DNA of 64,000 nt from Amycolatopsis methanolica 239 (lineage in GTDB: Bacteria; Actinomycetota; Actinomycetes; Mycobacteriales; Pseudonocardiaceae). The stretch covers positions 4,960,001 through 5,024,000 of the forward strand of contig NZ_CP009110.1 of the NCBI RefSeq assembly GCF_000739085.1, written 5' to 3'. The stretch's first letter is position 1, and each line of letters begins with the position of its first letter. Of this stretch, positions 1-64,000 are shown one piece after another. The notes under the pieces were generated by a model. The model was not told the origin of the DNA. It made no database searches and worked only from the letters and a program-made list of their open reading frames with translations. Both the position numbers and the translations under genes were made by a program.

Positions 1-480
1 ACGGCGAATACAAGCACCTCCTGCCGGCGGACCAGTGCGCGTACTGCACGCCGCCGCCGGCGGGGGTGCTGCCGCGCGGCTGGCGCACCACGGGCGGGTC
101 GGCGTACCACAACGACGACCGGTGCGAGTGGTTGCTCAAGGGGCAGGAGCACGTGCGCCGCAGGGGCGGCGAGACCGGTGACGTGGTGCCGGTCCGCTGG
201 GCGGACCTGGGCCCGGAGAAGCTCCAGCCCTGCGGGCACTGCTGCACCGAACGGTGGCTGAGGGTGCGCGAAAACCCGAATCCGCCTGCGAAGCCCTGTC
301 CAGGACGCCGGGCAGTGGGTGCCGGGAACGCTGACCTGGGAGAAGCACCCCCGCGCCGACGGTTCGTGGTGGGCGTCGGTGCGCTTCGCACGCTCCGGCG
401 AGGTGGTGACGGAAGAACGCACCAGCGGGACCTGCGGCCACGCCCAGCCTGAGCGCCCGATCAACCCCGCGCTGGGGTAA
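1..480 (+). pseudogene. Cys/His-rich hypothetical protein, 5' end outside window, apparent frameshift
   Basis: Open from the left edge of the window. From base 3 to about 300 one frame reads a Cys/His-rich stretch with a CAYC pair, HNDDRCEWLLKGQEH and a CGHCC group, which could bind a metal. From about 313 to the TAA at 478-480 a different frame looks more protein-like (QWVPGTLTWEKHP, WASVRFARSGEVV), while the first frame turns into Arg/Pro-rich noise and stops at 452. The simplest reading is one gene with a frameshift near 290-310; two overlapping short genes is the alternative. I do not recognise the family. Bases 481-632 hold no gene I can support. Confidence 0.35.
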
Positions 481-632
481 GTCGGCGGGCTGCCACGCGC
501 GCACCGAACCGCGCCCCGCGGGGCAATCCGCAGGACTCGGGCTGCCAACAGGGCGCGGGCGGCTAGCGGGGCGCGCACATTTCCGGAACACCGGGCCGCG
601 CCCGGCCGCACGGAACCGCGGCCGCAGGAGGC

Positions 633-2186
633 TCAGATCTTCCGGTCCGTCCAATAAGGATCCCGCAGTTCGCGCTTGTACAGCTTACCGTTGGGATCCC
701 TCGGCAGCTCCTCGGCGAAATCGACACTGCGCGGCCACTTGAACTTCGCCAGCCGGCCGTGCACCCACTCCAGCAGCTCCTCCGCCAGCTCGGGCCCCGG
801 TGCGACTCCCGGCGCCGGCTGGACGACCGCCTTGATCTCCTCGCCCCAGTCCTCGTGCGGGATGCCGAACACCGCCACGTCCGCGACCTTCGGGTGCATC
901 ACCAGCTCGTTCTCGATCTCGGCCGGGTAGATGTTTACCCCGCCCGAGATGATCATGTCGTTCTTGCGGTCATGCAGGAACAGGTAGCCGTCCTCGTCCA
1001 GGTAACCCACGTCGCCGAGGGTGAACAGGTTCCCGACCCGCGCCTTGCGCGTCTTCTCGGCGTCCTTGTGGTACTCGAACGTCGAGGTGCCCATCCGCAT
1101 GTAGACCGTGCCGGGCTGTCCCGGGGGCAGCTCGTTGCCGTCGTCGTCCAGGATCTTGATCACCGAGCCGGGCCACGGGAGCCCCACCGAACCGGGTTTG
1201 CGCAGCCACTCCTCGCCGGTGATCATCGTGCCGCCGCCCTCGCTCGCGGCGTAGTAGTCGGTCACGACCGGGCCCCACCACTCCAGCATCCGCCGCTTCA
1301 CCTCGGGCGGGCACGGCGCCGCGCCGTGGATCATGTTCCGCAGCGACGACAGGTCGTAGCGCGACCGCACCTCCTTCGGCAGCGCCAGCAGGCGCCGGAA
1401 CTGCGTGGGGACCATGTGGCTGTGCGTAACCCGGTACCGCTCGATCAGCCGCAGCATCTCCTCCGGGTCCCACCGGTCCATCAGCACGACCGTGTGCCCC
1501 AGCTGGATCGAGATCGACGCGAAGTTCAGCACCGCCGTGTGGTAGAGCGGCGAACCGCACAGGTGGACGTGGTCGTCGAACGGCTTCAGCCCGAAGATCC
1601 CGAAGAACCACGTGGACGCGGCGGGCACGCTGTCCGGGTCGGCCCCGCTCAGCGGCCGCCGCACGCCCTTGGGCCGTCCCGTAGTGCCGGAGGTGTAGAG
1701 CATCGGCGACCCCGCCGTCCGCACCTCCGGGCGCCCGCTCCCCCCGGCGCCCAGTTCGGCCACGTCGCGGAACCCGTCGATGCGGCCGACCGCGAACCGG
1801 CCGGAGGCGGGCACCCCGGCCTCGTCCGCCGCGGCGATCGCCACGTCGGCGAACCGCTCGTGCGCGAGGAACGCCTTCGCCCCCGAATCGGACAGGATGT
1901 AGGCCACCTCCGGTCCGACCAGGTGCCAGTTGACCATCACCACGTACAGCCCGGTCTGCAGCGCGGCGAAGTACGCGGCCAGCAGCTCGTCGCTGTTGGG
2001 CTGCAGCACCACCACGACGTCGCCGGTCTCCAGGCCCAGCTCACGCAGGCCGCGCGCGTAGGCGTTGGCCTTGCCGGCGAGCGCGCCGTAACCGACCTCG
2101 CTGCCGTCGGAGTTCACGATCGCCGCCCGGTCCGGCTGCCCGGCCGCGATGTTCCACAGGCCGATCGTCTCCAGTGCAGTGGTCAT
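633..2186 (-). CDS. FadD-type acyl-CoA synthetase (AMP-forming)
   Basis: A 517-residue member of the ANL adenylating family that activates a carboxylic acid to its acyl-CoA through an acyl-adenylate. The nucleotide loop YTSGTTGRPKGV is near residue 165, the GDVGYLDEDGYLFLHDRKND hinge region is near 395, and the C-terminal catalytic lysine motif DPNGKLYKRE is near 500. It is divergent from the DUF35-ltp4-ltp3 operon across a spacer with two KstR-type boxes, so it is probably sterol-induced and may activate a sterol side-chain acid or a degradation intermediate. It does not look like FadD19 from memory, so no symbol is given. The ATG at 2186 lies just downstream of the nearer box. Confidence 0.88.
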   Translation of the reverse strand: MTTALETIGLWNIAAGQPDRAAIVNSDGSEVGYGALAGKANAYARGLRELGLETGDVVVVLQPNSDELLAAYFAALQTGLYVVMVNWHLVGPEVAYILSDSGAKAFLAHERFADVAIAAADEAGVPASGRFAVGRIDGFRDVAELGAGGSGRPEVRTAGSPMLYTSGTTGRPKGVRRPLSGADPDSVPAASTWFFGIFGLKPFDDHVHLCGSPLYHTAVLNFASISIQLGHTVVLMDRWDPEEMLRLIERYRVTHSHMVPTQFRRLLALPKEVRSRYDLSSLRNMIHGAAPCPPEVKRRMLEWWGPVVTDYYAASEGGGTMITGEEWLRKPGSVGLPWPGSVIKILDDDGNELPPGQPGTVYMRMGTSTFEYHKDAEKTRKARVGNLFTLGDVGYLDEDGYLFLHDRKNDMIISGGVNIYPAEIENELVMHPKVADVAVFGIPHEDWGEEIKAVVQPAPGVAPGPELAEELLEWVHGRLAKFKWPRSVDFAEELPRDPNGKLYKRELRDPYWTDRKI

Positions 2187-2197
2187 GCACCCGAATC

Positions 2198-2211
2198 TAG
2201 AACTTGTTACA
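2198..2211. promoter_or_regulatory. KstR operator
   Basis: TAGAACTTGTTACA matches the KstR consensus TNNAACNNGTTNNA at every fixed position. It sits 12 bp upstream of the acyl-CoA synthetase start. Confidence 0.8.
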
Positions 2212-2253
2212 CTTACCGCGCAACCTTCCGGCAGAGCGTCTTGCCGCCAGATC

Positions 2254-2267
2254 GAGAACGTGTTTCA
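2254..2267. promoter_or_regulatory. KstR operator, one mismatch
   Basis: GAGAACGTGTTTCA matches TNNAACNNGTTNNA except for the first T. It ends about 10 bp before the GTG of the DUF35 gene, so it would cover that promoter. Confidence 0.7.
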
Positions 2268-2276
2268 CTTCGATTC

Positions 2277-3233
2277 GTGAGTACACCGCTGTCCGCGCCG
2301 CTGGATCTCGCCTTCGACTACACCCGCTCCCTCGGGCCCGTGCTCGGCCGGTTCGCCGCCGGACTGCGCGAGCGCCGCATCGAGGGCGTGCGCGGCTCGG
2401 ACGGCCGCGTGCACGTGCCGCCGGTGGAGTACGACCCGGTCACCGCCGCGGCGCTCACCGAGTTCGTGCCGGTGTCCGACGAGGGCACCGTGCTGAGCTG
2501 GTCCTGGATCCCCGAACCGCTGGAGGGCCAGCCGCTGGCCACGCCGTTCGCGTGGGCGCTGGTCCGGCTGGACGGCGCCGACACCGCGATGCTGCACGCC
2601 GTGCACGTGGACAGCCCAGCCGAGATGCGCACCGGGATGCGGGTGCGCGTGCGCTGGGCCGACGAGCCCGCCGGCCACATCCGGGACATCGCCTACTTCC
2701 TTCCCGTCGGCGCGGACGACGGGCCCTCCCCCGCGCCACCGCCGAAGTCCGAACAGAGCGGTGTGATGGTCACGCCGATCCAGCTGCACTACCAGCACTC
2801 GGCGTCACCGGAGGAGAGCCGTTACCTGCGCGGCCTCGCCGAGGGCAAGCTCATCGGCCAGCGCTGCCCGAAGTGCGAGAAGGTCTACATCCCGCCACGC
2901 GGCGCCTGCCCTACCGACGGGGTGCCCACAGTGGACGAAGTGGAACTCCCGGACACCGGCATCGTCACCACGTTCTGCATCGTCAACGTGCCGTTCCTCG
3001 GCCAGCGCATCAAGCCGCCCTACGTCGCGGCCTACATCCTGCTCGACGGCGCCGACATCGCGTTCCTGCACCTCGTCCTCGGCTGCGGCGCCGCCGACGT
3101 CCGGATGGGCATGCGGGTCAAGGCGAACTGGAAACCACGCGACGAGTGTTGGACGAGCCTGGAGAACATCAGCCACTTCGAGCCGACCGGCGAGCCGGAC
3201 GCGCCCTACGAGTCCTTCGCCCACCACCTGTAG
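2277..3233 (+). CDS. Double DUF35 (OB-fold/zinc ribbon) partner of Ltp3/Ltp4
   Basis: A 318-residue protein made of two DUF35/OB-fold halves. The first covers roughly residues 50-150. The second, after about residue 165, starts with a rubredoxin-like RCPKCEKVYIPPRGACP zinc ribbon and ends near SLENISHFEPT. DUF35 proteins pair with thiolase-like lipid-transfer proteins and supply the acyl-CoA channel or scaffold. It is the first gene of a three-gene operon with ltp4 and ltp3; the gene order matches Rv3521-Rv3523 of M. tuberculosis as I recall it. The GTG at 2277 was chosen because it follows the second KstR box. I see no clear ribosome site, so the mRNA may be leaderless. Confidence 0.8.
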   Translation: MSTPLSAPLDLAFDYTRSLGPVLGRFAAGLRERRIEGVRGSDGRVHVPPVEYDPVTAAALTEFVPVSDEGTVLSWSWIPEPLEGQPLATPFAWALVRLDGADTAMLHAVHVDSPAEMRTGMRVRVRWADEPAGHIRDIAYFLPVGADDGPSPAPPPKSEQSGVMVTPIQLHYQHSASPEESRYLRGLAEGKLIGQRCPKCEKVYIPPRGACPTDGVPTVDEVELPDTGIVTTFCIVNVPFLGQRIKPPYVAAYILLDGADIAFLHLVLGCGAADVRMGMRVKANWKPRDECWTSLENISHFEPTGEPDAPYESFAHHL

Positions 3234-3245
3234 AGGGGAACTGCC

Positions 3246-4295
3246 ATGCGAGACGTCGCGGTGGTCGGGTTCGCCCAGGCCCCGAACGTGCGCTCCACGC
3301 CGGGCACCACGAACGGCGTGGAGATGCTCGTGCCCATTTTCGCCCAGGTCTACAAGCAGACCGGACTGTCCAAGTCGGACATCGGGTTCTGGTGCTCCGG
3401 CTCGTCGGACTACCTGGCGGGCCGGGCGTTCTCGTTCATCTCCGCGATCGACGCGATCGGCGCGTTCCCGCCGATCCACGAGTCGCACGTGGAGATGGAC
3501 GCGGCCTGGGCGCTGTACGAGGCCTGGCTGAAGATCCGTACCGGCGAGGTCGACACCGCGCTGGTCTACGGCTTCGGCAAGTCTTCCGCCGGGCAGCTGC
3601 GCCGGGTGCTGGCCCTGCAGCTCGACCCGTACACCGTCGCGCCGCTGTGGCCGGATTCGGTGAGCATCGCGGGCCTGCAGGCGCGGCTCGGGCTGGACGC
3701 CGGCCTGTGGAGCGAGAAGGACCTGGCCGAGGTGGCCGCGCGCAGCCGCGCCGACGCCACCCGCAACCCGCACGCGCAGTTCTCCGGCGCCAGCGAGATC
3801 GCCGACCTGCTGGACGCGCCGTACGTGGCCGATCCGTTGCGCGCGCACGACATCGCGCCGGTGACCGACGGCGCCGCGGTGATCGTCCTCGCCGCGGCCG
3901 GGCGGGCGCACGAGTTCGCCGAACGGCCCGCGGTCATCACCGGCATCGAGCACCGGGTGGACACGCCCGTGCTCGGCGCGCGCGACCTGACCCGCTCGCC
4001 GTCCACGGAAGCGGCCGGGCAGGCGGTCGGCACCGGGGACGTGGAGATCGCCGAGCTGCACGCGCCGTTCACCCACCAGGAGCTGATCCTGCGGACCGCG
4101 CTCGGGCTCGGCGACGACGTCCGCGTCAACCCCTCGGGCGGCGCGCTCAGCGGCAACCCGATGTTCGCGGCCGGGCTGGCGCGCATTGGCGAGGCCGCCA
4201 CCCGGATCCTCACCGGCCAGGCCTCGAAGGTGCTCGCGCACGCCACCAGCGGCCCGGCCCTGCAGCAGAACCTCGTCGCGGTCCTGGAGGCGTGA
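3246..4295 (+). CDS. ltp4: Thiolase-like lipid-transfer protein Ltp4
   Basis: A 349-residue thiolase-fold protein of the SCP-X/Ltp family, opening MRDVAVVGFAQAPN and close in length to Rv3522. The C-terminal part has the family's NPSGGALSGNP motif. In Rhodococcus, Ltp3 and Ltp4 are implicated in aldol cleavage of C24-branched sterol side chains. The ribosome site GAGGGGAA lies just upstream of the ATG at 3246, and the gene follows the DUF35 stop by 12 bp. It is probably a subunit of an Ltp3-Ltp4-DUF35 aldolase. Assignment rests on the three-gene order and recalled similarity. Confidence 0.85.
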   Translation: MRDVAVVGFAQAPNVRSTPGTTNGVEMLVPIFAQVYKQTGLSKSDIGFWCSGSSDYLAGRAFSFISAIDAIGAFPPIHESHVEMDAAWALYEAWLKIRTGEVDTALVYGFGKSSAGQLRRVLALQLDPYTVAPLWPDSVSIAGLQARLGLDAGLWSEKDLAEVAARSRADATRNPHAQFSGASEIADLLDAPYVADPLRAHDIAPVTDGAAVIVLAAAGRAHEFAERPAVITGIEHRVDTPVLGARDLTRSPSTEAAGQAVGTGDVEIAELHAPFTHQELILRTALGLGDDVRVNPSGGALSGNPMFAAGLARIGEAATRILTGQASKVLAHATSGPALQQNLVAVLEA

Positions 4296-4297
4296 GA

Positions 4298-5479
4298 ATG
4301 GCGAAGCAGCTCGCCGCGGTGCTCGGCACCGGGCAGACCCACCACCGGGCCAAGCGGACCGACGTGTCCATGCCCGGCCTGCTGCGGGAGGCGATCGACC
4401 GCGCGATGGCCGACGCGCAGGTGGAGTGGCCGGACATCGACGCGGTGGTCATCGGCAAGGCGCCGGACCTGTTCGAGGGCGTGATGATGCCCGAACTGTT
4501 CCTGGCCGACGCGCTGGGCGCGACCGGGAAACCGTTGCTGCGCGTGCACACCGCCGGTTCGGTGGGCGGGTCGACGGCGCTGGTGGCGACGAGCCTGGTG
4601 CAGTCCGGCATCCACCGGCGCGTGCTGACGGTGGCGTTCGAGAAGCAGTCCGAGTCGAACGCGATGTGGGCGCTGTCGATCGCGCCGCCGTTCACGATGC
4701 CGGTCGGCGCCGGCGCGGGCGGGTACTTCGCGCCGCACGTGCGGTCCTACATCCGGCGGTCGGGCGCGCCCGAGCACGTCGGGGCGATCGTCGCGGCGAA
4801 GGACCGGCGGAACGGGGCGCTGAACCCGTACGCGCACCTCAAGCAGGCCGACATCACGGTGGCGAAGGTGCGGTCCTCGCAGGTGCTGTGGGACCCCATC
4901 CGCTACGACGAGACCTGCCCGTCCTCGGACGGCGCGTGCGCGATGGTGATCGGCGACGAGGCCGCGGGCGACGCGGTGCCGGGCGCGGCGTGGGTCCACG
5001 CGACCGCGATGCGCACCGAGCCGACCACGTTCGCCGGCCGCGACCAGGTCAACCCGCAGGCCGGCCGGGAAGCCGCCGCGGCGCTGTGGCGCGAGGCGGG
5101 GATCACCGACCCACTGTCCGAAATAGACGCGGCGGAGATCTACGTGCCGTTCTCCTGGTTCGAGCCGATGTGGCTGGAGAACCTCGGTTTCATGCCCGGG
5201 GGCGAGGGCTGGAAGCTGACCGAGGCCGGGGAGACCGCCCTGACCGGTAGGCTGCCGGTCAACCCGTCCGGCGGGGTGCTGTCGTCCAACCCGATCGGGG
5301 CGTCCGGCATGCTGCGATTCTCCGAGGCGGCGAAGCAGGTGATGGGCCGGGCGGGCGACTACCAGGTCGACGGGGCGCGCCGCGCGCTGGGCCACGCGTA
5401 CGGCGGGGGCTCCCAGTACTTCGCGATGTGGGTGGTGGGCTCGGCGAAGCCTAGGTGTGCTGTCCGGGGACGGTGGTGA
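4298..5479 (+). CDS. ltp3: Thiolase-like lipid-transfer protein Ltp3
   Basis: A 393-residue Ltp-family protein, the expected size for Rv3523-like Ltp3, starting 2 bp after the ltp4 stop. It retains AGSVGGSTALVA in the thiolase core and VNPSGGVLSSNPIGASG plus ALGHAYGGGSQYFAMWVVG near the C-terminus. Inferred role: acyl-CoA aldolase of branched sterol side chains together with Ltp4 and the DUF35 protein. The last nine residues (PRCAVRGRW) run into sequence bordering an IS481-type remnant, so the native stop may have been replaced by the insertion. Confidence 0.85.
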   Translation: MAKQLAAVLGTGQTHHRAKRTDVSMPGLLREAIDRAMADAQVEWPDIDAVVIGKAPDLFEGVMMPELFLADALGATGKPLLRVHTAGSVGGSTALVATSLVQSGIHRRVLTVAFEKQSESNAMWALSIAPPFTMPVGAGAGGYFAPHVRSYIRRSGAPEHVGAIVAAKDRRNGALNPYAHLKQADITVAKVRSSQVLWDPIRYDETCPSSDGACAMVIGDEAAGDAVPGAAWVHATAMRTEPTTFAGRDQVNPQAGREAAAALWREAGITDPLSEIDAAEIYVPFSWFEPMWLENLGFMPGGEGWKLTEAGETALTGRLPVNPSGGVLSSNPIGASGMLRFSEAAKQVMGRAGDYQVDGARRALGHAYGGGSQYFAMWVVGSAKPRCAVRGRW

Positions 5480-5499
5480 CCGGCTGACATCGCTGAGAT

Positions 5500-5801
5500 G
5501 ACCCTGGTAGGCGCCATTGGCCCCCACCGGCCGGCTGCGGCTGGCCCGGTGTGTCGTGGAGCAGGGTGGTCGCTGCGCGGGCGGTAGAGCGGTTCCAGGT
5601 CAGTCACACCACCGTCGCCCGCTGGGCGAGTCGTTGTCGCGAGCACGGCCCGGCGGGCCTGGTCGATCGATCCAGCCGCCCGCACCACAGCCCCGGGCAG
5701 ACCCCGCCAGAGGTGGAAGCGCAGGTGGTAGCGCTGCGGACCGGATCGGGCGGCGGCCACACCCCCGCCAGCCGCGGAACCAACCTCACCAGACAACCCA
5801 C
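5500..5801 (+). mobile_element. Degenerate IS481-family transposase remnant
   Basis: Only the N-terminal third of an IS481-type transposase survives. One frame reads GRLRLARCVVEQG (about 5525-5565) and another ERFQVSHTTVARWASRCREHGPAGLVDRSSRPHHS in pieces (about 5586-5695), so at least one frameshift separates them. A further frame change follows VVALRT near 5737, after which similarity ends. There is no DDE domain, no second end and no obvious terminal inverted repeat. It abuts the 3' end of ltp3 on one side and the sigma-factor gene on the other. Confidence 0.7.
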
Positions 5802-6746
5802 CTAGACGGCGGTAGGCAGGTCGAAGGCCGCGAACACCGCCGGGTCCTGGAAGACGACCGTGCGGCTGATCCGCCCGCCGGCGACGGTGAACACCTGCAG
5901 GGTGTGCAGGCGGTGCCCGCCGGCGGGATCCGGGGCGTAGGCGGCCACGGCCGGCTGGCCGTTCGCCCCGGTCGGGACCATCCGCCAGCCCACGCCGCGC
6001 ATCGCGAACACCCGCCGGATGAACGCGGCGTAGTCGTCGCGGCCGCGGTACCACAGCGGCACCGGCGGCATCTCCAGCACGGCGTCGTGGGTGAGCAGCT
6101 CGACCAGCGCGTCCACGTCGGCCGCCTCGAACGCGCGGACGTAGGCCTCCACGGTCCGGCGCGCCGCGGGGTCGCCGGACGGGGCGACGTCTTCGAGGGC
6201 CGCGACGGACAGCCCCGCCCGCGCCCGCTGCAGGGCGCTGTTCACCGAAGCGACCGAGGTGTTCAGCAGTCCGGCCACCTCGGCGGCGCGGAAAGCCAGG
6301 ACCTCGCGCAGCACCCAGACGGCCCGCTGCCGCGGCGGCAGCGTCTGCATGGCCGCGATCAGCGCCAGCCGCATGCTGTCCCGCCGCACGGCCTGGTCCG
6401 CCGGATCGCCGAGCCGGGCGTCGGGGAAGGGCTGCAACCAGGGCACCTCGAAAGCCGGCCGCAGGGGCGCCCCGGGGGCGGTGCTGGGCGCGCCCAGCCC
6501 GGACGGGAGCGGCCGGCGCGCCTTGCCTTCCAGCGCGGTCAGGCACGCGTTGGTCGCGATGCGGTACAGCCAGGTGCGGATCGACGCCCGCCGCTCGTCG
6601 TAGCGCTCACGGGCCTGCCACGCCCGCAACATGGTCTCCTGCACCAGGTCCTCGGCCTCGTGGACCGACCCGAGCATCCGGTAGCAGTACGCGAGCAGCT
6701 CCGCCCGGTGCGGTTCGGTCAGCGCTGCGAAATCGACCCTGGCCAT
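5802..6746 (-). CDS. ECF sigma factor with C-terminal SnoaL-like domain
   Basis: A 314-residue extracytoplasmic-function sigma factor. Region 2 spans about residues 10-72 (LLAYCYRMLGSVHEAEDLVQ, then TWLYRIATNACL) and region 4 about 125-180 (LPPRQRAVWVLREVLAF with a helix-turn-helix). A SnoaL/NTF2-like tail of about 115 residues follows, as in sigma factors that lack a separate anti-sigma protein. The ATG at 6746 gives the usual start just before region 2. It is divergent from a RibD C-terminal-type reductase, a pairing that suggests it controls that gene; this is inference. Confidence 0.88.
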   Translation of the reverse strand: MARVDFAALTEPHRAELLAYCYRMLGSVHEAEDLVQETMLRAWQARERYDERRASIRTWLYRIATNACLTALEGKARRPLPSGLGAPSTAPGAPLRPAFEVPWLQPFPDARLGDPADQAVRRDSMRLALIAAMQTLPPRQRAVWVLREVLAFRAAEVAGLLNTSVASVNSALQRARAGLSVAALEDVAPSGDPAARRTVEAYVRAFEAADVDALVELLTHDAVLEMPPVPLWYRGRDDYAAFIRRVFAMRGVGWRMVPTGANGQPAVAAYAPDPAGGHRLHTLQVFTVAGGRISRTVVFQDPAVFAAFDLPTAV

Positions 6747-6828
6747 CGCGATGAGTATGGCGGCACTCGCCGGTATGTACTTCCGCCGGGCCACACCGGG
6801 GCCGGCGGAGGACAACCGAGGAGTCCAC

Positions 6829-7401
6829 ATGGGCACGTTGATCGTCATCGAGTTCGTCACGCTGGACGGCGTCATCGAGGACCCGGACGGATCCGGCGGC
6901 ACACCGGGCGGCGGCTGGGCGTTCCGGCACGGTCCGGAGGCGGTGGCCGGCGACAAGTTCGGGCTCGGCGCGCTGCTCGACACCGGCGTGCTGCTGCTGG
7001 GCCGCGTCACGTGGGAGCTGTTCGCGAAGCTCTGGCCGGGCCGGACCGACGAGTTTTCGGCGAAGATGAACGCCATCCCGAAACTCATCGTGTCCCGCTC
7101 GCTGACCAGCACGGACGCGTGGCAGAACTCGTCCGTGCTCGACGGGGACCTGGTCTCGGCGGTGCGCGGGACGGACCGGGACCTCATCGTCACCGGCAGC
7201 ATCGGCGTCGTGCACACCCTCGCCGCCGAGAACCTCGTCGACGAGTACCGGCTCCTGGTGTTCCCGACGGCGCTCGGCACCGGGCGGCGGCTGTTCACCG
7301 CACCCGCGGATCTGCGGCTCCACGCGGTCCGGCAGCAGGGCGCCGCCGCGCTCCTGACCTACCGGGCGGCGACCGGGAAGCCACCCACCTCCCGCTCGTA
7401 G
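6829..7401 (+). CDS. RibD C-terminal/dihydrofolate-reductase-like protein
   Basis: A 190-residue protein of the RibD_C (DHFR-fold) family. It starts MGTLIVIEFVTLDGVIEDP and continues with LLGRVTWELFAKLWPGRTDEF, LIVTGSIGVVHTLAAENLVDEY and FPTALGTGRRLF, the usual NADPH-fold landmarks. GAGGAG lies just upstream of the ATG at 6829. The substrate is unknown; these enzymes are small NADPH-dependent reductases and only a minority act in riboflavin synthesis. The last 43 bp overlap, on the opposite strand, the end of a decayed amidase. Confidence 0.82.
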   Translation: MGTLIVIEFVTLDGVIEDPDGSGGTPGGGWAFRHGPEAVAGDKFGLGALLDTGVLLLGRVTWELFAKLWPGRTDEFSAKMNAIPKLIVSRSLTSTDAWQNSSVLDGDLVSAVRGTDRDLIVTGSIGVVHTLAAENLVDEYRLLVFPTALGTGRRLFTAPADLRLHAVRQQGAAALLTYRAATGKPPTSRS

Positions 7402-8815
7402 GCGGCCGCCACGCGGAGCACGGTCGCGTCGTCGAAGCGGCGGCCCGCGATCATCAGGCCGATCGGCAGGCCGTCCACCGGCGCGGCGGGCACCGAAATC
7501 GCCGGGTGCCCGCTCGCGTCGAAGGGCGCGGTGTTGCCGACCATCCCCAGCGCGTTGACCATCCGCTCCTCGCGCGTCGCGTCCGGGCCGGGCAGGGGCT
7601 TCGCGACGTGGGGCACCGTCGGCAGCACCAGCACGTCCACCTCGGCGAGCGCCGCGTCGTAGCCGGCGCGCAGCTCCCACGCCAGCTCGCGCGCCATCGC
7701 GTAGTGGCGGATGTCGTAGCGTTCGGCGGCGTAGGCACCGGTGAGGATCATGGTCTTGAGCGTGTCCGACATGTCGTCGGCGTGCACGCGCCGGCCCTGC
7801 GCGAAGTGCACCATCAGCTCCGGGTCGTACCGGCCGGGCACGTTCATGCCGTAGCCGTTGCCGTCGATCATCTGGCGCGCGGTGCCGTCCGTGCCGATCA
7901 CGGTCCACACGTCCAGTCCGTCCCGGTGCCACGGCACGCTGACCTCGGACACCACGGCGCCCGCCGCGGCGAGCCGGTCGGCCGCGCCGCGGACCGCGTC
8001 GTCGACACCCGGTTCGGACATCGGCAGGCCGAAACCCTCGGTGAGCACGCCGACCCGCACGCCGCGGATATCCTGCTCGACCGCGGCCAGGTAGTCCGGC
8101 GGCTCGGGGTGCGGAACTGGCGCGGGTCGGAGCCGTCGTCACCGGCGAGGACGCTCAGCAGCAGCGCCGCGTCCCGGACCGTGCGGGTCGTCGGGCCGAG
8201 GTGGTCGATCGTGGTTTCGATGGGGAATGCTCCGGTGTAGGGCACGAGCCCGTGCGTCGGCTTGTGCCCGACCACGCCGCAGAACGCGGCCGGAATCCGC
8301 ACCGTTGCCGGACGACGAGCCGGCGGCGTGCCGGGTGGGGTCCCACGGGTTGCGCACCGGGCCAGAGGCGGAGGTGAAGCTGGACCCCGGAATAGCACAG
8401 GTCCTCGCACACCGCCTTGCCGACGATCGTGCCGCCCGCCGCGAGCACCCGGCTCACGACGGTCGCGTTCCGGCGCGGCACGAACCCCTCCACCGCGCGG
8501 GATCCGTTCATCATCGGCACCCCGGCGACCGCGATGTTGTCCTTGATCACGACCTCGCGGCCGCTCAGCGGATCGTCACCGGTCGGCGGGATCCGGGTGC
8601 GCACGTACCACGCGCCGAGCGGGTTGTCCGCCGGCCACTCGTAGTCGCGGCGCGCTGGGCGCCGAGCGGGCGTACAGGTGCTCGACGGCCTCGTGGGCGG
8701 CGAGGTTGGCCTCCACGAGACCGGCGAAGGACTTGCGGTCGGCTTCGCCGAGGCGGAAACCGTGACGGGCCGCGAGTTCGGCGAGTTCTTCCGGGCTGGG
8801 CGGGACGACGGGCAC
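7359..8815 (-). pseudogene. Amidase-signature hydrolase, broken by about four frameshifts
   Basis: Read on the minus strand the amidase jumps frame at least four times. The N-terminus (MPVVPPSPEELAELAARHGF) is at 8576-8815. The catalytic Lys region ([18 protein letters not shown]) is at 8400-8604. The Gly/Ser-rich core ([12 protein letters not shown]) is near 8300-8350. [17 protein letters not shown] is near 8210-8290. The C-terminal half ([17 protein letters not shown] to EREVGGFPVAAR) is intact at 7359-8060. All signature pieces are present and in order, so either the gene decayed recently or this stretch carries several sequencing errors. An intact enzyme would hydrolyse an amide via a Ser-Ser-Lys triad. 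Confidence 0.8.
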
Positions 8816-8857
8816 CGGGCACCTCCTGGCGACGAGGACCGAGGTGCCGCCTAACCC

Positions 8858-10084
8858 CTATTCGTAGGCGACCCGGTAGTGCTTGATGCCGTTGAGCCAG
8901 CCCGAACGCAACCGCTCCGGCGGCGCGATCTCGCGGATACCAGGCATTTCGTCGGCGATGGCGTTGAAGATCAGGTCGATCTCCAGGCGCGCGAGATTCG
9001 CCCCGAGGCAGTAGTGCGAGCCGGTGCCGCCGAAGCCGACGTGCGGGTTCGGATCCCGCAGCACGTCGAACTTCTCGGGCTCGTCGAATACCTCGGGGTC
9101 GAAGTTGGCCGAGCTGTAGAACATGCCGACGCGGTCGCCCTTGCGGATGTGCTGGCCGCCGAGCTCGGTGTCGGCGGTCGCGGTGCGCTGGAAGGCGATC
9201 ACCGGGGTGGCCCAGCGGACGATCTCGTCCGGCGCGGTCTTCGGCCGCTGCTCGCGGTAGAGCTCCCACTGGTCGGGGTGGTCGAGCATGGCCTTCATGC
9301 CGTGGGTGATGGCGTTGCGGGTGGTCTCGTTGCCCGCCACCGACAGCAGGATGACGAAGAAGCCGAACTCCTCCGAGCTGAGCGACTCACCGTCCACATC
9401 GGCCTGGACGAGCTTGGTGACGATGTCGTCCATCGGGCACCTCCGGCGCTCCTCGGCCATGTTCCACGCGTAGCCGACGAGTTCGGCGGAGGCGGCGATC
9501 GGTTCGATGTCGTACTCCGGGTCGTCGTAGCCGATCATCTGGTTGGACCAGTCGAAGATCTTGCGGCGGTCCTCCTGCGGGATGCCGATCAGCTCGGCGA
9601 TGGCCTGCAGCGGGAGTTCGCACGCGACGTCCTCGACGAAGTCGCCGGAGCCCTTCTTCTTCGCCTCGTGCACGATGCGCGCGGCGCGGTCGCGGAGCGT
9701 GTCCTCCAGGCGGGCGATCGAGCGGGGCGTGAAGCCCTTCGACACTATGCGGCGCAGCTTGGTGTGCTGGGGCGCGTCCATGTTGAGCAGGACGAGGCGG
9801 TTCGCGTCGAGCCCCTCGTCGGTCATGTTCTCGTCGAACCGGATGATCGCGAGCTTCTCCTGCGAGGAGTAGAGCTCGCTGTCCTTCGACACGGTCTTGA
9901 CGTCTTCGTGCCGGGTGACGACCCAGAACCCGTCGTCGCGGAAGCCCGCGCGGTTGTGCGGCTGCGCGTTCCACCAGACCGGCGCGGTCTTGCGGAGCTC
10001 GGCGAACTCCTCCAGCGGAAGCCTTGCCGCGATCAGGTCGGGGTCGGTGAAATCGAAGCCGGCGGGGATCAGGGGCGTGGCCAC
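8858..10084 (-). CDS. cyp125: Steroid C26-monooxygenase CYP125
   Basis: A 408-residue cytochrome P450. The I-helix is AGNETTRN (residues 250-257), the K-helix ExxR is E287-R290, and the haem loop FGGTGSHYCLG has its ligand Cys at 359. Sequence, length and the divergent neighbour fadA5 all fit CYP125, which hydroxylates and further oxidises C26 of cholesterol or cholestenone to start side-chain degradation. Two KstR boxes lie in the shared 221-bp spacer, the nearer 31 bp from this ATG. In M. tuberculosis cyp125 belongs to the igr operon with chsE1; here it stands alone. It needs ferredoxin and reductase from elsewhere. Confidence 0.93.
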   Translation of the reverse strand: MATPLIPAGFDFTDPDLIAARLPLEEFAELRKTAPVWWNAQPHNRAGFRDDGFWVVTRHEDVKTVSKDSELYSSQEKLAIIRFDENMTDEGLDANRLVLLNMDAPQHTKLRRIVSKGFTPRSIARLEDTLRDRAARIVHEAKKKGSGDFVEDVACELPLQAIAELIGIPQEDRRKIFDWSNQMIGYDDPEYDIEPIAASAELVGYAWNMAEERRRCPMDDIVTKLVQADVDGESLSSEEFGFFVILLSVAGNETTRNAITHGMKAMLDHPDQWELYREQRPKTAPDEIVRWATPVIAFQRTATADTELGGQHIRKGDRVGMFYSSANFDPEVFDEPEKFDVLRDPNPHVGFGGTGSHYCLGANLARLEIDLIFNAIADEMPGIREIAPPERLRSGWLNGIKHYRVAYE

Positions 10085-10114
10085 GGCTACCTCCCGAGGT
10101 GCCTCACGTCGTCG

Positions 10115-10128
10115 TGGAACACGTTCTA
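10115..10128. promoter_or_regulatory. KstR operator (cyp125 side)
   Basis: TGGAACACGTTCTA is a full match to TNNAACNNGTTNNA with a palindromic GAACNNGTTC core. Confidence 0.85.
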
Positions 10129-10258
10129 AACCCGATTAGAGCATACGGTGTTAACCAAGTCGAGAGTTTGAGTGAAACCCGTTTACTCGATCTTGAATGC
10201 CCTGGTGGTCCGATTGGCCACCAAGTGACGGTTGACCTGGGTCACACTTGCTCAATAT

Positions 10259-10272
10259 TGAAACAAGTTCTA
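10259..10272. promoter_or_regulatory. KstR operator (fadA5 side)
   Basis: TGAAACAAGTTCTA is a full match to TNNAACNNGTTNNA. It ends 33 bp before the fadA5 GTG, so each divergent promoter has its own box. Confidence 0.85.
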
Positions 10273-10278
10273 CTTTAA

Positions 10279-11966
<1,688 letters not shown>

Positions 11967-12143
11967 CGCGCCGGGCCGTCGCCGGCATTGCGGTCCGGAA
12001 CACGCACGATCCGGCATCGGCGAGGCGGCGTCTCACCCCGACACGGGCACCCCCGGCTCACCCCGACGCGGGCACCAAGGCCCTTCCACGGACGTCAAGC
12101 CCACCCTCACGCCGGGCGCGTGAGGGTATCCTCGTACCTGGTC

Positions 12144-12587
12144 TCACTTGCGCTCGAAACGCACCACCTCCCGGCCCGGCCACCAGGTGGTCGCCACCAG
12201 CTTGTCGCCCTCGACCGTTGTCAGCACCGACTGCTGGAGGTCGAGCCGGAAGAGGTGGCTCGGTTGCATGTCGCCCTGGACGGCGTCCAGGACGGCCTTC
12301 TCGGTGACCTCTATCGCGACCCCCGACAGCTTCGCGTCGCCCTCGGCGGATGGGTGGGCGTGCAACGCGAACCGGCCGTCGCGCCGCAGGTCGTGCGCCT
12401 TGCGCGCGCCCCACATCGACCCGATGAACAGATCGGGCCCGTGGAAGTCGACCTCGGTGCCGCTCACCCGGGGCGACCCGTCCCGCCGCAGAGTCGCCAG
12501 CACGTGCGTCTCCGCCGCCGTCAACCGCTCACGCACCACCGCCGCCAGCGCCGGCGCTTGCTCTTCGAATTCCCTCCAGTTGGTCAC
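12144..12587 (-). CDS. PPOX-fold (pyridoxamine-phosphate-oxidase-like) flavin/F420 protein
   Basis: A 147-residue split-barrel protein: ETHVLATLRRDGSPRVSGTEV is the typical N-terminal strand pair, followed by GPDLFIGSMWGARKAHDLRRDGRFALHAHP. Such proteins bind FMN or F420 and reduce diverse substrates; this one cannot be assigned further. GTG at 12587 is taken as the start because translation upstream runs into the promoter region shared with the divergent methyltransferase. A TAG-flanked low-complexity stretch precedes its 3' end. Confidence 0.75.
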   Translation of the reverse strand: MTNWREFEEQAPALAAVVRERLTAAETHVLATLRRDGSPRVSGTEVDFHGPDLFIGSMWGARKAHDLRRDGRFALHAHPSAEGDAKLSGVAIEVTEKAVLDAVQGDMQPSHLFRLDLQQSVLTTVEGDKLVATTWWPGREVVRFERK

Positions 12588-12656
12588 GTCCGCAGTGTGA
12601 CAGGGGGTACCGACAAAACCGGGCGCGCGCACCGCCGCCCGGCTAAGGTGCGTGCC

Positions 12657-13382
12657 GTGCCCGACGCGATCTTCGCCCACCCCCGCCTCGCCCCGGTCTA
12701 CGACACCTTCGACGGCGAGCGCGACGACCTCGACCTGTACCTGTCGATCGCCGACGAGCTCAAGGCCGAACACGTGCTGGACGTCGGTTGCGGCACGGGC
12801 AGCCTGGCCGTGCTCCTCGCCGCGACGGGCCGCACCGTGGTGGGCGTCGACCCGGCGGAGGCGTCGCTGGCGGTCGCGCGCGCGAAGGATCCGGACGGGA
12901 AGATCACCTGGATCCACGGCGACGCCACCGATCTGCCCCCGGCCGCCGGTGATCTCGCCGCCATGACGGGGAACGTCGCGCAGGTGTTCCTTACCGACGA
13001 AGACTGGGCCCGGACCCTCGCGGGCATCCGGACCGGGCTGCGGCCGGGCGGTCACTTCGTGTTCGAGACGCGCCGCCCGGAGCGGCGGGCCTGGGAGGAC
13101 TGGGCCGCGGCGACCGGCCCGCTGGTGCTCGACGTGCCCGGCGCCGGCCGCGTGGAGCGACGCATGGAAGTCACGGACGTCAGCCTGCCGCTGGTGTCGT
13201 TCCGCTTCACGTACCGGTTCCTGGCCGACGGCGAAGTGGTCACCTCGGACTCCACGCTGCGGTTCCGTGAGCGCGACGAGGTCGAGGAAAGCCTTGCCGC
13301 ACAAGGATTCCGCGTGGCCGACGTGCGGGACACCCCGGACCGGCCCGGCATGGAGTTCGTGTTCCTGGCGCAGCGGGACTAG
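12657..13382 (+). CDS. Class I SAM-dependent methyltransferase
   Basis: A 241-residue Rossmann methyltransferase: motif I HVLDVGCGTGSLAVLL near residue 40, VVGVDPAEASLAVARAK for the acidic ribose-binding loop, and GDATDLP for motif II. It resembles the UbiE/Methyltransf_25 group; the substrate is unknown. GTG at 12657 was chosen (GTG at 12648 is in frame too). It is divergent from the PPOX protein and convergent with a broken F420-type gene, whose stop overlaps this gene's stop by a few bases. Confidence 0.82.
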   Translation: MPDAIFAHPRLAPVYDTFDGERDDLDLYLSIADELKAEHVLDVGCGTGSLAVLLAATGRTVVGVDPAEASLAVARAKDPDGKITWIHGDATDLPPAAGDLAAMTGNVAQVFLTDEDWARTLAGIRTGLRPGGHFVFETRRPERRAWEDWAAATGPLVLDVPGAGRVERRMEVTDVSLPLVSFRFTYRFLADGEVVTSDSTLRFRERDEVEESLAAQGFRVADVRDTPDRPGMEFVFLAQRD

Positions 13383-14141
13383 CTCCGGCGCCCACTGAGG
13401 TTGTCGCGCAGCCCCGGCTCGGTGGCTTGAACCGCCTTCGCGACTTCGACGAGTGTGGCGATCGGGTCGTCGCCAAGGGGGTAGACGCCGACGTGGTCGG
13501 CGCCGGCCGCTCGATGAGCCGGTCGCTGCCCGCGCCGGAGAGATCGTCTTCAGTGAAGCCGAGACGCCGGAGGTCGCTCGCGTAGTTGCGCACACCCAGC
13601 GCGGTTCCGGGCGGCGGCGCGGGCTCGGTTCACGTCCGGCTCGACGAGGGCGAAATGCCCGGGCAACAGCAGCTTCCCGGGGCCCAGAATCGAGCGGGCC
13701 CGCCGGGTGTGCTCCGGGGTGACCATGCCGGGAATGACTCCGGCGGTGCGCGCCCCTGCCAAGCGCAGCACCCGCGGCCCGAGCGCGGCCACCACGATGC
13801 GGTCGGCCGGCACGCCCGCGCTGCCGAGCCGGTCCAGGCAGGACACCAGCGTGTCGTACGGGCAGGTGTGTTCGGCGTGCACTTCGCGGTGGCCGATTCC
13901 GACGCCGAGCAGGAAGCGCCTGGGGTGCCTGGCTTCGATCCTGTGGTAGGAGGCCGCGACGGTTTCCGCGTCGGCGGTCCAGACGTTCACCACACTCGTG
14001 CCGACAGTCAGCCGGATGGTCGCGTCGGGAGGCGTCCAGCCAGAGCGTTCCGTAGCCTGCGCGCTCCACCTCGACCGCGCGGTCCGGGTCCACTTCGTGC
14101 TCGCGCAGGTGCGCGCCGAGCAGACCGAGATCGATGTCCAT
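13379..14141 (-). pseudogene. Luciferase-like (F420-type) oxidoreductase, multiply frameshifted
   Basis: The start MDIDLGLLGAHLREHEVDPD at 14141 and AEVERAGYGTLWL-like sequence lie in one frame. GTSVVNVWTADAETVAASYHR and RFLLGVGIGHREVH continue in a second (about 13620-14020). NYASDLRRLGFTEDDL is in a third (about 13520-13590), and the tail GVYPLGDDPIATLVEVAKA in yet another down to the TAG at 13379. Order and content match the LLM-class F420-dependent family of about 250-280 residues. At least three frame changes make it a pseudogene unless the assembly is wrong here. Confidence 0.7.
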
Positions 14142-14231
14142 GTCCCGACTCCAGCACCAGGGCTCGCCGGGAACCAGAACCAGGGCTGCCGCACAGCGAT
14201 AATCTGGAGGCATCGTCGCAGGGGAGACCGG

Positions 14232-15091
14232 GTGGAACTACGGGCGTTGCGGTACTTCGTCACGGTCGCGGACGAGCTGCACTTCGGACGGGCCGCCGAG
14301 CGGCTGCACATCGCTCAGCCGGCGGTCAGCAGGCGGATCGCGGCACTGGAGCGCGAGCTGGGGGTCCGCCTGTTGGACCGCTCACCGCGCCGCGTCCGGC
14401 TGACCGAGGCGGGACGCCGGGTGCTCGCCGCCGCGCGGGAGGCGCTCGCGGCCGTCGATCGGGTTCGGGTCGCGGCACGCGAGTGTGCAGGTGTCATGCG
14501 CATCGGGACCGGCGCCGGGCAGTTCACCGCCCGGCTGGAACGCGGGATCGACGCGTTGCGGGAAAGGCCCCGGGATTCGACGTCGTGCTCGTCGACCTGC
14601 CGCTGACCGCTCGCTTGAACGCTCTGCGGCAGGGGGAGATCGACCTTGCCCTGGCAAGGGAGGTGCGTTCGGCGCCCGGGCTGCGGGTGTTGCCGACCTG
14701 GACCGAGGCCTTGTTCGCGGTCGTGTCGACCCGGCAGCCCGCCGCCGGCCGCGCGGTCGTCGGCGTTGCCGAACTGGCCGCCGGTCCCCTGAAGACTTCC
14801 CAGGACCACGACCCGTCGGTGCTCAGCGCGCTGCCCGACGTCGGACTCCAGGGACCACCGGCGCACCGCGCGGGGACGGTGCACGACAGGATCGTCGAGG
14901 TCGGCTCCGATCCGCGCAGCTGGACCGTGCTGCCCGCCGACCAGGTGATCGAGATCCGCTCCACCCGGGTGCGCGCGATCCCGCTCGAGCCGCGAACGAC
15001 GATCGCGGGCAGCGTCGTCGTGCCGGGCGACCTCCCGTGCGCCTGCGCAGCAGCCCACGTGACGGCCTTCGGTGACGGCACGGCCGCCTGA
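14232..15091 (+). pseudogene. LysR-family regulator with one frameshift
   Basis: GTG at 14232 opens MELRALRYFVTVADELHFGR, a textbook LysR N-terminus with AAERLHIAQPAVSRRIAALE as the helix-turn-helix. The frame breaks near 14560-14580 (after GIDALRE) and the effector domain continues in another frame as GFDVVLVDLPLTARLNALRQGEIDLAL to the TGA at 15091. Total coding length fits a normal LysR of about 285 residues, so a single indel separates the halves. It is divergent from the broken F420-type gene at 13379-14141, its likely former target. Confidence 0.75.
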
Positions 15092-15118
15092 TCCCAGAGG
15101 CCCCAGGCCCGGCCCTAC

Positions 15119-15517
15119 CTAGCGCGCCACGGCCGCCTTCGCATCGTCGTAGGCTCGGCGCGCGGCTTCGACCTCCGCCACCCGGCCCTCGACCAGCTCG
15201 ATCAACTCCCGCAGCCGGCCGGCCACCTCGGCGCCGAGCGGCGTCAGGCTGTACTCGACGCGCGGTGGGATCGTCGGCTCGGCCTCGCGGTGCACGAAAC
15301 CGTCGCGTTCGAGCGCCTGCAACGTCTGGGCCAGCATCTTCTCGCTGACGCCGTCGACCTTGCGGCGCAACGCGTTGAACCGGAACGGCCCCTCGGCGAG
15401 CGCGGCCAGCGCGAGCGTGCCCCAGCGCCCCGTCACGTGCTCCAGCACGCCGCGCGACGTGCACGCGCGTGCGAAGACGTCGGCGACCAACTGGTCGTGC
15501 TCGGCGTCGCAACTCAT
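15119..15517 (-). CDS. HxlR-family transcriptional regulator
   Basis: A 132-residue winged-helix regulator: LEHVTGRWGTLALAALAEGPFRF, then LRRKVDGVSEKMLAQTLQALERDGFVHRE and the wing PRVEYSLTPLGAEV. It is divergent from an NmrA-type quinone reductase, the same arrangement as ytfH/qorB of enterobacteria. It probably represses both genes through the palindrome at 15587-15604 and may sense redox or electrophile stress. The ATG at 15517 was chosen because MSCDAEHD gives the family's usual short N-terminus; Cys3 there is a possible redox residue. Confidence 0.85.
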   Translation of the reverse strand: MSCDAEHDQLVADVFARACTSRGVLEHVTGRWGTLALAALAEGPFRFNALRRKVDGVSEKMLAQTLQALERDGFVHREAEPTIPPRVEYSLTPLGAEVAGRLRELIELVEGRVAEVEAARRAYDDAKAAVAR

Positions 15518-15586
15518 GACACCGAGGATACCTGGTGGCGCCCACGATTCCCGGTGACGGTACTCACCCATAGTTGGCACTTTCGA

Positions 15587-15604
15587 GAAGTTAGTACTAA
15601 CTTC
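15587..15604. promoter_or_regulatory. Perfect 18-bp palindrome, probable HxlR operator
   Basis: GAAGTTAGTACTAACTTC is fully self-complementary and unusually AT-rich for this DNA. It lies between the divergent hxlR-type gene and the NmrA-type gene, 35 bp before the latter's ATG. Confidence 0.75.
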
Positions 15605-15638
15605 GCCGGTGAGCAGACGTCCGAGAAGGAGCGAGAAC

Positions 15639-16490
15639 ATGACCATCGTCGTCACCGGCGCCACCGGCCAGCTGGGCCGCCACGTCGTCGCCGGGTTGCG
15701 CGAAAAGCTGCCCGCCGGCCAGATCGTCGCCGCGGTGCGCAGCCCGGAGAAGGCCGCGAACCTGGGCGTCGAAGTGCGGAAAGCCGACTACGACCGGCCG
15801 GAGACGCTCGCGACGGCGTTCGCCGGCGCGAGCAAGGTGCTGCTGATCTCGGGCAACGCGGTGGGCCACCGGGTTCCGCAGCACCAGGCCGTGGTGGACG
15901 CCGCGAAGGCGGCCGGTGTCACGCACCTGGTCTACACGAGCGCGCCGCACGCGGACGACACCCCGCTGGTGCTGGCGCCCGAGCACAAGGCGACCGAGGA
16001 GATCATCCGCGCGTCCGGCGTGCCGTTCACGATCCTGCGCAACAACTGGTACACCGAGAACTACGTGCAGAACGCACAGCAGGCCATCGCGACCGGCGTG
16101 CTGATCGGCAGCGCCGGCGCGGGCCGGGTCGCGAGCGCCACGCGGGCCGACTTCGCCGCGGGCGCCGTGGCGGTCCTCACCGGCGAGGGGCACGAGGGCA
16201 AGGTGTACGAACTGGGCGGCGACGTCGCGTGGACGTTCGACGACCTCGCCGGCGAGATCTCCACCATCGCGGGCAAGGAGATCCGCTACCGCAACCTGAC
16301 CGCCGACGAGCACCGCGCGGCGCTGGTCGAGGCCGGGCTGCCCGCGGAGACGGCCGGGTTCGTGGTGGCACTCGACCAGAACATCGCCGAGGGCACGCTC
16401 GCGGAGGTGACCGGCGAGCTGTCGGCGCTGATCGGGCGCCCGACGACCCCGCTGGGCGAAGGTCTTGCCGCTGCGCTGAAGGAAGCCTGA
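15639..16490 (+). CDS. NmrA-like NAD(P)H:quinone oxidoreductase (QorB type)
   Basis: A 283-residue atypical short-chain dehydrogenase: TGATGQLGRHVV is the dinucleotide loop at residues 6-17, followed by AAVRSPEKA, LVYTSAPHADDTPL and LRNNWYTENY, the last two typical of the QorB/NmrA group. It likely reduces quinones with NADPH. AGAAGGAG precedes the ATG at 15639. The promoter overlaps the palindrome discussed for the HxlR regulator. Confidence 0.85.
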   Translation: MTIVVTGATGQLGRHVVAGLREKLPAGQIVAAVRSPEKAANLGVEVRKADYDRPETLATAFAGASKVLLISGNAVGHRVPQHQAVVDAAKAAGVTHLVYTSAPHADDTPLVLAPEHKATEEIIRASGVPFTILRNNWYTENYVQNAQQAIATGVLIGSAGAGRVASATRADFAAGAVAVLTGEGHEGKVYELGGDVAWTFDDLAGEISTIAGKEIRYRNLTADEHRAALVEAGLPAETAGFVVALDQNIAEGTLAEVTGELSALIGRPTTPLGEGLAAALKEA

Positions 16491-16655
16491 GGAAAGTCCA
16501 CTGTGGAGTGGCGCCGGTGGGGATCTCCGCTGCCGGCGCCCTGGGTGGCACGAGTGATGGCCGGGGTTGCGCGCGCACAGGTTGAGAACGAGTGTGGGGG
16601 CGAGCTCGAACGGGTGCGTGGGTGGGCGGTGCTCCCGTTGTGCTTGACTGCGCCC

Positions 16656-17459
16656 ATGATCTCGGAGAGCGGCGCGTGCCCGGTGCCGGACGGGGAGTTG
16701 CACGTCGAGCGGAGCGGGGCCGGCCCGGCGCTGCTCCTGGTGCCCGGGGGAACCGGGGCGGCCGCCTCCTACCGGGCCCTCGCCGAGCAGCTCGCGACCC
16801 GCTACACCGTTCTCGGGTACGACCGGCGTGGGCACTTCGGCAGCACGGACTCCACGGACGGGCCGCTGACCGTCGCGCGGCACGCTGATGACGCGCGTGC
16901 TGTCGTCGAGCATTTCGGCTACAGCAAGGCTCTCGTGTTCGGCAGCAGCGCCGGCGGTCAGATCGGGCTGGAGCTCGCCGTCCGGCACCCCGACGTCGTC
17001 AGCGGGCTGGTCGTCCACGAGCCGCCCGCCGTCGGCCTGCTGCCGGACGCCGACGAGTGGCTCGAGTTCGCCGCAGAGCAGGCCGCCCTCAGCGCGGACG
17101 GCGACGTCTTCGCGGCGTTCCAGGGGTTCCTCGGCTCCATCGCGGGCGCCGGGCTGCCCCCGCTGAAAACCGTGCGCCTGCCGCACGAACACGAGTGGCG
17201 CCTGCTGTTCGACCGCGAACTCGTCGGCTTCTACCGCTACCTGCCGGACCTCGACGCACTCCGCCGCGGCCCGGTGCCGATCGTGCTGACCGCGGGCGAA
17301 GGCAGCCGCGGTTACTACCACTACCGCCCGGCGCGCGCGCTCGCCCTCGAACTGGGCTTGCCGTTCGTCGAACTGCCCGGGGCGCACCTCGCCCCCCAGC
17401 GCAACGCGAAAGCGTTCGCCGATGCCCTGAACACCGTTCTCGCCGACCTGGTCCTCTGA
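16656..17459 (+). CDS. Alpha/beta hydrolase
   Basis: A 267-residue alpha/beta-hydrolase. The oxyanion region is LVPGGTGAAASYR (residues 28-40), the nucleophile elbow GSSAGG has Ser98, and a late GAHLAPQ supplies the probable catalytic His. The substrate is unknown. The ATG at 16656 begins MISESGACPVPDGELHVERSG, which aligns with the family's first strand; upstream in-frame starts at 16503 would add unrelated low-complexity sequence. It stands alone and ends in a region with two strong hairpins. Confidence 0.82.
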   Translation: MISESGACPVPDGELHVERSGAGPALLLVPGGTGAAASYRALAEQLATRYTVLGYDRRGHFGSTDSTDGPLTVARHADDARAVVEHFGYSKALVFGSSAGGQIGLELAVRHPDVVSGLVVHEPPAVGLLPDADEWLEFAAEQAALSADGDVFAAFQGFLGSIAGAGLPPLKTVRLPHEHEWRLLFDRELVGFYRYLPDLDALRRGPVPIVLTAGEGSRGYYHYRPARALALELGLPFVELPGAHLAPQRNAKAFADALNTVLADLVL

Positions 17460-17535
17460 CCACCACACCCGAAACCTGTCGAGTTCCTGTGAAAGGCGGT
17501 CCGCGCGCCGCAACGCGCGCTATCCTGACTCCACA

Positions 17536-17658
17536 CGGCCGGTGTCATCCTCCCCAGTTTCACACCGGCCGGTGCTCCGGCGCTTACCTCCCCCTCGGGC
17601 GCTGGAGCGAGGCCCCCGGGCCGCGCCTTCCTCCCCCAGTTTCGGCGCGGCCCGGGGG
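17536..17658. terminator. Twin hairpins between convergent genes
   Basis: Hairpin 1 pairs 17536-17545 with 17562-17571 (10 bp). Hairpin 2 pairs CCCCCGGGCCGCGCC at 17613-17627 with its exact complement at 17644-17658 (15 bp). Both loops are 16 nt and share CCCCAGTTTC at the 3' side. The block separates a plus-strand hydrolase from the minus-strand amidohydrolase, so a bidirectional terminator is the plain reading; there is no long T run on either side. Confidence 0.6.
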
Positions 17659-17663
17659 TCTTC

Positions 17664-18884
17664 TCACTTCTGCGAGCCGGGCGCGACCACGCGCACGCCG
17701 TCCTGCCACACCTCGCGGATCCGTCCCGGCAACGCGGCCAGGTCGTAGGCGTCGCCGGACACGACCACCAGGTCCGCGCGGAAACCCGGTTCCAGCCTGC
17801 CTAGCGACTCACCGAACCCGAGCAGCTCCGCAGCCGACGACGTCGACGCGGCGAGCACCTCGCCGGGGCTCATGCCGGCCGCCTGCATCAGCGGCAGCTC
17901 TTCGAGGTTCGTGCCGTGCGGGCCGACGCCGCTGTCGGTGCCCATCGCGATCTTCACCCCGGCTTCGACCGCGCGGCGGATCGACGATGCGTGCACCTCC
18001 GCCACGTCCTCGGCCTTGCGGATCATCTCGTCGGTCAGCGCCGCGCCCGCCCGGGCCGCGCGGATGACCGCGATCGGCGCGATCAGCGTCGGCACCAGCC
18101 ACGTGCCGTGCGCGAGCATCAGTTCGATGGCCTCGTCGTCGAGGTAGATGCCGTGCTCGATGGACCGGATCCCCGCCCGCACCGCGTTCTTGATGCCCTC
18201 GGTGCCCTGCGCGTGCGCCATCACCGCCTTGCCCTGCATGGCGGCCTCGGCGACCAGCACGTCCAGCTCGGCCGGGGTGAATTGCGTGTGCCGCGGGTCG
18301 TCACCGGGCGAGAGCACCCCGCCGGTCGTGCACACCTTGAGCACGTCGGCGCCCGCGCGCAGCAACTCCCGCGCAGCCTTTCGCATCTCGTCCGGCCCGT
18401 CGACGACCGTGGACGGCCGCCCCGGGTGCGGCAGCGTCAACGGAACGCAGTGCCCCGAAGGCATCCAGTCGTCGCCGTGCCCACCGGTCTGGCTGATGAT
18501 GCCGATCGAGATCTCCAGCCGCGGGCCGCTGATCAGCCCGTCCGCCTGAGCCTTCTTGATGCCGAGGTCCGCGCCGCCCGCGTCGCGCACCGTCGTGATC
18601 CCCAGTTCGAGCGTGCTGCGCAGGTTCCGCGCCGCCTCGTAGAACTGGTAGGAAAACGGTTTCTGGAACAGCTTGATCAGGCTGATGTCGGACACGGTGA
18701 CGTGCACGTGGCAGTCGAACAGCCCGGGCAGCAGCGTGGTGCCCGCGCAGTCGACGACCTCGTCGGCGTCCAGGCCGGTGCCGATCGCGGCGATGCGGCC
18801 GTCCTCGACCACCACGTCCGCGTCGAACGGGTCGCTACCGGTGCCGTCGAAGACGCGGCCGCCGGCGAACAGGATCCGGGTCAT
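17664..18884 (-). CDS. Metal-dependent amidohydrolase (imidazolonepropionase/prolidase-like)
   Basis: A 406-residue amidohydrolase-superfamily enzyme with the metal motif DCHVHV (His59, His61), ADVLKVCTTGG providing the bridging Lys, VMAHAQGTEG and RSIEHG for two further His ligands, and GTDSG for the catalytic Asp. The sequence resembles the Xaa-Pro dipeptidase-like/aryldialkylphosphatase subgroup. Its ATG overlaps the stop of the upstream M20 peptidase (ATGA), so the two are translated together and may act in sequence on an amide or peptide substrate that the nearby MFS protein could import. Confidence 0.85.
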   Translation of the reverse strand: MTRILFAGGRVFDGTGSDPFDADVVVEDGRIAAIGTGLDADEVVDCAGTTLLPGLFDCHVHVTVSDISLIKLFQKPFSYQFYEAARNLRSTLELGITTVRDAGGADLGIKKAQADGLISGPRLEISIGIISQTGGHGDDWMPSGHCVPLTLPHPGRPSTVVDGPDEMRKAARELLRAGADVLKVCTTGGVLSPGDDPRHTQFTPAELDVLVAEAAMQGKAVMAHAQGTEGIKNAVRAGIRSIEHGIYLDDEAIELMLAHGTWLVPTLIAPIAVIRAARAGAALTDEMIRKAEDVAEVHASSIRRAVEAGVKIAMGTDSGVGPHGTNLEELPLMQAAGMSPGEVLAASTSSAAELLGFGESLGRLEPGFRADLVVVSGDAYDLAALPGRIREVWQDGVRVVAPGSQK

Positions 18885-20080
18885 GCCGTCGCTCCGCTCA
18901 ACCGCCGCGCGGCCAGCGACGAGAGCAGCGCCGCGCCGTCGGCGACCACGCTGTCGTCGAACGATGCCTCCGGGGAATGGTTGTACGGCGCGGAGTCGGG
19001 GTCCTCGGCGAAAGTCGCCCCGAGGAACACGAACGCGCCGGGGACCCGGTCCAGCACGCGGGAGAAGTCCTCCGAGCCGGTGACCGGATCCGGCGCCTCC
19101 GTGAACCGCTCCTCGCCGAACACCTCGCGCACGGTCTCGGCGACGAACTCGTGTCCGCCCGGGTCGTTGACCGTGACCGGGTACTCGGGCGAGTAGATGA
19201 CCTCGGCTTCCAGGCCGTGAGCCGCCGCGATGTCCCGGCACAGCGGGACGGCCAGCTCCGCGACCCGTTCCCGCGCCTCCTTCGAGAAACTGCGGATGGT
19301 GGCCTCGAAGCGGGCCTCCGGCGGGATGATGTTGCGCTGGGTGCCTGCGTGGAAGGTGCCGACGGTGACCACGACCGGGTCGAACACGCTGAACCGGCGG
19401 GTGACCATCGTCTGCAGCGCGGTCACCATCTCGCAGGCGGCAGGCACCGGGTCGAGCGCCACGTGCGGCCGGGACCCGTGCCCGCCCGCGCCGAGGACGC
19501 GGACGAACAGCCCGTCGGCGGCGGCCATGATCGGGCCGGGGCGGGACACGAACCGGCCGCGCGGGATCATCGCCGACACCACGTGCAGCCCGTAGGCCTC
19601 GGCGACCGGACGGCCTGCCGCGTCCAGGACGCCTTCGGCGATCATGTGCCCGGCGCCGTCGTGGCCCTCCTCGCCGGGCTGGAACATGAACACCACGTCC
19701 CCCGCCAGGCGGTCGCGGTGCGCCGACAACAGCCGCGCGGCGCCGACGAGGCCGGCGGTGTGCAGGTCGTGCCCACACGCGTGCATCCGCCCCTCGTGCC
19801 GGGAACTGAAGGCGGCGCCGGTGTTCTCGGTGACCGGCAGCGCGTCCATGTCACCGCGCAGCAGCACCACATCGCCGTCGCCGCCCTGCCCGCGCAGCAC
19901 GGCGGTGACGGACGAGAGCCCGGTGCCGGTGCTGATCTCCAGGGGCAGCCCGTCGAGGGCCCGGAGAACCGTCTCCTGGGTGCGGGGCAGGTCGAGGCCG
20001 AGTTCGGGCACCTGGTGGAGTGCGCGCCGCAGTGCCACGAGGTCGTCGGACATCGCGTGCGCGTCTTGCCTGAGATCCAT
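18881..20080 (-). CDS. M20-family amidohydrolase/aminoacylase
   Basis: A 399-residue M20D peptidase: GDMDALPV (about 76-83), MHACGHDLHT with Cys102, His104 and His107, and FQPGEEGHDGA carrying the catalytic Glu. This resembles amidohydrolases such as hippurate or N-acyl-amino-acid hydrolases, where the Cys is a metal ligand. Start at ATG 20080 (MDLRQDAHAMSDDLVALRRALH). It overlaps the downstream amidohydrolase start by 4 bp and is divergent from an MFS transporter, suggesting an uptake-and-hydrolysis cassette. The physiological substrate is not evident. Confidence 0.85.
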   Translation of the reverse strand: MDLRQDAHAMSDDLVALRRALHQVPELGLDLPRTQETVLRALDGLPLEISTGTGLSSVTAVLRGQGGDGDVVLLRGDMDALPVTENTGAAFSSRHEGRMHACGHDLHTAGLVGAARLLSAHRDRLAGDVVFMFQPGEEGHDGAGHMIAEGVLDAAGRPVAEAYGLHVVSAMIPRGRFVSRPGPIMAAADGLFVRVLGAGGHGSRPHVALDPVPAACEMVTALQTMVTRRFSVFDPVVVTVGTFHAGTQRNIIPPEARFEATIRSFSKEARERVAELAVPLCRDIAAAHGLEAEVIYSPEYPVTVNDPGGHEFVAETVREVFGEERFTEAPDPVTGSEDFSRVLDRVPGAFVFLGATFAEDPDSAPYNHSPEASFDDSVVADGAALLSSLAARRLSGATA

Positions 20081-21554
20081 CCCGGAAGCGTAACCGGAGT
20101 GCGGGCTCTGCCCCAGCCGCGCGAAGACGCCCTCCACCGGGCGCATCCTGGCACACCGGACGAATCCGGCAACCGTTGTCAAGATCGGCTTGCGGGAGAA
20201 AACTTTCCGGCCATGACCGCCCCGCTGTCGATGACCGCCCGGCTCGACCGGTTGCCCGTGACGCGCTTCCACCGCCTGCTCATCGCCGTCGTCGGGGTGG
20301 CGACCTTCTTCGACCTCTACGACCTCTTCCTCGCCAGCACCGTGAGCACCGTGCTGTCCAAGGAGTTCGGCGTGTCCGGCGCGGCGACCAAGCCGCTGCT
20401 GGCGTCGGCCTTCCTGGGCGCCTTCGTCGGCGCGGTGACGCTCGGCAGGCTGGCCGACCGCATCGGCAGGCGGCGCGCCTTCCTGCTCACGCTCAGCGTC
20501 TACTCGCTGTTCACGCTGCTCGGCGCGTTCTCCACGGACGTCTGGATGCTGGTGGTCTGCCGGTTCGTCGCGGGCATCGGCATCGGCGCGGAACTACCCC
20601 TCGCCGACGCCTACCTGGCCGACCTGCTGCCGGCGCACGCCCGCGGCAGGGCCACCGCCTGGGCCTACACCATCGGCTTCTGTGGTGTTCCCGCCGCCGG
20701 GTTCCTCGCGCGCGGTCTGGTCGGCGAGGCGCCGCTCGGCGTCGACGGCTGGCGCTGGCTCTTCGTGATCGGGGCGCTCGGCGCGGCGATCGTGTGGGCG
20801 CTTCGCGCCGGTCTGCCCGAATCGCCCCGGTGGCTCATCGCGCAGGGACGGCACGCCGAAGCCGAGGAAGTCGTCCAGCGACTGGAAAAATCCGCACGCA
20901 CGACGCTCGACGTGCCACTGGCGAGCCACGAAGAAGCGCAGCCGCAACGGTTCCGCGCGCTGCTCCGCAAGCCGTGGCGCACGCGCACCGCGATGCTGTC
21001 CGCGTTCCAGGTCCTGCAGGTGTTCGGCTACTACGGCTTCGGCTCGCTGGTGCCGATCATCCTGACCGCCAAGGGTTTCGACGTCGCCCACTCGCTGACG
21101 TTCAGCGCCCTGTCGTTCCTGGGCTACCCGATCGGCTCCGCGTTGTCGATCCCGCTGATGGACCGCTTCCAGCGCAAGTGGCTCATCGTCGCGGCCGCGG
21201 CGGGCATGGCGGTCTTCGGGCTCGCCTTCGGCTACTCCACCGGCGGCGCGGCCATCGCGATCCTCGGCTTCTGCTACACCGCGGTCAGCAACGTGTTCTC
21301 CAACGCCTACCACGCCTACCAGGCGGAGATCTTCCCGACGAGCCTGCGCGCGTCCGCCGCGGGCTCGGCCTACTCGCTGTCCCGCCTGGCGACCGCCGCG
21401 ATGCCCTACCTGCTGCTGCCGCTGCTGGAGGCCGAGGGCGCGACCGCGGTGTTCGTGGCCGTCGCGCTGGCGATGGTGCTGCTCATCCTGATCACCGCGG
21501 TGTTCGGCCCGCGCACCACCGGCCGGTCGGTCGACGAGATCGCCGGTGAGGCGG

Positions 21555-25011
<3,457 letters not shown>

Positions 25012-25056
25012 CTGCACGCCCCGTCCGTCATGTCTTTTCTCAGTCATCAGCAAGAC

Positions 25057-25070
25057 TAGAACACGTTCTC
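25057..25070. promoter_or_regulatory. KstR operator of the hsa operon
   Basis: TAGAACACGTTCTC matches TNNAACNNGTTNNA except for the last base and has the perfect core GAACACGTTC. It lies between the upstream flavoprotein gene and hsaA, so hsaACDB-type transcription can start independently. Confidence 0.8.
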
Positions 25071-25080
25071 GTTTTTGTCA

Positions 25081-26664
25081 TCAAGCAGCCCGTCGAGCTG
25101 CGGAAATTCCCGCTCTGCGCCCGGAAAACACGCAGTCGGCAAGCGAGAGGCCGCTCACGTAGGACTTGGAACAGATTCCCACCGCGGACCGGCCCGCCGC
25201 GTACAGCCCGGCGATGCCCGCGCCGTCGGCGTCCCGCACCTGGCCGGTCGACTCGTCCACCACGAGCCCGCCGAGCGTGAGCATCGGGCAGGGGAAACCC
25301 AGGCTGGGCTTGATGGAGACGTCGATCAGCGAGAACGGCGCCGCCCGCACCGGCCGCACGTACTCGGCCGGCTTGCCGGCCGGGTCCGCGGCGCCCGAGT
25401 CCGCGGCCGCGTTGTAGGCCTCGACGGTGGCGGCCAGCCCGGCCGGGTCGACCCCGGCCTTGCGCGCCACCTCGTCCAGGGTCGCCGCGGACACCCGGCC
25501 CCGTTGCAGCAGGTAGCGGGCCTGCAGCCACTGGAACCACTGGCTCTCGCGCCGGGCGGTGCGGCGGGCCTCGGCGATCGTCTCGGCGTCGGCGAGCAGC
25601 CAGCCCTTGCCGTCGTGCTTGCCGATCATCACCTCGCCGACCGCGGCGCCGTAGCGGGACTCGTCGATGATCCGCCGCCCGTCCTGGTCGACCAGGACGC
25701 CCTTGAGCATCGCGCTGGGCGGCGTGACGAACCGCCACGCGGAGATCCGGTGCATCTCGCCGGTCGCCGCCCCGACCGCGGTGCCGAGCCCGATGCCGGA
25801 ACCGTCGTCGGCGATCGTGCCCAGCGCCAGCCCGCCGCGGTAGGCCGGGGCGTGCTCACGCACGAGCTCGCGGTTGAAGATGAACCCGCCCGCCGCGATC
25901 ACGACCCCGCGCCGGGCGGTCAGTTCCACCTCGCGCGCGTACCGCCGTTCCAGCCGCTCGATCCGGTGCTGCAGTGCCTTGCGCACGCTCGGCACGTAGA
26001 TCCCGGGCTTCGCGGCGTACCGCGCCATGCGGGCGTGCGCGGCGCGGACCCGGGCGGGCGCGTCGCGCATCGTGCGGGCCCGGACACCGCTCACGACGCC
26101 GTCCTCGACGATCAGCGACTCGACCCCGGTGCCGGGCAGGACGCGCACCCCGCGGTCGCGTGCCGCCTGGGCCAGCCGGGCGAACAGCAGCTTGCCCGAC
26201 GTGCCCGGGCCCTTCGTGCGGTGCCCGCGCGCGGCCGGTTTGGCCAGGTCGCGGAACCCGCCGGCGGACTCGCTGCCCGAGTAGTACAGGTAGTGGTCGT
26301 CGTTGGGGTAGGACGTCTTGTACGGACACAGGCTGCCCTCGAACGGCACGCCGTTGCGCTCCAGCCACTCGATCATCGCCGGGCTGGAGTCGCAGAAGCG
26401 CCGCAGCGTCTCCTCCGACACCGCCTCGCCGACCTCGAGCCGCAGGTAGTCGTACATCGCGTCGACGGAGTCGCCGACCCCGGCCTCCCGCTGCTGGGCG
26501 GTGCCCCCACCCGCGTAGACGATGCCGCCGCTCAGCGCGGTCGCCCCGCCACCGCCGAAGCGGTCCAGCACGAGCACGTCCGCGCCCGCGTCGGCGGCCT
26601 CGATCGCCGCACAGGCGCCGGCCGCCCCGAACCCGATCACGATCACATCCGCCGTCTGGTTCAC
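25081..26664 (-). CDS. KstD-like FAD-dependent steroid dehydrogenase, substrate uncertain
   Basis: A 527-residue flavoprotein of the succinate-dehydrogenase/ketosteroid-dehydrogenase family. The FAD loop VIGFGAAGACAAIEAADAG is at residues 9-27, GVVIAAGGFIFN is the second FAD-contact region, and GLYAAGRSAVGICSKSY is the C-terminal signature. It differs from classical KstD, which is encoded next to it, and could act on a 5-alpha or later steroid intermediate. GTG at 26664 is the start. It is divergent from kstD with two KstR boxes between, and is followed by hsaA after 69 bp, so regulation by KstR is likely. Confidence 0.8.
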   Translation of the reverse strand: MNQTADVIVIGFGAAGACAAIEAADAGADVLVLDRFGGGGATALSGGIVYAGGGTAQQREAGVGDSVDAMYDYLRLEVGEAVSEETLRRFCDSSPAMIEWLERNGVPFEGSLCPYKTSYPNDDHYLYYSGSESAGGFRDLAKPAARGHRTKGPGTSGKLLFARLAQAARDRGVRVLPGTGVESLIVEDGVVSGVRARTMRDAPARVRAAHARMARYAAKPGIYVPSVRKALQHRIERLERRYAREVELTARRGVVIAAGGFIFNRELVREHAPAYRGGLALGTIADDGSGIGLGTAVGAATGEMHRISAWRFVTPPSAMLKGVLVDQDGRRIIDESRYGAAVGEVMIGKHDGKGWLLADAETIAEARRTARRESQWFQWLQARYLLQRGRVSAATLDEVARKAGVDPAGLAATVEAYNAAADSGAADPAGKPAEYVRPVRAAPFSLIDVSIKPSLGFPCPMLTLGGLVVDESTGQVRDADGAGIAGLYAAGRSAVGICSKSYVSGLSLADCVFSGRRAGISAARRAA

Positions 26665-26681
26665 ACCCGCTACCCTAGAAC

Positions 26682-26695
26682 TGAAACACGTTCTC
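26682..26695. promoter_or_regulatory. KstR operator, one mismatch
   Basis: TGAAACACGTTCTC differs from TNNAACNNGTTNNA only at the last base. It lies 17 bp upstream of the KstD-like flavoprotein GTG. Confidence 0.78.
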
Positions 26696-26738
26696 GTCTA
26701 TCGTGACCGACAAGGCGGCGAACAGGCGCTCAGCGAAG

Positions 26739-26752
26739 TGGAACACGTTTCA
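26739..26752. promoter_or_regulatory. KstR operator of kstD
   Basis: TGGAACACGTTTCA matches TNNAACNNGTTNNA fully and ends 11 bp before the kstD ATG, with the AGCGGAGGTGGC ribosome site directly after it. Confidence 0.85.
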
Positions 26753-26763
26753 GCGGAGGTGGC

Positions 26764-28431
26764 ATGACCGACGAGTTCGACGTCGTGGTGGTCGGCAGCG
26801 GCGCCGCCGGCATGACCGCCGCCCTCACGGCCGCCGACGCCGGCCTCTCCGTGGTGGTGATCGAGAAGGCCCCCAAGTTCGGCGGGTCCACGGCCCGATC
26901 GGGTGGCGGGGTGTGGATCCCGGGCAACGAGGCATTGTGCGCGGCCGGTGTGGCGGACACGCCGGAGGCGGCGCGGGCCTACCTCGACGCCATCGTCGGT
27001 GACGTCGTGCCGGCCGAGCTGCGTCAGGCGTTCCTCGACCACGGCCCCGAGGTGGTGTCGTTCGTGCACCGGGTCACGCCGCTGCGACTGCAGTGGGTGC
27101 CCGGCTACTCCGACTACCACCCCGAAGCCCCCGGCGGGCGGGCCGGCGGCCGGTCGGTCGAGCCGAAACCGTTCGACGGCAAGCTGCTCGGCGACGAACT
27201 GGGCAACCTGGAACCGCCCTACAGCGGGGCGCCGCTGGGCGTGCCGATCACCCAGGCGGACTACCGCTGGCTGAGCCTGCTCGCCCGGCACCCCAAGGGC
27301 GCGCTGCGGGTCCTGCGCATCGGCGGGCGCTGGCTCACCGGGCTGGCCCGCGGCAAGCGTTTGCTGTCGATGGGCCAGGCGCTGGCCGCCGGGCTGCGCG
27401 CCGGGCTGCTCCGCGCCGACGTGCCGGTGTGGCTGGAGACCCCGTTGACCGACCTGGTGACCGAGGACGAGCGGGTCACCGGGGTGGTGGTCCGGCGCGA
27501 CGGGCGCGCGGAAACCGTGCGGGCACGTCTGGGGGTCGTGCTCGCCGCGGGCGGGTTCGAGCACAACGAGGAGATGCGCGCGAAGTACCAGCGCAGCCCC
27601 ATCGGCACCGAGTGGACCGTCGGCGCGAAGGCCAACACCGGCGACGCGATCCTGGCCGGGTTCAAGCTCGGCGCGTCGGTCGCCCTGATGGACGACGCCT
27701 GGTGGGGCCCGACGATCCCGCTGACCGGCGGGCCGTGGTTCGCCCTCGCCGAGCGGTCCCGGCCGGGCTGCATCCTCGTCAACGCGCGCGGCGAGCGGTT
27801 CGTCAACGAGTCCGCGCCCTACGTCGAGGCCGTGCACGCGATGTACGGGCCGGGCGACGGGCCCGGTGAGAACATCCCCACCTGGCTGATCTTCGACCAG
27901 CGCTACCGCGACCGGTACATGTTCACCGGCGTCGGGCCGCGGCAGAAGCTGCCCGGCCGCTGGTTCAAGGCCGGGATCGTGGCCAAGGCGCCCACGCTGG
28001 GCGAACTGGCCGCCCGCATCGAGGTGCCGACCGCGGCCCTGGAGTCGACCGTCGAGCGGTTCAACGGCTTCGCCCGGCGCGGTGTAGACGTGGACTTCCG
28101 GCGCGGGCGCAGCGCCTACGACCACTACTACGGAGACCCCCGCCACAAGCCGAACCCCAGCCTCGGCCCGCTCGACAAGGCCCCGTTCTACGCGGTCAAG
28201 ATCGTGCCCGGCGACCTGGGCACGAAAGGCGGGCTGCGCACCGACACCCACGCCCGCGTGCTGCGCGAGGACGGGTCGGTGATCCCCGGGTTGTACGCGG
28301 CCGGGAACACCAGCGCCGCGGTCATGGGACACACCTACGCCGGGCCGGGCGCCACGATCGGGCCCGCGATGGTCTTCGGGTTCCTTGCCTCACGCCACCT
28401 GGCCACCCAGAATCGCACTGGAGGTCGATGA
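26764..28431 (+). CDS. kstD: 3-ketosteroid delta-1-dehydrogenase KstD
   Basis: A 555-residue FAD enzyme very like Rv3537. The FAD loop VVVGSGAAGMTAALTAADAG is at residues 8-27; GGSTARSGGGVWIP and WVPGYSDYHPEAPGG contribute active-site residues, and GNTSAAVMGHTYAGPGATIG carries the C-terminal catalytic Tyr and Gly. It introduces the C1-C2 double bond; with KshAB this opens ring B. First gene of kstD-kshA-small protein-kshB-hydratase, with the kstD stop overlapping the kshA start. Confidence 0.95.
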   Translation: MTDEFDVVVVGSGAAGMTAALTAADAGLSVVVIEKAPKFGGSTARSGGGVWIPGNEALCAAGVADTPEAARAYLDAIVGDVVPAELRQAFLDHGPEVVSFVHRVTPLRLQWVPGYSDYHPEAPGGRAGGRSVEPKPFDGKLLGDELGNLEPPYSGAPLGVPITQADYRWLSLLARHPKGALRVLRIGGRWLTGLARGKRLLSMGQALAAGLRAGLLRADVPVWLETPLTDLVTEDERVTGVVVRRDGRAETVRARLGVVLAAGGFEHNEEMRAKYQRSPIGTEWTVGAKANTGDAILAGFKLGASVALMDDAWWGPTIPLTGGPWFALAERSRPGCILVNARGERFVNESAPYVEAVHAMYGPGDGPGENIPTWLIFDQRYRDRYMFTGVGPRQKLPGRWFKAGIVAKAPTLGELAARIEVPTAALESTVERFNGFARRGVDVDFRRGRSAYDHYYGDPRHKPNPSLGPLDKAPFYAVKIVPGDLGTKGGLRTDTHARVLREDGSVIPGLYAAGNTSAAVMGHTYAGPGATIGPAMVFGFLASRHLATQNRTGGR

Positions 28432-29564
28432 TGACTGAAGTCCGCACGATCGCCGCGGGTGCGCCGCCGGCGCGGTTCGCGCGCGGCTGGCACTGCCTGG
28501 GGCTGGCCGAGACGTTCCGCGACGGGAAACCGCACGCCGTCAACGCGTTCGGCACCAAGCTCGTGGTGTTCGCAGGCGAGGACGGCAAGCTCAACGTCCT
28601 GGACGCCTACTGCCGCCACATGGGCGGCGACCTGAGCCAGGGCAGCGTCAAGGGCAACGAGGTGGCCTGCCCGTTCCACGACTGGCGCTGGGGCGGCAAC
28701 GGCAAGTGCGTGTCGATCCCCTACGCCAAACGGGTTCCGCTGCGTGCCCGCACCCGGTCGTGGATCACGCTGGAGGAGAACAAGCAGCTCTTCGTGTGGC
28801 ACGACCCGCAGGGCAACCCGCCGCCGCCGGACGTCGTGATCCCGCGCATCGACGGCATCTTCAGCGGCGAGTGGAGCAACTGGACCTGGGACTCGGTGCT
28901 GATCGAGGGGTCCAACTGCCGCGAGATCATCGACAACATGGTCGACATGGCCCACTTCTTCTACATCCACTACGCGTTCCCGACGTACTTCAAGAACGTG
29001 TTCGAGGGCCACATCGCCACGCAATACCTCAACACCAAGGGACGGCCGGACGTCGGGATGGCGTCCAACTACGGCGGCGAGGACAACCTGCTGCGCTCGG
29101 AGGCCTCGTACTTCGGGCCGTCATACATGATCAACACGCTGCTCAACACGTACAAGGGCTTCGAGATCGAGAACGTGCTGATCAACTGCCACTACCCGGT
29201 CACGCCGACCTCGTTCGTGCTGCAGTGGGGCGTCAGCGTGAAGAAGCTGCCGGGCGTGTCGGACGAGCAGGCGGACAAGATCGCGGGCAAGTTCGCCAAG
29301 AGCATCGGCGTGGGTTTCCTGCAGGACGTGGAGATCTGGAAGAACAAGACCCGCATCGACAACCCGCTGCTGTGCGAGGAGGACGGCCCGGTCTACCAGC
29401 TGCGCCGCTGGTACGAGCAGTTCTACGTGGACGTCGAGGACGTCACCGAGGACATGACGCGGCGCTTCGAGTTCGAGGTGGACACCACCAAGGCCAACGA
29501 GGTGTGGGCGCGGGAGGTGGCCGAGAACCTGGCCCGTCAGCAGGAGGCGGGGGTCGCGGGATGA
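28431..29564 (+). CDS. kshA: 3-ketosteroid 9-alpha-hydroxylase oxygenase subunit KshA
   Basis: A 377-residue Rieske oxygenase. The [2Fe-2S] ligands are Cys61, His63, Cys80 and His83 (CRHMGGDL, then CPFHDWRWG). The mononuclear iron site includes His175 and His180 in DMAHFFYIH. It hydroxylates C9 of AD/ADD; the product of KshA plus KstD collapses to 3-HSA. Two ATGs are adjacent (28428, 28431); the second has better spacing to GGAGG. Its TGA overlaps the next gene's ATG. Confidence 0.95.
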   Translation: MTEVRTIAAGAPPARFARGWHCLGLAETFRDGKPHAVNAFGTKLVVFAGEDGKLNVLDAYCRHMGGDLSQGSVKGNEVACPFHDWRWGGNGKCVSIPYAKRVPLRARTRSWITLEENKQLFVWHDPQGNPPPPDVVIPRIDGIFSGEWSNWTWDSVLIEGSNCREIIDNMVDMAHFFYIHYAFPTYFKNVFEGHIATQYLNTKGRPDVGMASNYGGEDNLLRSEASYFGPSYMINTLLNTYKGFEIENVLINCHYPVTPTSFVLQWGVSVKKLPGVSDEQADKIAGKFAKSIGVGFLQDVEIWKNKTRIDNPLLCEEDGPVYQLRRWYEQFYVDVEDVTEDMTRRFEFEVDTTKANEVWAREVAENLARQQEAGVAG

Positions 29565-29827
29565 CCACCGCCGAGTGCACCGAGTTCCTGGCAGGCGGCC
29601 TGCGGCCGCACGCGTGCGCGTCGTGCGGCACGTGGGTGCTGGTGAAGAAGAACAGCGTCAAGCACACCAGCATCCAGTGGACGACCGATGCCGGCAGCTG
29701 CCCGGTGTTCGCGCAGGAGGTGGCCGAGGGGCGCAACACCGCGCTGCTGGACACCTGTCCGAAGCTGGTGGACAGCATCGTCGCGGCGGTGCGGGACGGG
29801 GAGTTCGGGGTTCTCGATGCCGGATAG
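29561..29827 (+). CDS. 88-residue Cys-rich protein between kshA and kshB
   Basis: Starts in an ATGA overlap with the kshA stop and overlaps the kshB start by 11 bp, so it is coupled to both subunits of the 9-alpha-hydroxylase. It has five cysteines: Cys6, the pair Cys19/Cys22 (CASCGTW), Cys47 (SCPVF) and Cys66 (TCPKL). The latter four could bind zinc or an iron-sulfur centre. I know no function. M. tuberculosis has a hypothetical gene beside kshA (Rv3527), but I cannot confirm homology. Possible roles are cluster assembly, electron transfer or a small regulatory subunit. Confidence 0.8.
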   Translation: MTTAECTEFLAGGLRPHACASCGTWVLVKKNSVKHTSIQWTTDAGSCPVFAQEVAEGRNTALLDTCPKLVDSIVAAVRDGEFGVLDAG

Positions 29828-30830
29828 CTACACGCTGACCGTCGCCGAGGTGATCGCGGAAACGGCCGAGGCGTCGTCGATCGTGTTCGACGTGCCCGCC
29901 GAGCATGCTTCGAAGTTCGCGTACCGGCCGGGGCAGTTCCTGACGTTGCGCGCGGGTGATGCGGCGCGGTGCTACTCGTTGGCCAGCGCTCCGCACGAGG
30001 GCTCGCGGCTCAAGGTGACGGTGAAACGGACCGAGGGCGGGTACGGGTCGAACTGGTTGTGCGACAACGTCTCCGCCGGTTCCACTGTGGACGTCCTGGC
30101 CCCGGCTGGGGTGTTCACGCCCGAATCGCTGGACGCCGACCTGTTGTTGATGGCCGGCGGCAGCGGCATCACGCCGGTGATGTCGATCCTGAAGTCCGCG
30201 CTGGCCTCCGGCGGCGGGCGGATCGTGCTGGTGTACGCGAACCGGGACTCCCCGTCGGTGATCTTCGCGTCCGAGCTGGCCGCGCTGGCGCGGGAGCATC
30301 CGGAGCGGCTGGTGCTGGTGCACTGGCTGGAAAGCGTGCAGGGGCTGCCATCGGTGACGCAGCTGCGTGAGCTGGTCCGGCCGTACGCGGAGTTCGAGGC
30401 TTTCCTGTGCGGGCCCAAGGCGTTCATGGCGGCCGGGAAGCAGGCGTTGAAGGACCTCGGGATGCCGCGCAAGCGGATCCACCTGGAGCGGTTCGTCTCG
30501 CTGGGCGGGAACCCGTTCGAGGACAAGGCTGCCGCCGCAGCTTCGGAGGAGGCCGGGACGACCGCGCTGTCCGTCGATCTGGACGGCTCGCAGCACTCGT
30601 TCACCTGGCCGCGGCAGGAGAAGCTGCTGGACTTCCTGCTGGCCCGCGGGCTGGACGCGCCGTACTCGTGCCGCGAAGGCCAGTGCAGCGCGTGCGCGTG
30701 CCGGATCGTCTCCGGTGAAGTGAAGATGCTGAACAACGAGGTCCTGGATTCCGAGGACATCGCCGACGGCATCGTGCTGGCGTGCCAGTCGGTACCGTTG
30801 ACCGACGAGGTGTCGGTCACCTACGAGTAG
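29817..30830 (+). CDS. kshB: 3-ketosteroid 9-alpha-hydroxylase reductase KshB
   Basis: A 337-residue class IA oxygenase reductase. The FAD domain has RCYSLASAP, the NAD domain LLMAGGSGITPVMSILK, and the C-terminal plant-type ferredoxin SCREGQCSACAC with a distal Cys in VLACQS completing the four ligands. It passes NADH electrons to KshA. ATG at 29817 lies inside the end of the upstream 88-residue gene. In M. tuberculosis kshB is separate from kshA (Rv3571 and Rv3526); here they are almost adjacent. Confidence 0.94.
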   Translation: MPDSYTLTVAEVIAETAEASSIVFDVPAEHASKFAYRPGQFLTLRAGDAARCYSLASAPHEGSRLKVTVKRTEGGYGSNWLCDNVSAGSTVDVLAPAGVFTPESLDADLLLMAGGSGITPVMSILKSALASGGGRIVLVYANRDSPSVIFASELAALAREHPERLVLVHWLESVQGLPSVTQLRELVRPYAEFEAFLCGPKAFMAAGKQALKDLGMPRKRIHLERFVSLGGNPFEDKAAAAASEEAGTTALSVDLDGSQHSFTWPRQEKLLDFLLARGLDAPYSCREGQCSACACRIVSGEVKMLNNEVLDSEDIADGIVLACQSVPLTDEVSVTYE

Positions 30831-30841
30831 GAGTTGCCGCG

Positions 30842-31699
30842 TTGCCCATCGATCCCGACGTCGCCATCGGTGCCGAGCTCGACGAGCTGACGTTCGCCTG
30901 GACGCCGTCCGACGTGCTGCTCTACCACCTGGCGCTGGGCGCGGGCGCCCGGCCGGTCGATCCGCGGGAGGTGCGCTACACCTACGAGCGGGACCTGCGG
31001 GTGCTGCCGACGTTCGCGACGGTGGCGGCGAACCTGCGCATCTACGAGCCGCCCGCCGTGTCGTTCCCCGGCATCGAAGTCGATCTGGCGAAGGTGGTGC
31101 ACGGGACGCAGGCGGTGACCGTGCACCGGCCGATCCCGGTCGAGGGCAAGGCGGTCGCGCGGACGCGGATCGTGGACGTGCTCGACAAGGGCAAGGCGGC
31201 GGTGATCGTCAACGAGACGTCGGTGGTGTCGACGGACGGGGCGCCGTTGTGGACGGCGCGGTCGAGCATCTTCGCCCGCGGTGAGGGCGGGTTCGGCGGT
31301 TCGCGGGGCTCTTCCTCGCGCGTCGAACTGCCGGACCGGGAGCCGGACGCGGTGATCGACACGCCGACGCTGCCGCAGCAGGCGCTGATCTACCGGCTGT
31401 GCGGCGACCGGAACCCGCTGCACATCGACCCGGAGTTCGCCCGGTCGGCGGGGTTCGAGGCGCCGATCCTGCACGGGCTGTGCACGTACGGGATGGTCGC
31501 CAAGGGCGTCACGGACGCCATGCTGGACGCCGACGTCACGCGCGTCGGGTCGTTCTCCGCGCGGTTCGCGGGCATCGTGCTGCCCGGGGAGACGTTGCGG
31601 ACACGGGTGTGGCGGACGGACGAGGGCCTGGCGCTGACGACGACGGCCGTGGAGCGGAACGCGCCGGTGCTGGCGGACGCCCTGCTCACAAGCCGCTGA
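30842..31699 (+). CDS. MaoC-type 2-enoyl-CoA hydratase (Rv3538-like)
   Basis: A 285-residue double hot-dog hydratase with the hydratase-2 motif YRLCGDRNPLHIDPEFARSAGFEAPILHGLC in the second half (about residues 183-213; Asp and His there are catalytic). Length and placement behind kstD match Rv3538, a steroid-CoA hydratase/hydroxyacyl enzyme of cholesterol side-chain oxidation. The likely start is TTG at 30842 with TAGGAG 8 bp upstream. Its 3' end overlaps the next gene on the opposite strand by 14 bp. Confidence 0.85.
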   Translation: MPIDPDVAIGAELDELTFAWTPSDVLLYHLALGAGARPVDPREVRYTYERDLRVLPTFATVAANLRIYEPPAVSFPGIEVDLAKVVHGTQAVTVHRPIPVEGKAVARTRIVDVLDKGKAAVIVNETSVVSTDGAPLWTARSSIFARGEGGFGGSRGSSSRVELPDREPDAVIDTPTLPQQALIYRLCGDRNPLHIDPEFARSAGFEAPILHGLCTYGMVAKGVTDAMLDADVTRVGSFSARFAGIVLPGETLRTRVWRTDEGLALTTTAVERNAPVLADALLTSR

Positions 31700-32255
31700 C
31701 CAGCATGTAAGCCATGCCGACGCCCATCAGGGCGCGGCAGACCTGGCGGACCGCGCGGTGGTCGCGCAGGCTCTCGGTGCGGGCCCAGCGCGCGCCGAGG
31801 ATGCCGGAGCGGACGCTGTCGACGGCGAAATAGCCGATGGCGGCCAGCGCCAGCACGGGCCAGGCGAGCCGGCCGGGTGTCATCGCCATCCAGGGCCCGT
31901 CGTGGTGGCCGGGCATCGCGGTGATCATGTACAGCATCGCCGCGGCGGACACGAGGTGGTGCATGGCACAGCACCGGCGCCCCCGCAGCGCGGCGACCAG
32001 GAACCAGCCGGCGGTGAGGACCAGGATGGCCTGCCACCCGGCCGCCGGAATGGGCCCCCCGAGCGGCGAGACCATCGCGAGCATCGCCAGGACCATCAAC
32101 AGCTCGGCGACGTCCTGCTGGCGGGTGTCCGGGGTGGTCGTGAGGGCGTCCAGGCGCACCAGCCGGACCACGCTGGGAACCGCCAGCAGCGCGAACGCCA
32201 CCGTGAGGCTCCACGCAACCAGGACCGGTATCTGCACGTCCTCAAGTTCGCCCAT
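31686..32255 (-). CDS. DUF5134-type integral membrane protein
   Basis: A 189-residue protein with about five hydrophobic helices (VLVAWSLTVAFALLAVPSVV, LLMVLAMLAMVSPLGG, AILVLTAGWFLVAAL, LVSAAAMLYMITAMPG, LAWPVLALAAIGYFAV) and a His-rich segment (CCAMHHL, MPGHHDG). This is characteristic of the DUF5134 family, function unknown. The His/Cys content may reflect metal binding. It is convergent with the MaoC hydratase and divergent from a short membrane-protein pair. Confidence 0.72.
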   Translation of the reverse strand: MGELEDVQIPVLVAWSLTVAFALLAVPSVVRLVRLDALTTTPDTRQQDVAELLMVLAMLAMVSPLGGPIPAAGWQAILVLTAGWFLVAALRGRRCCAMHHLVSAAAMLYMITAMPGHHDGPWMAMTPGRLAWPVLALAAIGYFAVDSVRSGILGARWARTESLRDHRAVRQVCRALMGVGMAYMLVSGL

Positions 32256-32343
32256 GAACGTGTGTGTGCGCTAGAGGTCATCGAGGTGAATTCCACACCG
32301 CGAGACGGCGCAACCGGTGACGGACCGGCCGGACGGGAGGCCA

Positions 32344-32557
32344 GTGGCGGACGACGCCGCAACGGAAATGCTGCGGGGCTGCCCGCACTTGCTGGTCTTG
32401 GCCCTGGCCGCCCGCTTGGTGTACCGGCTGCACCGCCGCCTGTGGCCGCGCCTGCGGTGGTGGATGCTTTTCGTTTGCCCCGTACAGCCCCGAGACGTCC
32501 TGTTGCTCCGAGCACCCGGACGGCTGGCCGGCCTGGTTCCCGGTTCCCGTCCACTGA
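32344..32557 (+). pseudogene. Frameshifted, shortened tandem copy of the following membrane protein
   Basis: GTG at 32344 with GGGAGG upstream opens a frame with RLHRRLWPRLRWW, matching KLHRRLWPRLRGW of the gene at 32608. After about 32490 the frame changes and ends in EHPDGWPAWFPVPVH-stop, matching CYPDGWPGWIPVPGY-stop of that gene. The N-terminal helices are missing. It therefore looks like a partial duplicate decayed by an indel. Confidence 0.65.
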
Positions 32558-32607
32558 ACCGACACGGCGCAGCTGGTGGGCGACGCGCGAGGGGGGAGAG
32601 AGATCAG

Positions 32608-33012
32608 GTGGAGCCTGCCGACACGGCCCGCGGAAGCGCGGGAGGGTGCCTTAGCGCGGTGCTGTACGCCCTCATCGGGTTCGCGTGGTTCTTCGCGGCG
32701 CAGCACGCCGTGTGGTGGTATGCGCGGGCGTGCCACTCGAATCCCATGCCCGGCGTGATCCTCGTTCTCGGGCCCGCGTTGCTGGTCGACTGGATCGTCA
32801 TGGCGCTCGCCGTGTGGGGGCTGCACAAGCTGCACCGCCGCCTGTGGCCGCGCCTGCGCGGGTGGACGCCGGGGGTGCTGCTGGTGGTGGTCCTGCTGCT
32901 CACCTGGCTCTATTGGGTCGCGAACATTCCACTGTTCGTCTTCCCACCCGGCCTGGAGCCGACGTGCTACCCGGACGGCTGGCCGGGCTGGATCCCGGTC
33001 CCCGGGTACTGA
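32608..33012 (+). CDS. Small three-helix membrane protein
   Basis: A 134-residue hydrophobic protein, GTG at 32608 behind a strong GGGGGGAG ribosome site. Three predicted helices: LSAVLYALIGFAWFFAAQ, PGVILVLGPALLVDWIVMAL and GVLLVVVLLLTWLYWVANI. A basic loop KLHRRLWPRLRGW and a Pro/Trp-rich tail PDGWPGWIPVPGY are shared with the decayed copy just upstream. No known family recognised. Confidence 0.65.
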   Translation: MEPADTARGSAGGCLSAVLYALIGFAWFFAAQHAVWWYARACHSNPMPGVILVLGPALLVDWIVMALAVWGLHKLHRRLWPRLRGWTPGVLLVVVLLLTWLYWVANIPLFVFPPGLEPTCYPDGWPGWIPVPGY

Positions 33013-33085
33013 AATCGCCGGTGTTTCACTGCTTCTATGACGGGAACCACACACCGTAGGCGACGTCAGGAAAGGACGAAGGACG

Positions 33086-33193
33086 ATGCCGGCCACCGAA
33101 CCGATCACCGACCAATCCGTCATCGAGGACACCACGTTCGACACCACCGACCTGGTGGACGACGAGAGCCATTTCATCCGCGGCTACGACTGA
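33086..33193 (+). CDS. Acidic 35-residue hypothetical peptide
   Basis: A short frame with an AAGGACG ribosome-like site directly before its ATG. It is strongly acidic (about ten Asp/Glu) and reads MPATEPITDQSVIEDTTFD, then TTDLVDDESHFIRGYD. Its last ten bases overlap the 3' end of ltp2 on the opposite strand. The acidic body with an aromatic, basic C-terminus (HFIRGYD) recalls peptide precursors, but no modifying enzyme is adjacent. Without comparative data it could be chance; low confidence. Confidence 0.4.
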   Translation: MPATEPITDQSVIEDTTFDTTDLVDDESHFIRGYD

Positions 33194-34353
33194 GCCAGCA
33201 CCAGCCCGCTGGTCGGCACACCGGTACCGGCCGTCACCAGCACGTGCGACACCGACGGCACCTGGTTGCACGACGTGCCGCGGATCTGCCGCACCCCCTC
33301 CGCGATGCCGTTCATCCCGTGGATGTACGCCTCGCCGAGCTGGCCGCCGTGCGGGTTCAGCGGCAGTGAGCCGTCCAGTTCGAGCGCTCCGGACGCCACG
33401 AAACCGGGCGCCTCGCCGCGGCCGCAGAACCCCAGTTCCTCCAGCTGCATCAGCACGTACGGCGTGAAGTGGTCGTAGAGCACCGCGACGTCCATGTCGG
33501 ACGGCCCCGCCCCGGCCTGCGCCCACAGCTGCCGCGCGACCACGCCCATCTCCGGCAGGCCCGCGAGCTCGTCCCGGTAGTAGCTGGTCATGATGTACTG
33601 GTCCGGCCCGCTACCCTGCGCCGCCGCGGCGATCATCGCGGGCGGGTGGCGCAGGTCGCGTGCCCGCGCGGCACTCGTGATCACCAGCGCGACCCCGCCG
33701 TCGGACTCCTGGCAGCAGTCCAGCAACCGCAACGGTTCGGCGATCCACCGCGACGCCTGGTGCTCCGCCAGCGTGATCGGCTTGCCGTGGAACCACGCCG
33801 CCGGGTTCGTCGCCGCGTGCTTGCGGTCCAGCACCGCCACCCGGCCGAAGTCCTCTGTCGACGCGCCGTAGGAGTGCAGGTACCGCCGCGCCACCATCGC
33901 CACCGTGGCCGCCGGCGTGGCCAGCCCCATCGGGTAGTGGAACGCGTTGTCCACCCCGGAGGAGTTCACCTGCCCCGCCGCCGCGGACGACACCTGCCCG
34001 AACCGGTGCCCGGACCGCTCGTTGAACGCCCGGTACGCCACCACCACCTCGGCCACCCCGGTCGCGACCGCCATCGCCGCCTGCTGCACCGTCGCCGCCG
34101 CCGCGCCGCCGCCGTAGTGCACCCGGCTGAAGAACGTCAGCTCCGGGATGCCCAGCTCCCGCGCCACCGCGATCTCGGCGTTGCCGTCCATCGTGAACGA
34201 CACCAGACCGTCCACATCGGACGAACGCAACCCGGCGTCGTCCAGTGCCGCGCGCACCGCCTCGGCCGCCAGCCGCAGCTCGCTGCGTCCCGAGTCCTTC
34301 GAGAACTCCGTCGCGCCGATCCCGGCGATCGCCGCCTTGCCCGACAGAGTCAT
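33184..34353 (-). CDS. ltp2: Steroid side-chain aldolase Ltp2
   Basis: A 389-residue thiolase-like protein, the size of Rv3540c. It opens GKAAIAGIGATEFSKDSGRSELRLA and retains LYDHFTPYVLMQLEELGFC and LPLNPHGGQLGEAYIHGMNG. With the DUF35 domain of ChsH2 it performs the retro-aldol cleavage of 17-hydroxy-3-oxo-4-pregnene-20-carboxyl-CoA to androstenedione and propionyl-CoA. It is the last gene of chsE1-chsE2-chsH2-chsH1-ltp2; its ATG overlaps the chsH1 stop. Confidence 0.93.
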   Translation of the reverse strand: MTLSGKAAIAGIGATEFSKDSGRSELRLAAEAVRAALDDAGLRSSDVDGLVSFTMDGNAEIAVARELGIPELTFFSRVHYGGGAAAATVQQAAMAVATGVAEVVVAYRAFNERSGHRFGQVSSAAAGQVNSSGVDNAFHYPMGLATPAATVAMVARRYLHSYGASTEDFGRVAVLDRKHAATNPAAWFHGKPITLAEHQASRWIAEPLRLLDCCQESDGGVALVITSAARARDLRHPPAMIAAAAQGSGPDQYIMTSYYRDELAGLPEMGVVARQLWAQAGAGPSDMDVAVLYDHFTPYVLMQLEELGFCGRGEAPGFVASGALELDGSLPLNPHGGQLGEAYIHGMNGIAEGVRQIRGTSCNQVPSVSHVLVTAGTGVPTSGLVLAQS

Positions 34354-34736
34354 GCCGCCAGCTCCACGGTCACCGTCCCGCTCACGTGCGCCCCCAGCTG
34401 CCCGGTCCCGGTCACCTCGACGACCGCGACCCGCCCCTCGACCGAGGCGACCCGCCCGGTGAACACCAGCCGGTCCCCGGCGTAGCACGGCACGCCAAGC
34501 TTGATCTTGATCGACCGGACCAGCGCGTCCGGCCCAGCCCAGTCCGTCACGAACCGCTGCACCAGACCGGTGTCGGTGAGGATGTTGAGGAAGATGTCCT
34601 TCGACCCGCGCGCGACCGCGGCGTCCCGGTCGTGATGCACGTCCTGGAAGTCCCGCGTCGCCAGCGCGGTGCTGATCACGAACGTCGGCGTGACGTCGAA
34701 GGCCAGCTCGGGCAGCTCGGTTCCGGCGGCGGTCAC
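34350..34736 (-). CDS. chsH1: Steroid enoyl-CoA hydratase subunit ChsH1
   Basis: A 128-residue MaoC-like hot-dog protein. ATRDFQDVHHDRDAA places Asp29 and His34 at the positions known as the catalytic pair of ChsH1. It combines with the N-terminal MaoC-like domain of ChsH2 to hydrate the C17(20) double bond of the 22-carbon steroid-CoA. The GTG at 34736 overlaps the chsH2 stop by 4 bp. Confidence 0.92.
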   Translation of the reverse strand: MTAAGTELPELAFDVTPTFVISTALATRDFQDVHHDRDAAVARGSKDIFLNILTDTGLVQRFVTDWAGPDALVRSIKIKLGVPCYAGDRLVFTGRVASVEGRVAVVEVTGTGQLGAHVSGTVTVELAA

Positions 34737-35599
34737 CGCGCCACCCGCCAGGCAGGCAACGTCAGATCGTCGTCCACCTTCAGGAACGTCGCGGTCACCG
34801 GCAGTCCTATGTGGACCTCCGCAGGATCGGCCCCGACCAGTTCGCCCAGCATCCGCACCCCCTCCTCCAGCTCGACCAGCGCGATCACGAACGGCAGCTG
34901 CTTGCCCGGCACCGCCGGACGGTGGTGCACGACGTAGCTGTAGACCGTGCCGCGCCCGCTCGCCACCACCCAGTCCGGCTTCGCGTCCAGGTCGCCCTCC
35001 GGCGGCATCGGCCCCGGCGGGTGCCGCAACACGTCGCCCCAGCGCTGGATCCGCAGCTCACCGGCCTTCGTACCCTCCCAGAAGAACTCGGTGTCCCGGC
35101 TGACCACCGGCCGCAGCGCGCCTCGCGCGGACGGGGGCGGCGCGAACTTCAGCACCCGGAACAGCATGTCGGCCACCAGCTCGTCGCCGACGTACCAGGA
35201 CGTGCGGGTCGTGACGAACCAGCCCTCGCCCAGCGCGGTCCGCTTCGGCCCCACGACCGACTCCAGCGCCGTCGACGCCGACACGTGCTCGCCGACCCGC
35301 AGGTAGCGGTGGTAGGTCTGCTCGGAGTTCGTCGCGACGACCGACGTGTATCCGGCTTCGTCGAGCACGGCCAGCATCGCGCCCAGCGGGTCGTCCGCCG
35401 CGCGCTGCCCGTGCAGGCCGTTCATCGTCCACACCTGCACCATGACCGGCGGCGCGACACCCTCGGTGTACCGCGGGTTGGCGTCGCCGATCGCCTCGAC
35501 CCAGTTGTTGATCATCGCCTGGTTCACCGGATCACGCGCCAGGCGCCGCGACGACTCGCCCTGTGCGCGGATCCGGGCAGCGGCCTCTTCGACGCTCAT
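34733..35599 (-). CDS. chsH2: Steroid enoyl-CoA hydratase subunit ChsH2 (MaoC-like plus DUF35)
   Basis: A 288-residue fusion. Residues about 1-160 form the MaoC-like hot-dog (RLARDPVNQAMINNWVEAIGDANPRY, TYHRYLRVGEHV) that pairs with ChsH1. Residues about 170-288 form a DUF35 domain (DTEFFWEGTKAGELRIQRW, then VYSYVVHHRPAVPG) that binds Ltp2. It so links hydration and aldol cleavage. The ATG at 35599 overlaps the chsE2 stop. Confidence 0.92.
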   Translation of the reverse strand: MSVEEAAARIRAQGESSRRLARDPVNQAMINNWVEAIGDANPRYTEGVAPPVMVQVWTMNGLHGQRAADDPLGAMLAVLDEAGYTSVVATNSEQTYHRYLRVGEHVSASTALESVVGPKRTALGEGWFVTTRTSWYVGDELVADMLFRVLKFAPPPSARGALRPVVSRDTEFFWEGTKAGELRIQRWGDVLRHPPGPMPPEGDLDAKPDWVVASGRGTVYSYVVHHRPAVPGKQLPFVIALVELEEGVRMLGELVGADPAEVHIGLPVTATFLKVDDDLTLPAWRVAR

Positions 35600-36738
35600 C
35601 GCGGCACCCTCGGCAAGCCCAGTCCGGCCGTCGCGATCAGCTCGCGCTGGATCTCGTTCACGCCACCCCCGAAAGTGAGCACGATGTTGCGCCGCGCGAG
35701 CACGTCCAGCCACTCGGCGAGCGCGGCGGTGCCCGGATCGGACAGATCCCCGTGCCGGGCCACGTTCTCCTCCACCAGCCGCGCCACCCGCTGGATGCGG
35801 TCCGAGCCGAACACCTTGGTCGCCGAGGCGTCCGCGACGTCCAGCTCCGCGGCCGCGACCTGCCAGTTGAGCAGCTCGTTGATCCGCACCACGGCGAGCG
35901 TCTCGCCGAGCGCCCGGCGCACGTCGGGCTCGCCGAGCAGATCGCGTTCGGCGGCCCAGGCCCGCACCCGGTCGTAGAGCCCGCCGATCCGCCCGGCCGG
36001 GCCGAGCATGACCCGCTCGTGGTTGAGCTGCGTGGTGATCAGCTTCCAGCCCTGGTTTTCCTCGCCGACCCGCATCGACACCGGGACCCGGACATCGGAG
36101 TAGTAGGTGGCGTTGACGTGGTGCGCGCCGTCGCAGGTGATGATCGGCGTCCACGAGTAGCCGGGGTCGCTGGTGTCGACGATCAGGATCGAGATGCCCT
36201 TGTGCTTGGGCGCGTCCGGATCGGTGCGCACGGCGAGCCAGACGTAGTCGGCGTCGTGCCCGCCGGTCGTGAAGATCTTCTGCCCGTTGACCAGGTAGGA
36301 ATCGCCGTCGCGCACCGCGGTGGTGCGCAGGGACGCGAGGTCGGTGCCCGCGCCGGGTTCGGTGTAGCCGATCGCGAAGTGCACCTCCCCGGCGAGGATC
36401 TTCGGCAGGAAGAACGCCTTCTGCTCCGGCGTGCCGTACTCCTGCAGGGTCGGCCCGACGGTCTGCAGCGTCACCGACGGCAGCTGCACGTCGGCGCGCG
36501 CGGCCTCGTCGGCGAAGATGTGCTGCTCCAGGTCGCCGAACCCGCCGCCGCCGTACTCCTCGGGCCAGCCGGCGCCGAGCCGCCCGTCGCTGCCCATGCG
36601 GCGCACGATGCGGCGGTAGACCTCGCCGTGCCGTTCACGCAGCAGCGCCTGCCGCTCCTCCGGCGTGATGAGACCGGCGAAGTACTCGCGCAGTTCGTCG
36701 CGCAGTTTCCGTTGCGGCGCGGTCAGTTCGATGTACAT
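35596..36738 (-). CDS. chsE2: Steroid acyl-CoA dehydrogenase subunit ChsE2 (FadE29)
   Basis: A 380-residue acyl-CoA dehydrogenase carrying the catalytic Glu241 (LNHERVML), the residue known in ChsE2. GYTEPGAGTDLASL and GQKIFTTGGHDADY are the flavin-binding middle motifs. With ChsE1 it forms the alpha2beta2 enzyme that desaturates the 22-carbon side-chain CoA. ATG at 36738 overlaps the chsE1 TGA. Confidence 0.94.
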   Translation of the reverse strand: MYIELTAPQRKLRDELREYFAGLITPEERQALLRERHGEVYRRIVRRMGSDGRLGAGWPEEYGGGGFGDLEQHIFADEAARADVQLPSVTLQTVGPTLQEYGTPEQKAFFLPKILAGEVHFAIGYTEPGAGTDLASLRTTAVRDGDSYLVNGQKIFTTGGHDADYVWLAVRTDPDAPKHKGISILIVDTSDPGYSWTPIITCDGAHHVNATYYSDVRVPVSMRVGEENQGWKLITTQLNHERVMLGPAGRIGGLYDRVRAWAAERDLLGEPDVRRALGETLAVVRINELLNWQVAAAELDVADASATKVFGSDRIQRVARLVEENVARHGDLSDPGTAALAEWLDVLARRNIVLTFGGGVNEIQRELIATAGLGLPRVPR

Positions 36739-37760
36739 CAGGCCCCCACCAGGTCGCCGAGCCGGTCCAGCCGCTCGCTCGCGCCGCCGGTCAGCGCGGC
36801 GAGCTCCTTGACCAGCCCGTAGTGGCGGTGCAGCGGGTAGGTGATGTCGACGCCGAGGCCGCCGTGCAGGTGGTGACACACCGCGAGCGCCTTGGGCGCC
36901 TCCTCGGCGAGCCAGTACGCGGCGACCGCCAGGTCCTCGTCCGCGTCGAGCCCCTCGTCGAGCCGCCACACCGCGGACAACGCGGCCAGGTGCAGCGTGC
37001 GGGAGGCGATGTAGACGTCCGCGATCTGCTGCGCCACCGCCTGGAACGTCGCAAGTGGACGGCCGAACTGCTCGCGCTGCCGCACGTGTGCGGTGGTCAG
37101 CGCCAGCGCTCCGGCCACCGCGCCGTCGCCGAGCGCGACCGCGCCGGCGAGCGCGAACCGGCGCAGGTCCGCGAGCGAGCCGTCGCGCAACAGGTCCGCC
37201 TCACCCACCCGGACGCCGGACAGCCGCAACGACGTGCCGTGCACCGCCGCACCCTCGGCCCGCGGATCGACGAGGAACACGCCCGGTCCCCACGGCAGCG
37301 TCGCGGGCACGAGCACGCACCGGGCCTGCGCCAGCGACGGCACCAGGGTCTTCGTGCCGGTCAGCACCCAGTCGCCGTCCACGACGACGGCCTCGGTCGA
37401 CGGCTCGGCGGCGAACGGCCGGGACGGCTCGTGCGGCGCGGCTGTGACGACGACCTCGCCGGACGCGATCTCCGGCAGCCACCGCGCGCGCTGCTCCGGG
37501 CTGCCCATCCGGTTCAGCGGCAGCACCCCGAGCGCGAGGGAGGCGAGCGCGGGCACCTGCGCGCCCGCCCGGCCGGCCTCGGTCAGCACCACCGCGACCT
37601 CGGCCGGACCGAGCCCGTCCCCGCCCAGCTCCTCGGGCAGGGCGAGCTCGAGCAGCCCGGCCTTCGCCAGCGCCTGCCAGGCGTGCTCGGGGTCCCTGGC
37701 GAGGACGTCCGCGGTCAGCGCGGCGATCTCGGCCCGGGTCGCGTCCAGGGTGAAGTCCAC
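36738..37760 (-). CDS. chsE1: Steroid acyl-CoA dehydrogenase subunit ChsE1 (FadE28)
   Basis: A 340-residue acyl-CoA dehydrogenase lacking the usual catalytic Glu, the expected non-catalytic partner of ChsE2 that provides part of the FAD sites. REQFGRPLATFQAVAQQIAD and HHLHGGLGVDITYPLHRHYG are its C-terminal signatures. It is the first gene of the igr-type operon; in M. tuberculosis cyp125 precedes it, but here the operon begins at chsE1 right after a KstR box. Confidence 0.92.
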   Translation of the reverse strand: MDFTLDATRAEIAALTADVLARDPEHAWQALAKAGLLELALPEELGGDGLGPAEVAVVLTEAGRAGAQVPALASLALGVLPLNRMGSPEQRARWLPEIASGEVVVTAAPHEPSRPFAAEPSTEAVVVDGDWVLTGTKTLVPSLAQARCVLVPATLPWGPGVFLVDPRAEGAAVHGTSLRLSGVRVGEADLLRDGSLADLRRFALAGAVALGDGAVAGALALTTAHVRQREQFGRPLATFQAVAQQIADVYIASRTLHLAALSAVWRLDEGLDADEDLAVAAYWLAEEAPKALAVCHHLHGGLGVDITYPLHRHYGLVKELAALTGGASERLDRLGDLVGA

Positions 37761-37782
37761 ACCGGCTCCTCGACTAGAAGAC

Positions 37783-37796
37783 TGGAACCTGTTCTA
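37783..37796. promoter_or_regulatory. KstR operator of the chsE1-ltp2 operon
   Basis: TGGAACCTGTTCTA matches TNNAACNNGTTNNA fully and is embedded in a longer imperfect palindrome (AAGACT on the left, AGTCTT on the right). It lies 22 bp upstream of chsE1. Confidence 0.85.
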
Positions 37797-37817
37797 GTCT
37801 TAGCCGAGGAGCGACGT

Positions 37818-39215
37818 TCAGGCAAGGGCCGGGGCCGCGTCCAGCAGTTCCTTCATCTCGTCCCGCATCGCATCGGCCAGCAACCACAGATCTGGAACGA
37901 GTTCTCGCGCCGCGAGGAGCCCGATGTCGACCTTGCCGGCGTAGGACAGCACGGTCACGTTCAACCCGGCGCCGTGGAACACCGGGCCGAGCGGGTAGAA
38001 GGCCGTCACCCGCGCGCCGACGAAGTACAGCGGCATCGGCGGCCCGGGCACGTTGGAGACGACCAGGTTGTGGACCACCGGGTGCTTGTCGGCCAGCCGC
38101 AGCGCCGCGTAGGCCCGCACCGCGAGCCCGAACAGGCCCGGCGCGGCGAACTGGGCCCAGTCCTGCAGCATGTCCGCGTCGATCTCGTGGTGGTGCTCCT
38201 TGGCCTGGCGGTTGCTCTCCGCGACCGCGTAGACCCTCGCGGCGGCCTCCGGCAGGTGGGTGTGCAGGGTCGCGAAGAACGCGGACACCTTGTTGTTGCT
38301 GTCGCCCTCCTGGCTGGTGCGGTCCAGCGTCGACACCGGGACGGTCGCCACCAGCGGGTCCTTGGGCAGCTCGCCGCGCGCGTTCAGGTAGCGGCGCAGC
38401 GCGCCCGCACACAACGCCAGGACCACGTCGTTCACCTTCACCCCGAAGGCGTTCTTCACGGTCTTCACGTCGTCCAGCTCGACCGTGCTGTAGGCGATGG
38501 CGCGGACGCTGGAGATGGTGGAGTTGAACGAGGTGCGCGGCGCGGTGAACGGCACCGGCATGCCCTGTCGGCGCAGGGCGCGGCCGATCCAGCGGGGCGC
38601 CATGCTCGCCAGGCCGGGCAGCAGTTTCGCCAGCTCCACCGGCCGCCGCGCCAGCTCGCCGACGCTGGTCTTGAGCAGTTCGAGGTGCGAGGGCGGCGCG
38701 AGGTTGGGCTCGGGCTCGGGCAGCGGCGGAAGTTCACCCGGTTCGGTGCCTGCCAGGTAGGCGATCAGGTTCGCGCCGCCGACGCCGTCGACGGTCGCGT
38801 GGTGCATCTTGAACATCACCGCGACACCGTCGCCGGGCAGTCCCTCGATCACGTACAGCTCCCACAGCGGGCGGCCGCGGTTGAGCGGCTGGCCCGCGAA
38901 GTGGGCGCACAGCTCGGCCAGCGTCTCGCGGTCGCCCGGCGCGGGGACGGCGACGCGGTGCAGGTGGTGGTCGATGTCGAACGCCTCGTCCTCCACCCAC
39001 ACCGGGTGCAGGAGGTTCAGCGGCGAGTTGTGCAGTTTCCGGCGGAACTCCGGGATCGCGGCGATGCGTTCGGCGAGGCGCCGCTTGAACTCGGGGAAGT
39101 GATATCCGCCCGGTATGGTCGATCCGTCCAGTGTGAGCAGCCCGCACACGTGCAGCACCTGCGAAGACGTTTCCAGGTACAGGAAACTGGCGTCGAGTCC
39201 AGACAGCGGTCGCAC
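37818..39215 (-). CDS. WS/DGAT-family acyltransferase
   Basis: About 465 residues of the wax-ester synthase/diacylglycerol acyltransferase family. The active-site motif HHATVDG (near residue 140) is preceded by PLNRGRPLWELYVIEGL; VNDVVLALCAGALRRYL and VVSNVPGPP are later family signatures. It makes storage triacylglycerol or wax esters, which could use the propionyl- and acetyl-CoA released from sterols. The start is uncertain: GTG at 39215 gives the usual RPLSGLDASFLYLE, but GTG at 39248 is in frame and its region overlaps the divergent promoter. Confidence 0.85.
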   Translation of the reverse strand: MRPLSGLDASFLYLETSSQVLHVCGLLTLDGSTIPGGYHFPEFKRRLAERIAAIPEFRRKLHNSPLNLLHPVWVEDEAFDIDHHLHRVAVPAPGDRETLAELCAHFAGQPLNRGRPLWELYVIEGLPGDGVAVMFKMHHATVDGVGGANLIAYLAGTEPGELPPLPEPEPNLAPPSHLELLKTSVGELARRPVELAKLLPGLASMAPRWIGRALRRQGMPVPFTAPRTSFNSTISSVRAIAYSTVELDDVKTVKNAFGVKVNDVVLALCAGALRRYLNARGELPKDPLVATVPVSTLDRTSQEGDSNNKVSAFFATLHTHLPEAAARVYAVAESNRQAKEHHHEIDADMLQDWAQFAAPGLFGLAVRAYAALRLADKHPVVHNLVVSNVPGPPMPLYFVGARVTAFYPLGPVFHGAGLNVTVLSYAGKVDIGLLAARELVPDLWLLADAMRDEMKELLDAAPALA

Positions 39216-39253
39216 CCTCCCAGGGTAGGCGAAACTGACTACGATCACGGGGT

Positions 39254-40498
39254 ATGCGACCCCGATTCCTCACCCGGCGGGCGCTCCAGCTCGCCCTGAC
39301 CGCGAACGCCCTTCGGCCGGTGCCGGGGATGCGCGCCTCGGTGCCCGCGTTCTTCGCCGGGTGGCTGACCGGTGAGCTGGCGCCGCACCTGCTCGCGCTG
39401 ACCGCGGCCGACACGGCGGCGCACCTGGCGCGGCACGGGGCGCGGTCCGTGCAGGACCGGATCGGCCTCGGCCTGGCGGCGGCGTCGGCCGCCGGGCTGG
39501 GGTCGCTGATCGTCACCTCGCAGCGGGCGCGGGGCGCGGTCGAGGACGCGCTGGCCGAGGCGCTCGGGCCCAAGTACGCGGCCGACCTGTCGCGGCCGCC
39601 GGACCCGAGGGACCTGGCGACGCCGTGGGGTCAGCTGGTGCTGCCGTTCCGGATGCGCAACCCGGACGTGCGGCGGGACCGCAACCTGGCGTACGCGCCG
39701 GGCGGCAAGCGGTTCCTGATGGACATCTACCGGCCGCGCGAGCCGGTCGAGGGGCGGCCGGTGCTGCTGCAGATCCACGGTGGGGCGTGGATGATCGACA
39801 GCAAGGACCACCAGGGCATTCCCCTGATGCTGCACATGGCGCAGCGCGGGTGGGTGTGCGTGGCGGTGAACTACCCGCTGTCGCCCAAGGCGCACTGGCC
39901 GGACCACATCGTCGGCGTGAAGCGGGCGGTGGCGTGGATCCGGGAGCACATCCATGAGTACGGGGGTGATCCGTCGTTCCTGGCCGCGACGGGCGGTTCA
40001 GCGGGCGGTCACCTGGCGGCGCTGCTGGCGCTGACCCCGAACGACGCCGGCCTGCAGCCGGGTTTCGCCGACGCCGACACGTCCGTGCAGGCGTGCGCCC
40101 CGCACTACGGCGTGTACGACTTCGCCGCGACGAGCGGTTCGACGGCGAGCAAGGAGCGGCTGCACGGGCTGCTCGCGAGGTACGTGGTGGGCAAGGACCC
40201 GGTGCGGTTCCTGGACGACTACATCGCCGCGTCGCCGCTGGACCGGATCACCGAGAAGGCGCCGCCGTTCTTCGTGATCCACGGGGCGCACGACTCGCTG
40301 GTACCGGTCCGCGAGGCGCGGGAGTTCGTCCGCCGCCTGCGGGAGACCTCGGAGCAGCCGGTGGCGTACGCCGAACTGCCGGGCGCGCAGCACGCGTTCG
40401 ACGTCTTCCCGTCGATCCGGTCGGCGCACGTGGTGCGCGGCGTGGAGCGCTTCCTGGACTGGACGTACCTCCGCTGGCAGCGCGACAAGCGCGGGTGA
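39254..40498 (+). CDS. Alpha/beta-hydrolase esterase (LipC/BD-FAE-like)
   Basis: A 414-residue esterase. An N-terminal helical region of about 140 residues precedes a hormone-sensitive-lipase-like core: oxyanion HGGAWM, nucleophile in GGSAGG, Asp in HDSLVPV and His in AQHAFDVFP. It is divergent from a WS/DGAT acyltransferase with both starts within about 40 bp, so the pair probably shares one promoter and may balance lipid ester synthesis and hydrolysis. The ATG at 39254 begins MRPRFLTRR. The downstream spacer to 40677 shows no gene. Confidence 0.8.
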   Translation: MRPRFLTRRALQLALTANALRPVPGMRASVPAFFAGWLTGELAPHLLALTAADTAAHLARHGARSVQDRIGLGLAAASAAGLGSLIVTSQRARGAVEDALAEALGPKYAADLSRPPDPRDLATPWGQLVLPFRMRNPDVRRDRNLAYAPGGKRFLMDIYRPREPVEGRPVLLQIHGGAWMIDSKDHQGIPLMLHMAQRGWVCVAVNYPLSPKAHWPDHIVGVKRAVAWIREHIHEYGGDPSFLAATGGSAGGHLAALLALTPNDAGLQPGFADADTSVQACAPHYGVYDFAATSGSTASKERLHGLLARYVVGKDPVRFLDDYIAASPLDRITEKAPPFFVIHGAHDSLVPVREAREFVRRLRETSEQPVAYAELPGAQHAFDVFPSIRSAHVVRGVERFLDWTYLRWQRDKRG

Positions 40499-40677
40499 TC
40501 TCAGAGCGCCCGGCCGGCACCAGCCGACCGCGAACCGGCGCGGGTGGCCGGCCACAGCGCCGGCTTCTTCTGGCGCGTTTCACTCCGCCGCGTTCGCCCG
40601 CCGGGCGGTCGGCTTGACTGCCTCGGGCGAGCACCCGTCGGCCGAGTCCCGCCCCGCTCGCCTGCGTTCGCCCGTTG

Positions 40678-43320
40678 TCATCCCGGCTGTCCCAGTTGCA
40701 CGAGCGCCGTCAGCTCGTCGTCGGTCAGGTCGGTGATCCAGTCCTCCCCCGCGCCGACCACGGCTTCAGCCAGGCCGCGCTTCTCGGCGAGCACCGTGGC
40801 GATTCGTTCCTCCAGCGTGCCCTCCGCGATGAGCCGGTGGACCTGCACCGGCCGGTCCCGCCCGATCCGGTGCGCTCGGTCGGTCGCCTGGTCCTCGACC
40901 GCCGGGTTCCACCACCGGTCGTAGTGGATGACGTGCGTGGCCCGGGTGAGGTTCAGCCCGACACCCCCTGCCTTCAGCGACAGCAGGAACACCGGCGCGT
41001 CACCGCGCTGGAACCGCGCCACCATCTCGTCCCGCTGCCGCGCCGGGTCGGCGCCGGACAGCAGCTGCACCGGCAGCCCGCGCTCGGTCAGCCGCGTCTC
41101 CAGGAGCCGGCACAGCTGCACGTACTGGCTGAACACCAGCACGCTCTCGCCCTCGTCGAGGATCACGTCCAGCAGCTCCTCGAACGCGGCGAGCTTGCCC
41201 GACCGCCCGCCGACCGGCCCGCTCTCCTTGAGGTACTGCGCCGGGTGGTTGCAGATCTGCTTCAGCTCGGTGAGCAGCTTGAGCACCTGCCCGCGCCGCT
41301 GCACACCCCGCGACTCGCGGATCTTCGCCAGGTTCTCCCGCACCACCGCCTCGTACAGGGTGGCCTGCTCGGCGGTGAGCGGCACGTACCGGTCGGTCTC
41401 GGTCTTGCTCGGCAGTTCGGGCGCGATGTCCGGGTCGGTCTTGCGCCGCCGCAACAGGAACGGCCGCACGGTCGCCGCGAGGCGCTCGACGCTGACGGCG
41501 TCGCGGTCGCGTTCGACCGGGCGCGCGATCGTGCGGCTGAAGTGCTCCAGCGTGCCGAGCAGGCCGGGCGTCGTCCAGTCCAGGATGGACCACAGCTCGG
41601 TGAGCCGGTTCTCGACCGGCGTGCCGGTCAACGCGACCCGCGCCGCGGCCGGGATCCGCCGCAGTTCCCTGGCCGTCACCGACAGCGGGTTCTTGACGTG
41701 CTGCGCCTCGTCCGCCGCGACCAGCCCCCAGTCCACTTCGGACAGGGTGGCCCGGTCGCGGCGCAGCACCCCGTACGTGGCGAGCACGACCTCGTCCGGC
41801 TCCAGGTCGTCCAGATGCCGCCGCCCGCCGTGGAAGCGCCGCACCGGCACCTTCGGCGCGAACCGGGCGAACTCGCGCTCCCAGTTGCCGAGCAGCGAGG
41901 TCGGGCACAGCACCAGCGTCGGTCCCGGCCGGAGCGCCCGGCGGTGCAGGTGCAGCGCGATGAGCTGGATGGTCTTGCCGAGGCCCATGTCGTCGGCGAG
42001 GATCCCGCCGAGCCCCAGCTCGGTCATCCGGGCCAGCCAGGACAACCCGGCGCGCTGGTAGGGCCGCAACGTGGCCTGCAGGTCGGTGGCCGGCTCGACC
42101 GGACCGGCGGGCGCGCGCAGCCGCTCCACGAGACCGTCGAGCGCGGGCGGGGCAGCGAAGTCCAGCTGCTCGTCGCCGACCTCCAGCTCGCCGGTGAGGG
42201 CCGCGGCCAGGGCCTGCGCGCCGGTCACCGTGCGGCCCACCCGGCGCAGACGGGCGGACAGGAACGGGGCGGCCCGCACCCACTGCCCGCGCAGCCGGAC
42301 CAGTGGCCGCTTGGCCTCGGCGAGCGCGGTGACCTCGGCCTCGGTGAGGGTTTCGCCGCCCAGGCTGAGCTGCCAGCGGAACCGCAGCAGGTCGGTCAGC
42401 CGGAACACGCCGCCGCCCGCGCTGCCCGGCGACGGCGTGACGCTCGCCTTGGCCCGCACCGGTTCGCCGGCCATGCCACGCGGCCACAGCACCTCGACGC
42501 CGGCGGCGGCGAGCGCCCCGGACCCGCCGTCGAGCAGTTCGACTACCTCGTCGTCGTCCAGGAGCAGCTCGCCGGTGGCCGCCGCGTCGAGCACGCGGCC
42601 GAGCGGGGCCCACGCGCGGGCGCCCCGCCGGAGACCGATGAGCAGCTGGGCCTCGACCTGCTCGCCGAAACGGCGCCGGACAGCGGCCGGTGCGCCCCGC
42701 AACTCGGCTGCGTCGACGACCAGGCTGGGGTCGGCGGAGCTGCGCAGGGCGACGACTCCGGCGAACGCGAAGCCGTCGTCGCTCTCGCGCACCTCGACGC
42801 GGAGCTGGAGCCGCGCGCCGAGCCCGCCGGCGGGGCCGCGGACGAGCACGTCGGCGGTGGCGTCCCAGAGCGCGCGAACGAGCGTTTCCGGCGAATGCAG
42901 GCGGATGCGTTTGAGGCCGGACAGCGGGAGTGCGTGCGCCTCGGCCGGCAGCGCGGCGGCCAGGTCGCGCAGGAGCTCCTCGTCGGCGGCGTCGAGCGGC
43001 CCGGCGCGCCAGGAGTCCACTTCGGACGCTGACGCGGCGGGCAGGAACCGGCCGCGCTCGACGAGGTCCACACCCGCGGAGACGGCGGCGGACCAGGTAA
43101 CCAGCGACGGGCCGGGATCGGCGAGCAGGCGCGGGATGGCGTCGGCCAGCGGGAGGACGTGCGCATCGACCTTGGTGCGGCGGAAGGACTTCCCGGCGCC
43201 TGCGGGCAGCACGAGCTCGACCGGCGTCGGCCCCGGCTCGTCGCCCCAGACGGCGAGCACGCCGTCCCGGGGCGGGTCCGAGGGCACGAAGATCGCCCTG
43301 GTCGTCTCGGTCCATTCCAC
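40678..43320 (-). CDS. SNF2-family ATPase/helicase
   Basis: About 880 residues. A bacterial SNF2-associated N-terminal region spans about 1-410. It is followed by the helicase core: Walker A DDMGLGKTIQ, the VADEAQHVKNP box, TGTPVENRL, and motifs V-VI in LKAGGVGLNLTRATHVIHYDRWWNPAVE and ATDRAHRIGRDRPVQVH. Such HepA/RapA-like translocases remodel nucleoprotein or RNA polymerase complexes. No SWIM-domain partner is adjacent, unlike in many genomes. The GTG at 43320 is used; GTG at 43329 is also in frame. Confidence 0.88.
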   Translation of the reverse strand: MEWTETTRAIFVPSDPPRDGVLAVWGDEPGPTPVELVLPAGAGKSFRRTKVDAHVLPLADAIPRLLADPGPSLVTWSAAVSAGVDLVERGRFLPAASASEVDSWRAGPLDAADEELLRDLAAALPAEAHALPLSGLKRIRLHSPETLVRALWDATADVLVRGPAGGLGARLQLRVEVRESDDGFAFAGVVALRSSADPSLVVDAAELRGAPAAVRRRFGEQVEAQLLIGLRRGARAWAPLGRVLDAAATGELLLDDDEVVELLDGGSGALAAAGVEVLWPRGMAGEPVRAKASVTPSPGSAGGGVFRLTDLLRFRWQLSLGGETLTEAEVTALAEAKRPLVRLRGQWVRAAPFLSARLRRVGRTVTGAQALAAALTGELEVGDEQLDFAAPPALDGLVERLRAPAGPVEPATDLQATLRPYQRAGLSWLARMTELGLGGILADDMGLGKTIQLIALHLHRRALRPGPTLVLCPTSLLGNWEREFARFAPKVPVRRFHGGRRHLDDLEPDEVVLATYGVLRRDRATLSEVDWGLVAADEAQHVKNPLSVTARELRRIPAAARVALTGTPVENRLTELWSILDWTTPGLLGTLEHFSRTIARPVERDRDAVSVERLAATVRPFLLRRRKTDPDIAPELPSKTETDRYVPLTAEQATLYEAVVRENLAKIRESRGVQRRGQVLKLLTELKQICNHPAQYLKESGPVGGRSGKLAAFEELLDVILDEGESVLVFSQYVQLCRLLETRLTERGLPVQLLSGADPARQRDEMVARFQRGDAPVFLLSLKAGGVGLNLTRATHVIHYDRWWNPAVEDQATDRAHRIGRDRPVQVHRLIAEGTLEERIATVLAEKRGLAEAVVGAGEDWITDLTDDELTALVQLGQPG

Positions 43321-43352
43321 GGTGATCACCCTAGGCGGGACCACCGACAGTT

Positions 43353-45347
43353 TCACGAGCGCGGCAGCCCAAGCAGGCGTTCCGCCGCCACCGACAGCAG
43401 GATCTGGGTCGTGCCGCCGGCGATGCTCAGGCAACGCGTCAGCAGGAACTCGTGTTGCGCCGCCGCCGTCTCGTCCGTCACCAGGACACCCGGCGGGCCG
43501 GGCAGTTCCAGCGCCGCCTCCGCCGCGGCCTGCCGGTGCCGCACGCCGATCAGCTTCCGCACGCTCGACTCCGCCCCCGGGTCCTGCCCGGCCAGCCGCC
43601 GCAGCGTCGAGCGCAGGTCGAGCAGCGCGCACGCCGAACCCTCCGCCACCAGCGCGCCGAGCCGTTCCAGCACCGCCGGATCCGGCTCACGCACCGCCGC
43701 CAGCAGCGACTCCACCGCCTCCCCGACCGACGAACCGCCGCTCATCGCCACGCGTTCGTTCGCCAGCGTCGTCCTGGCCAGGCGCCAGCCGCCGTTCACC
43801 TCGCCGACCACGTTCGCCGACGGCACGAACACGTCGTCCAGGAAGACCTCGTTGAACCGCGCGACCCCGGTGATCTCCCGCAGCGGGCGGACGTCGATGC
43901 CAGGTGACGACATGTCGACCAGGAAGTAGGTGATGCCCTTGTGCTTGGGCGCGTCCGGATCGGTGCGCGCGAGGCAGATCGCCCAGTCCGCCTCCTGAGC
44001 GAGGGACGTCCAGACCTTCTGCCCGGACAACACGAATCCACCGTCCACTTCGGTCGCCCGGGTGCGCAGCGAGGCCAGGTCGGAGCCGGCTCCGGGCTCG
44101 CTGAACAACTGGCACCAGGTCAGCTCGCCGCGCAGCGTCGGCATCACGAACCGCCGCCGCTGCTCGTCCGTGCCGTGCTCCAGGATGGTCGGCACCGCCC
44201 AGGCGCCGATCACCAGGTCGGGCCGCGCCACCCCGGCGCGCGCCAGTTCGGCGTCGATCACCAGTTGCTGCGCCGGTGTCGCGTCCAGCCCGTAGGGCGC
44301 GGGCCAGTGCGGCATCAGGTAGCCACTCGTCGCCAGCCGCTCGCGGCGCTCCCCCTCGGGCAGCGCGGCGATCTCCGCCACCGTCGCCCGCACGGCCGGG
44401 TCGAAGTGCTCCGACAGGTCGACCCCCAGCTCCCGCCGCACCCCCGCCAGCGCGAGCGACGCCGCCGAGCGGCGCCACGCGGCCGAACCGCCCAGCCACT
44501 GCCGCAACGCCACCGCGCGGCGCAGGTACCGGTGCGCGTCGTGCTCCCAGGTGAACCCGATCCCGCCGAGGACCTGGATGCAGTCCTTGGCGGTGTCCAC
44601 CGCCGCGTCCAGCGCCCCGGCGGCCGCGACCGCCGCCGCGAACTCGTGCTGCTCCGGCGACTCGCCGGCGGCCCGCGCCGCGTCCCACGCCAGCGCCCCG
44701 GCCAGCTCGGCCCGGCACAGCATCTCCGCGCACAGATGTTTGACCGCCTGGAACGACCCGATCGGCCGGCCGAACTGCTCGCGCACCTTCGCGTGCTCCG
44801 ACGCCGTCGCCACGCACCAGCGCGCGATCCCGGCCGCCTCCGCCGCGGCCAGCGTCGCCGCGAAAACCCGCAGCTCAGCGCCCTCGAAAACGGTGCCCTC
44901 ACCGTCCCGCGGCCGCCCGTAGGAGCGGGACAGGTCGAACGACTCGACGGTGTCCGCCCCGCGCTCGCGCACGCTCCACGTGTCGCCGTCGGCCACCACG
45001 ACGTGAGTGGCGTCAGCGTCGAGCACCGGCCCGTCCGGCGACAGCGCCACGCCCGCGCTCGCCGAGCCGTCCGCGAACGCCGGGAGCAGCTCCTTCGCCA
45101 CCGGCGATCCCCCGCGGCACCCCAGCACCAGCGCCGCCAGCACGGTCCCGAGCACCGGCCCCGGTACGAGCACGGCCGCGGCCTCCTCGACCGCCACCGC
45201 GGCGTCGGCGACCGTCCCGCCCGCGCCGCCCAGGTCCTCCGGCACCCCGATGCCGAACACGCCGATGGCGGTCAGGTCGTCCCGGCTCCTGGCGCCGGAG
45301 CGGATCGTCCCGGCGAGCGCGCGCTGCTCCGCGGTGAGGACTGACAT
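43353..45347 (-). CDS. fadE34: Fused two-domain steroid acyl-CoA dehydrogenase (FadE34/ChsE3-like)
   Basis: A 664-residue protein made of two acyl-CoA dehydrogenase domains in tandem, the first about 1-310 (CVATASEHAKVREQFGRPIG, HDAHRYLRRAVALRQWLGG), the second about 320-664 (LFSEPGAGSDLASLRT, GQKVWTSLAQEADW). The N-terminal copy lacks parts of the usual N-domain, as in FadE34, where one chain does the work of ChsE1 plus ChsE2 on longer side chains. It is divergent from kstR exactly as Rv3573c and Rv3574 are. The ATG at 45347 is preferred to the GTG at 45356. Confidence 0.9.
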   Translation of the reverse strand: MSVLTAEQRALAGTIRSGARSRDDLTAIGVFGIGVPEDLGGAGGTVADAAVAVEEAAAVLVPGPVLGTVLAALVLGCRGGSPVAKELLPAFADGSASAGVALSPDGPVLDADATHVVVADGDTWSVRERGADTVESFDLSRSYGRPRDGEGTVFEGAELRVFAATLAAAEAAGIARWCVATASEHAKVREQFGRPIGSFQAVKHLCAEMLCRAELAGALAWDAARAAGESPEQHEFAAAVAAAGALDAAVDTAKDCIQVLGGIGFTWEHDAHRYLRRAVALRQWLGGSAAWRRSAASLALAGVRRELGVDLSEHFDPAVRATVAEIAALPEGERRERLATSGYLMPHWPAPYGLDATPAQQLVIDAELARAGVARPDLVIGAWAVPTILEHGTDEQRRRFVMPTLRGELTWCQLFSEPGAGSDLASLRTRATEVDGGFVLSGQKVWTSLAQEADWAICLARTDPDAPKHKGITYFLVDMSSPGIDVRPLREITGVARFNEVFLDDVFVPSANVVGEVNGGWRLARTTLANERVAMSGGSSVGEAVESLLAAVREPDPAVLERLGALVAEGSACALLDLRSTLRRLAGQDPGAESSVRKLIGVRHRQAAAEAALELPGPPGVLVTDETAAAQHEFLLTRCLSIAGGTTQILLSVAAERLLGLPRS

Positions 45348-45358
45348 GCGGCTCACTA

Positions 45359-45372
45359 TAGAACGTGTTTCA
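45359..45372. promoter_or_regulatory. KstR operator between fadE34 and kstR
   Basis: TAGAACGTGTTTCA matches TNNAACNNGTTNNA at all fixed positions and lies 12 bp upstream of the fadE34 ATG. Confidence 0.85.
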
Positions 45373-45438
45373 GTTTTGTGGCCAGATCCACTCGATGCGC
45401 GAGATCAGGAGGCAGACCGGTAAGCTGTGCGGTGAAAC

Positions 45439-45452
45439 TGAAACAAGTTCCG
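45439..45452. promoter_or_regulatory. KstR operator, one mismatch, in the kstR leader
   Basis: TGAAACAAGTTCCG differs from TNNAACNNGTTNNA only at the final base. It ends 12 bp before the ATG at 45465, suggesting that KstR represses its own gene. Confidence 0.75.
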
Positions 45453-45464
45453 GAGCAGGTGCCG

Positions 45465-46100
45465 ATGGCCGCCAAAGCGAAGACGTCCACCCAACCGAAG
45501 AACGGGATGAGCGCGTTGTCCAGCGACGAGCTCGGTTCCGCCGCGCAGCGGGACCGGCGACGGCGCATCATCGACGCGACACTGGCACTGGCGTCCAAGG
45601 GCGGGTACGACGCCGTCCAGATGCGGGCCGTGGCCGAGAAGGCCGACGTCGCGCTGGGCACCCTCTACCGCTACTTCCCGTCGAAGATCCACCTGCTGGT
45701 CTCCGGCCTGGCCAGAGAGTTCGAGCGCGCGCACGAGAAGCTGCAGCGGACGAGCATCCCGGGCGACACGCCGAGCGAGCGGCTCATCTTCGTGCTCAGC
45801 CGCAACACCCGGCTGATGCAGCGCGACCCGCACCTGACCGAGGCGATGGTCCGGGCGTTCATGTTCGCCGACACCACGGCCGCCGCCGAGGTCGAGCAGG
45901 TCGGCCGGCTGCTGGAGAGCATGTTCGCGCGCGCCATGGGCATCGAGGAGCCGACCGAGCACGACCGCGCGGTCTTCCACCTCATCGCGGACGTGTGGAT
46001 GGCGAACCTGGTCGCGTGGGTCACCCGCCGCGCGTCCGCCGCCGACGTCGCGAACCGGCTGGAGCTGTCGGTGCACCTGCTGCTGGACAACACACGCTGA
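45465..46100 (+). CDS. kstR: TetR-family sterol regulator KstR
   Basis: A 211-residue TetR repressor. After a variable, basic N-terminus it reads ELGSAAQRDRRRRIIDATLALASKGGYD, AVQMRAVAEKADVALGTLYRYFPSK (the helix-turn-helix), and later TEAMVRAFMFAD and SDVWMANLVAWVTRRASA-like sequence, all closely resembling M. tuberculosis KstR. It binds TNNAACNNGTTNNA and is released by steroid-CoA intermediates. The chosen ATG at 45465 follows GGAG; ATG at 45507 would give an N-terminus more like the mycobacterial protein. Divergent from fadE34. Confidence 0.93.
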   Translation: MAAKAKTSTQPKNGMSALSSDELGSAAQRDRRRRIIDATLALASKGGYDAVQMRAVAEKADVALGTLYRYFPSKIHLLVSGLAREFERAHEKLQRTSIPGDTPSERLIFVLSRNTRLMQRDPHLTEAMVRAFMFADTTAAAEVEQVGRLLESMFARAMGIEEPTEHDRAVFHLIADVWMANLVAWVTRRASAADVANRLELSVHLLLDNTR

Positions 46101-46167
46101 CACCGGTCCGTCGCGATCCGTCGCGGTAGTTGGGAACTCCCTGGCAGTCGGCTGTGAGTTCCCTGTA

Positions 46168-46187
46168 GATCCCGGAAATCCGGGATC
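46168..46187. terminator. Hairpin downstream of kstR
   Basis: GATCCCGG and CCGGGATC flank a 4-nt AAAT loop, an 8-bp perfect stem 68 bp after the kstR stop. It lacks a T run, so it may be a weak terminator or an operator for the next gene. Confidence 0.4.
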
Positions 46188-46222
46188 CGGCTGCAACAAT
46201 CCGTGATCATGGGCGCGTTTGT

Positions 46223-47166
46223 GTGGTCATGAGAAGCAGGACGGCCGGCAAGGTCGTCCTCCCGGCCGCGGTGTTCGGCGCCGTGACCATGCTGATCTTC
46301 ACGGTCCAGCACCCAGCCGCGGCGTCCTCGGCGAGCGGGGTCGTGCAGGTGAGCGCCCCGGTGGCGTCGACGACCCCGGAGCCGTCGCCACCACCCGCCA
46401 CCGAGCCGACCCGGCGCCGGCCGCCGACACCCCGTCGGTCCCGGCCGAGGACGACACCGTCGCCCAGCGGGTGCAGGACCTCGCGCGGACGAAGGTGGCG
46501 AGCGCCGAGATCGGGGTCGAGGTGTACGACCGGCAGACCGGCGTCGTCCTGACGCAGCTCAGCGCCGATCAGCAGTTCTACTCGATGCCCGTGGTGAAGC
46601 CGCTGATCGCGCTGGACGTGCTTCGGGAGAGCGGGTGGTGCCTGCCGGCGAGCAGCACGCAGACCCAGCTGACCAGGATGATCACCGCCAGCGACGACGG
46701 CATCGCCAGCAGCCTGTGGGTCACGCACGGCGGCACCGCCATCGTGACCCGGATGGCCAGGCTGAGCGGGCTGGCCGGCACCGAGCCACCGTCGTCGGCG
46801 GGCCAGTGGGGATCGACGAGGATCACCGCCGCGGACATGGTCAAGGTCTACAACTACATCGAGGACGAACTGCCGCAGGCCACCCGCGACCTGCTCAACA
46901 ACGCGATGTACCACGCCTCCGAACACGGCTCGGACGGCACGGACCAGTACTTCGGCATCCCGGACGGGCTGCCCGGCACGACGTGGGCGATCAAGCAGGG
47001 CTGGGGCACCAGCGGTTCGCAGGCGGTGTACAACACGACGGGCCTGCTCGGCGCCGACGCCAGGTACGTCGTGATCGTCCTGATCTCGGCGCCGTCCCGC
47101 TACTTCCGCACCCTGCCGTCGGCGCTCACCGCCGGCACCGCAGCCCTGCAGCCGCTGGTCAGCTGA
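46223..47166 (+). pseudogene. Secreted class-A-beta-lactamase-like serine hydrolase, frameshifted and without its catalytic Ser
   Basis: The N-terminus MRSRTAGKVVLPAAVFGAVTM (ATG 46229 or GTG 46223) is a signal peptide followed by a Ser/Pro-rich linker. The mature domain continues in a different frame from about 46430 (VASAEIGVEVYDRQTGV to TAALQPLVS), so one indel lies near 46400-46440. In the domain FYSMPVVKPLIALDVL replaces the usual SxxK block with a Pro where the nucleophilic Ser is expected. ASDDGIASSLW and IKQGWG stand for the second and third motifs. Probably inactive. Confidence 0.65.
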
Positions 47167-47968
47167 CGCGCGGCACGAGCGCGGCCAGCGCGTCCAGCCG
47201 GCGCAGGGTGTCGCCCTCGGACGTGGCCGGCAGGCCCAGCGTGACGCGCTCGGCCCCGGCCTCGACGTAGGCGTCGAGCAGGGCCGGGTCCGGCGGCGCG
47301 GACGTCGCGGTCACCGGAACCGATCCGGCCTGCGCCACCTGCGCCGCGGCCGCTTCCGGATCGCGCAGGGCGTTGGGCAGCCAGCCCGCTTCCAGCCGCT
47401 TCGCGCGGTCCAGCGCGGCGGTGCTGTTGCCGCCGATGTAGACCGGGACCTCGCGCTCGGGCTTGGGCCACTGGAACACCGGGTCGAAATCCACGTGCAC
47501 GCCGTGGAACTCGGCCTCGTCGTTCGTCCACAATGTCCGGAGCGCCTGGATCTGCTCGTCCAGCAGCGCGCCACGGGTGCTCGGGTCGGTGCCGTGGTTG
47601 CGCATCTCCTCGCGGTTCCACCCGACGCCCACCCCGAACAGGAAACGTCCGCCGGACAACAGGTCGAGGCTCGCGACGGACTTCGCGGTGTGCAGGACGT
47701 CCCGCTGGATCAGCAGGGCGATGCCGGTGCCCAGCTTGAGCGTCGTGGTCGCGGCGGCCGCCGCGGTCAGCGCGACGAACGGGTCGAGCGCGCGGTAGTA
47801 GGCCCGCGCCATCTCGCCGCCGCTCGGATACGGGGTCTCGCGGCTGACCGGGATGTGCGAGTGCTCGGCCACGAACAGGGCGTCGAACCCGCGGTCCTCG
47901 ACCGCCTTCGCCAGGACGTCCGCCCGGGCGCTCTCGTCGGTGACGAACGTCGAAATGCCCAGCTTCAC
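47159..47968 (-). CDS. LLM-class F420-dependent oxidoreductase, copy 1
   Basis: A 269-residue luciferase-like protein: KLGISTFVTDESARADVLAKA, then FVAEHSHIPVSRETPYPSGG and FGVGVGWNREEMRNHGTDP, the F420/FMN-binding family landmarks. Substrate unknown. The GTG at 47968 overlaps the stop of the upstream paralogue (GTGA). The two proteins are clearly related along their length, so this is a tandem duplication. It is convergent with the serine hydrolase, overlapping it by 8 bp. Confidence 0.83.
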   Translation of the reverse strand: MKLGISTFVTDESARADVLAKAVEDRGFDALFVAEHSHIPVSRETPYPSGGEMARAYYRALDPFVALTAAAAATTTLKLGTGIALLIQRDVLHTAKSVASLDLLSGGRFLFGVGVGWNREEMRNHGTDPSTRGALLDEQIQALRTLWTNDEAEFHGVHVDFDPVFQWPKPEREVPVYIGGNSTAALDRAKRLEAGWLPNALRDPEAAAAQVAQAGSVPVTATSAPPDPALLDAYVEAGAERVTLGLPATSEGDTLRRLDALAALVPRVS

Positions 47969-48795
47969 CGGTAGCCCTCCGCGAGGGCGGCGAGCTCGTC
48001 GAGCTTGGTGAGCGTCTCGGATTCGGGGCGGGTGCCGAGCATGAACGTCACACGCTCCACCCCGGCCTCGGCGTACCCAGCCAGCGCCTCCTCGCTGCGG
48101 CCGGCGCCGAAGACGGTGAACGGGACGTCGGGGCGGCCCTGCTCGGCCAGCCAGGCGCGGACGCGCTTGATCTCCGCAGGCGGGGTGTGCGACCGCGGCA
48201 TCCAGCCGTCGGCGTGGTTGAGGAGGCGGGTGAGCGCGGCCTCGCTCTCGCCGCCCACGTAGATCGGCGGGTGCGGGCGCTGCACCGGCTTCGGCCACTG
48301 CCAGATCGGGTCGAAGTCGACGTGCTTGCCGTGGAACTCGGCCTCGTCCTGCGTCCAGATCGCCTTGAGCGCCTGGATCTGCTCGTCGATCAGGGCGCCT
48401 CGGGTGCGCGGCTCGGTGCCGTGGTTGCGCATCTCCTCGCGGTTCCAGCCCACGCCGACACCGAACGCGACGCGGCCGCCGGACAGCAGGTCGAGGCTCG
48501 CGACCTCCTTGGCGGTGTGGATGACGTCGCGCTGCACCAGCAGGGCGACACCGGTGAAGAGCAGCAGGTCGCGGGTCTCCGCCGCGGCCGCGGTCAGCGC
48601 GATGAACGGGTCCAGCGTGCGGTAGTAGACGCGGGGCAGCTCACCGCCGCCGGGGTAGGGGCTCTCCCGGCTGACCGGGATGTGCGAATGCTCGGCGAGC
48701 AGCAGCGAGTCGAACCCGCGCTCCTCCAGCGCGCGGCCGAGCGCGCCCGGCCGGATGCCTTCGTCGGTGATGAACGTCGAGATCCCGAACTTCAT
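47965..48795 (-). CDS. LLM-class F420-dependent oxidoreductase, copy 2
   Basis: A 276-residue paralogue of the following gene: KFGISTFITDEGIRPGALGRA, LLLAEHSHIPVSRESPYPGG and FGVGVGWNREEMRNHGTEP. It keeps a longer central segment (GWMPRSHTPPAEIKRVRAWL) that copy 1 has shortened. Probably F420-dependent, substrate unknown. ATG at 48795. The two genes form an operon behind the ptsI end. Confidence 0.85.
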   Translation of the reverse strand: MKFGISTFITDEGIRPGALGRALEERGFDSLLLAEHSHIPVSRESPYPGGGELPRVYYRTLDPFIALTAAAAETRDLLLFTGVALLVQRDVIHTAKEVASLDLLSGGRVAFGVGVGWNREEMRNHGTEPRTRGALIDEQIQALKAIWTQDEAEFHGKHVDFDPIWQWPKPVQRPHPPIYVGGESEAALTRLLNHADGWMPRSHTPPAEIKRVRAWLAEQGRPDVPFTVFGAGRSEEALAGYAEAGVERVTFMLGTRPESETLTKLDELAALAEGYR

Positions 48796-48851
48796 ACTCC
48801 GACGTAACTCCCGGACCGGGGCGCGCTATTCCCGCCGTGTGCCGCCGGGCC

Positions 48852-50525
48852 TCACCCGGCCCCGGCCGCGGCGGCGACCCGCTCACGGGCGCTCGCCGCG
48901 TCCGGGGCGGACAGGGCGAGCTGCGCGAGCTCCGCGCATTCGGCGGCGGTGTGGGCCGCCAGCGCGAGCCGGACGGCGGGCAGCGCGGACGACGCCATCG
49001 ACAGGCTCGTCACCCCGAGGCCCACCAGCACCAGGGCCAGCAGCGGATCGCTCGCCGCCTCGCCGCAGACACCGACGGGCTTGCCCGCCGCCCTGCCTGC
49101 CGCGCCGGTGGCGCGCACCAGCTCGAGGAGCGCGGGCTGCCACGGGTCGAGCAGATCGGCCAGTTCACCGGCCATCCGGTCGGCGGCGAACGTGTACTGA
49201 CCGAGGTCGTTGGTGCCGATGCTGACGAAATCGCAGGCGCCGAGGATCGCGCCCGCCCGCAACGCGGCCGCGGGCACCTCGACCATCGTCCCGGCGACCG
49301 GAAGCCCGTGCGCACGGGCGGCGCCGGCGAACTCCGCGGCCTCCGCCGGCGTGGACACCATCGGCGCCATCACCCACACCTCGGCCGTGCTGCCGTCGCG
49401 GGCCGCGGCGATCGCGGTCAGCTGGTCCGCCAGCATCCGCGGGTGCCGCCGGGCCAGGCGCAAACCGCGCACACCGAGCGCCGGGTTGGGCTCGTCACCG
49501 TGGTCGACGAACGCGAGCGGCTTGTCCGCGCCCGCGTCGAGCGTGCGCACCACGACCTTGCGGCCGCCGAACGCCTGGAACACCTCGGCGTAGCTCCGGC
49601 GCTGCTCCTCGACCGACGGCTCGTCGGCCCGGTCCAGGTACAGGAACTCGGTGCGCAGCAGGCCCACGCCCTCCGAGTCGGCCGCTGCCGCGGCCGCGAG
49701 GTCACGGGCGGCCCCGACGTTCACCAGCAACGCGACCGGCACGCCGTCCGCGGTCCGGCCAGGGCCGCTGGAGGCCGCCACCGCGGCAGCCTGTTCGGCC
49801 GCCTCGGCCTCCGCCGCCTCGACGAGCGAGGCCGCCGGGTCGACGACCACCTCCCCCGTCGCGCCGCGGACGAGCACCGGCGTCCCGTCGGTCAATGACG
49901 CCGCGCCGGCGCACGCGACCACCGCCGGGATGCCCAGCGACTTCGCCAGGATCGCGGTGTGGCTGGTGGGACCGCCCAGCTCGGTCACGATCGCCCGCAC
50001 CCGCCGGGCGTCGAGGACGGCCGTGTCGGCGGGCGCGAGGTCCCGTGCGACCAGGACGAACGGGTGTCCCGGGTCGGGCACGCCGGGCATCGGGACGCCG
50101 AGGATCCGCGCCACGGTGCGGTCCCTCAGGTCGTCGACGTCGGCGGCCCGCTCGGCGAGGTAACCACCGGCCGCGGTGAGCGCATCGCGGAACCCGGCGA
50201 ACGCGTCGGCGACCGCGTGCGCCAAGCCCCGTCCGTCCTCCAGACGCGCCCGGATCCGGTCCACCAGCGCGGGATCGGCGACCATCATCGACTGCGCCAG
50301 CAGGACGTCCGCGGCCGCACCACCGGCCTGGGCCGAGCGTTCGTCGAGAAACGCGGCCACCTCGGCCAGCGCCACGCGCGCCCGCTCCACGGCGCCGGGC
50401 ACGTCGGTTTCCGGCGCGTCCGCCTCCGGCAGCCGCGGCGGTTCGGCGAGCCGGGCGACCGGGCCGTGCGCGACACCCGGGCTGACGCCGATCCCGGTCA
50501 CCGGGCGGAGGACGACCTCACCCAT
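48852..50525 (-). CDS. ptsI: PTS Enzyme I (PEP-protein phosphotransferase)
   Basis: A 557-residue Enzyme I with the phosphorylated His189 in GGPTSHTAILAKSLGIPAV and the PEP-binding C-terminal barrel (NLLVN-type region VALLVNVGAARDL, LRTEFLYLDR, RTLDAGADKPL, GTNDLGQYTFAADR). It transfers phosphate from PEP to HPr and so drives the fructose permease encoded upstream. The ATG at 50525 overlaps the HPr stop by 8 bp. It is the last gene of the fru operon. Confidence 0.94.
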   Translation of the reverse strand: MGEVVLRPVTGIGVSPGVAHGPVARLAEPPRLPEADAPETDVPGAVERARVALAEVAAFLDERSAQAGGAAADVLLAQSMMVADPALVDRIRARLEDGRGLAHAVADAFAGFRDALTAAGGYLAERAADVDDLRDRTVARILGVPMPGVPDPGHPFVLVARDLAPADTAVLDARRVRAIVTELGGPTSHTAILAKSLGIPAVVACAGAASLTDGTPVLVRGATGEVVVDPAASLVEAAEAEAAEQAAAVAASSGPGRTADGVPVALLVNVGAARDLAAAAAADSEGVGLLRTEFLYLDRADEPSVEEQRRSYAEVFQAFGGRKVVVRTLDAGADKPLAFVDHGDEPNPALGVRGLRLARRHPRMLADQLTAIAAARDGSTAEVWVMAPMVSTPAEAAEFAGAARAHGLPVAGTMVEVPAAALRAGAILGACDFVSIGTNDLGQYTFAADRMAGELADLLDPWQPALLELVRATGAAGRAAGKPVGVCGEAASDPLLALVLVGLGVTSLSMASSALPAVRLALAAHTAAECAELAQLALSAPDAASARERVAAAAGAG

Positions 50526-50784
50526 CGTGGTTCGCCGCCACGATCGCGGCCAGCTCGTCGAGTGCCTGCTCGGCCTGCGGACCGTCGGCGCTGAGCACGA
50601 CCTCGTCCCCGCCCCGGGCGCCGAGGCCGAGCACGGACAGGATGCTGCGGGCGTCGACGGGGTCGGCGCCGTCCTTGCCGATGCTCACCGGCACCGGCTG
50701 CGCGGCGGCGGCCTTGACGAACAGGGCGGCGGGACGGGCGTGCAGGCCCACGGTGGACCCGACGACGACACGGCGTTCCGGCAT
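50518..50784 (-). CDS. ptsH: PTS phosphocarrier HPr
   Basis: An 88-residue HPr with active His15 in STVGLHARPAALFV and the regulatory-site region ARSILSVLGLGA. It carries phosphate from Enzyme I to the fructose IIA. ATG at 50784; it lies 18 bp after the IIBC stop and overlaps ptsI. A single ptsH-ptsI set in the fructose operon suggests that fructose is the main PTS sugar here. Confidence 0.93.
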   Translation of the reverse strand: MPERRVVVGSTVGLHARPAALFVKAAAAQPVPVSIGKDGADPVDARSILSVLGLGARGGDEVVLSADGPQAEQALDELAAIVAANHDG

Positions 50785-50802
50785 GGCAGTTCTCCTCGGG
50801 CG

Positions 50803-52293
50803 TCAGGCCGCGACGGCCTGGGTGGACGTTTCGGGGGTGGCCGCGGCGGGCGCGCGGTCGCGGCCGATGCTCTTGGCGAGCAGCACGCAGCCGCAGGTGA
50901 CGAGCGTGCCGATGGCGACGGCGAGCAGGAACAGCAGCGGGTTTCCGATGAGCCCGACCACCCAGATGCCGCCGTGCGGGGCCGGCGAGGTGGCGCCGAA
51001 GGCCGCGACCAGCGCGCCGGTGGTGGCGCTGCCGACCATCAGCGACGGGATGATCCGGAACGGGTCGCCCGCGGCGAACGGGATCGCGCCCTCGGTGATG
51101 AACGACAGGCCCAGCAGCCAGCCGGCCTGGCCCGCCTGCCGCTCCGCCGGGGTGAACCGGTTGCGGCGCACCAGGGTGGCGAGCGCCAGCCCCAGCGGCG
51201 GCGTCATGCCGGCCGCCATCACCGCGGCCATGATCACGTAGTTGCCGCTGGCGAGCGCGGCCAGGCCGAAGGTGTAGGCCACCTTGTTCACCGGCCCGCC
51301 CATGTCGAAGGCCATCATCAGGCCGAGCAGGGCGCCGAGCACCCACGCGCTGCCGCCGGACAGGCCGGACAGCCAGTTGCTCAGGCCGGTCTGCGCGGCC
51401 GCGATCGGCTCGCCCACCACGACGACCATGAGGAACCCGACGACCAGCGTGGACACCAGCGGGATCACGACGACGGGCATCACCCCGGCCACCCCGCGCG
51501 GCACCTTCAGCTTCTTCAGGCCCAGCGTGACCGCGCCGGCCAGCAGACCGGACACGAGACCGCCGAGGAACCCGGCGCCGGTCGCGGTGGCGAGCAGGCC
51601 GCCCACGACGCCGGGCGCGATGCCCGGCCGGTCGGCCATGCCGAACGCGATGAACCCGGACAGGATCGGCACGAGCATCTCGAACGCCAGCGACCCGATC
51701 TTGAACAGCACACCGGCGATCCCGGCCTGGCTCATCAGGTCGGACACGTTCTCGATGCCCGGGTAGGTGACGCCCTGGAAGTCGCCGCCGCCGACCTTGG
51801 CCGCGACCTCCGGGCCGCCGATCAGGAACGACAGTGCGATGAGGATCCCGCCCGCCGCGACGAAGGGGATCATGTAGGACACGCCGGTCATCAGCCACTG
51901 GCGCAACCGGGTGCCGACGCCCGCGGAACCGTCCACCTTGGACGCCAGCTCGGGCCCGGGCGCGGACGGCGCGGCTGGGGCCGTGCCGTCCTCGGCGGCC
52001 TTCACGGCCTGGGCGATCAGGCCGGCGCCGTCGTTGATGGCGGCCTTGACCCCGGCCGTGACCGTCGGCTTGCCCGCGAACCGTTCCCGGTCCCGGACGT
52101 CCACGTCCGCGGCGAAGACCACCGCGTCGGCCTCGGCGATCCGGGCTGCGTCGAGCGGCGCGGACCCGGCCGCGCCCTGCGTTTCCACGGTCATCTCGTG
52201 CCCCGCGGCCTTCGCGGCCTGCTCCAGGGCCTCGGCCGCCATGTAGGTGTGCGCGATCCCGGTCGGGCACGACGTGACTGCCACGAACTTCAT
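50803..52293 (-). CDS. fruA: Fructose PTS permease IIBC
   Basis: A 496-residue permease. The IIB domain (1-100) has phosphorylated Cys9 in TSCPTGIAHTYMAAEAL. The IIC domain (about 130-470) has eight to ten hydrophobic segments, with the substrate-site regions GGPVNKVAYTFG and ITEGAIPFAAGDP. It imports fructose as fructose-1-phosphate. The ATG at 52293 overlaps the IIA stop; the IIA domain is a separate protein. Confidence 0.92.
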   Translation of the reverse strand: MKFVAVTSCPTGIAHTYMAAEALEQAAKAAGHEMTVETQGAAGSAPLDAARIAEADAVVFAADVDVRDRERFAGKPTVTAGVKAAINDGAGLIAQAVKAAEDGTAPAAPSAPGPELASKVDGSAGVGTRLRQWLMTGVSYMIPFVAAGGILIALSFLIGGPEVAAKVGGGDFQGVTYPGIENVSDLMSQAGIAGVLFKIGSLAFEMLVPILSGFIAFGMADRPGIAPGVVGGLLATATGAGFLGGLVSGLLAGAVTLGLKKLKVPRGVAGVMPVVVIPLVSTLVVGFLMVVVVGEPIAAAQTGLSNWLSGLSGGSAWVLGALLGLMMAFDMGGPVNKVAYTFGLAALASGNYVIMAAVMAAGMTPPLGLALATLVRRNRFTPAERQAGQAGWLLGLSFITEGAIPFAAGDPFRIIPSLMVGSATTGALVAAFGATSPAPHGGIWVVGLIGNPLLFLLAVAIGTLVTCGCVLLAKSIGRDRAPAAATPETSTQAVAA

Positions 52294-52742
52294 CGTCCGA
52301 GCACCTCCTGGCGGACGAGCTGGACGACGGCGTCCGCGTCGGGCGCGTCGAGCAGCGACTGGCGGAACGACTGGTGGACGAGGCGCCGGGCGAGCTGGGC
52401 GAGGATGGTCATGTGCTCCTCGCCGCCGCCCTCCGGGGCGGCGATGAGGAAGATCAGGCGGGCCGGGCCGTCGGAGGCGCCGAAGTCGACCCCGGCGGCG
52501 GACCGGCCGAAGGCCAGCGTCGGTTCGGTGACGAACGCCGAGCGGGCGTGCGGGATGCCGATGCCGCCCTCGATGCCGGTCGGCATCTGCTCTTCGCGCT
52601 TGCGGATGTCGGCGAGGAAGCCGTCCAGGTCGGTGACCCGGCCTGCGGCGACGAGCCGTCGCGCGAGCCCGGCGGTGACCTCGGCGCGGTCGGTGCCGGG
52701 GACGTCGAGGTCGACCAGATCGGCGGTGATGAGTTCGGCCAT
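52290..52742 (-). CDS. Fructose PTS IIA
   Basis: A 150-residue PTS EIIA-fructose domain with the phosphorylated His65 in GIEGGIGIPHARS. ATG at 52742 (an in-frame GTG at 52751 would add three residues). It passes phosphate from HPr to the IIB domain of the next gene, whose start overlaps its stop. The separated IIA differs from fused IIABC permeases. Confidence 0.9.
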   Translation of the reverse strand: MAELITADLVDLDVPGTDRAEVTAGLARRLVAAGRVTDLDGFLADIRKREEQMPTGIEGGIGIPHARSAFVTEPTLAFGRSAAGVDFGASDGPARLIFLIAAPEGGGEEHMTILAQLARRLVHQSFRQSLLDAPDADAVVQLVRQEVLGR

Positions 52743-52747
52743 CGGTA

Positions 52748-53689
52748 TCACTCCTTGAGTTCTCGGTCGGCGTCGACCGAAGGGTGGATCGTGACGCCGA
52801 TGCGGGCGACATCGGCGGGTGCGGGCATCCGGCTGCCGGGCAGCGCCGCGGCGGCGGCGCCCCAGGCCAGCGCCCTGGCGAGGGCGTCCCGGCCGGCGCC
52901 GCCCGCGGCGAGGAAACCCGCGAGCAGCGCGTCACCGGCGCCGACGGTGCTGCGCGCGACCGGGACGGGCGCCTCGCCGTGCAGGGCGGCGCCGTCGTCG
53001 ACGAGCACCGCGCCGTCTGGTCCGAGGCTGGCCAGGACGGTCTGCGCGCCGCGCGACCGCAGCACCCGGGCCGCCACGACGGCGTCGCCGAGCGTGTGCA
53101 CCGGCATCCCGGCGCACGCGGCTAGCTCCTCCCGGTTGGGTTTGACCAGGTCCGGCCCCGCGGTCAGGGACCGGTCGAGCGCCGCGCCGGACGAGTCGAC
53201 CGCGACGCGCAACCCGGCCTCGTGACCGCGCCGGACCAACCGGGCGTAGGTGTCCCGCGGCGCGCCCGGCGGCAGGCTGCCGCAACCGGCGAGCCAGACC
53301 GTGCCGTCCTCACACGCGCCGAGGGCGGCCTGCAGCAACGCTTCCGCGTCAGCGTCGGAGCACCGCGGGCCGGGCAGGTTGAGCTTGGTGACCACGCCGT
53401 CCGGCTCGGCGAGGGTGATGTTGGTGCGGGTGTCGCCGTCGATCGGCACCTGCCGCACCGCGACTCCCTGCTCGTCGAGCAGTTCGGTGAGCCGCCGCCC
53501 GTCGGCGCCGCCGGCGAACAGGACGGCCGCGGTCTTGCGGCCGTGCGCGGCCAGCGCCCGTGCTACGTTGACGCCCTTCCCACCGGGGTCCAACCGGGAC
53601 GGTCCGGCGCGCAGGACTTCACCACGCCGCAGGGAATCCACCTCGACGGTGTGGTCGAGGCTGGGGTTGGGGGTGACGGTCACGATCAT
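52748..53689 (-). CDS. fruK: 1-phosphofructokinase FruK
   Basis: A 313-residue PfkB-family kinase: GGKGVNVARALAAHG near residue 38 and the catalytic STVGAGDALLAGFLA near 245. It converts fructose-1-phosphate from the permease to fructose-1,6-bisphosphate. The ATG at 53689 overlaps a TGA in the same way that the two upstream degenerate copies of its start do (see the repeat at 53687-53995). Confidence 0.93.
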   Translation of the reverse strand: MIVTVTPNPSLDHTVEVDSLRRGEVLRAGPSRLDPGGKGVNVARALAAHGRKTAAVLFAGGADGRRLTELLDEQGVAVRQVPIDGDTRTNITLAEPDGVVTKLNLPGPRCSDADAEALLQAALGACEDGTVWLAGCGSLPPGAPRDTYARLVRRGHEAGLRVAVDSSGAALDRSLTAGPDLVKPNREELAACAGMPVHTLGDAVVAARVLRSRGAQTVLASLGPDGAVLVDDGAALHGEAPVPVARSTVGAGDALLAGFLAAGGAGRDALARALAWGAAAAALPGSRMPAPADVARIGVTIHPSVDADRELKE

Positions 53690-53995
53690 GCCGCTACCCC
53701 CCTCGGGCCGACCAGGCGCCACACTTCCGCCGACGCCGCAACGAAGCACATGGGACGCAGGACTTCCGCCCGCCGCGGGGACCTCACCTCGAGCGCGCTG
53801 TCCCGGCCCGCGACGGCGACGATCATGCCACCACCACCCTGGGACCAGCCGGACGCCGCACTTCCACGAGCCCAGCGACCGTGCGCTGCACTGCGGGCAG
53901 CTCGGCCACGTAGGCGAGACGGTGGGATGGACCGCCGTGCGCACCTGCAGCCCCAGCTGGGAGTCACGGTGACGATCACGCCAGCACCACCTCGG
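53687..53995 (-). repeat. Three diverged tandem copies of the deoR-fruK junction
   Basis: Read on the minus strand, three junctions follow each other: deoR end at 53976 with GTG 53979; a middle copy ending in VEVRRPAGPRVVVA-stop with ATG 53826; and the true fruK start at 53689, preceded by AEVWRLVGPRGVAA-stop. The deoR end is AAGPEVVLA-stop. The restarts read VIVTVTPSWG, MIVAVAGRDSALEVRSPRRA and MIVTVTPNPSLDH with VEVDSLRRGEVLR in fruK. Spacing between starts is 153 and 137 bp. The stop/start overlap is kept in every copy. Confidence 0.75.
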
Positions 53996-54737
53996 GCCCC
54001 GCCGCGCGCAGGTCCTCGGCAAGACCGTCGTCCAGGCCGGTGTCGGTCACGAACTTGTCCACTTCGGACAGCTCGCCGAAGCGGGCGAGGCAGTCGTTGC
54101 CGACCTTGGTGTGGTCGGCGAGCACGACCGTGCGGCGGGCGGCGCGGATCATCGCGCGCTTGACCGCCGCCTCCCCGATGTCAGGCGTGGTGAGCCCGCG
54201 CTCGGCGGAGATGCCGTTGGTGCCGACGAACGCGACGTCGACGAAGGTGTCGGCGAGCGCGCGCAGCGTCCAGTCCTCCACCGCGGCGAGCGTGCGGCCG
54301 CGGACCCGGCCGCCGAGCAGCAGCACGGTGAGCTGCGGGCGGAGGGCCAGCTGCGGGACGACCGAGACGGCGTTGGTCACCACCGTCAGCTCCCGGTCGG
54401 CCGGCAGGATCTCGGCGAGCCGGGCCGTGGTGGTGCCCGCGTCGAGCAGGATCGCGCCCTCGTCGGGCACCTCGGCGAGGGCGGCCTTGGCGATGCGCTC
54501 CTTCTCGGCCGTCATCACCGCGTCCCGGTCGGCCAGGCCAGGCTCGAACCCGAGCCGCTCGACCGGGATGGCCCCGCCGTGCACCCGGCGCAGCACCCCC
54601 TGGCGCTCCAGCACCGTGAGATCCCGCCGCACGGTCTCCGTGGTGACCTCGAAGTTCGCGGCGAGCCACGACACGTCGACGCGGCCCAGACTGCGGGCCC
54701 GCTCGACGATCTGCTGCTGACGCTCCTCTGCGTACAT
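53976..54737 (-). CDS. DeoR-family repressor of the fructose operon
   Basis: A 253-residue DeoR-type regulator: MYAEERQQQIVERARSLGRV, DVSWLAANFEVTTETVRRDL as the helix-turn-helix, and ILLDAGTTTARLAEIL and ADHTKVGNDCL in the phosphosugar-binding sensor domain. As first gene it likely represses its own operon and responds to fructose-1-phosphate. ATG at 54737 with AAGGAAG upstream and a good sigma-70 promoter before it. Confidence 0.9.
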   Translation of the reverse strand: MYAEERQQQIVERARSLGRVDVSWLAANFEVTTETVRRDLTVLERQGVLRRVHGGAIPVERLGFEPGLADRDAVMTAEKERIAKAALAEVPDEGAILLDAGTTTARLAEILPADRELTVVTNAVSVVPQLALRPQLTVLLLGGRVRGRTLAAVEDWTLRALADTFVDVAFVGTNGISAERGLTTPDIGEAAVKRAMIRAARRTVVLADHTKVGNDCLARFGELSEVDKFVTDTGLDDGLAEDLRAAGPEVVLA

Positions 54738-54772
54738 GTGGCTTCCTTGCCGTTGCCGTGTTGCTTTGTTTG

Positions 54773-54802
54773 GTTATATGTGGTTTCGAGTGGGGTTGTC
54801 AA
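54773..54802 (-). promoter_or_regulatory. Sigma-70-type promoter of the fru operon
   Basis: On the minus strand TTGACA (54797-54802) and TATAAC (54773-54778) are 18 bp apart. The transcript would start about 30 bases before the deoR ATG. The region between is AT-rich for this genome, with AAACAAAGCAA as a possible repressor contact. Confidence 0.75.
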
Positions 54803-54808
54803 GGCATG

Positions 54809-54845
54809 AAAAAACTCCCCGCCGCGGGGACACCGCGGCGGGGAG
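54809..54845 (-). terminator. Rho-independent terminator of icmF
   Basis: On the minus strand CTCCCCGCCGCGG pairs over 13 bp with its exact complement around a 5-base loop and is followed by six Ts (complement of 54809-54814). It starts 15 bp after the icmF stop. Confidence 0.85.
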
Positions 54846-54859
54846 CTCGGCCCCGCTGA

Positions 54860-57800
54860 CTAGATGTTGCGCCGGTACTGGCCGCCGACCTCGAAGAACG
54901 CCTCCGTGATCTGGCCGAGCGAGCACACCCGCGCGGCGTCCATCAGCACCCCGAACAGGTTTTCGCCGCGGGTGGCGGCTTCGCGGAGCGCCTTGAGGGC
55001 CTGCTCGGCGTCGTGGCCGTGGCGCTGCTGGAAGTCGGCCAGCCGCGTCAGCTGCGACTGCTTCTCCTCCTCCGTCGCGCGCGCCAGCTCGACCTCGACC
55101 TCGTCCTCCTCCGGGTGCGGGTTGCGGAACGTGTTCACCCCGACGATCGGCAGCGTGCCCTCGTGCTTGAGCCGCTCGTACAGCATCGACTCGTCCTGGA
55201 TGCGGCCGCGCTGGTAGCCGGTCTCCATCGCGCCCAGCACGCCGCCGCGCTCGGCGATCCGGTCGAACTCGGTGAGCACGGCCTCCTCGACCAGGTCGGT
55301 CAGCTCGTCGATGATGAACGAGCCCTGCAACGGGTTCTCGTTCTTCGACAGGCCCCACTCCTTGTTGATGATCATCTGGATGGCCATCGCGCGGCGCACC
55401 GAGTTCTCCGTCGGCGTGGTGATCGCCTCATCGTAGGCGTTGGTGTGCAACGAGTTCGCGTTGTCGTACAGCGCGCACAGCGCCTGCAGCGTGGTGCGGA
55501 TGTCGTTGAAGCTCATCTCCTGCGCGTGCAGCGACCGGCCGGAGGTCTGCACGTGGTACTTGAGCTTCTGCGAGCGCTCGTTGGCGCCGTAGCGCTCCTT
55601 CATCGCGACCGCCCAGATGCGGCGCGCGACCCGGCCGAGCACCGAGTACTCGGCGTCCATGCCGTTGGAGAAGAAGAACGACAGGTTCGGCGCGAAGTCG
55701 TCGATGTGCATGCCGCGCGCGAGGTAGGACTCGACGTAGGTGAACCCGTTGGCCAGCGTGAACGCCAGCTGCGAGATCGGGTTCGCCCCGGCCTCGGCGA
55801 TGTGGTAGCCGGAGATCGACACCGAGTAGAAGTTGCGCACCCCGTGCTCGATGAACCACTCCTGGATGTCGGCCATCATGCGCAGGCTGAACTCGGTGGA
55901 GAAGATGCAGGTGTTCTGGCCCTGGTCCTCCTTGAGGATGTCGGCCTGCACCGTCCCGCGCACCTGGCGCAGCGTCCACTCGCGCAGGTCCTCGGCCTCC
56001 GACGGCGTCGGCTCGCGCCCGTGCTCGGCGCGGAAGGCGTCCATCCGCTGGTCGATCGCGGTGTTCAGGAAGAACGCCAGGATCGTCGGCGCGGGGCCGT
56101 TGATGGTCATCGACACCGATGTGTTCGGCGCGGTCAGGTCGAAGCCGTCGTAGAGCGCCTTCATGTCGTCCAGCGTCGCGATGGACACGCCGGAGGTGCC
56201 GATCTTGCCGTAGATGTCCGGTCGCGTGTCCGGGTCGTGCCCGTACAGCGTCACCGAGTCGAACGCCGTGGACAGGCGCTTGGCCTCGGAGTCGGCCGAG
56301 AGGTACTTGAAGCGGCGGTTGGTACGGAACGCGTCGCCCTCGCCGGCGAACATGCGCGCCGGGTCCTCACCCTCCCGCTTGAACGGGAAGACACCCGCGG
56401 TGTAGGGGAAGTACCCGGGCAGGTGCTCGCGGCGCAGGAACGACAGCAGCTCGCCGCGGTCGGTGTAGCGCGGCAGCGCCACGCGCGGGATCCGGTTGCC
56501 GGACAGGGTTTCCCGCCACAGCTGGGTGCGCAGCTCCTTGTCCCGGATGCGGACGACCAGCTCCTCCTGCCGGTAGGACTCGGACAGCTCGTCCCAGCGC
56601 TCCAGCAGCCCGGCCACCGACGGGTCCACTTCGGACTCCGCCTTCGCCAGCAGCTCCTCGATCGGGCCGGTGTCCGCGCCGTCCGCGGCGAGCGCCTCCT
56701 TCGCGGCCCGCAGCTGGTCGACCTTGCGCACGGCGGCGACCTGGTCCCGGGTCTTCTCGTGGTAGCCGCGCACCGTGGCGGCGATGTCGGCGAGGTAGCG
56801 CTCGCGCGACGGCGGGATGATCACCGAGGCGCCGGTGGACACCTTGGTCTCCACCTTCGGCAGCTGACCGGCCGACACCGACAGGCCGCGCTCGGCCAGC
56901 GCGTCCCGCAGGTACTGGTACAGCGCGGTCACACCGTCGTCGTTGAAGCGCGCGGCGCTGGTGCCGAACACCGGCATGTCCTCGGGGGCGACGCCGAACG
57001 CCTCCCGGTTACGCACCATCTGGCGCGCCACGTCGCGGCGCGCGTCCTCGGCGCCCCGGCGCTCGAACTTGTTGATCGCCACCACGTCGGCGAAGTCGAG
57101 CATGTCGATCTTCTCCAGCTGCGACGCGGCGCCGAACTCCGGCGTCATCACGTACAGCGAGTAGTCGACGTGGTCCACGATCCCGGCGTCGCCCTGCCCG
57201 ATGCCGGGGGTCTCGACGATCACCAGGTCGTAGCCCGCGGCCTTGCAGGCCAGCACGGCCTCGTCCAGGCCCTCCGGCACCTCCCCGCCCGCCTGCCGGG
57301 TCGCCAGCGAGCGGAAGTAGACCTGCGAGCCGTCCAGGCCGTTCATCCGGATCCGGTCGCCCAGCAGCGCACCGCCGCCGCGGCGCCGGGTCGGGTCGAC
57401 CGCCAGCACCGCGATGCGCAGCTTGTCCTCCTGGTCCAGCCGGAAGCGCCGGAGCAGCTCGTCGGTCAGCGACGACTTGCCCGAGCCGCCGGTGCCGGTG
57501 ATGCCCAGCACCGGGACCGTGCGGGCGCGCGCCGCCTCCGTGATGCGGGCCAGCCGGTCGTCGGCGACGCTGCCGGCCTGCAGCTGCGTGATGAACCGCG
57601 CCAGGGACGGCACGTCACCGGCCAGCAGGTCGTCGTCCGACCCGGCGGGCACCGCGGCCAGGTCGTAGTCGCACTCCTTGATCATCAGGTTGACCATGCC
57701 CGGCAGGCCCAGCTGGAGGCCGTCGTCCGGGGAGAAGATGCGCGCGACGCCGCGGGAGTGCAGCAGCTCGATCTCCTCGCGCACGATGACGCCCCCACCG

Positions 57801-58096
57801 CCGCCGTACACCTTGATGTGCCCGGCGCCGCGCTCGTTCAGCAACTCGACGAGGTAGCTGAAGTACTCCACGTGGCCGCCCTGGTAGGCGCTGATCGCGA
57901 TGCCGTGGGCGTCCTCGCTGATCGCTGCCGTGACGACCTCGTCCACCGACCGGTTGTGGCCGAGGTGGATGACCTCCGCACCCTGCGACTGCAGGATGCG
58001 CCGCATGATGTTGATCGAAGCGTCGTGCCCGTCGAACAGACTCGAGGCGGTGACGAACCGCACCGGGTGCACGGGACGGTGAAGGGAGGCGTTCAT
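54860..58096 (-). CDS. icmF: Fused isobutyryl-CoA mutase IcmF
   Basis: A 1078-residue natural fusion: cobalamin-binding domain (about 12-140; FDGHDASINIMRR with His24), a MeaI-like GTPase chaperone (P-loop GTGGSGKSS at 201-209, NKFERRGAEDA) and the C-terminal substrate-binding TIM barrel (about 560-1078; SISGYHIAEAGANPISQLAF). It interconverts isobutyryl- and n-butyryl-CoA with adenosylcobalamin, the GTPase protecting the cofactor. ATG at 58096 behind TTGAGGC. It stands alone between fru and the conservon, with its own terminator. Confidence 0.94.
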   Translation of the reverse strand: MNASLHRPVHPVRFVTASSLFDGHDASINIMRRILQSQGAEVIHLGHNRSVDEVVTAAISEDAHGIAISAYQGGHVEYFSYLVELLNERGAGHIKVYGGGGGVIVREEIELLHSRGVARIFSPDDGLQLGLPGMVNLMIKECDYDLAAVPAGSDDDLLAGDVPSLARFITQLQAGSVADDRLARITEAARARTVPVLGITGTGGSGKSSLTDELLRRFRLDQEDKLRIAVLAVDPTRRRGGGALLGDRIRMNGLDGSQVYFRSLATRQAGGEVPEGLDEAVLACKAAGYDLVIVETPGIGQGDAGIVDHVDYSLYVMTPEFGAASQLEKIDMLDFADVVAINKFERRGAEDARRDVARQMVRNREAFGVAPEDMPVFGTSAARFNDDGVTALYQYLRDALAERGLSVSAGQLPKVETKVSTGASVIIPPSRERYLADIAATVRGYHEKTRDQVAAVRKVDQLRAAKEALAADGADTGPIEELLAKAESEVDPSVAGLLERWDELSESYRQEELVVRIRDKELRTQLWRETLSGNRIPRVALPRYTDRGELLSFLRREHLPGYFPYTAGVFPFKREGEDPARMFAGEGDAFRTNRRFKYLSADSEAKRLSTAFDSVTLYGHDPDTRPDIYGKIGTSGVSIATLDDMKALYDGFDLTAPNTSVSMTINGPAPTILAFFLNTAIDQRMDAFRAEHGREPTPSEAEDLREWTLRQVRGTVQADILKEDQGQNTCIFSTEFSLRMMADIQEWFIEHGVRNFYSVSISGYHIAEAGANPISQLAFTLANGFTYVESYLARGMHIDDFAPNLSFFFSNGMDAEYSVLGRVARRIWAVAMKERYGANERSQKLKYHVQTSGRSLHAQEMSFNDIRTTLQALCALYDNANSLHTNAYDEAITTPTENSVRRAMAIQMIINKEWGLSKNENPLQGSFIIDELTDLVEEAVLTEFDRIAERGGVLGAMETGYQRGRIQDESMLYERLKHEGTLPIVGVNTFRNPHPEEDEVEVELARATEEEKQSQLTRLADFQQRHGHDAEQALKALREAATRGENLFGVLMDAARVCSLGQITEAFFEVGGQYRRNI

Positions 58097-58260
58097 GCCT
58101 CAAAAATACTTGGACTTCCTACTATCGCAAACCCAAGCGTGACCCCGGCGACATCCACCGCGGGACCGTAACGATTCAGTGAGCGGGCAGCACGAAGGCA
58201 GCGTCGACCGGACGGGTGCCGGGCCCCCGCCCCGGCACTTCCCCGGCTACCGCGCCGGCG

Positions 58261-58872
58261 TCAGCGCGTGCCGGCGGCGCGCATCGCGATCCACTGCCGC
58301 ATCGCGTACTCGACCAGCGTGATCAGCGTCTGCTTGGTCGACTCGCGGTCACGGGCGTCGCAGCGCACGATCGGGATGCTCTCGTCGATCGCCAGCGCCT
58401 CGCGCACGTCGCTCAGCTCGTGGTGGAGCTGACCGTCGAAGGTGTTGACGCCGATGATGTAGGGCAGCCTGCGGTCCTCGAAGAAGTCGACGGGCGCGAA
58501 CGAGTCCGCGAGCCGCCGCGTGTCCGCGAGCACCACGGCGCCGATCGCGCCCTTCACCAGGTCGTCCCACATGAACCAGAACCGCTGCTGACCCGGCGTC
58601 CCGAACAGGTACAGGATCAGGTCGCTGTCCAGGGACACGCGGCCGAAGTCCATAGCCACGGTGGTGGTGGCCTTGTTGGGTGTCTGGTCGAGGTTGTCGA
58701 TGCCGCGGCTCGCGTCGGTCATCATCGCCTCGGTGGTGAGTGGCACGATCTCCGAGACCGAGCCGACGAAGGTGGTCTTGCCGGCACCGAAGCCACCGGC
58801 CACCACGATCTTGGCCGAGGTCATGGTCTGCGGCGCGGTCTGCCGCGGTGCCTTAAAGCCGACGGAGTCCAC
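58261..58872 (-). CDS. Conservon Ras-like GTPase (CvnD)
   Basis: A 203-residue small GTP-binding protein: P-loop GGFGAGKTT (26-34), LFGTPGQQRFWFMW as switch II and VNTFDG in place of NKxD. Such CvnD proteins end the conservon of actinomycetes, where they form a membrane-proximal switch with the sensor kinase and roadblock protein. The GTG at 58872 overlaps the DUF742 gene by 20 bp. Upstream 58097-58260 shows no gene. Confidence 0.9.
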   Translation of the reverse strand: MDSVGFKAPRQTAPQTMTSAKIVVAGGFGAGKTTFVGSVSEIVPLTTEAMMTDASRGIDNLDQTPNKATTTVAMDFGRVSLDSDLILYLFGTPGQQRFWFMWDDLVKGAIGAVVLADTRRLADSFAPVDFFEDRRLPYIIGVNTFDGQLHHELSDVREALAIDESIPIVRCDARDRESTKQTLITLVEYAMRQWIAMRAAGTR

Positions 58873-59578
58873 TCAACACCCTTTCCATCAACATGAGATG
58901 CGCCTCGGCGTCGTCGTTGGTCGACATAGTGCGGTGCACCGTGACCAGCCCGGCATCGGCGGCATCGCTGATGAGGACTCTGGCCACGCCGATCGGGACC
59001 CGCAGCAGCGCTGCGATCTCCGCAACCGACCGCGGTGTCCGACATTCTTCCATGATCGAGCGGTGCTCGAACTGCACCGTCAGCGCTCCGGCGTCGAGCC
59101 GGGCGAGGACGGCGTCCTGGACGGAGATCAGCGTCTCCAGTTCCAGGGCGACCCGGGCCTTGGTGCGGCCACCGGTGAGCGCGTACGGGCGCACCACGGC
59201 GGTCTCCTCGGCGGGGTGGATCTCGGGCTCCTCGCGCCGGAACGGCACGGGCCGCGAAGGCTGGGCGGGTTGGACGGGTTCGAAGAACCCGCTGCCCGGC
59301 GAGGAGTCGAACAGGCTCGCCGGCCGGGCCGGGTGCTCCGGCTGGGGCGGCGGAGCGGGTGTCGGCTGCGGCGTCGGCTGTGGCGCGGGGGGCGCCTGCT
59401 CGGCCTGTGGTGCTTCGGGGGCTTCGGCCGTCTCGTTCCCGGGCTGCTGGTCGCGCTGCTTCTTGCGCTTCCGGCGGCCGCGCCCGGAGTCCAGGCTGAA
59501 GCTGTTCATCACGTCGGCGAACGTCGGCTCCGGTTCACCGCCGGACGTCGGGGAGCCACTCTCGGATCCCGTGGTCAT
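58853..59578 (-). CDS. Conservon DUF742 protein (CvnC)
   Basis: A 241-residue protein with a disordered Pro/Gln/Glu-rich N-terminal half and a C-terminal DUF742 domain (about 120-241: VVRPYALTGGRTKARVALELETLI, CRTPRSVAEIAALLRVPIGVARVLISDAA), a winged-helix-like fold. In conservons it sits between roadblock and GTPase and has no known enzymatic role. ATG at 59578; the N-terminal tail is long for the family. Confidence 0.88.
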   Translation of the reverse strand: MTTGSESGSPTSGGEPEPTFADVMNSFSLDSGRGRRKRKKQRDQQPGNETAEAPEAPQAEQAPPAPQPTPQPTPAPPPQPEHPARPASLFDSSPGSGFFEPVQPAQPSRPVPFRREEPEIHPAEETAVVRPYALTGGRTKARVALELETLISVQDAVLARLDAGALTVQFEHRSIMEECRTPRSVAEIAALLRVPIGVARVLISDAADAGLVTVHRTMSTNDDAEAHLMLMERVLSGLRRL

Positions 59579-59585
59579 GTCGGCA

Positions 59586-60026
59586 TCATCCCACCGGTTC
59601 ACCGATCAGGGGCCCCGCGGCCCCCTGCAGCTGAGCCCGCAGTTCGGGGGTGAGGATCTGGCCCACCCGGTCGACCAGCATGGTCATCTCGTAGGCGACC
59701 TGGCCGATGTCGCAGTTCGGGGCGGCCAGGACCGCCAGGCAGGAGCCGTCGCTGATGGACATCAGGATCATGATCCCGAGCTCCATCTCCACGACGGTCT
59801 CGTTGACCGCACCGGCCTCGAAGCACCGCGCCGCGCCCTGGGTCAGGCTGACGAGCCCGGAGGCCACCGCGGCGAGCTGGTCGGCGCGGTCGAGCGGCAA
59901 CCGGTTCGAAGCGGTCAGCAGCAGGCCGTCGGCCGAAACAACCACCGCGTGCGCCACGCCAGGCACACGCTCGGCGAAATCATTGACCAGCCATCCGAAC
60001 TGGTTCTGTGGCTGCGGCGTGGTCAT
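59586..60026 (-). CDS. Conservon roadblock/LC7 protein (CvnB)
   Basis: A 146-residue Roadblock/LC7 domain protein: FGWLVNDFAERVPGVAHAVVVSADGLLLTASNRLP and the strand region VVEMELGIMILMSISDGSCLAVLAAPNCDIGQVAYEM (in pieces). It likely acts as activator of the CvnD GTPase, comparable to MglB with MglA. ATG at 60026 overlaps the kinase stop. Confidence 0.9.
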   Translation of the reverse strand: MTTPQPQNQFGWLVNDFAERVPGVAHAVVVSADGLLLTASNRLPLDRADQLAAVASGLVSLTQGAARCFEAGAVNETVVEMELGIMILMSISDGSCLAVLAAPNCDIGQVAYEMTMLVDRVGQILTPELRAQLQGAAGPLIGEPVG

Positions 60027-63000
60027 TCACCCTCCATGGTTCCTTGATCGGGGTCGGCGGACTGAGCGGTCCGGTGCCTTCCACGCTGAACACCTTGCTG
60101 GAAACTGCTCAGCCTGCCACGCACATCCTGCGGGTCACGACGTGTCCGCGGCGCCGGGGCGGGGGCCCCCGGGGCCAGTGCGCTGCCGGGCAGCAACTGC
60201 TCACCGCGGCGCCGCTTGGGCAGCCCGGCCGCGGTGAAGTTCGAGGGCGGCGACGAGGAGACGGTCTGCACCGCGGCCCAGCTCTCGTCCGACGCGAACG
60301 ACCAGGCGCCGTCCCCGCCTGCCACGGCGTCGCCCTGCCGCCGCTCGCCCTGCGGCTGCTGGCCCTGCGGTTGCTGGCTCTGCGGCTGCGGCTCGGCCGG
60401 GGTGTCCGGCGCGGGTCCCGGCCGCTGGAAGAGGCCGGTGCCCTCGCTGGTGCCGCCGGGCCGCTGGAAGAGGCCCGTGCCCTCGCTCTGGAAGAGACCG
60501 GCGCCGCTGTCCGTACGCGGCTGCCGCTGCGGAAGGCCGCTGTCGGCAGGCTTGGGCTGCCGCTGCGGCAGGCCGGCGCTTGTTTCGGCCTGAGCCGACG
60601 CCGACTGCCGCTGTGGGAGGCCGGTGCCGGTCTCGGTCTGCCGCTGGGGCAGACCACTGCCGGTTTCGCCGGGCTGCCGCTGAGGCAGAGCGGCATCGGC
60701 CTGTGCCGAGACCGGCTGCTGCTGGGACACGCCACTGTCGGTGGACTTGGGCTGCCGCTGCGGCAGGCCACTTGCCGGCTGCGCCTCGCCCCGCGAGGCC
60801 GCCTCGTCCTTGGGCTGCCGCTGGGGCAGACCACTGTCGGCGGGCTTGGGCTGCCGCTGCGGCAGGCCACTTGCCGACTGCGCCTCGCCCCGCGAGGCCG
60901 CCTCGTCCTTGGGCTGCCGCTGGGGCAGGCCCGACTCGGTTCCTTCCGCGTCCTTCGGCTGCGGCAGGCCCGGCCCGGCCTGGGCTGCGGGCTCCTTCGA
61001 CTGAGAGCGCTCGGTCTCCGAGGCCTGCGCGGCAGCCTTCGGCTGGCGGCGCGGCAAGCCGCTGTCCGTCGATCCCGCGGACTTCGGCTCGCTCTTGGGC
61101 AAACCGGCGCCCGTCGGCCCCGCAGTCTTCGGCTCCCGCTGAGGCAGGCCGGCGTCCGTCGATCCTGCGGGCTTCGGCTCGCGCTTGGGCAAGCCGCTGT
61201 CCGACTGCGACTTCGCAGCCTTCGGCTCGCGCCGGGGCAGGTTCTCGTCCGTGGACTTGGCCGAGGCTGGCTCGGCCGTCTTCGGCTGGCGGCGCGGCAG
61301 GCCGGTGTCCGCCGGTTCGGACTGGGCAGGCTTGGCGCCTTCCTTCGCAGAGCCGCCCGCGGCCTTCGGCTCCCGCCGGGGCAGGCCGGCATCCGTCGAC
61401 CCCGCAGCCGTCGGCTCGCGGCCGGGCAAGCCGGCCTCCGCCGCGGGCTGGGCGCTTTCCGAGGCGCCGGGCTTCGGGCGGCGCTGGGGCAGGCCGCTGT
61501 CCAGCTGGGGCGCCTCCGCCGACGGGCGCGGCTTCCGGTCCTCCGCCGAGTCCGCGGCAGCAGCTCCCGGGCGCGGCTGACGGCGCGGCAGCCCACCCTG
61601 CTCAGCCCCCGACGAAGCCTCGCTCGCCGTAGTCGCCGCGCTGCTCTGCGCGCTGGCAGCGCTTTCCGGCGCCGCGGCGCCTTCGGGCTGGTCGCGCTTC
61701 GCGTGGCGGGCCCGGTTCACGCCGCGCTGGAAGCTGCTCAGCCGGCCCCGCACGTCCGCCGGGTCGCGGACCGGGATCTCGCGCTGCGGGTTCGGCGCCG
61801 GGGTCTCCGCCGCGGCGCTGCCGGGCAGCAACTGCTCGCCACGGCGGCGCTTCGGCAGGCCCGCATCGGTGAAGGTCTTGGGCTCCACCTGCGACGCCGC
61901 CTGGACCGCGCGCCAGTTCTCGTCGACCGCGAAGTCCCAGCCGCTGGCCGCCTTGTCGCCCGAGGCGCTCTCCGCCTTGTCCGAAGTGGACTCGGCCGTC
62001 TTCGAAGCGGCGGCCGGCGGGTCGTCGCTGCGGAACCAGGCCGACAGGGTCTCGTCGAAGATCGGCGTCGTCTCGCGGCGCGACGGCGGCGGCGTCGCGG
62101 GCTTCGGCTCGTTCGCCGCCGAGCTCCACCACTCCGACAGCGGGCTGCTGTTCGCCGTGAACAACGCCTTGCCGCTGGGCAGCTCACCCGGCGCGGGCTC
62201 CGGCTCCGGTTCCGCAGGCGCCTCGGCAATGGGAGCCGGGGCGGGCGCCGCAGGCTCCTCCCCCTCCGCCGGGATCGGCGTGAACAACGCGGTGCCGGAG
62301 ATCTCCAGGTCCGACGGCGGCCGCGGCGGCAGCACACCTGAGTGCCCGTTCTGCGTCCAGGACGGGCTGCTCGCCCCGTCGCCCGGCGTCGGCGCCTGAC
62401 CGAAGTTCGCCAGCGCCTCCGGCCGCCCGGCGCCGTTGACCGTGCGCCGCCGCGGCAACGCGGTCGACGGGTCCGGCCGGACCGGGGCGGGCGCGGGCAG
62501 GTCCATCACGAGGTCGGCAGGCACGGTGACGGTGGCCCGCACACCCACGATGTCCTTGCCGCCGTGCAGGACCACGCCGATGTCGTGGCGCCCGGCGAGG
62601 CGCCCGACCACAAACAGGCCCATGCGGCGCGAGGTCGCGAGGTCGACCGTGCCCGCCTCGGTCAGCCGGGCGTTGGCCTCGGCGACCTCGGCCTCGTTCA
62701 TGCCGATGCCCTGGTCGATGATGTCGATGACCAGACCGCCGTGGTCGGCGGCGCGGGTCGTCACCGTCACCTGGGTCTCCGGGGCGGAGAACGCGGTCGC
62801 GTTGTCCAGCAGCTCCGCGACCAGGCGCATCAGGTCGCTCGCCGCGAAGCCGACGATGCGGGCCTCCGGCGGCGTCTGCACGACAACGCGCTGGTACTGC
62901 TCGATCTCCGACACCGCGGCGCGCAGCACGTCGGAGGTGGTGACCGGCTGGCCGGAGCGGCGGCCCGGCTCGGCGCCGGAGAGCACCATCAGGTTCTCGT

Positions 63001-64000
63001 TGTTGCGCCGCATGCGGGTCGCGAGGTGGTCGAGCTGGAACAGCGTCGCGAGCTGGTCGGCGTCCTCCTCGTCCCGCTCCAGCCGCTCGATCAGCTGCAG
63101 CTGCCGCTGCACGAGGCTCTGGCTGCGGCGCGAGAGGTTGACGAACACGCTGCTGTAGCCGGTGCGCATGTTCGCCTGCTCGACCGCGAGGCGCAGCGCC
63201 TGGCTGTGCACCGCGTCGAAGGCCTTGGCCACCTCGCCGATCTCGTCGGTGGTGCCGACCGACAACGGCTGCACGTCGGTGCTCTGCTCGCGGCCCTCCT
63301 GGATGTTCTGCACGGCGGCGGGCAGCTGCCGGTCCGCGACGTCCAGTGCGCCGGCGCGCAGCATCCGCAGCGACTGCAGCAGCTGGCGGGTGATCAGGAT
63401 GACGACCGCGGCGGTGACCACGAGCGCGAGGAACAGCAGCACCGCGAGCAGGCCCGCGTCGGTGCCCGCGCTGTCCGCGAGGTCCGCGGACGTGGTCGTG
63501 AGCTCGTCGCCAAGGCTGTCGCTCACGGTGTTCAACGCGGCGATCACCGACGCCGACACGGCGGTCCACTGCTGGGACGAGATGCCGCGCAGCGCGCTGG
63601 GCACCGACGCGCCCTCCGCCGCGAGCACCCCGTTCACCAGGCGGCTGCGGGTGTTGAAGTCCTGCCCCATCACGGAGCGGTCGAACTGGGCCTCCTGCGC
63701 GGAGCTGGCCGCGGCCCGGAAGTCGGCGAGCCGGTCGGCCAGCCGCAGCTCAGCCGTACGCAGGTCGTTGAGCTGGCTCGGGGTGAGGTTCCCGCGCGCG
63801 ATGCCGTAGCCGAGCAGCGACTGTGTGGTGGACGCCTCCTCCTTCACCACCAGCACGTCGTGCAGCGCGCTCGGTGTGCCGCCGATGGCGTCGTCGCCGA
63901 TGCCGGCGACCAGCGCGGTGTCCAGCCCGATCAGCGATTCGGTCATCTCGCTGTAGGCGGCCAGCGCCTGCACCGCGTCGAGGCGGCCCTCGGCGACCTG
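60023..64000 (-). CDS. Conservon sensor histidine kinase (CvnA) with a long repeat-rich tail, N-terminus outside window
   Basis: At least 1325 residues, open at the right edge. Order on the minus strand: extracytoplasmic nitrate-sensor-like region, a membrane helix (63388-63457), HAMP (about 63200-63380), a dimerisation region ending GAEPGRR, and the ATP-binding domain (ELLDNATAFS, IDIIDQGIGMN, SRRMGLFVVGRLAGRH). Then follows a tail of about 840 residues with more than twenty GLPQRQPK-like units. A conserved block GLPKRRRGEQLLPGS with DVRGRLSSFQ occurs twice, in mid-tail and at the very end. Confidence 0.9.
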   Translation of the reverse strand, partial: QVAEGRLDAVQALAAYSEMTESLIGLDTALVAGIGDDAIGGTPSALHDVLVVKEEASTTQSLLGYGIARGNLTPSQLNDLRTAELRLADRLADFRAAASSAQEAQFDRSVMGQDFNTRSRLVNGVLAAEGASVPSALRGISSQQWTAVSASVIAALNTVSDSLGDELTTTSADLADSAGTDAGLLAVLLFLALVVTAAVVILITRQLLQSLRMLRAGALDVADRQLPAAVQNIQEGREQSTDVQPLSVGTTDEIGEVAKAFDAVHSQALRLAVEQANMRTGYSSVFVNLSRRSQSLVQRQLQLIERLERDEEDADQLATLFQLDHLATRMRRNNENLMVLSGAEPGRRSGQPVTTSDVLRAAVSEIEQYQRVVVQTPPEARIVGFAASDLMRLVAELLDNATAFSAPETQVTVTTRAADHGGLVIDIIDQGIGMNEAEVAEANARLTEAGTVDLATSRRMGLFVVGRLAGRHDIGVVLHGGKDIVGVRATVTVPADLVMDLPAPAPVRPDPSTALPRRRTVNGAGRPEALANFGQAPTPGDGASSPSWTQNGHSGVLPPRPPSDLEISGTALFTPIPAEGEEPAAPAPAPIAEAPAEPEPEPAPGELPSGKALFTANSSPLSEWWSSAANEPKPATPPPSRRETTPIFDETLSAWFRSDDPPAAASKTAESTSDKAESASGDKAASGWDFAVDENWRAVQAASQVEPKTFTDAGLPKRRRGEQLLPGSAAAETPAPNPQREIPVRDPADVRGRLSSFQRGVNRARHAKRDQPEGAAAPESAASAQSSAATTASEASSGAEQGGLPRRQPRPGAAAADSAEDRKPRPSAEAPQLDSGLPQRRPKPGASESAQPAAEAGLPGREPTAAGSTDAGLPRREPKAAGGSAKEGAKPAQSEPADTGLPRRQPKTAEPASAKSTDENLPRREPKAAKSQSDSGLPKREPKPAGSTDAGLPQREPKTAGPTGAGLPKSEPKSAGSTDSGLPRRQPKAAAQASETERSQSKEPAAQAGPGLPQPKDAEGTESGLPQRQPKDEAASRGEAQSASGLPQRQPKPADSGLPQRQPKDEAASRGEAQPASGLPQRQPKSTDSGVSQQQPVSAQADAALPQRQPGETGSGLPQRQTETGTGLPQRQSASAQAETSAGLPQRQPKPADSGLPQRQPRTDSGAGLFQSEGTGLFQRPGGTSEGTGLFQRPGPAPDTPAEPQPQSQQPQGQQPQGERRQGDAVAGGDGAWSFASDESWAAVQTVSSSPPSNFTAAGLPKRRRGEQLLPGSALAPGAPAPAPRTRRDPQDVRGRLSSFQQGVQRGRHRTAQSADPDQGTMEGE
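60746..60928 (-). repeat. 99-bp direct repeat in the kinase tail
   Basis: Bases 60746-60829 and 60845-60928 are the same apart from one base, offset by 99 bp, and encode SGLPQRQPKDEAASRGEAQ twice, 33 residues apart. The near-identity at DNA level points to recent duplication. Confidence 0.85.

Follow-up and report, generated by a model that had tools for sequence, protein, structure and literature searches.

The window, a stretch of 64,000 nt from Amycolatopsis methanolica 239, holds a regulator gene and a sugar kinase gene that are joined through a spacer in which the gene junction itself seems to recur. The question raised by this locus is what these recurrences are, and whether translation is still carried across them from the first gene to the second. 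All features of the locus lie on the minus strand and are given in window coordinates. The first gene encodes a fruR-like regulator of the DeoR family (deoR, 253 aa, 53976–54737; Pfam DeoRC 1e-49, HTH_DeoR 4.7e-16) and the second, fruK, encodes 1-phosphofructokinase (52748–53689, its ATG lying inside an ATGA; NCBIfam TIGR03828, 309 bits against a cut-off of 292). The gene for the PTS fructose EIIA component follows fruK in the operon (52290–52751; TIGR00848 with 115.9 bits, PF00359), and profile searches matched the gene order fruR-fruK-fruA as a whole (TIGR03828, TIGR00848, PF00455, and PF08220). The stop of fruK also lies inside a GTGA (GTGATACCGATGGCC, 52740–52751); possible starts of EIIA are thus GTG 52751 and an in-frame ATG 9 nt further on. 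Upstream of deoR, the window contains a 1078-aa open reading frame (54860–58096), which resembles a B12-dependent acyl-CoA mutase fused with a G-protein domain (putatively IcmF-like). Further along, two tandem repeats with unit lengths that are multiples of three, one of 99 nt (2.2 copies, 93% matches, 60714–60928) and one of 90 nt (2.3 copies, 61032–61239), probably belong to a repetitive coding region.

Three stop/start overlaps of the form NTGA mark the junction and its copies. The first is a GTGA (53976–53979) that contains the TGA of deoR and a GTG start; the second is an ATGA (53823–53826) and the third is the ATGA that contains the true start of fruK (53686–53689). The starts at 53979, 53826, and 53689 had been located correctly in the preliminary description, and they are spaced by 153 and 137 nt. 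Two units result. Unit 1 (53827–53979, 153 nt) consists of a short remnant of a fruK head followed by a copy of the deoR tail, and was delimited from repeats, register, and relatives; unit 2 (53690–53826, 137 nt, 2 mod 3) consists of a fruK-head copy followed by a deoR-tail copy, and was delimited from repeats, alignment, and register. Each unit thus runs from a fruK head into a deoR tail, the layout expected from tandem duplication of the junction. A 68-nt direct repeat occurs in three copies across all three NTGA sites, 52 nt of the fruK head reappear in unit 2, and the inner part of unit 1 (53889–53923) repeats deoR 54060–54094 (repeat family D4). The tails of the three copies read GPEVVLA, GPRVVVA, and GPRGVAA, each followed by a stop, and the heads read VIVTV, MIVAV, and MIVTV.

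The similarity of the copies was compared with that of all NTGA pairs separated by 80–400 nt, on either strand, in the window and a further 240 kb of the same genome, 304 kb altogether. The first three places among these 5,642 pairs, by ungapped identity in register, are taken by the three junction pairs, with 42, 42, and 39 matches out of 65 positions against a background mean of 20.6 (sd 4.4). In local alignments, copy 2 scores higher against the fruK head than any of 1,000 genomic windows (0/1000 as high). Copy 1 is not significant when aligned locally and unaided, its score being reached by 55 of 1,000 genomic windows, and its reading as a junction copy appears to be supported through its register and through the relatives, evidence that is needed beyond the weak alignment. 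The proposal of diverged tandem junction copies thus holds up, each of them carrying an NTGA overlap and a Shine-Dalgarno (SD)-like stretch, and their similarity stands above that of genomic background of the same origin. A search of the genome for further copies of the unit returned this locus only, and a dispersed repeat in A. methanolica was thereby ruled out.

From the stop of deoR to the start of fruK, a single reading frame of 97 aa stays open (53686–53979). Its GTG lies on the deoR stop and its TGA on the fruK start, so that it overlaps both neighbouring genes by the 4 nt of an NTGA. For the frame of a unit to end on the next start, the unit length has to be 2 mod 3, as in unit 2 (137 nt). 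Unit 1, with 153 nt, is 0 mod 3, and the frame opened at the deoR stop therefore reads on through unit 2 to 53686, with 53826 serving as an in-frame internal start within it. The 28-aa frame of the deoR-tail copy in unit 1 (53823–53909), which ends GPRVVVA and stop, lies outside the frame opened at 53979. The expected ends of the copies (GP-x-x-V-x-A and stop) and their restarts are thus present, but the frame of unit 1 does not close a small reading frame of its own. Likewise, the two extra re-initiations proposed beforehand are not required, since one 97-aa relay with one extra re-initiation is enough to lead from deoR to fruK. An open frame by itself is weak evidence because stop codons are sparse in GC-rich DNA; the +2 frame of the spacer is also open.

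We consider it probable, at roughly 0.62, that the spacer is a translational relay that arose by repeated duplication of the fruR(deoR)-fruK junction, selection for continued coupling of fruK letting only in-phase insertions survive. In the ancestral state, fruK would have started in a 4-nt GTGA or ATGA overlap and been served mainly by ribosomes terminating on the regulator gene. A tandem duplication of the junction, comprising about 36 codons of deoR tail and about 30 codons of fruK head, would then have occurred in the A. methanolica group, an event that leaves both deoR and fruK intact, and the copies would have gone on duplicating and decaying. Coupling would survive such an event only where the duplicated length joins the FruK head to the DeoR tail in frame; the new small reading frame would then begin on the deoR stop and end on the fruK start. 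Ribosomes would terminate on deoR, re-initiate on the relay, terminate again, and re-initiate on fruK. What selection would retain are the NTGA ends, the SD stretch in the deoR-tail copy, and the net phase, and not the peptide. In published reporter work on E. coli and H. volcanii, re-initiation was almost abolished when some 20 nt lay between the genes (PMC10666635). An untranslated gap of 290 nt would therefore be expected to uncouple fruK, and only in-phase insertions would keep the coupling. What we infer is the use of the relay by ribosomes and the role of coupling as the target of selection; fruK might also be initiated independently, given its own strong SD stretch.

All three starts are preceded by SD-like stretches. 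GAGGTGG, inside deoR, serves the relay start (53983–53999; duplex of −8.5 kcal/mol, a strength reached by 3.2% of genomic windows), AGGGTGG the internal start (53830–53846; −7.8 kcal/mol, 4.4%), and GAGGGGGG the start of fruK (53693–53709; −12.3 kcal/mol, <0.1%). Across four Amycolatopsis genomes, each of the 13 unit or fruK starts has a duplex of −7.8 kcal/mol or stronger, which places it in the top 4.4% of genomic windows. All three codon positions contribute evenly to the differences between relay copies (12/15/10, 9/14/12, and 6/7/9), whereas those between the true deoR and fruK ends fall almost entirely on third positions (1/0/7 and 0/0/8). Single gaps in the alignments of relay copies are often not multiples of three, and the unit lengths are still in phase (185/179; 137/131). 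The peptide is therefore free to vary, while NTGA ends, SD sites, and net phase are kept.

That the 97-aa frame encodes a functional microprotein has a negligible probability: the frame is open and possesses a start and an SD stretch, but it has no homologue in NCBIfam or Pfam, the peptides differ among the four relatives, and the differences are even over codon positions. A functional relay peptide was ruled out on the missing family match and the missing codon constraint. A tuning leader, in which extra re-initiations set or regulate the FruK:FruR ratio and the internal SD and ATG perhaps act as a booster, would fit the presence of an SD stretch and a start in each unit, and short upstream reading frames are used elsewhere for ribosome delivery (PMC12548453). 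Copy number and layout vary in every species, however, and there is no conserved peptide. The spacer matched no Rfam family, its predicted RNA fold is no more stable than that of shuffled sequences (z 0.75), and a scan, by consensus only, detected neither a promoter nor a terminator inside it. A structured RNA was ruled out by the Rfam result and the ordinary fold. The suggestion that the leader tunes FruK expression thus finds no support and is very improbable; unconstrained relay codons and an RNA fold that is not unusual speak for a relay that is passive rather than for a regulatory leader.

The closest relatives of the window by whole-genome search are Amycolatopsis, and three of them, A. 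tucumanensis (G002), A. deserti (G011), and a third genome (G017), carry their own, differing sets of junction copies. From start to start, the spacers measure 290 nt in the window, 385 nt in G002, 131 nt in G017, and 651 nt in G011, with 2, 2, 1, and 4 units, respectively. The unit lengths are 153 and 137 nt (window), 113 and 272 nt (G002), 131 nt (G017), and 185, 180, 107, and 179 nt (G011, whose four units read as three relay frames). None of the units in the four group members has a length of 1 mod 3, and the chains all finish on the start of fruK. The frames of G011 and G002 are fusions of FruK heads and DeoR tails, e.g., VIVTVTPNPSLDHTVELNSLRRGEVLRAGPSHRLARCAVQ...VPRVVSA and stop, and the relay peptides of the four relatives are unlike in length and sequence. 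In G002 the second unit contains 54 fruK-head codons, whose 54 aa match FruK at 96% identity; with only 4 differences from fruK in 159 nt, all at third positions, this copy is very recent. Since deoR is 98–99% identical among close relatives and the spacers differ, the spacer evolves much faster than the genes. The spacers of related species do contain internal junction copies; together with a similarity above genomic background, this contradicts both of the outcomes that the preliminary description named as refuting it. In the outgroups A. palatopharyngis (L057) and A. marina (L058) the genes meet in a plain 4-nt GTGA overlap, which makes the junction duplication a derived state.

A survey of actinobacterial fruR-fruK loci (311 loci, 204 distinct deoR-fruK junctions, 202 after two distant paralogues were dropped) places these spacers in a wider frame. 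An NTGA is found at the deoR stop in 195 of the 202 junctions, in contrast to 21 of 102 loci at the fruK stop. The two genes overlap by exactly 4 nt at 155 junctions and by TGATG at one; at 23, fruK begins in the overlap through an in-frame N-terminal extension, which may simply be a longer FruK N-terminus. Relay frames occur at 17 junctions (a single relay at 14, and two, three, or four relays at one junction apiece), with a stop/start overlap of 4 or 1 nt at each step of every chain. Only six junctions are uncoupled (L206, L236, L245, L261, L271, and L281), and the NTGA at the deoR stop is lost in all six, so coupling is not indispensable. Their spacers measure 6–481 nt and contain no relay; they are useful natural controls for an uncoupled fruK. 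All 40 gapped junctions that keep the NTGA lead into fruK, and none is out of phase. Outside Amycolatopsis, relays were found in Actinoplanes italicus, A. flavus, Dactylosporangium siamense, Nonomuraea glycinis, and Actinophytocola oryzae, in a Geodermatophilaceae MAG and an Actinophytocola MAG, and at loci L159/L160/L163, L240/L243, and L308. The shortest have 4–6 codons (MRAGRA, VRRRR, and VRRR) and end exactly on the next start.

Individual relays show further features. That of N. glycinis (L107:3757-3905) contains an internal direct repeat, which is not dispersed in its genome. The L308 relay, in a 74-nt spacer from another family of the order, contains two similar segments with a GGAGG and a start (CCCGGAGGAGGCAGCGTGCGTCACC and CCCGGAGGATGCGGCATGATCGTCACG) and is possibly a second case of junction self-duplication.

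By parsimony on a FastTree DeoR tree, relays account for 10 changes, extensions for 10, and uncoupling for 6. If phase were free, the chance that about 20 changes all avoid 1 mod 3 would be (2/3)^20, about 3e-4, and the 10 relay changes alone, with phase 2 against phase 1, give about 1e-3; these values are rough, derived as they are from only about 20 parsimony changes that are taken to be independent. They bear on a neutral explanation, in which slippage or unequal crossing-over produced a harmless tandem duplication that is now decaying and the phase is coincidence. Such a process would agree with relay codons that evolve without constraint, with unit numbers and lengths that vary in every relative, with the very recent copy in G002, and with the readiness of direct repeats to recombine. 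It would not account for the lack of out-of-phase units in the group and of out-of-phase gapped NTGA junctions among the 202 loci, for the low phase probabilities, or for the retention of SD stretch and NTGA at 13 of 13 starts. The earlier alternative of a decaying slippage product therefore describes the decay of the sequence but leaves the retained phase, NTGA, and SD unexplained, and we regard it as unlikely. The claim that translational coupling is retained fares better: with no gapped NTGA junction out of phase among the 202, it does look kept.

A different role for the same open frame would be ribosome cover against Rho-dependent polarity or mRNA decay, with no delivery of ribosomes to fruK. 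Rho loads on untranslated RNA (reviewed in PMC12548453), E. coli transcripts become less stable when they contain long untranslated regions (PMC10666635), and the long relays leave no untranslated stretch. Relays of 4–6 codons, however, protect almost nothing and yet stop exactly on the next start, and polarity would allow a relay to stop several nucleotides off the start of fruK. Cover predicts much the same as a translational relay but leaves this exact overlap of the shortest relays unexplained, and we hold it to be improbable.

A second kind of relay emerged at the fruR-fruK junction of the Actinophytocola MAG (L097:3757-3925), where each of the four relay frames is a copy of one dispersed 38-bp unit, [AG]TGACCGCCGACGTACTCnTCnCCGCGGAGGCGGCATC, which reads M/V-TADVLFSAEAAS and stop and carries its own GGAGG. 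The repeat forms a 13-codon reading frame (MTADVLFSAEAAS and stop) and occurs in 1–5 tandem copies at NTGA junctions (L097, L312-L318, and L332-L355), the units being spaced by 38 or 39 nt, never by 37 or 40. With up to 2 mismatches allowed over 33 nt, it was detected in 42 of 249 Pseudonocardiaceae genomes (17 of 46 genera), and a reversed control pattern gave no match. It lies on an NTGA gene junction leading into the next long frame at 28 of 31 fetched loci; two of these, L313 and L333, seem to be one and the same site and ought to count as one. The repeat is absent from Amycolatopsis, the genus of the window, and no description of it was found in a search of largely open-access literature. 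It is MIRU-like and merits a separate study.

It is conceivable, at somewhat less than even odds, that coupled actinobacterial junctions in general accept insertions only as in-phase relays, produced by at least two routes: self-duplication of the junction, as in Amycolatopsis, and insertion of the 38-bp repeat at NTGA sites across the Pseudonocardiaceae. If that general reading is true, junction duplication would be one source of MIRU-like relay elements and thus a possible origin for them. The insertions at the fruR-fruK junction form a natural series: their sequence, length, and copy number vary freely, whereas phase and stop/start overlap are kept. By comparison among genomes, the series is evidence for the importance of termination-reinitiation to the cell. 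It illustrates how a translation link may persist despite insertions, as known from mycobacterial MIRU repeats. The relays, of 4–97 codons and in 1–4 steps, form a ready set of test constructs, and for annotation they are a warning that such small reading frames can be relays rather than protein genes.

Among known systems, termination-reinitiation at ATGA and TGATG overlaps (PMC6728339; PMC10666635) has the identical 4-nt geometry, and its strong dependence on distance explains the need to bridge a gap. Those overlaps join two genes directly, whereas here one or more non-functional reading frames lie between. In a search of largely open-access literature, MIRUs and integrons were the only other cases of such a relay. 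Class 1 integrons contain short reading frames in attI1 (ORF-11/ORF-17/ORF-18) and in attC (PMC8876359). Like the present relays, they are described as translated, have no peptide function, and pass ribosomes to the next gene by termination-reinitiation (PMC8876359); they differ in that they lie within recombination sites and are neither junction-derived nor tandem.

The closest likeness is to the MIRUs, whose insertion sites are start codons and which bring a reading frame coupled at −4 nt (Supply et al., 1997, cited in PMC12548453), e.g., at senX3-regX3 (Supply et al., 1997, via PMC12548453 and PMC4213456). In layout, both have a small reading frame coupled to its neighbour at −4 nt, the A. 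methanolica relay overlapping both genes by 4 nt; both occur in tandem copies of variable number between two genes of an operon (here 2, 2, 1, and 4 units); and in both, insertion would have little effect on expression. MIRUs are dispersed and apparently mobile, in contrast to the window unit, which is confined to one locus. By this test of dispersion the window unit is not a MIRU, though it would work like one, and it is built from the ends of its own flanking genes, the tail of deoR and the head of fruK.
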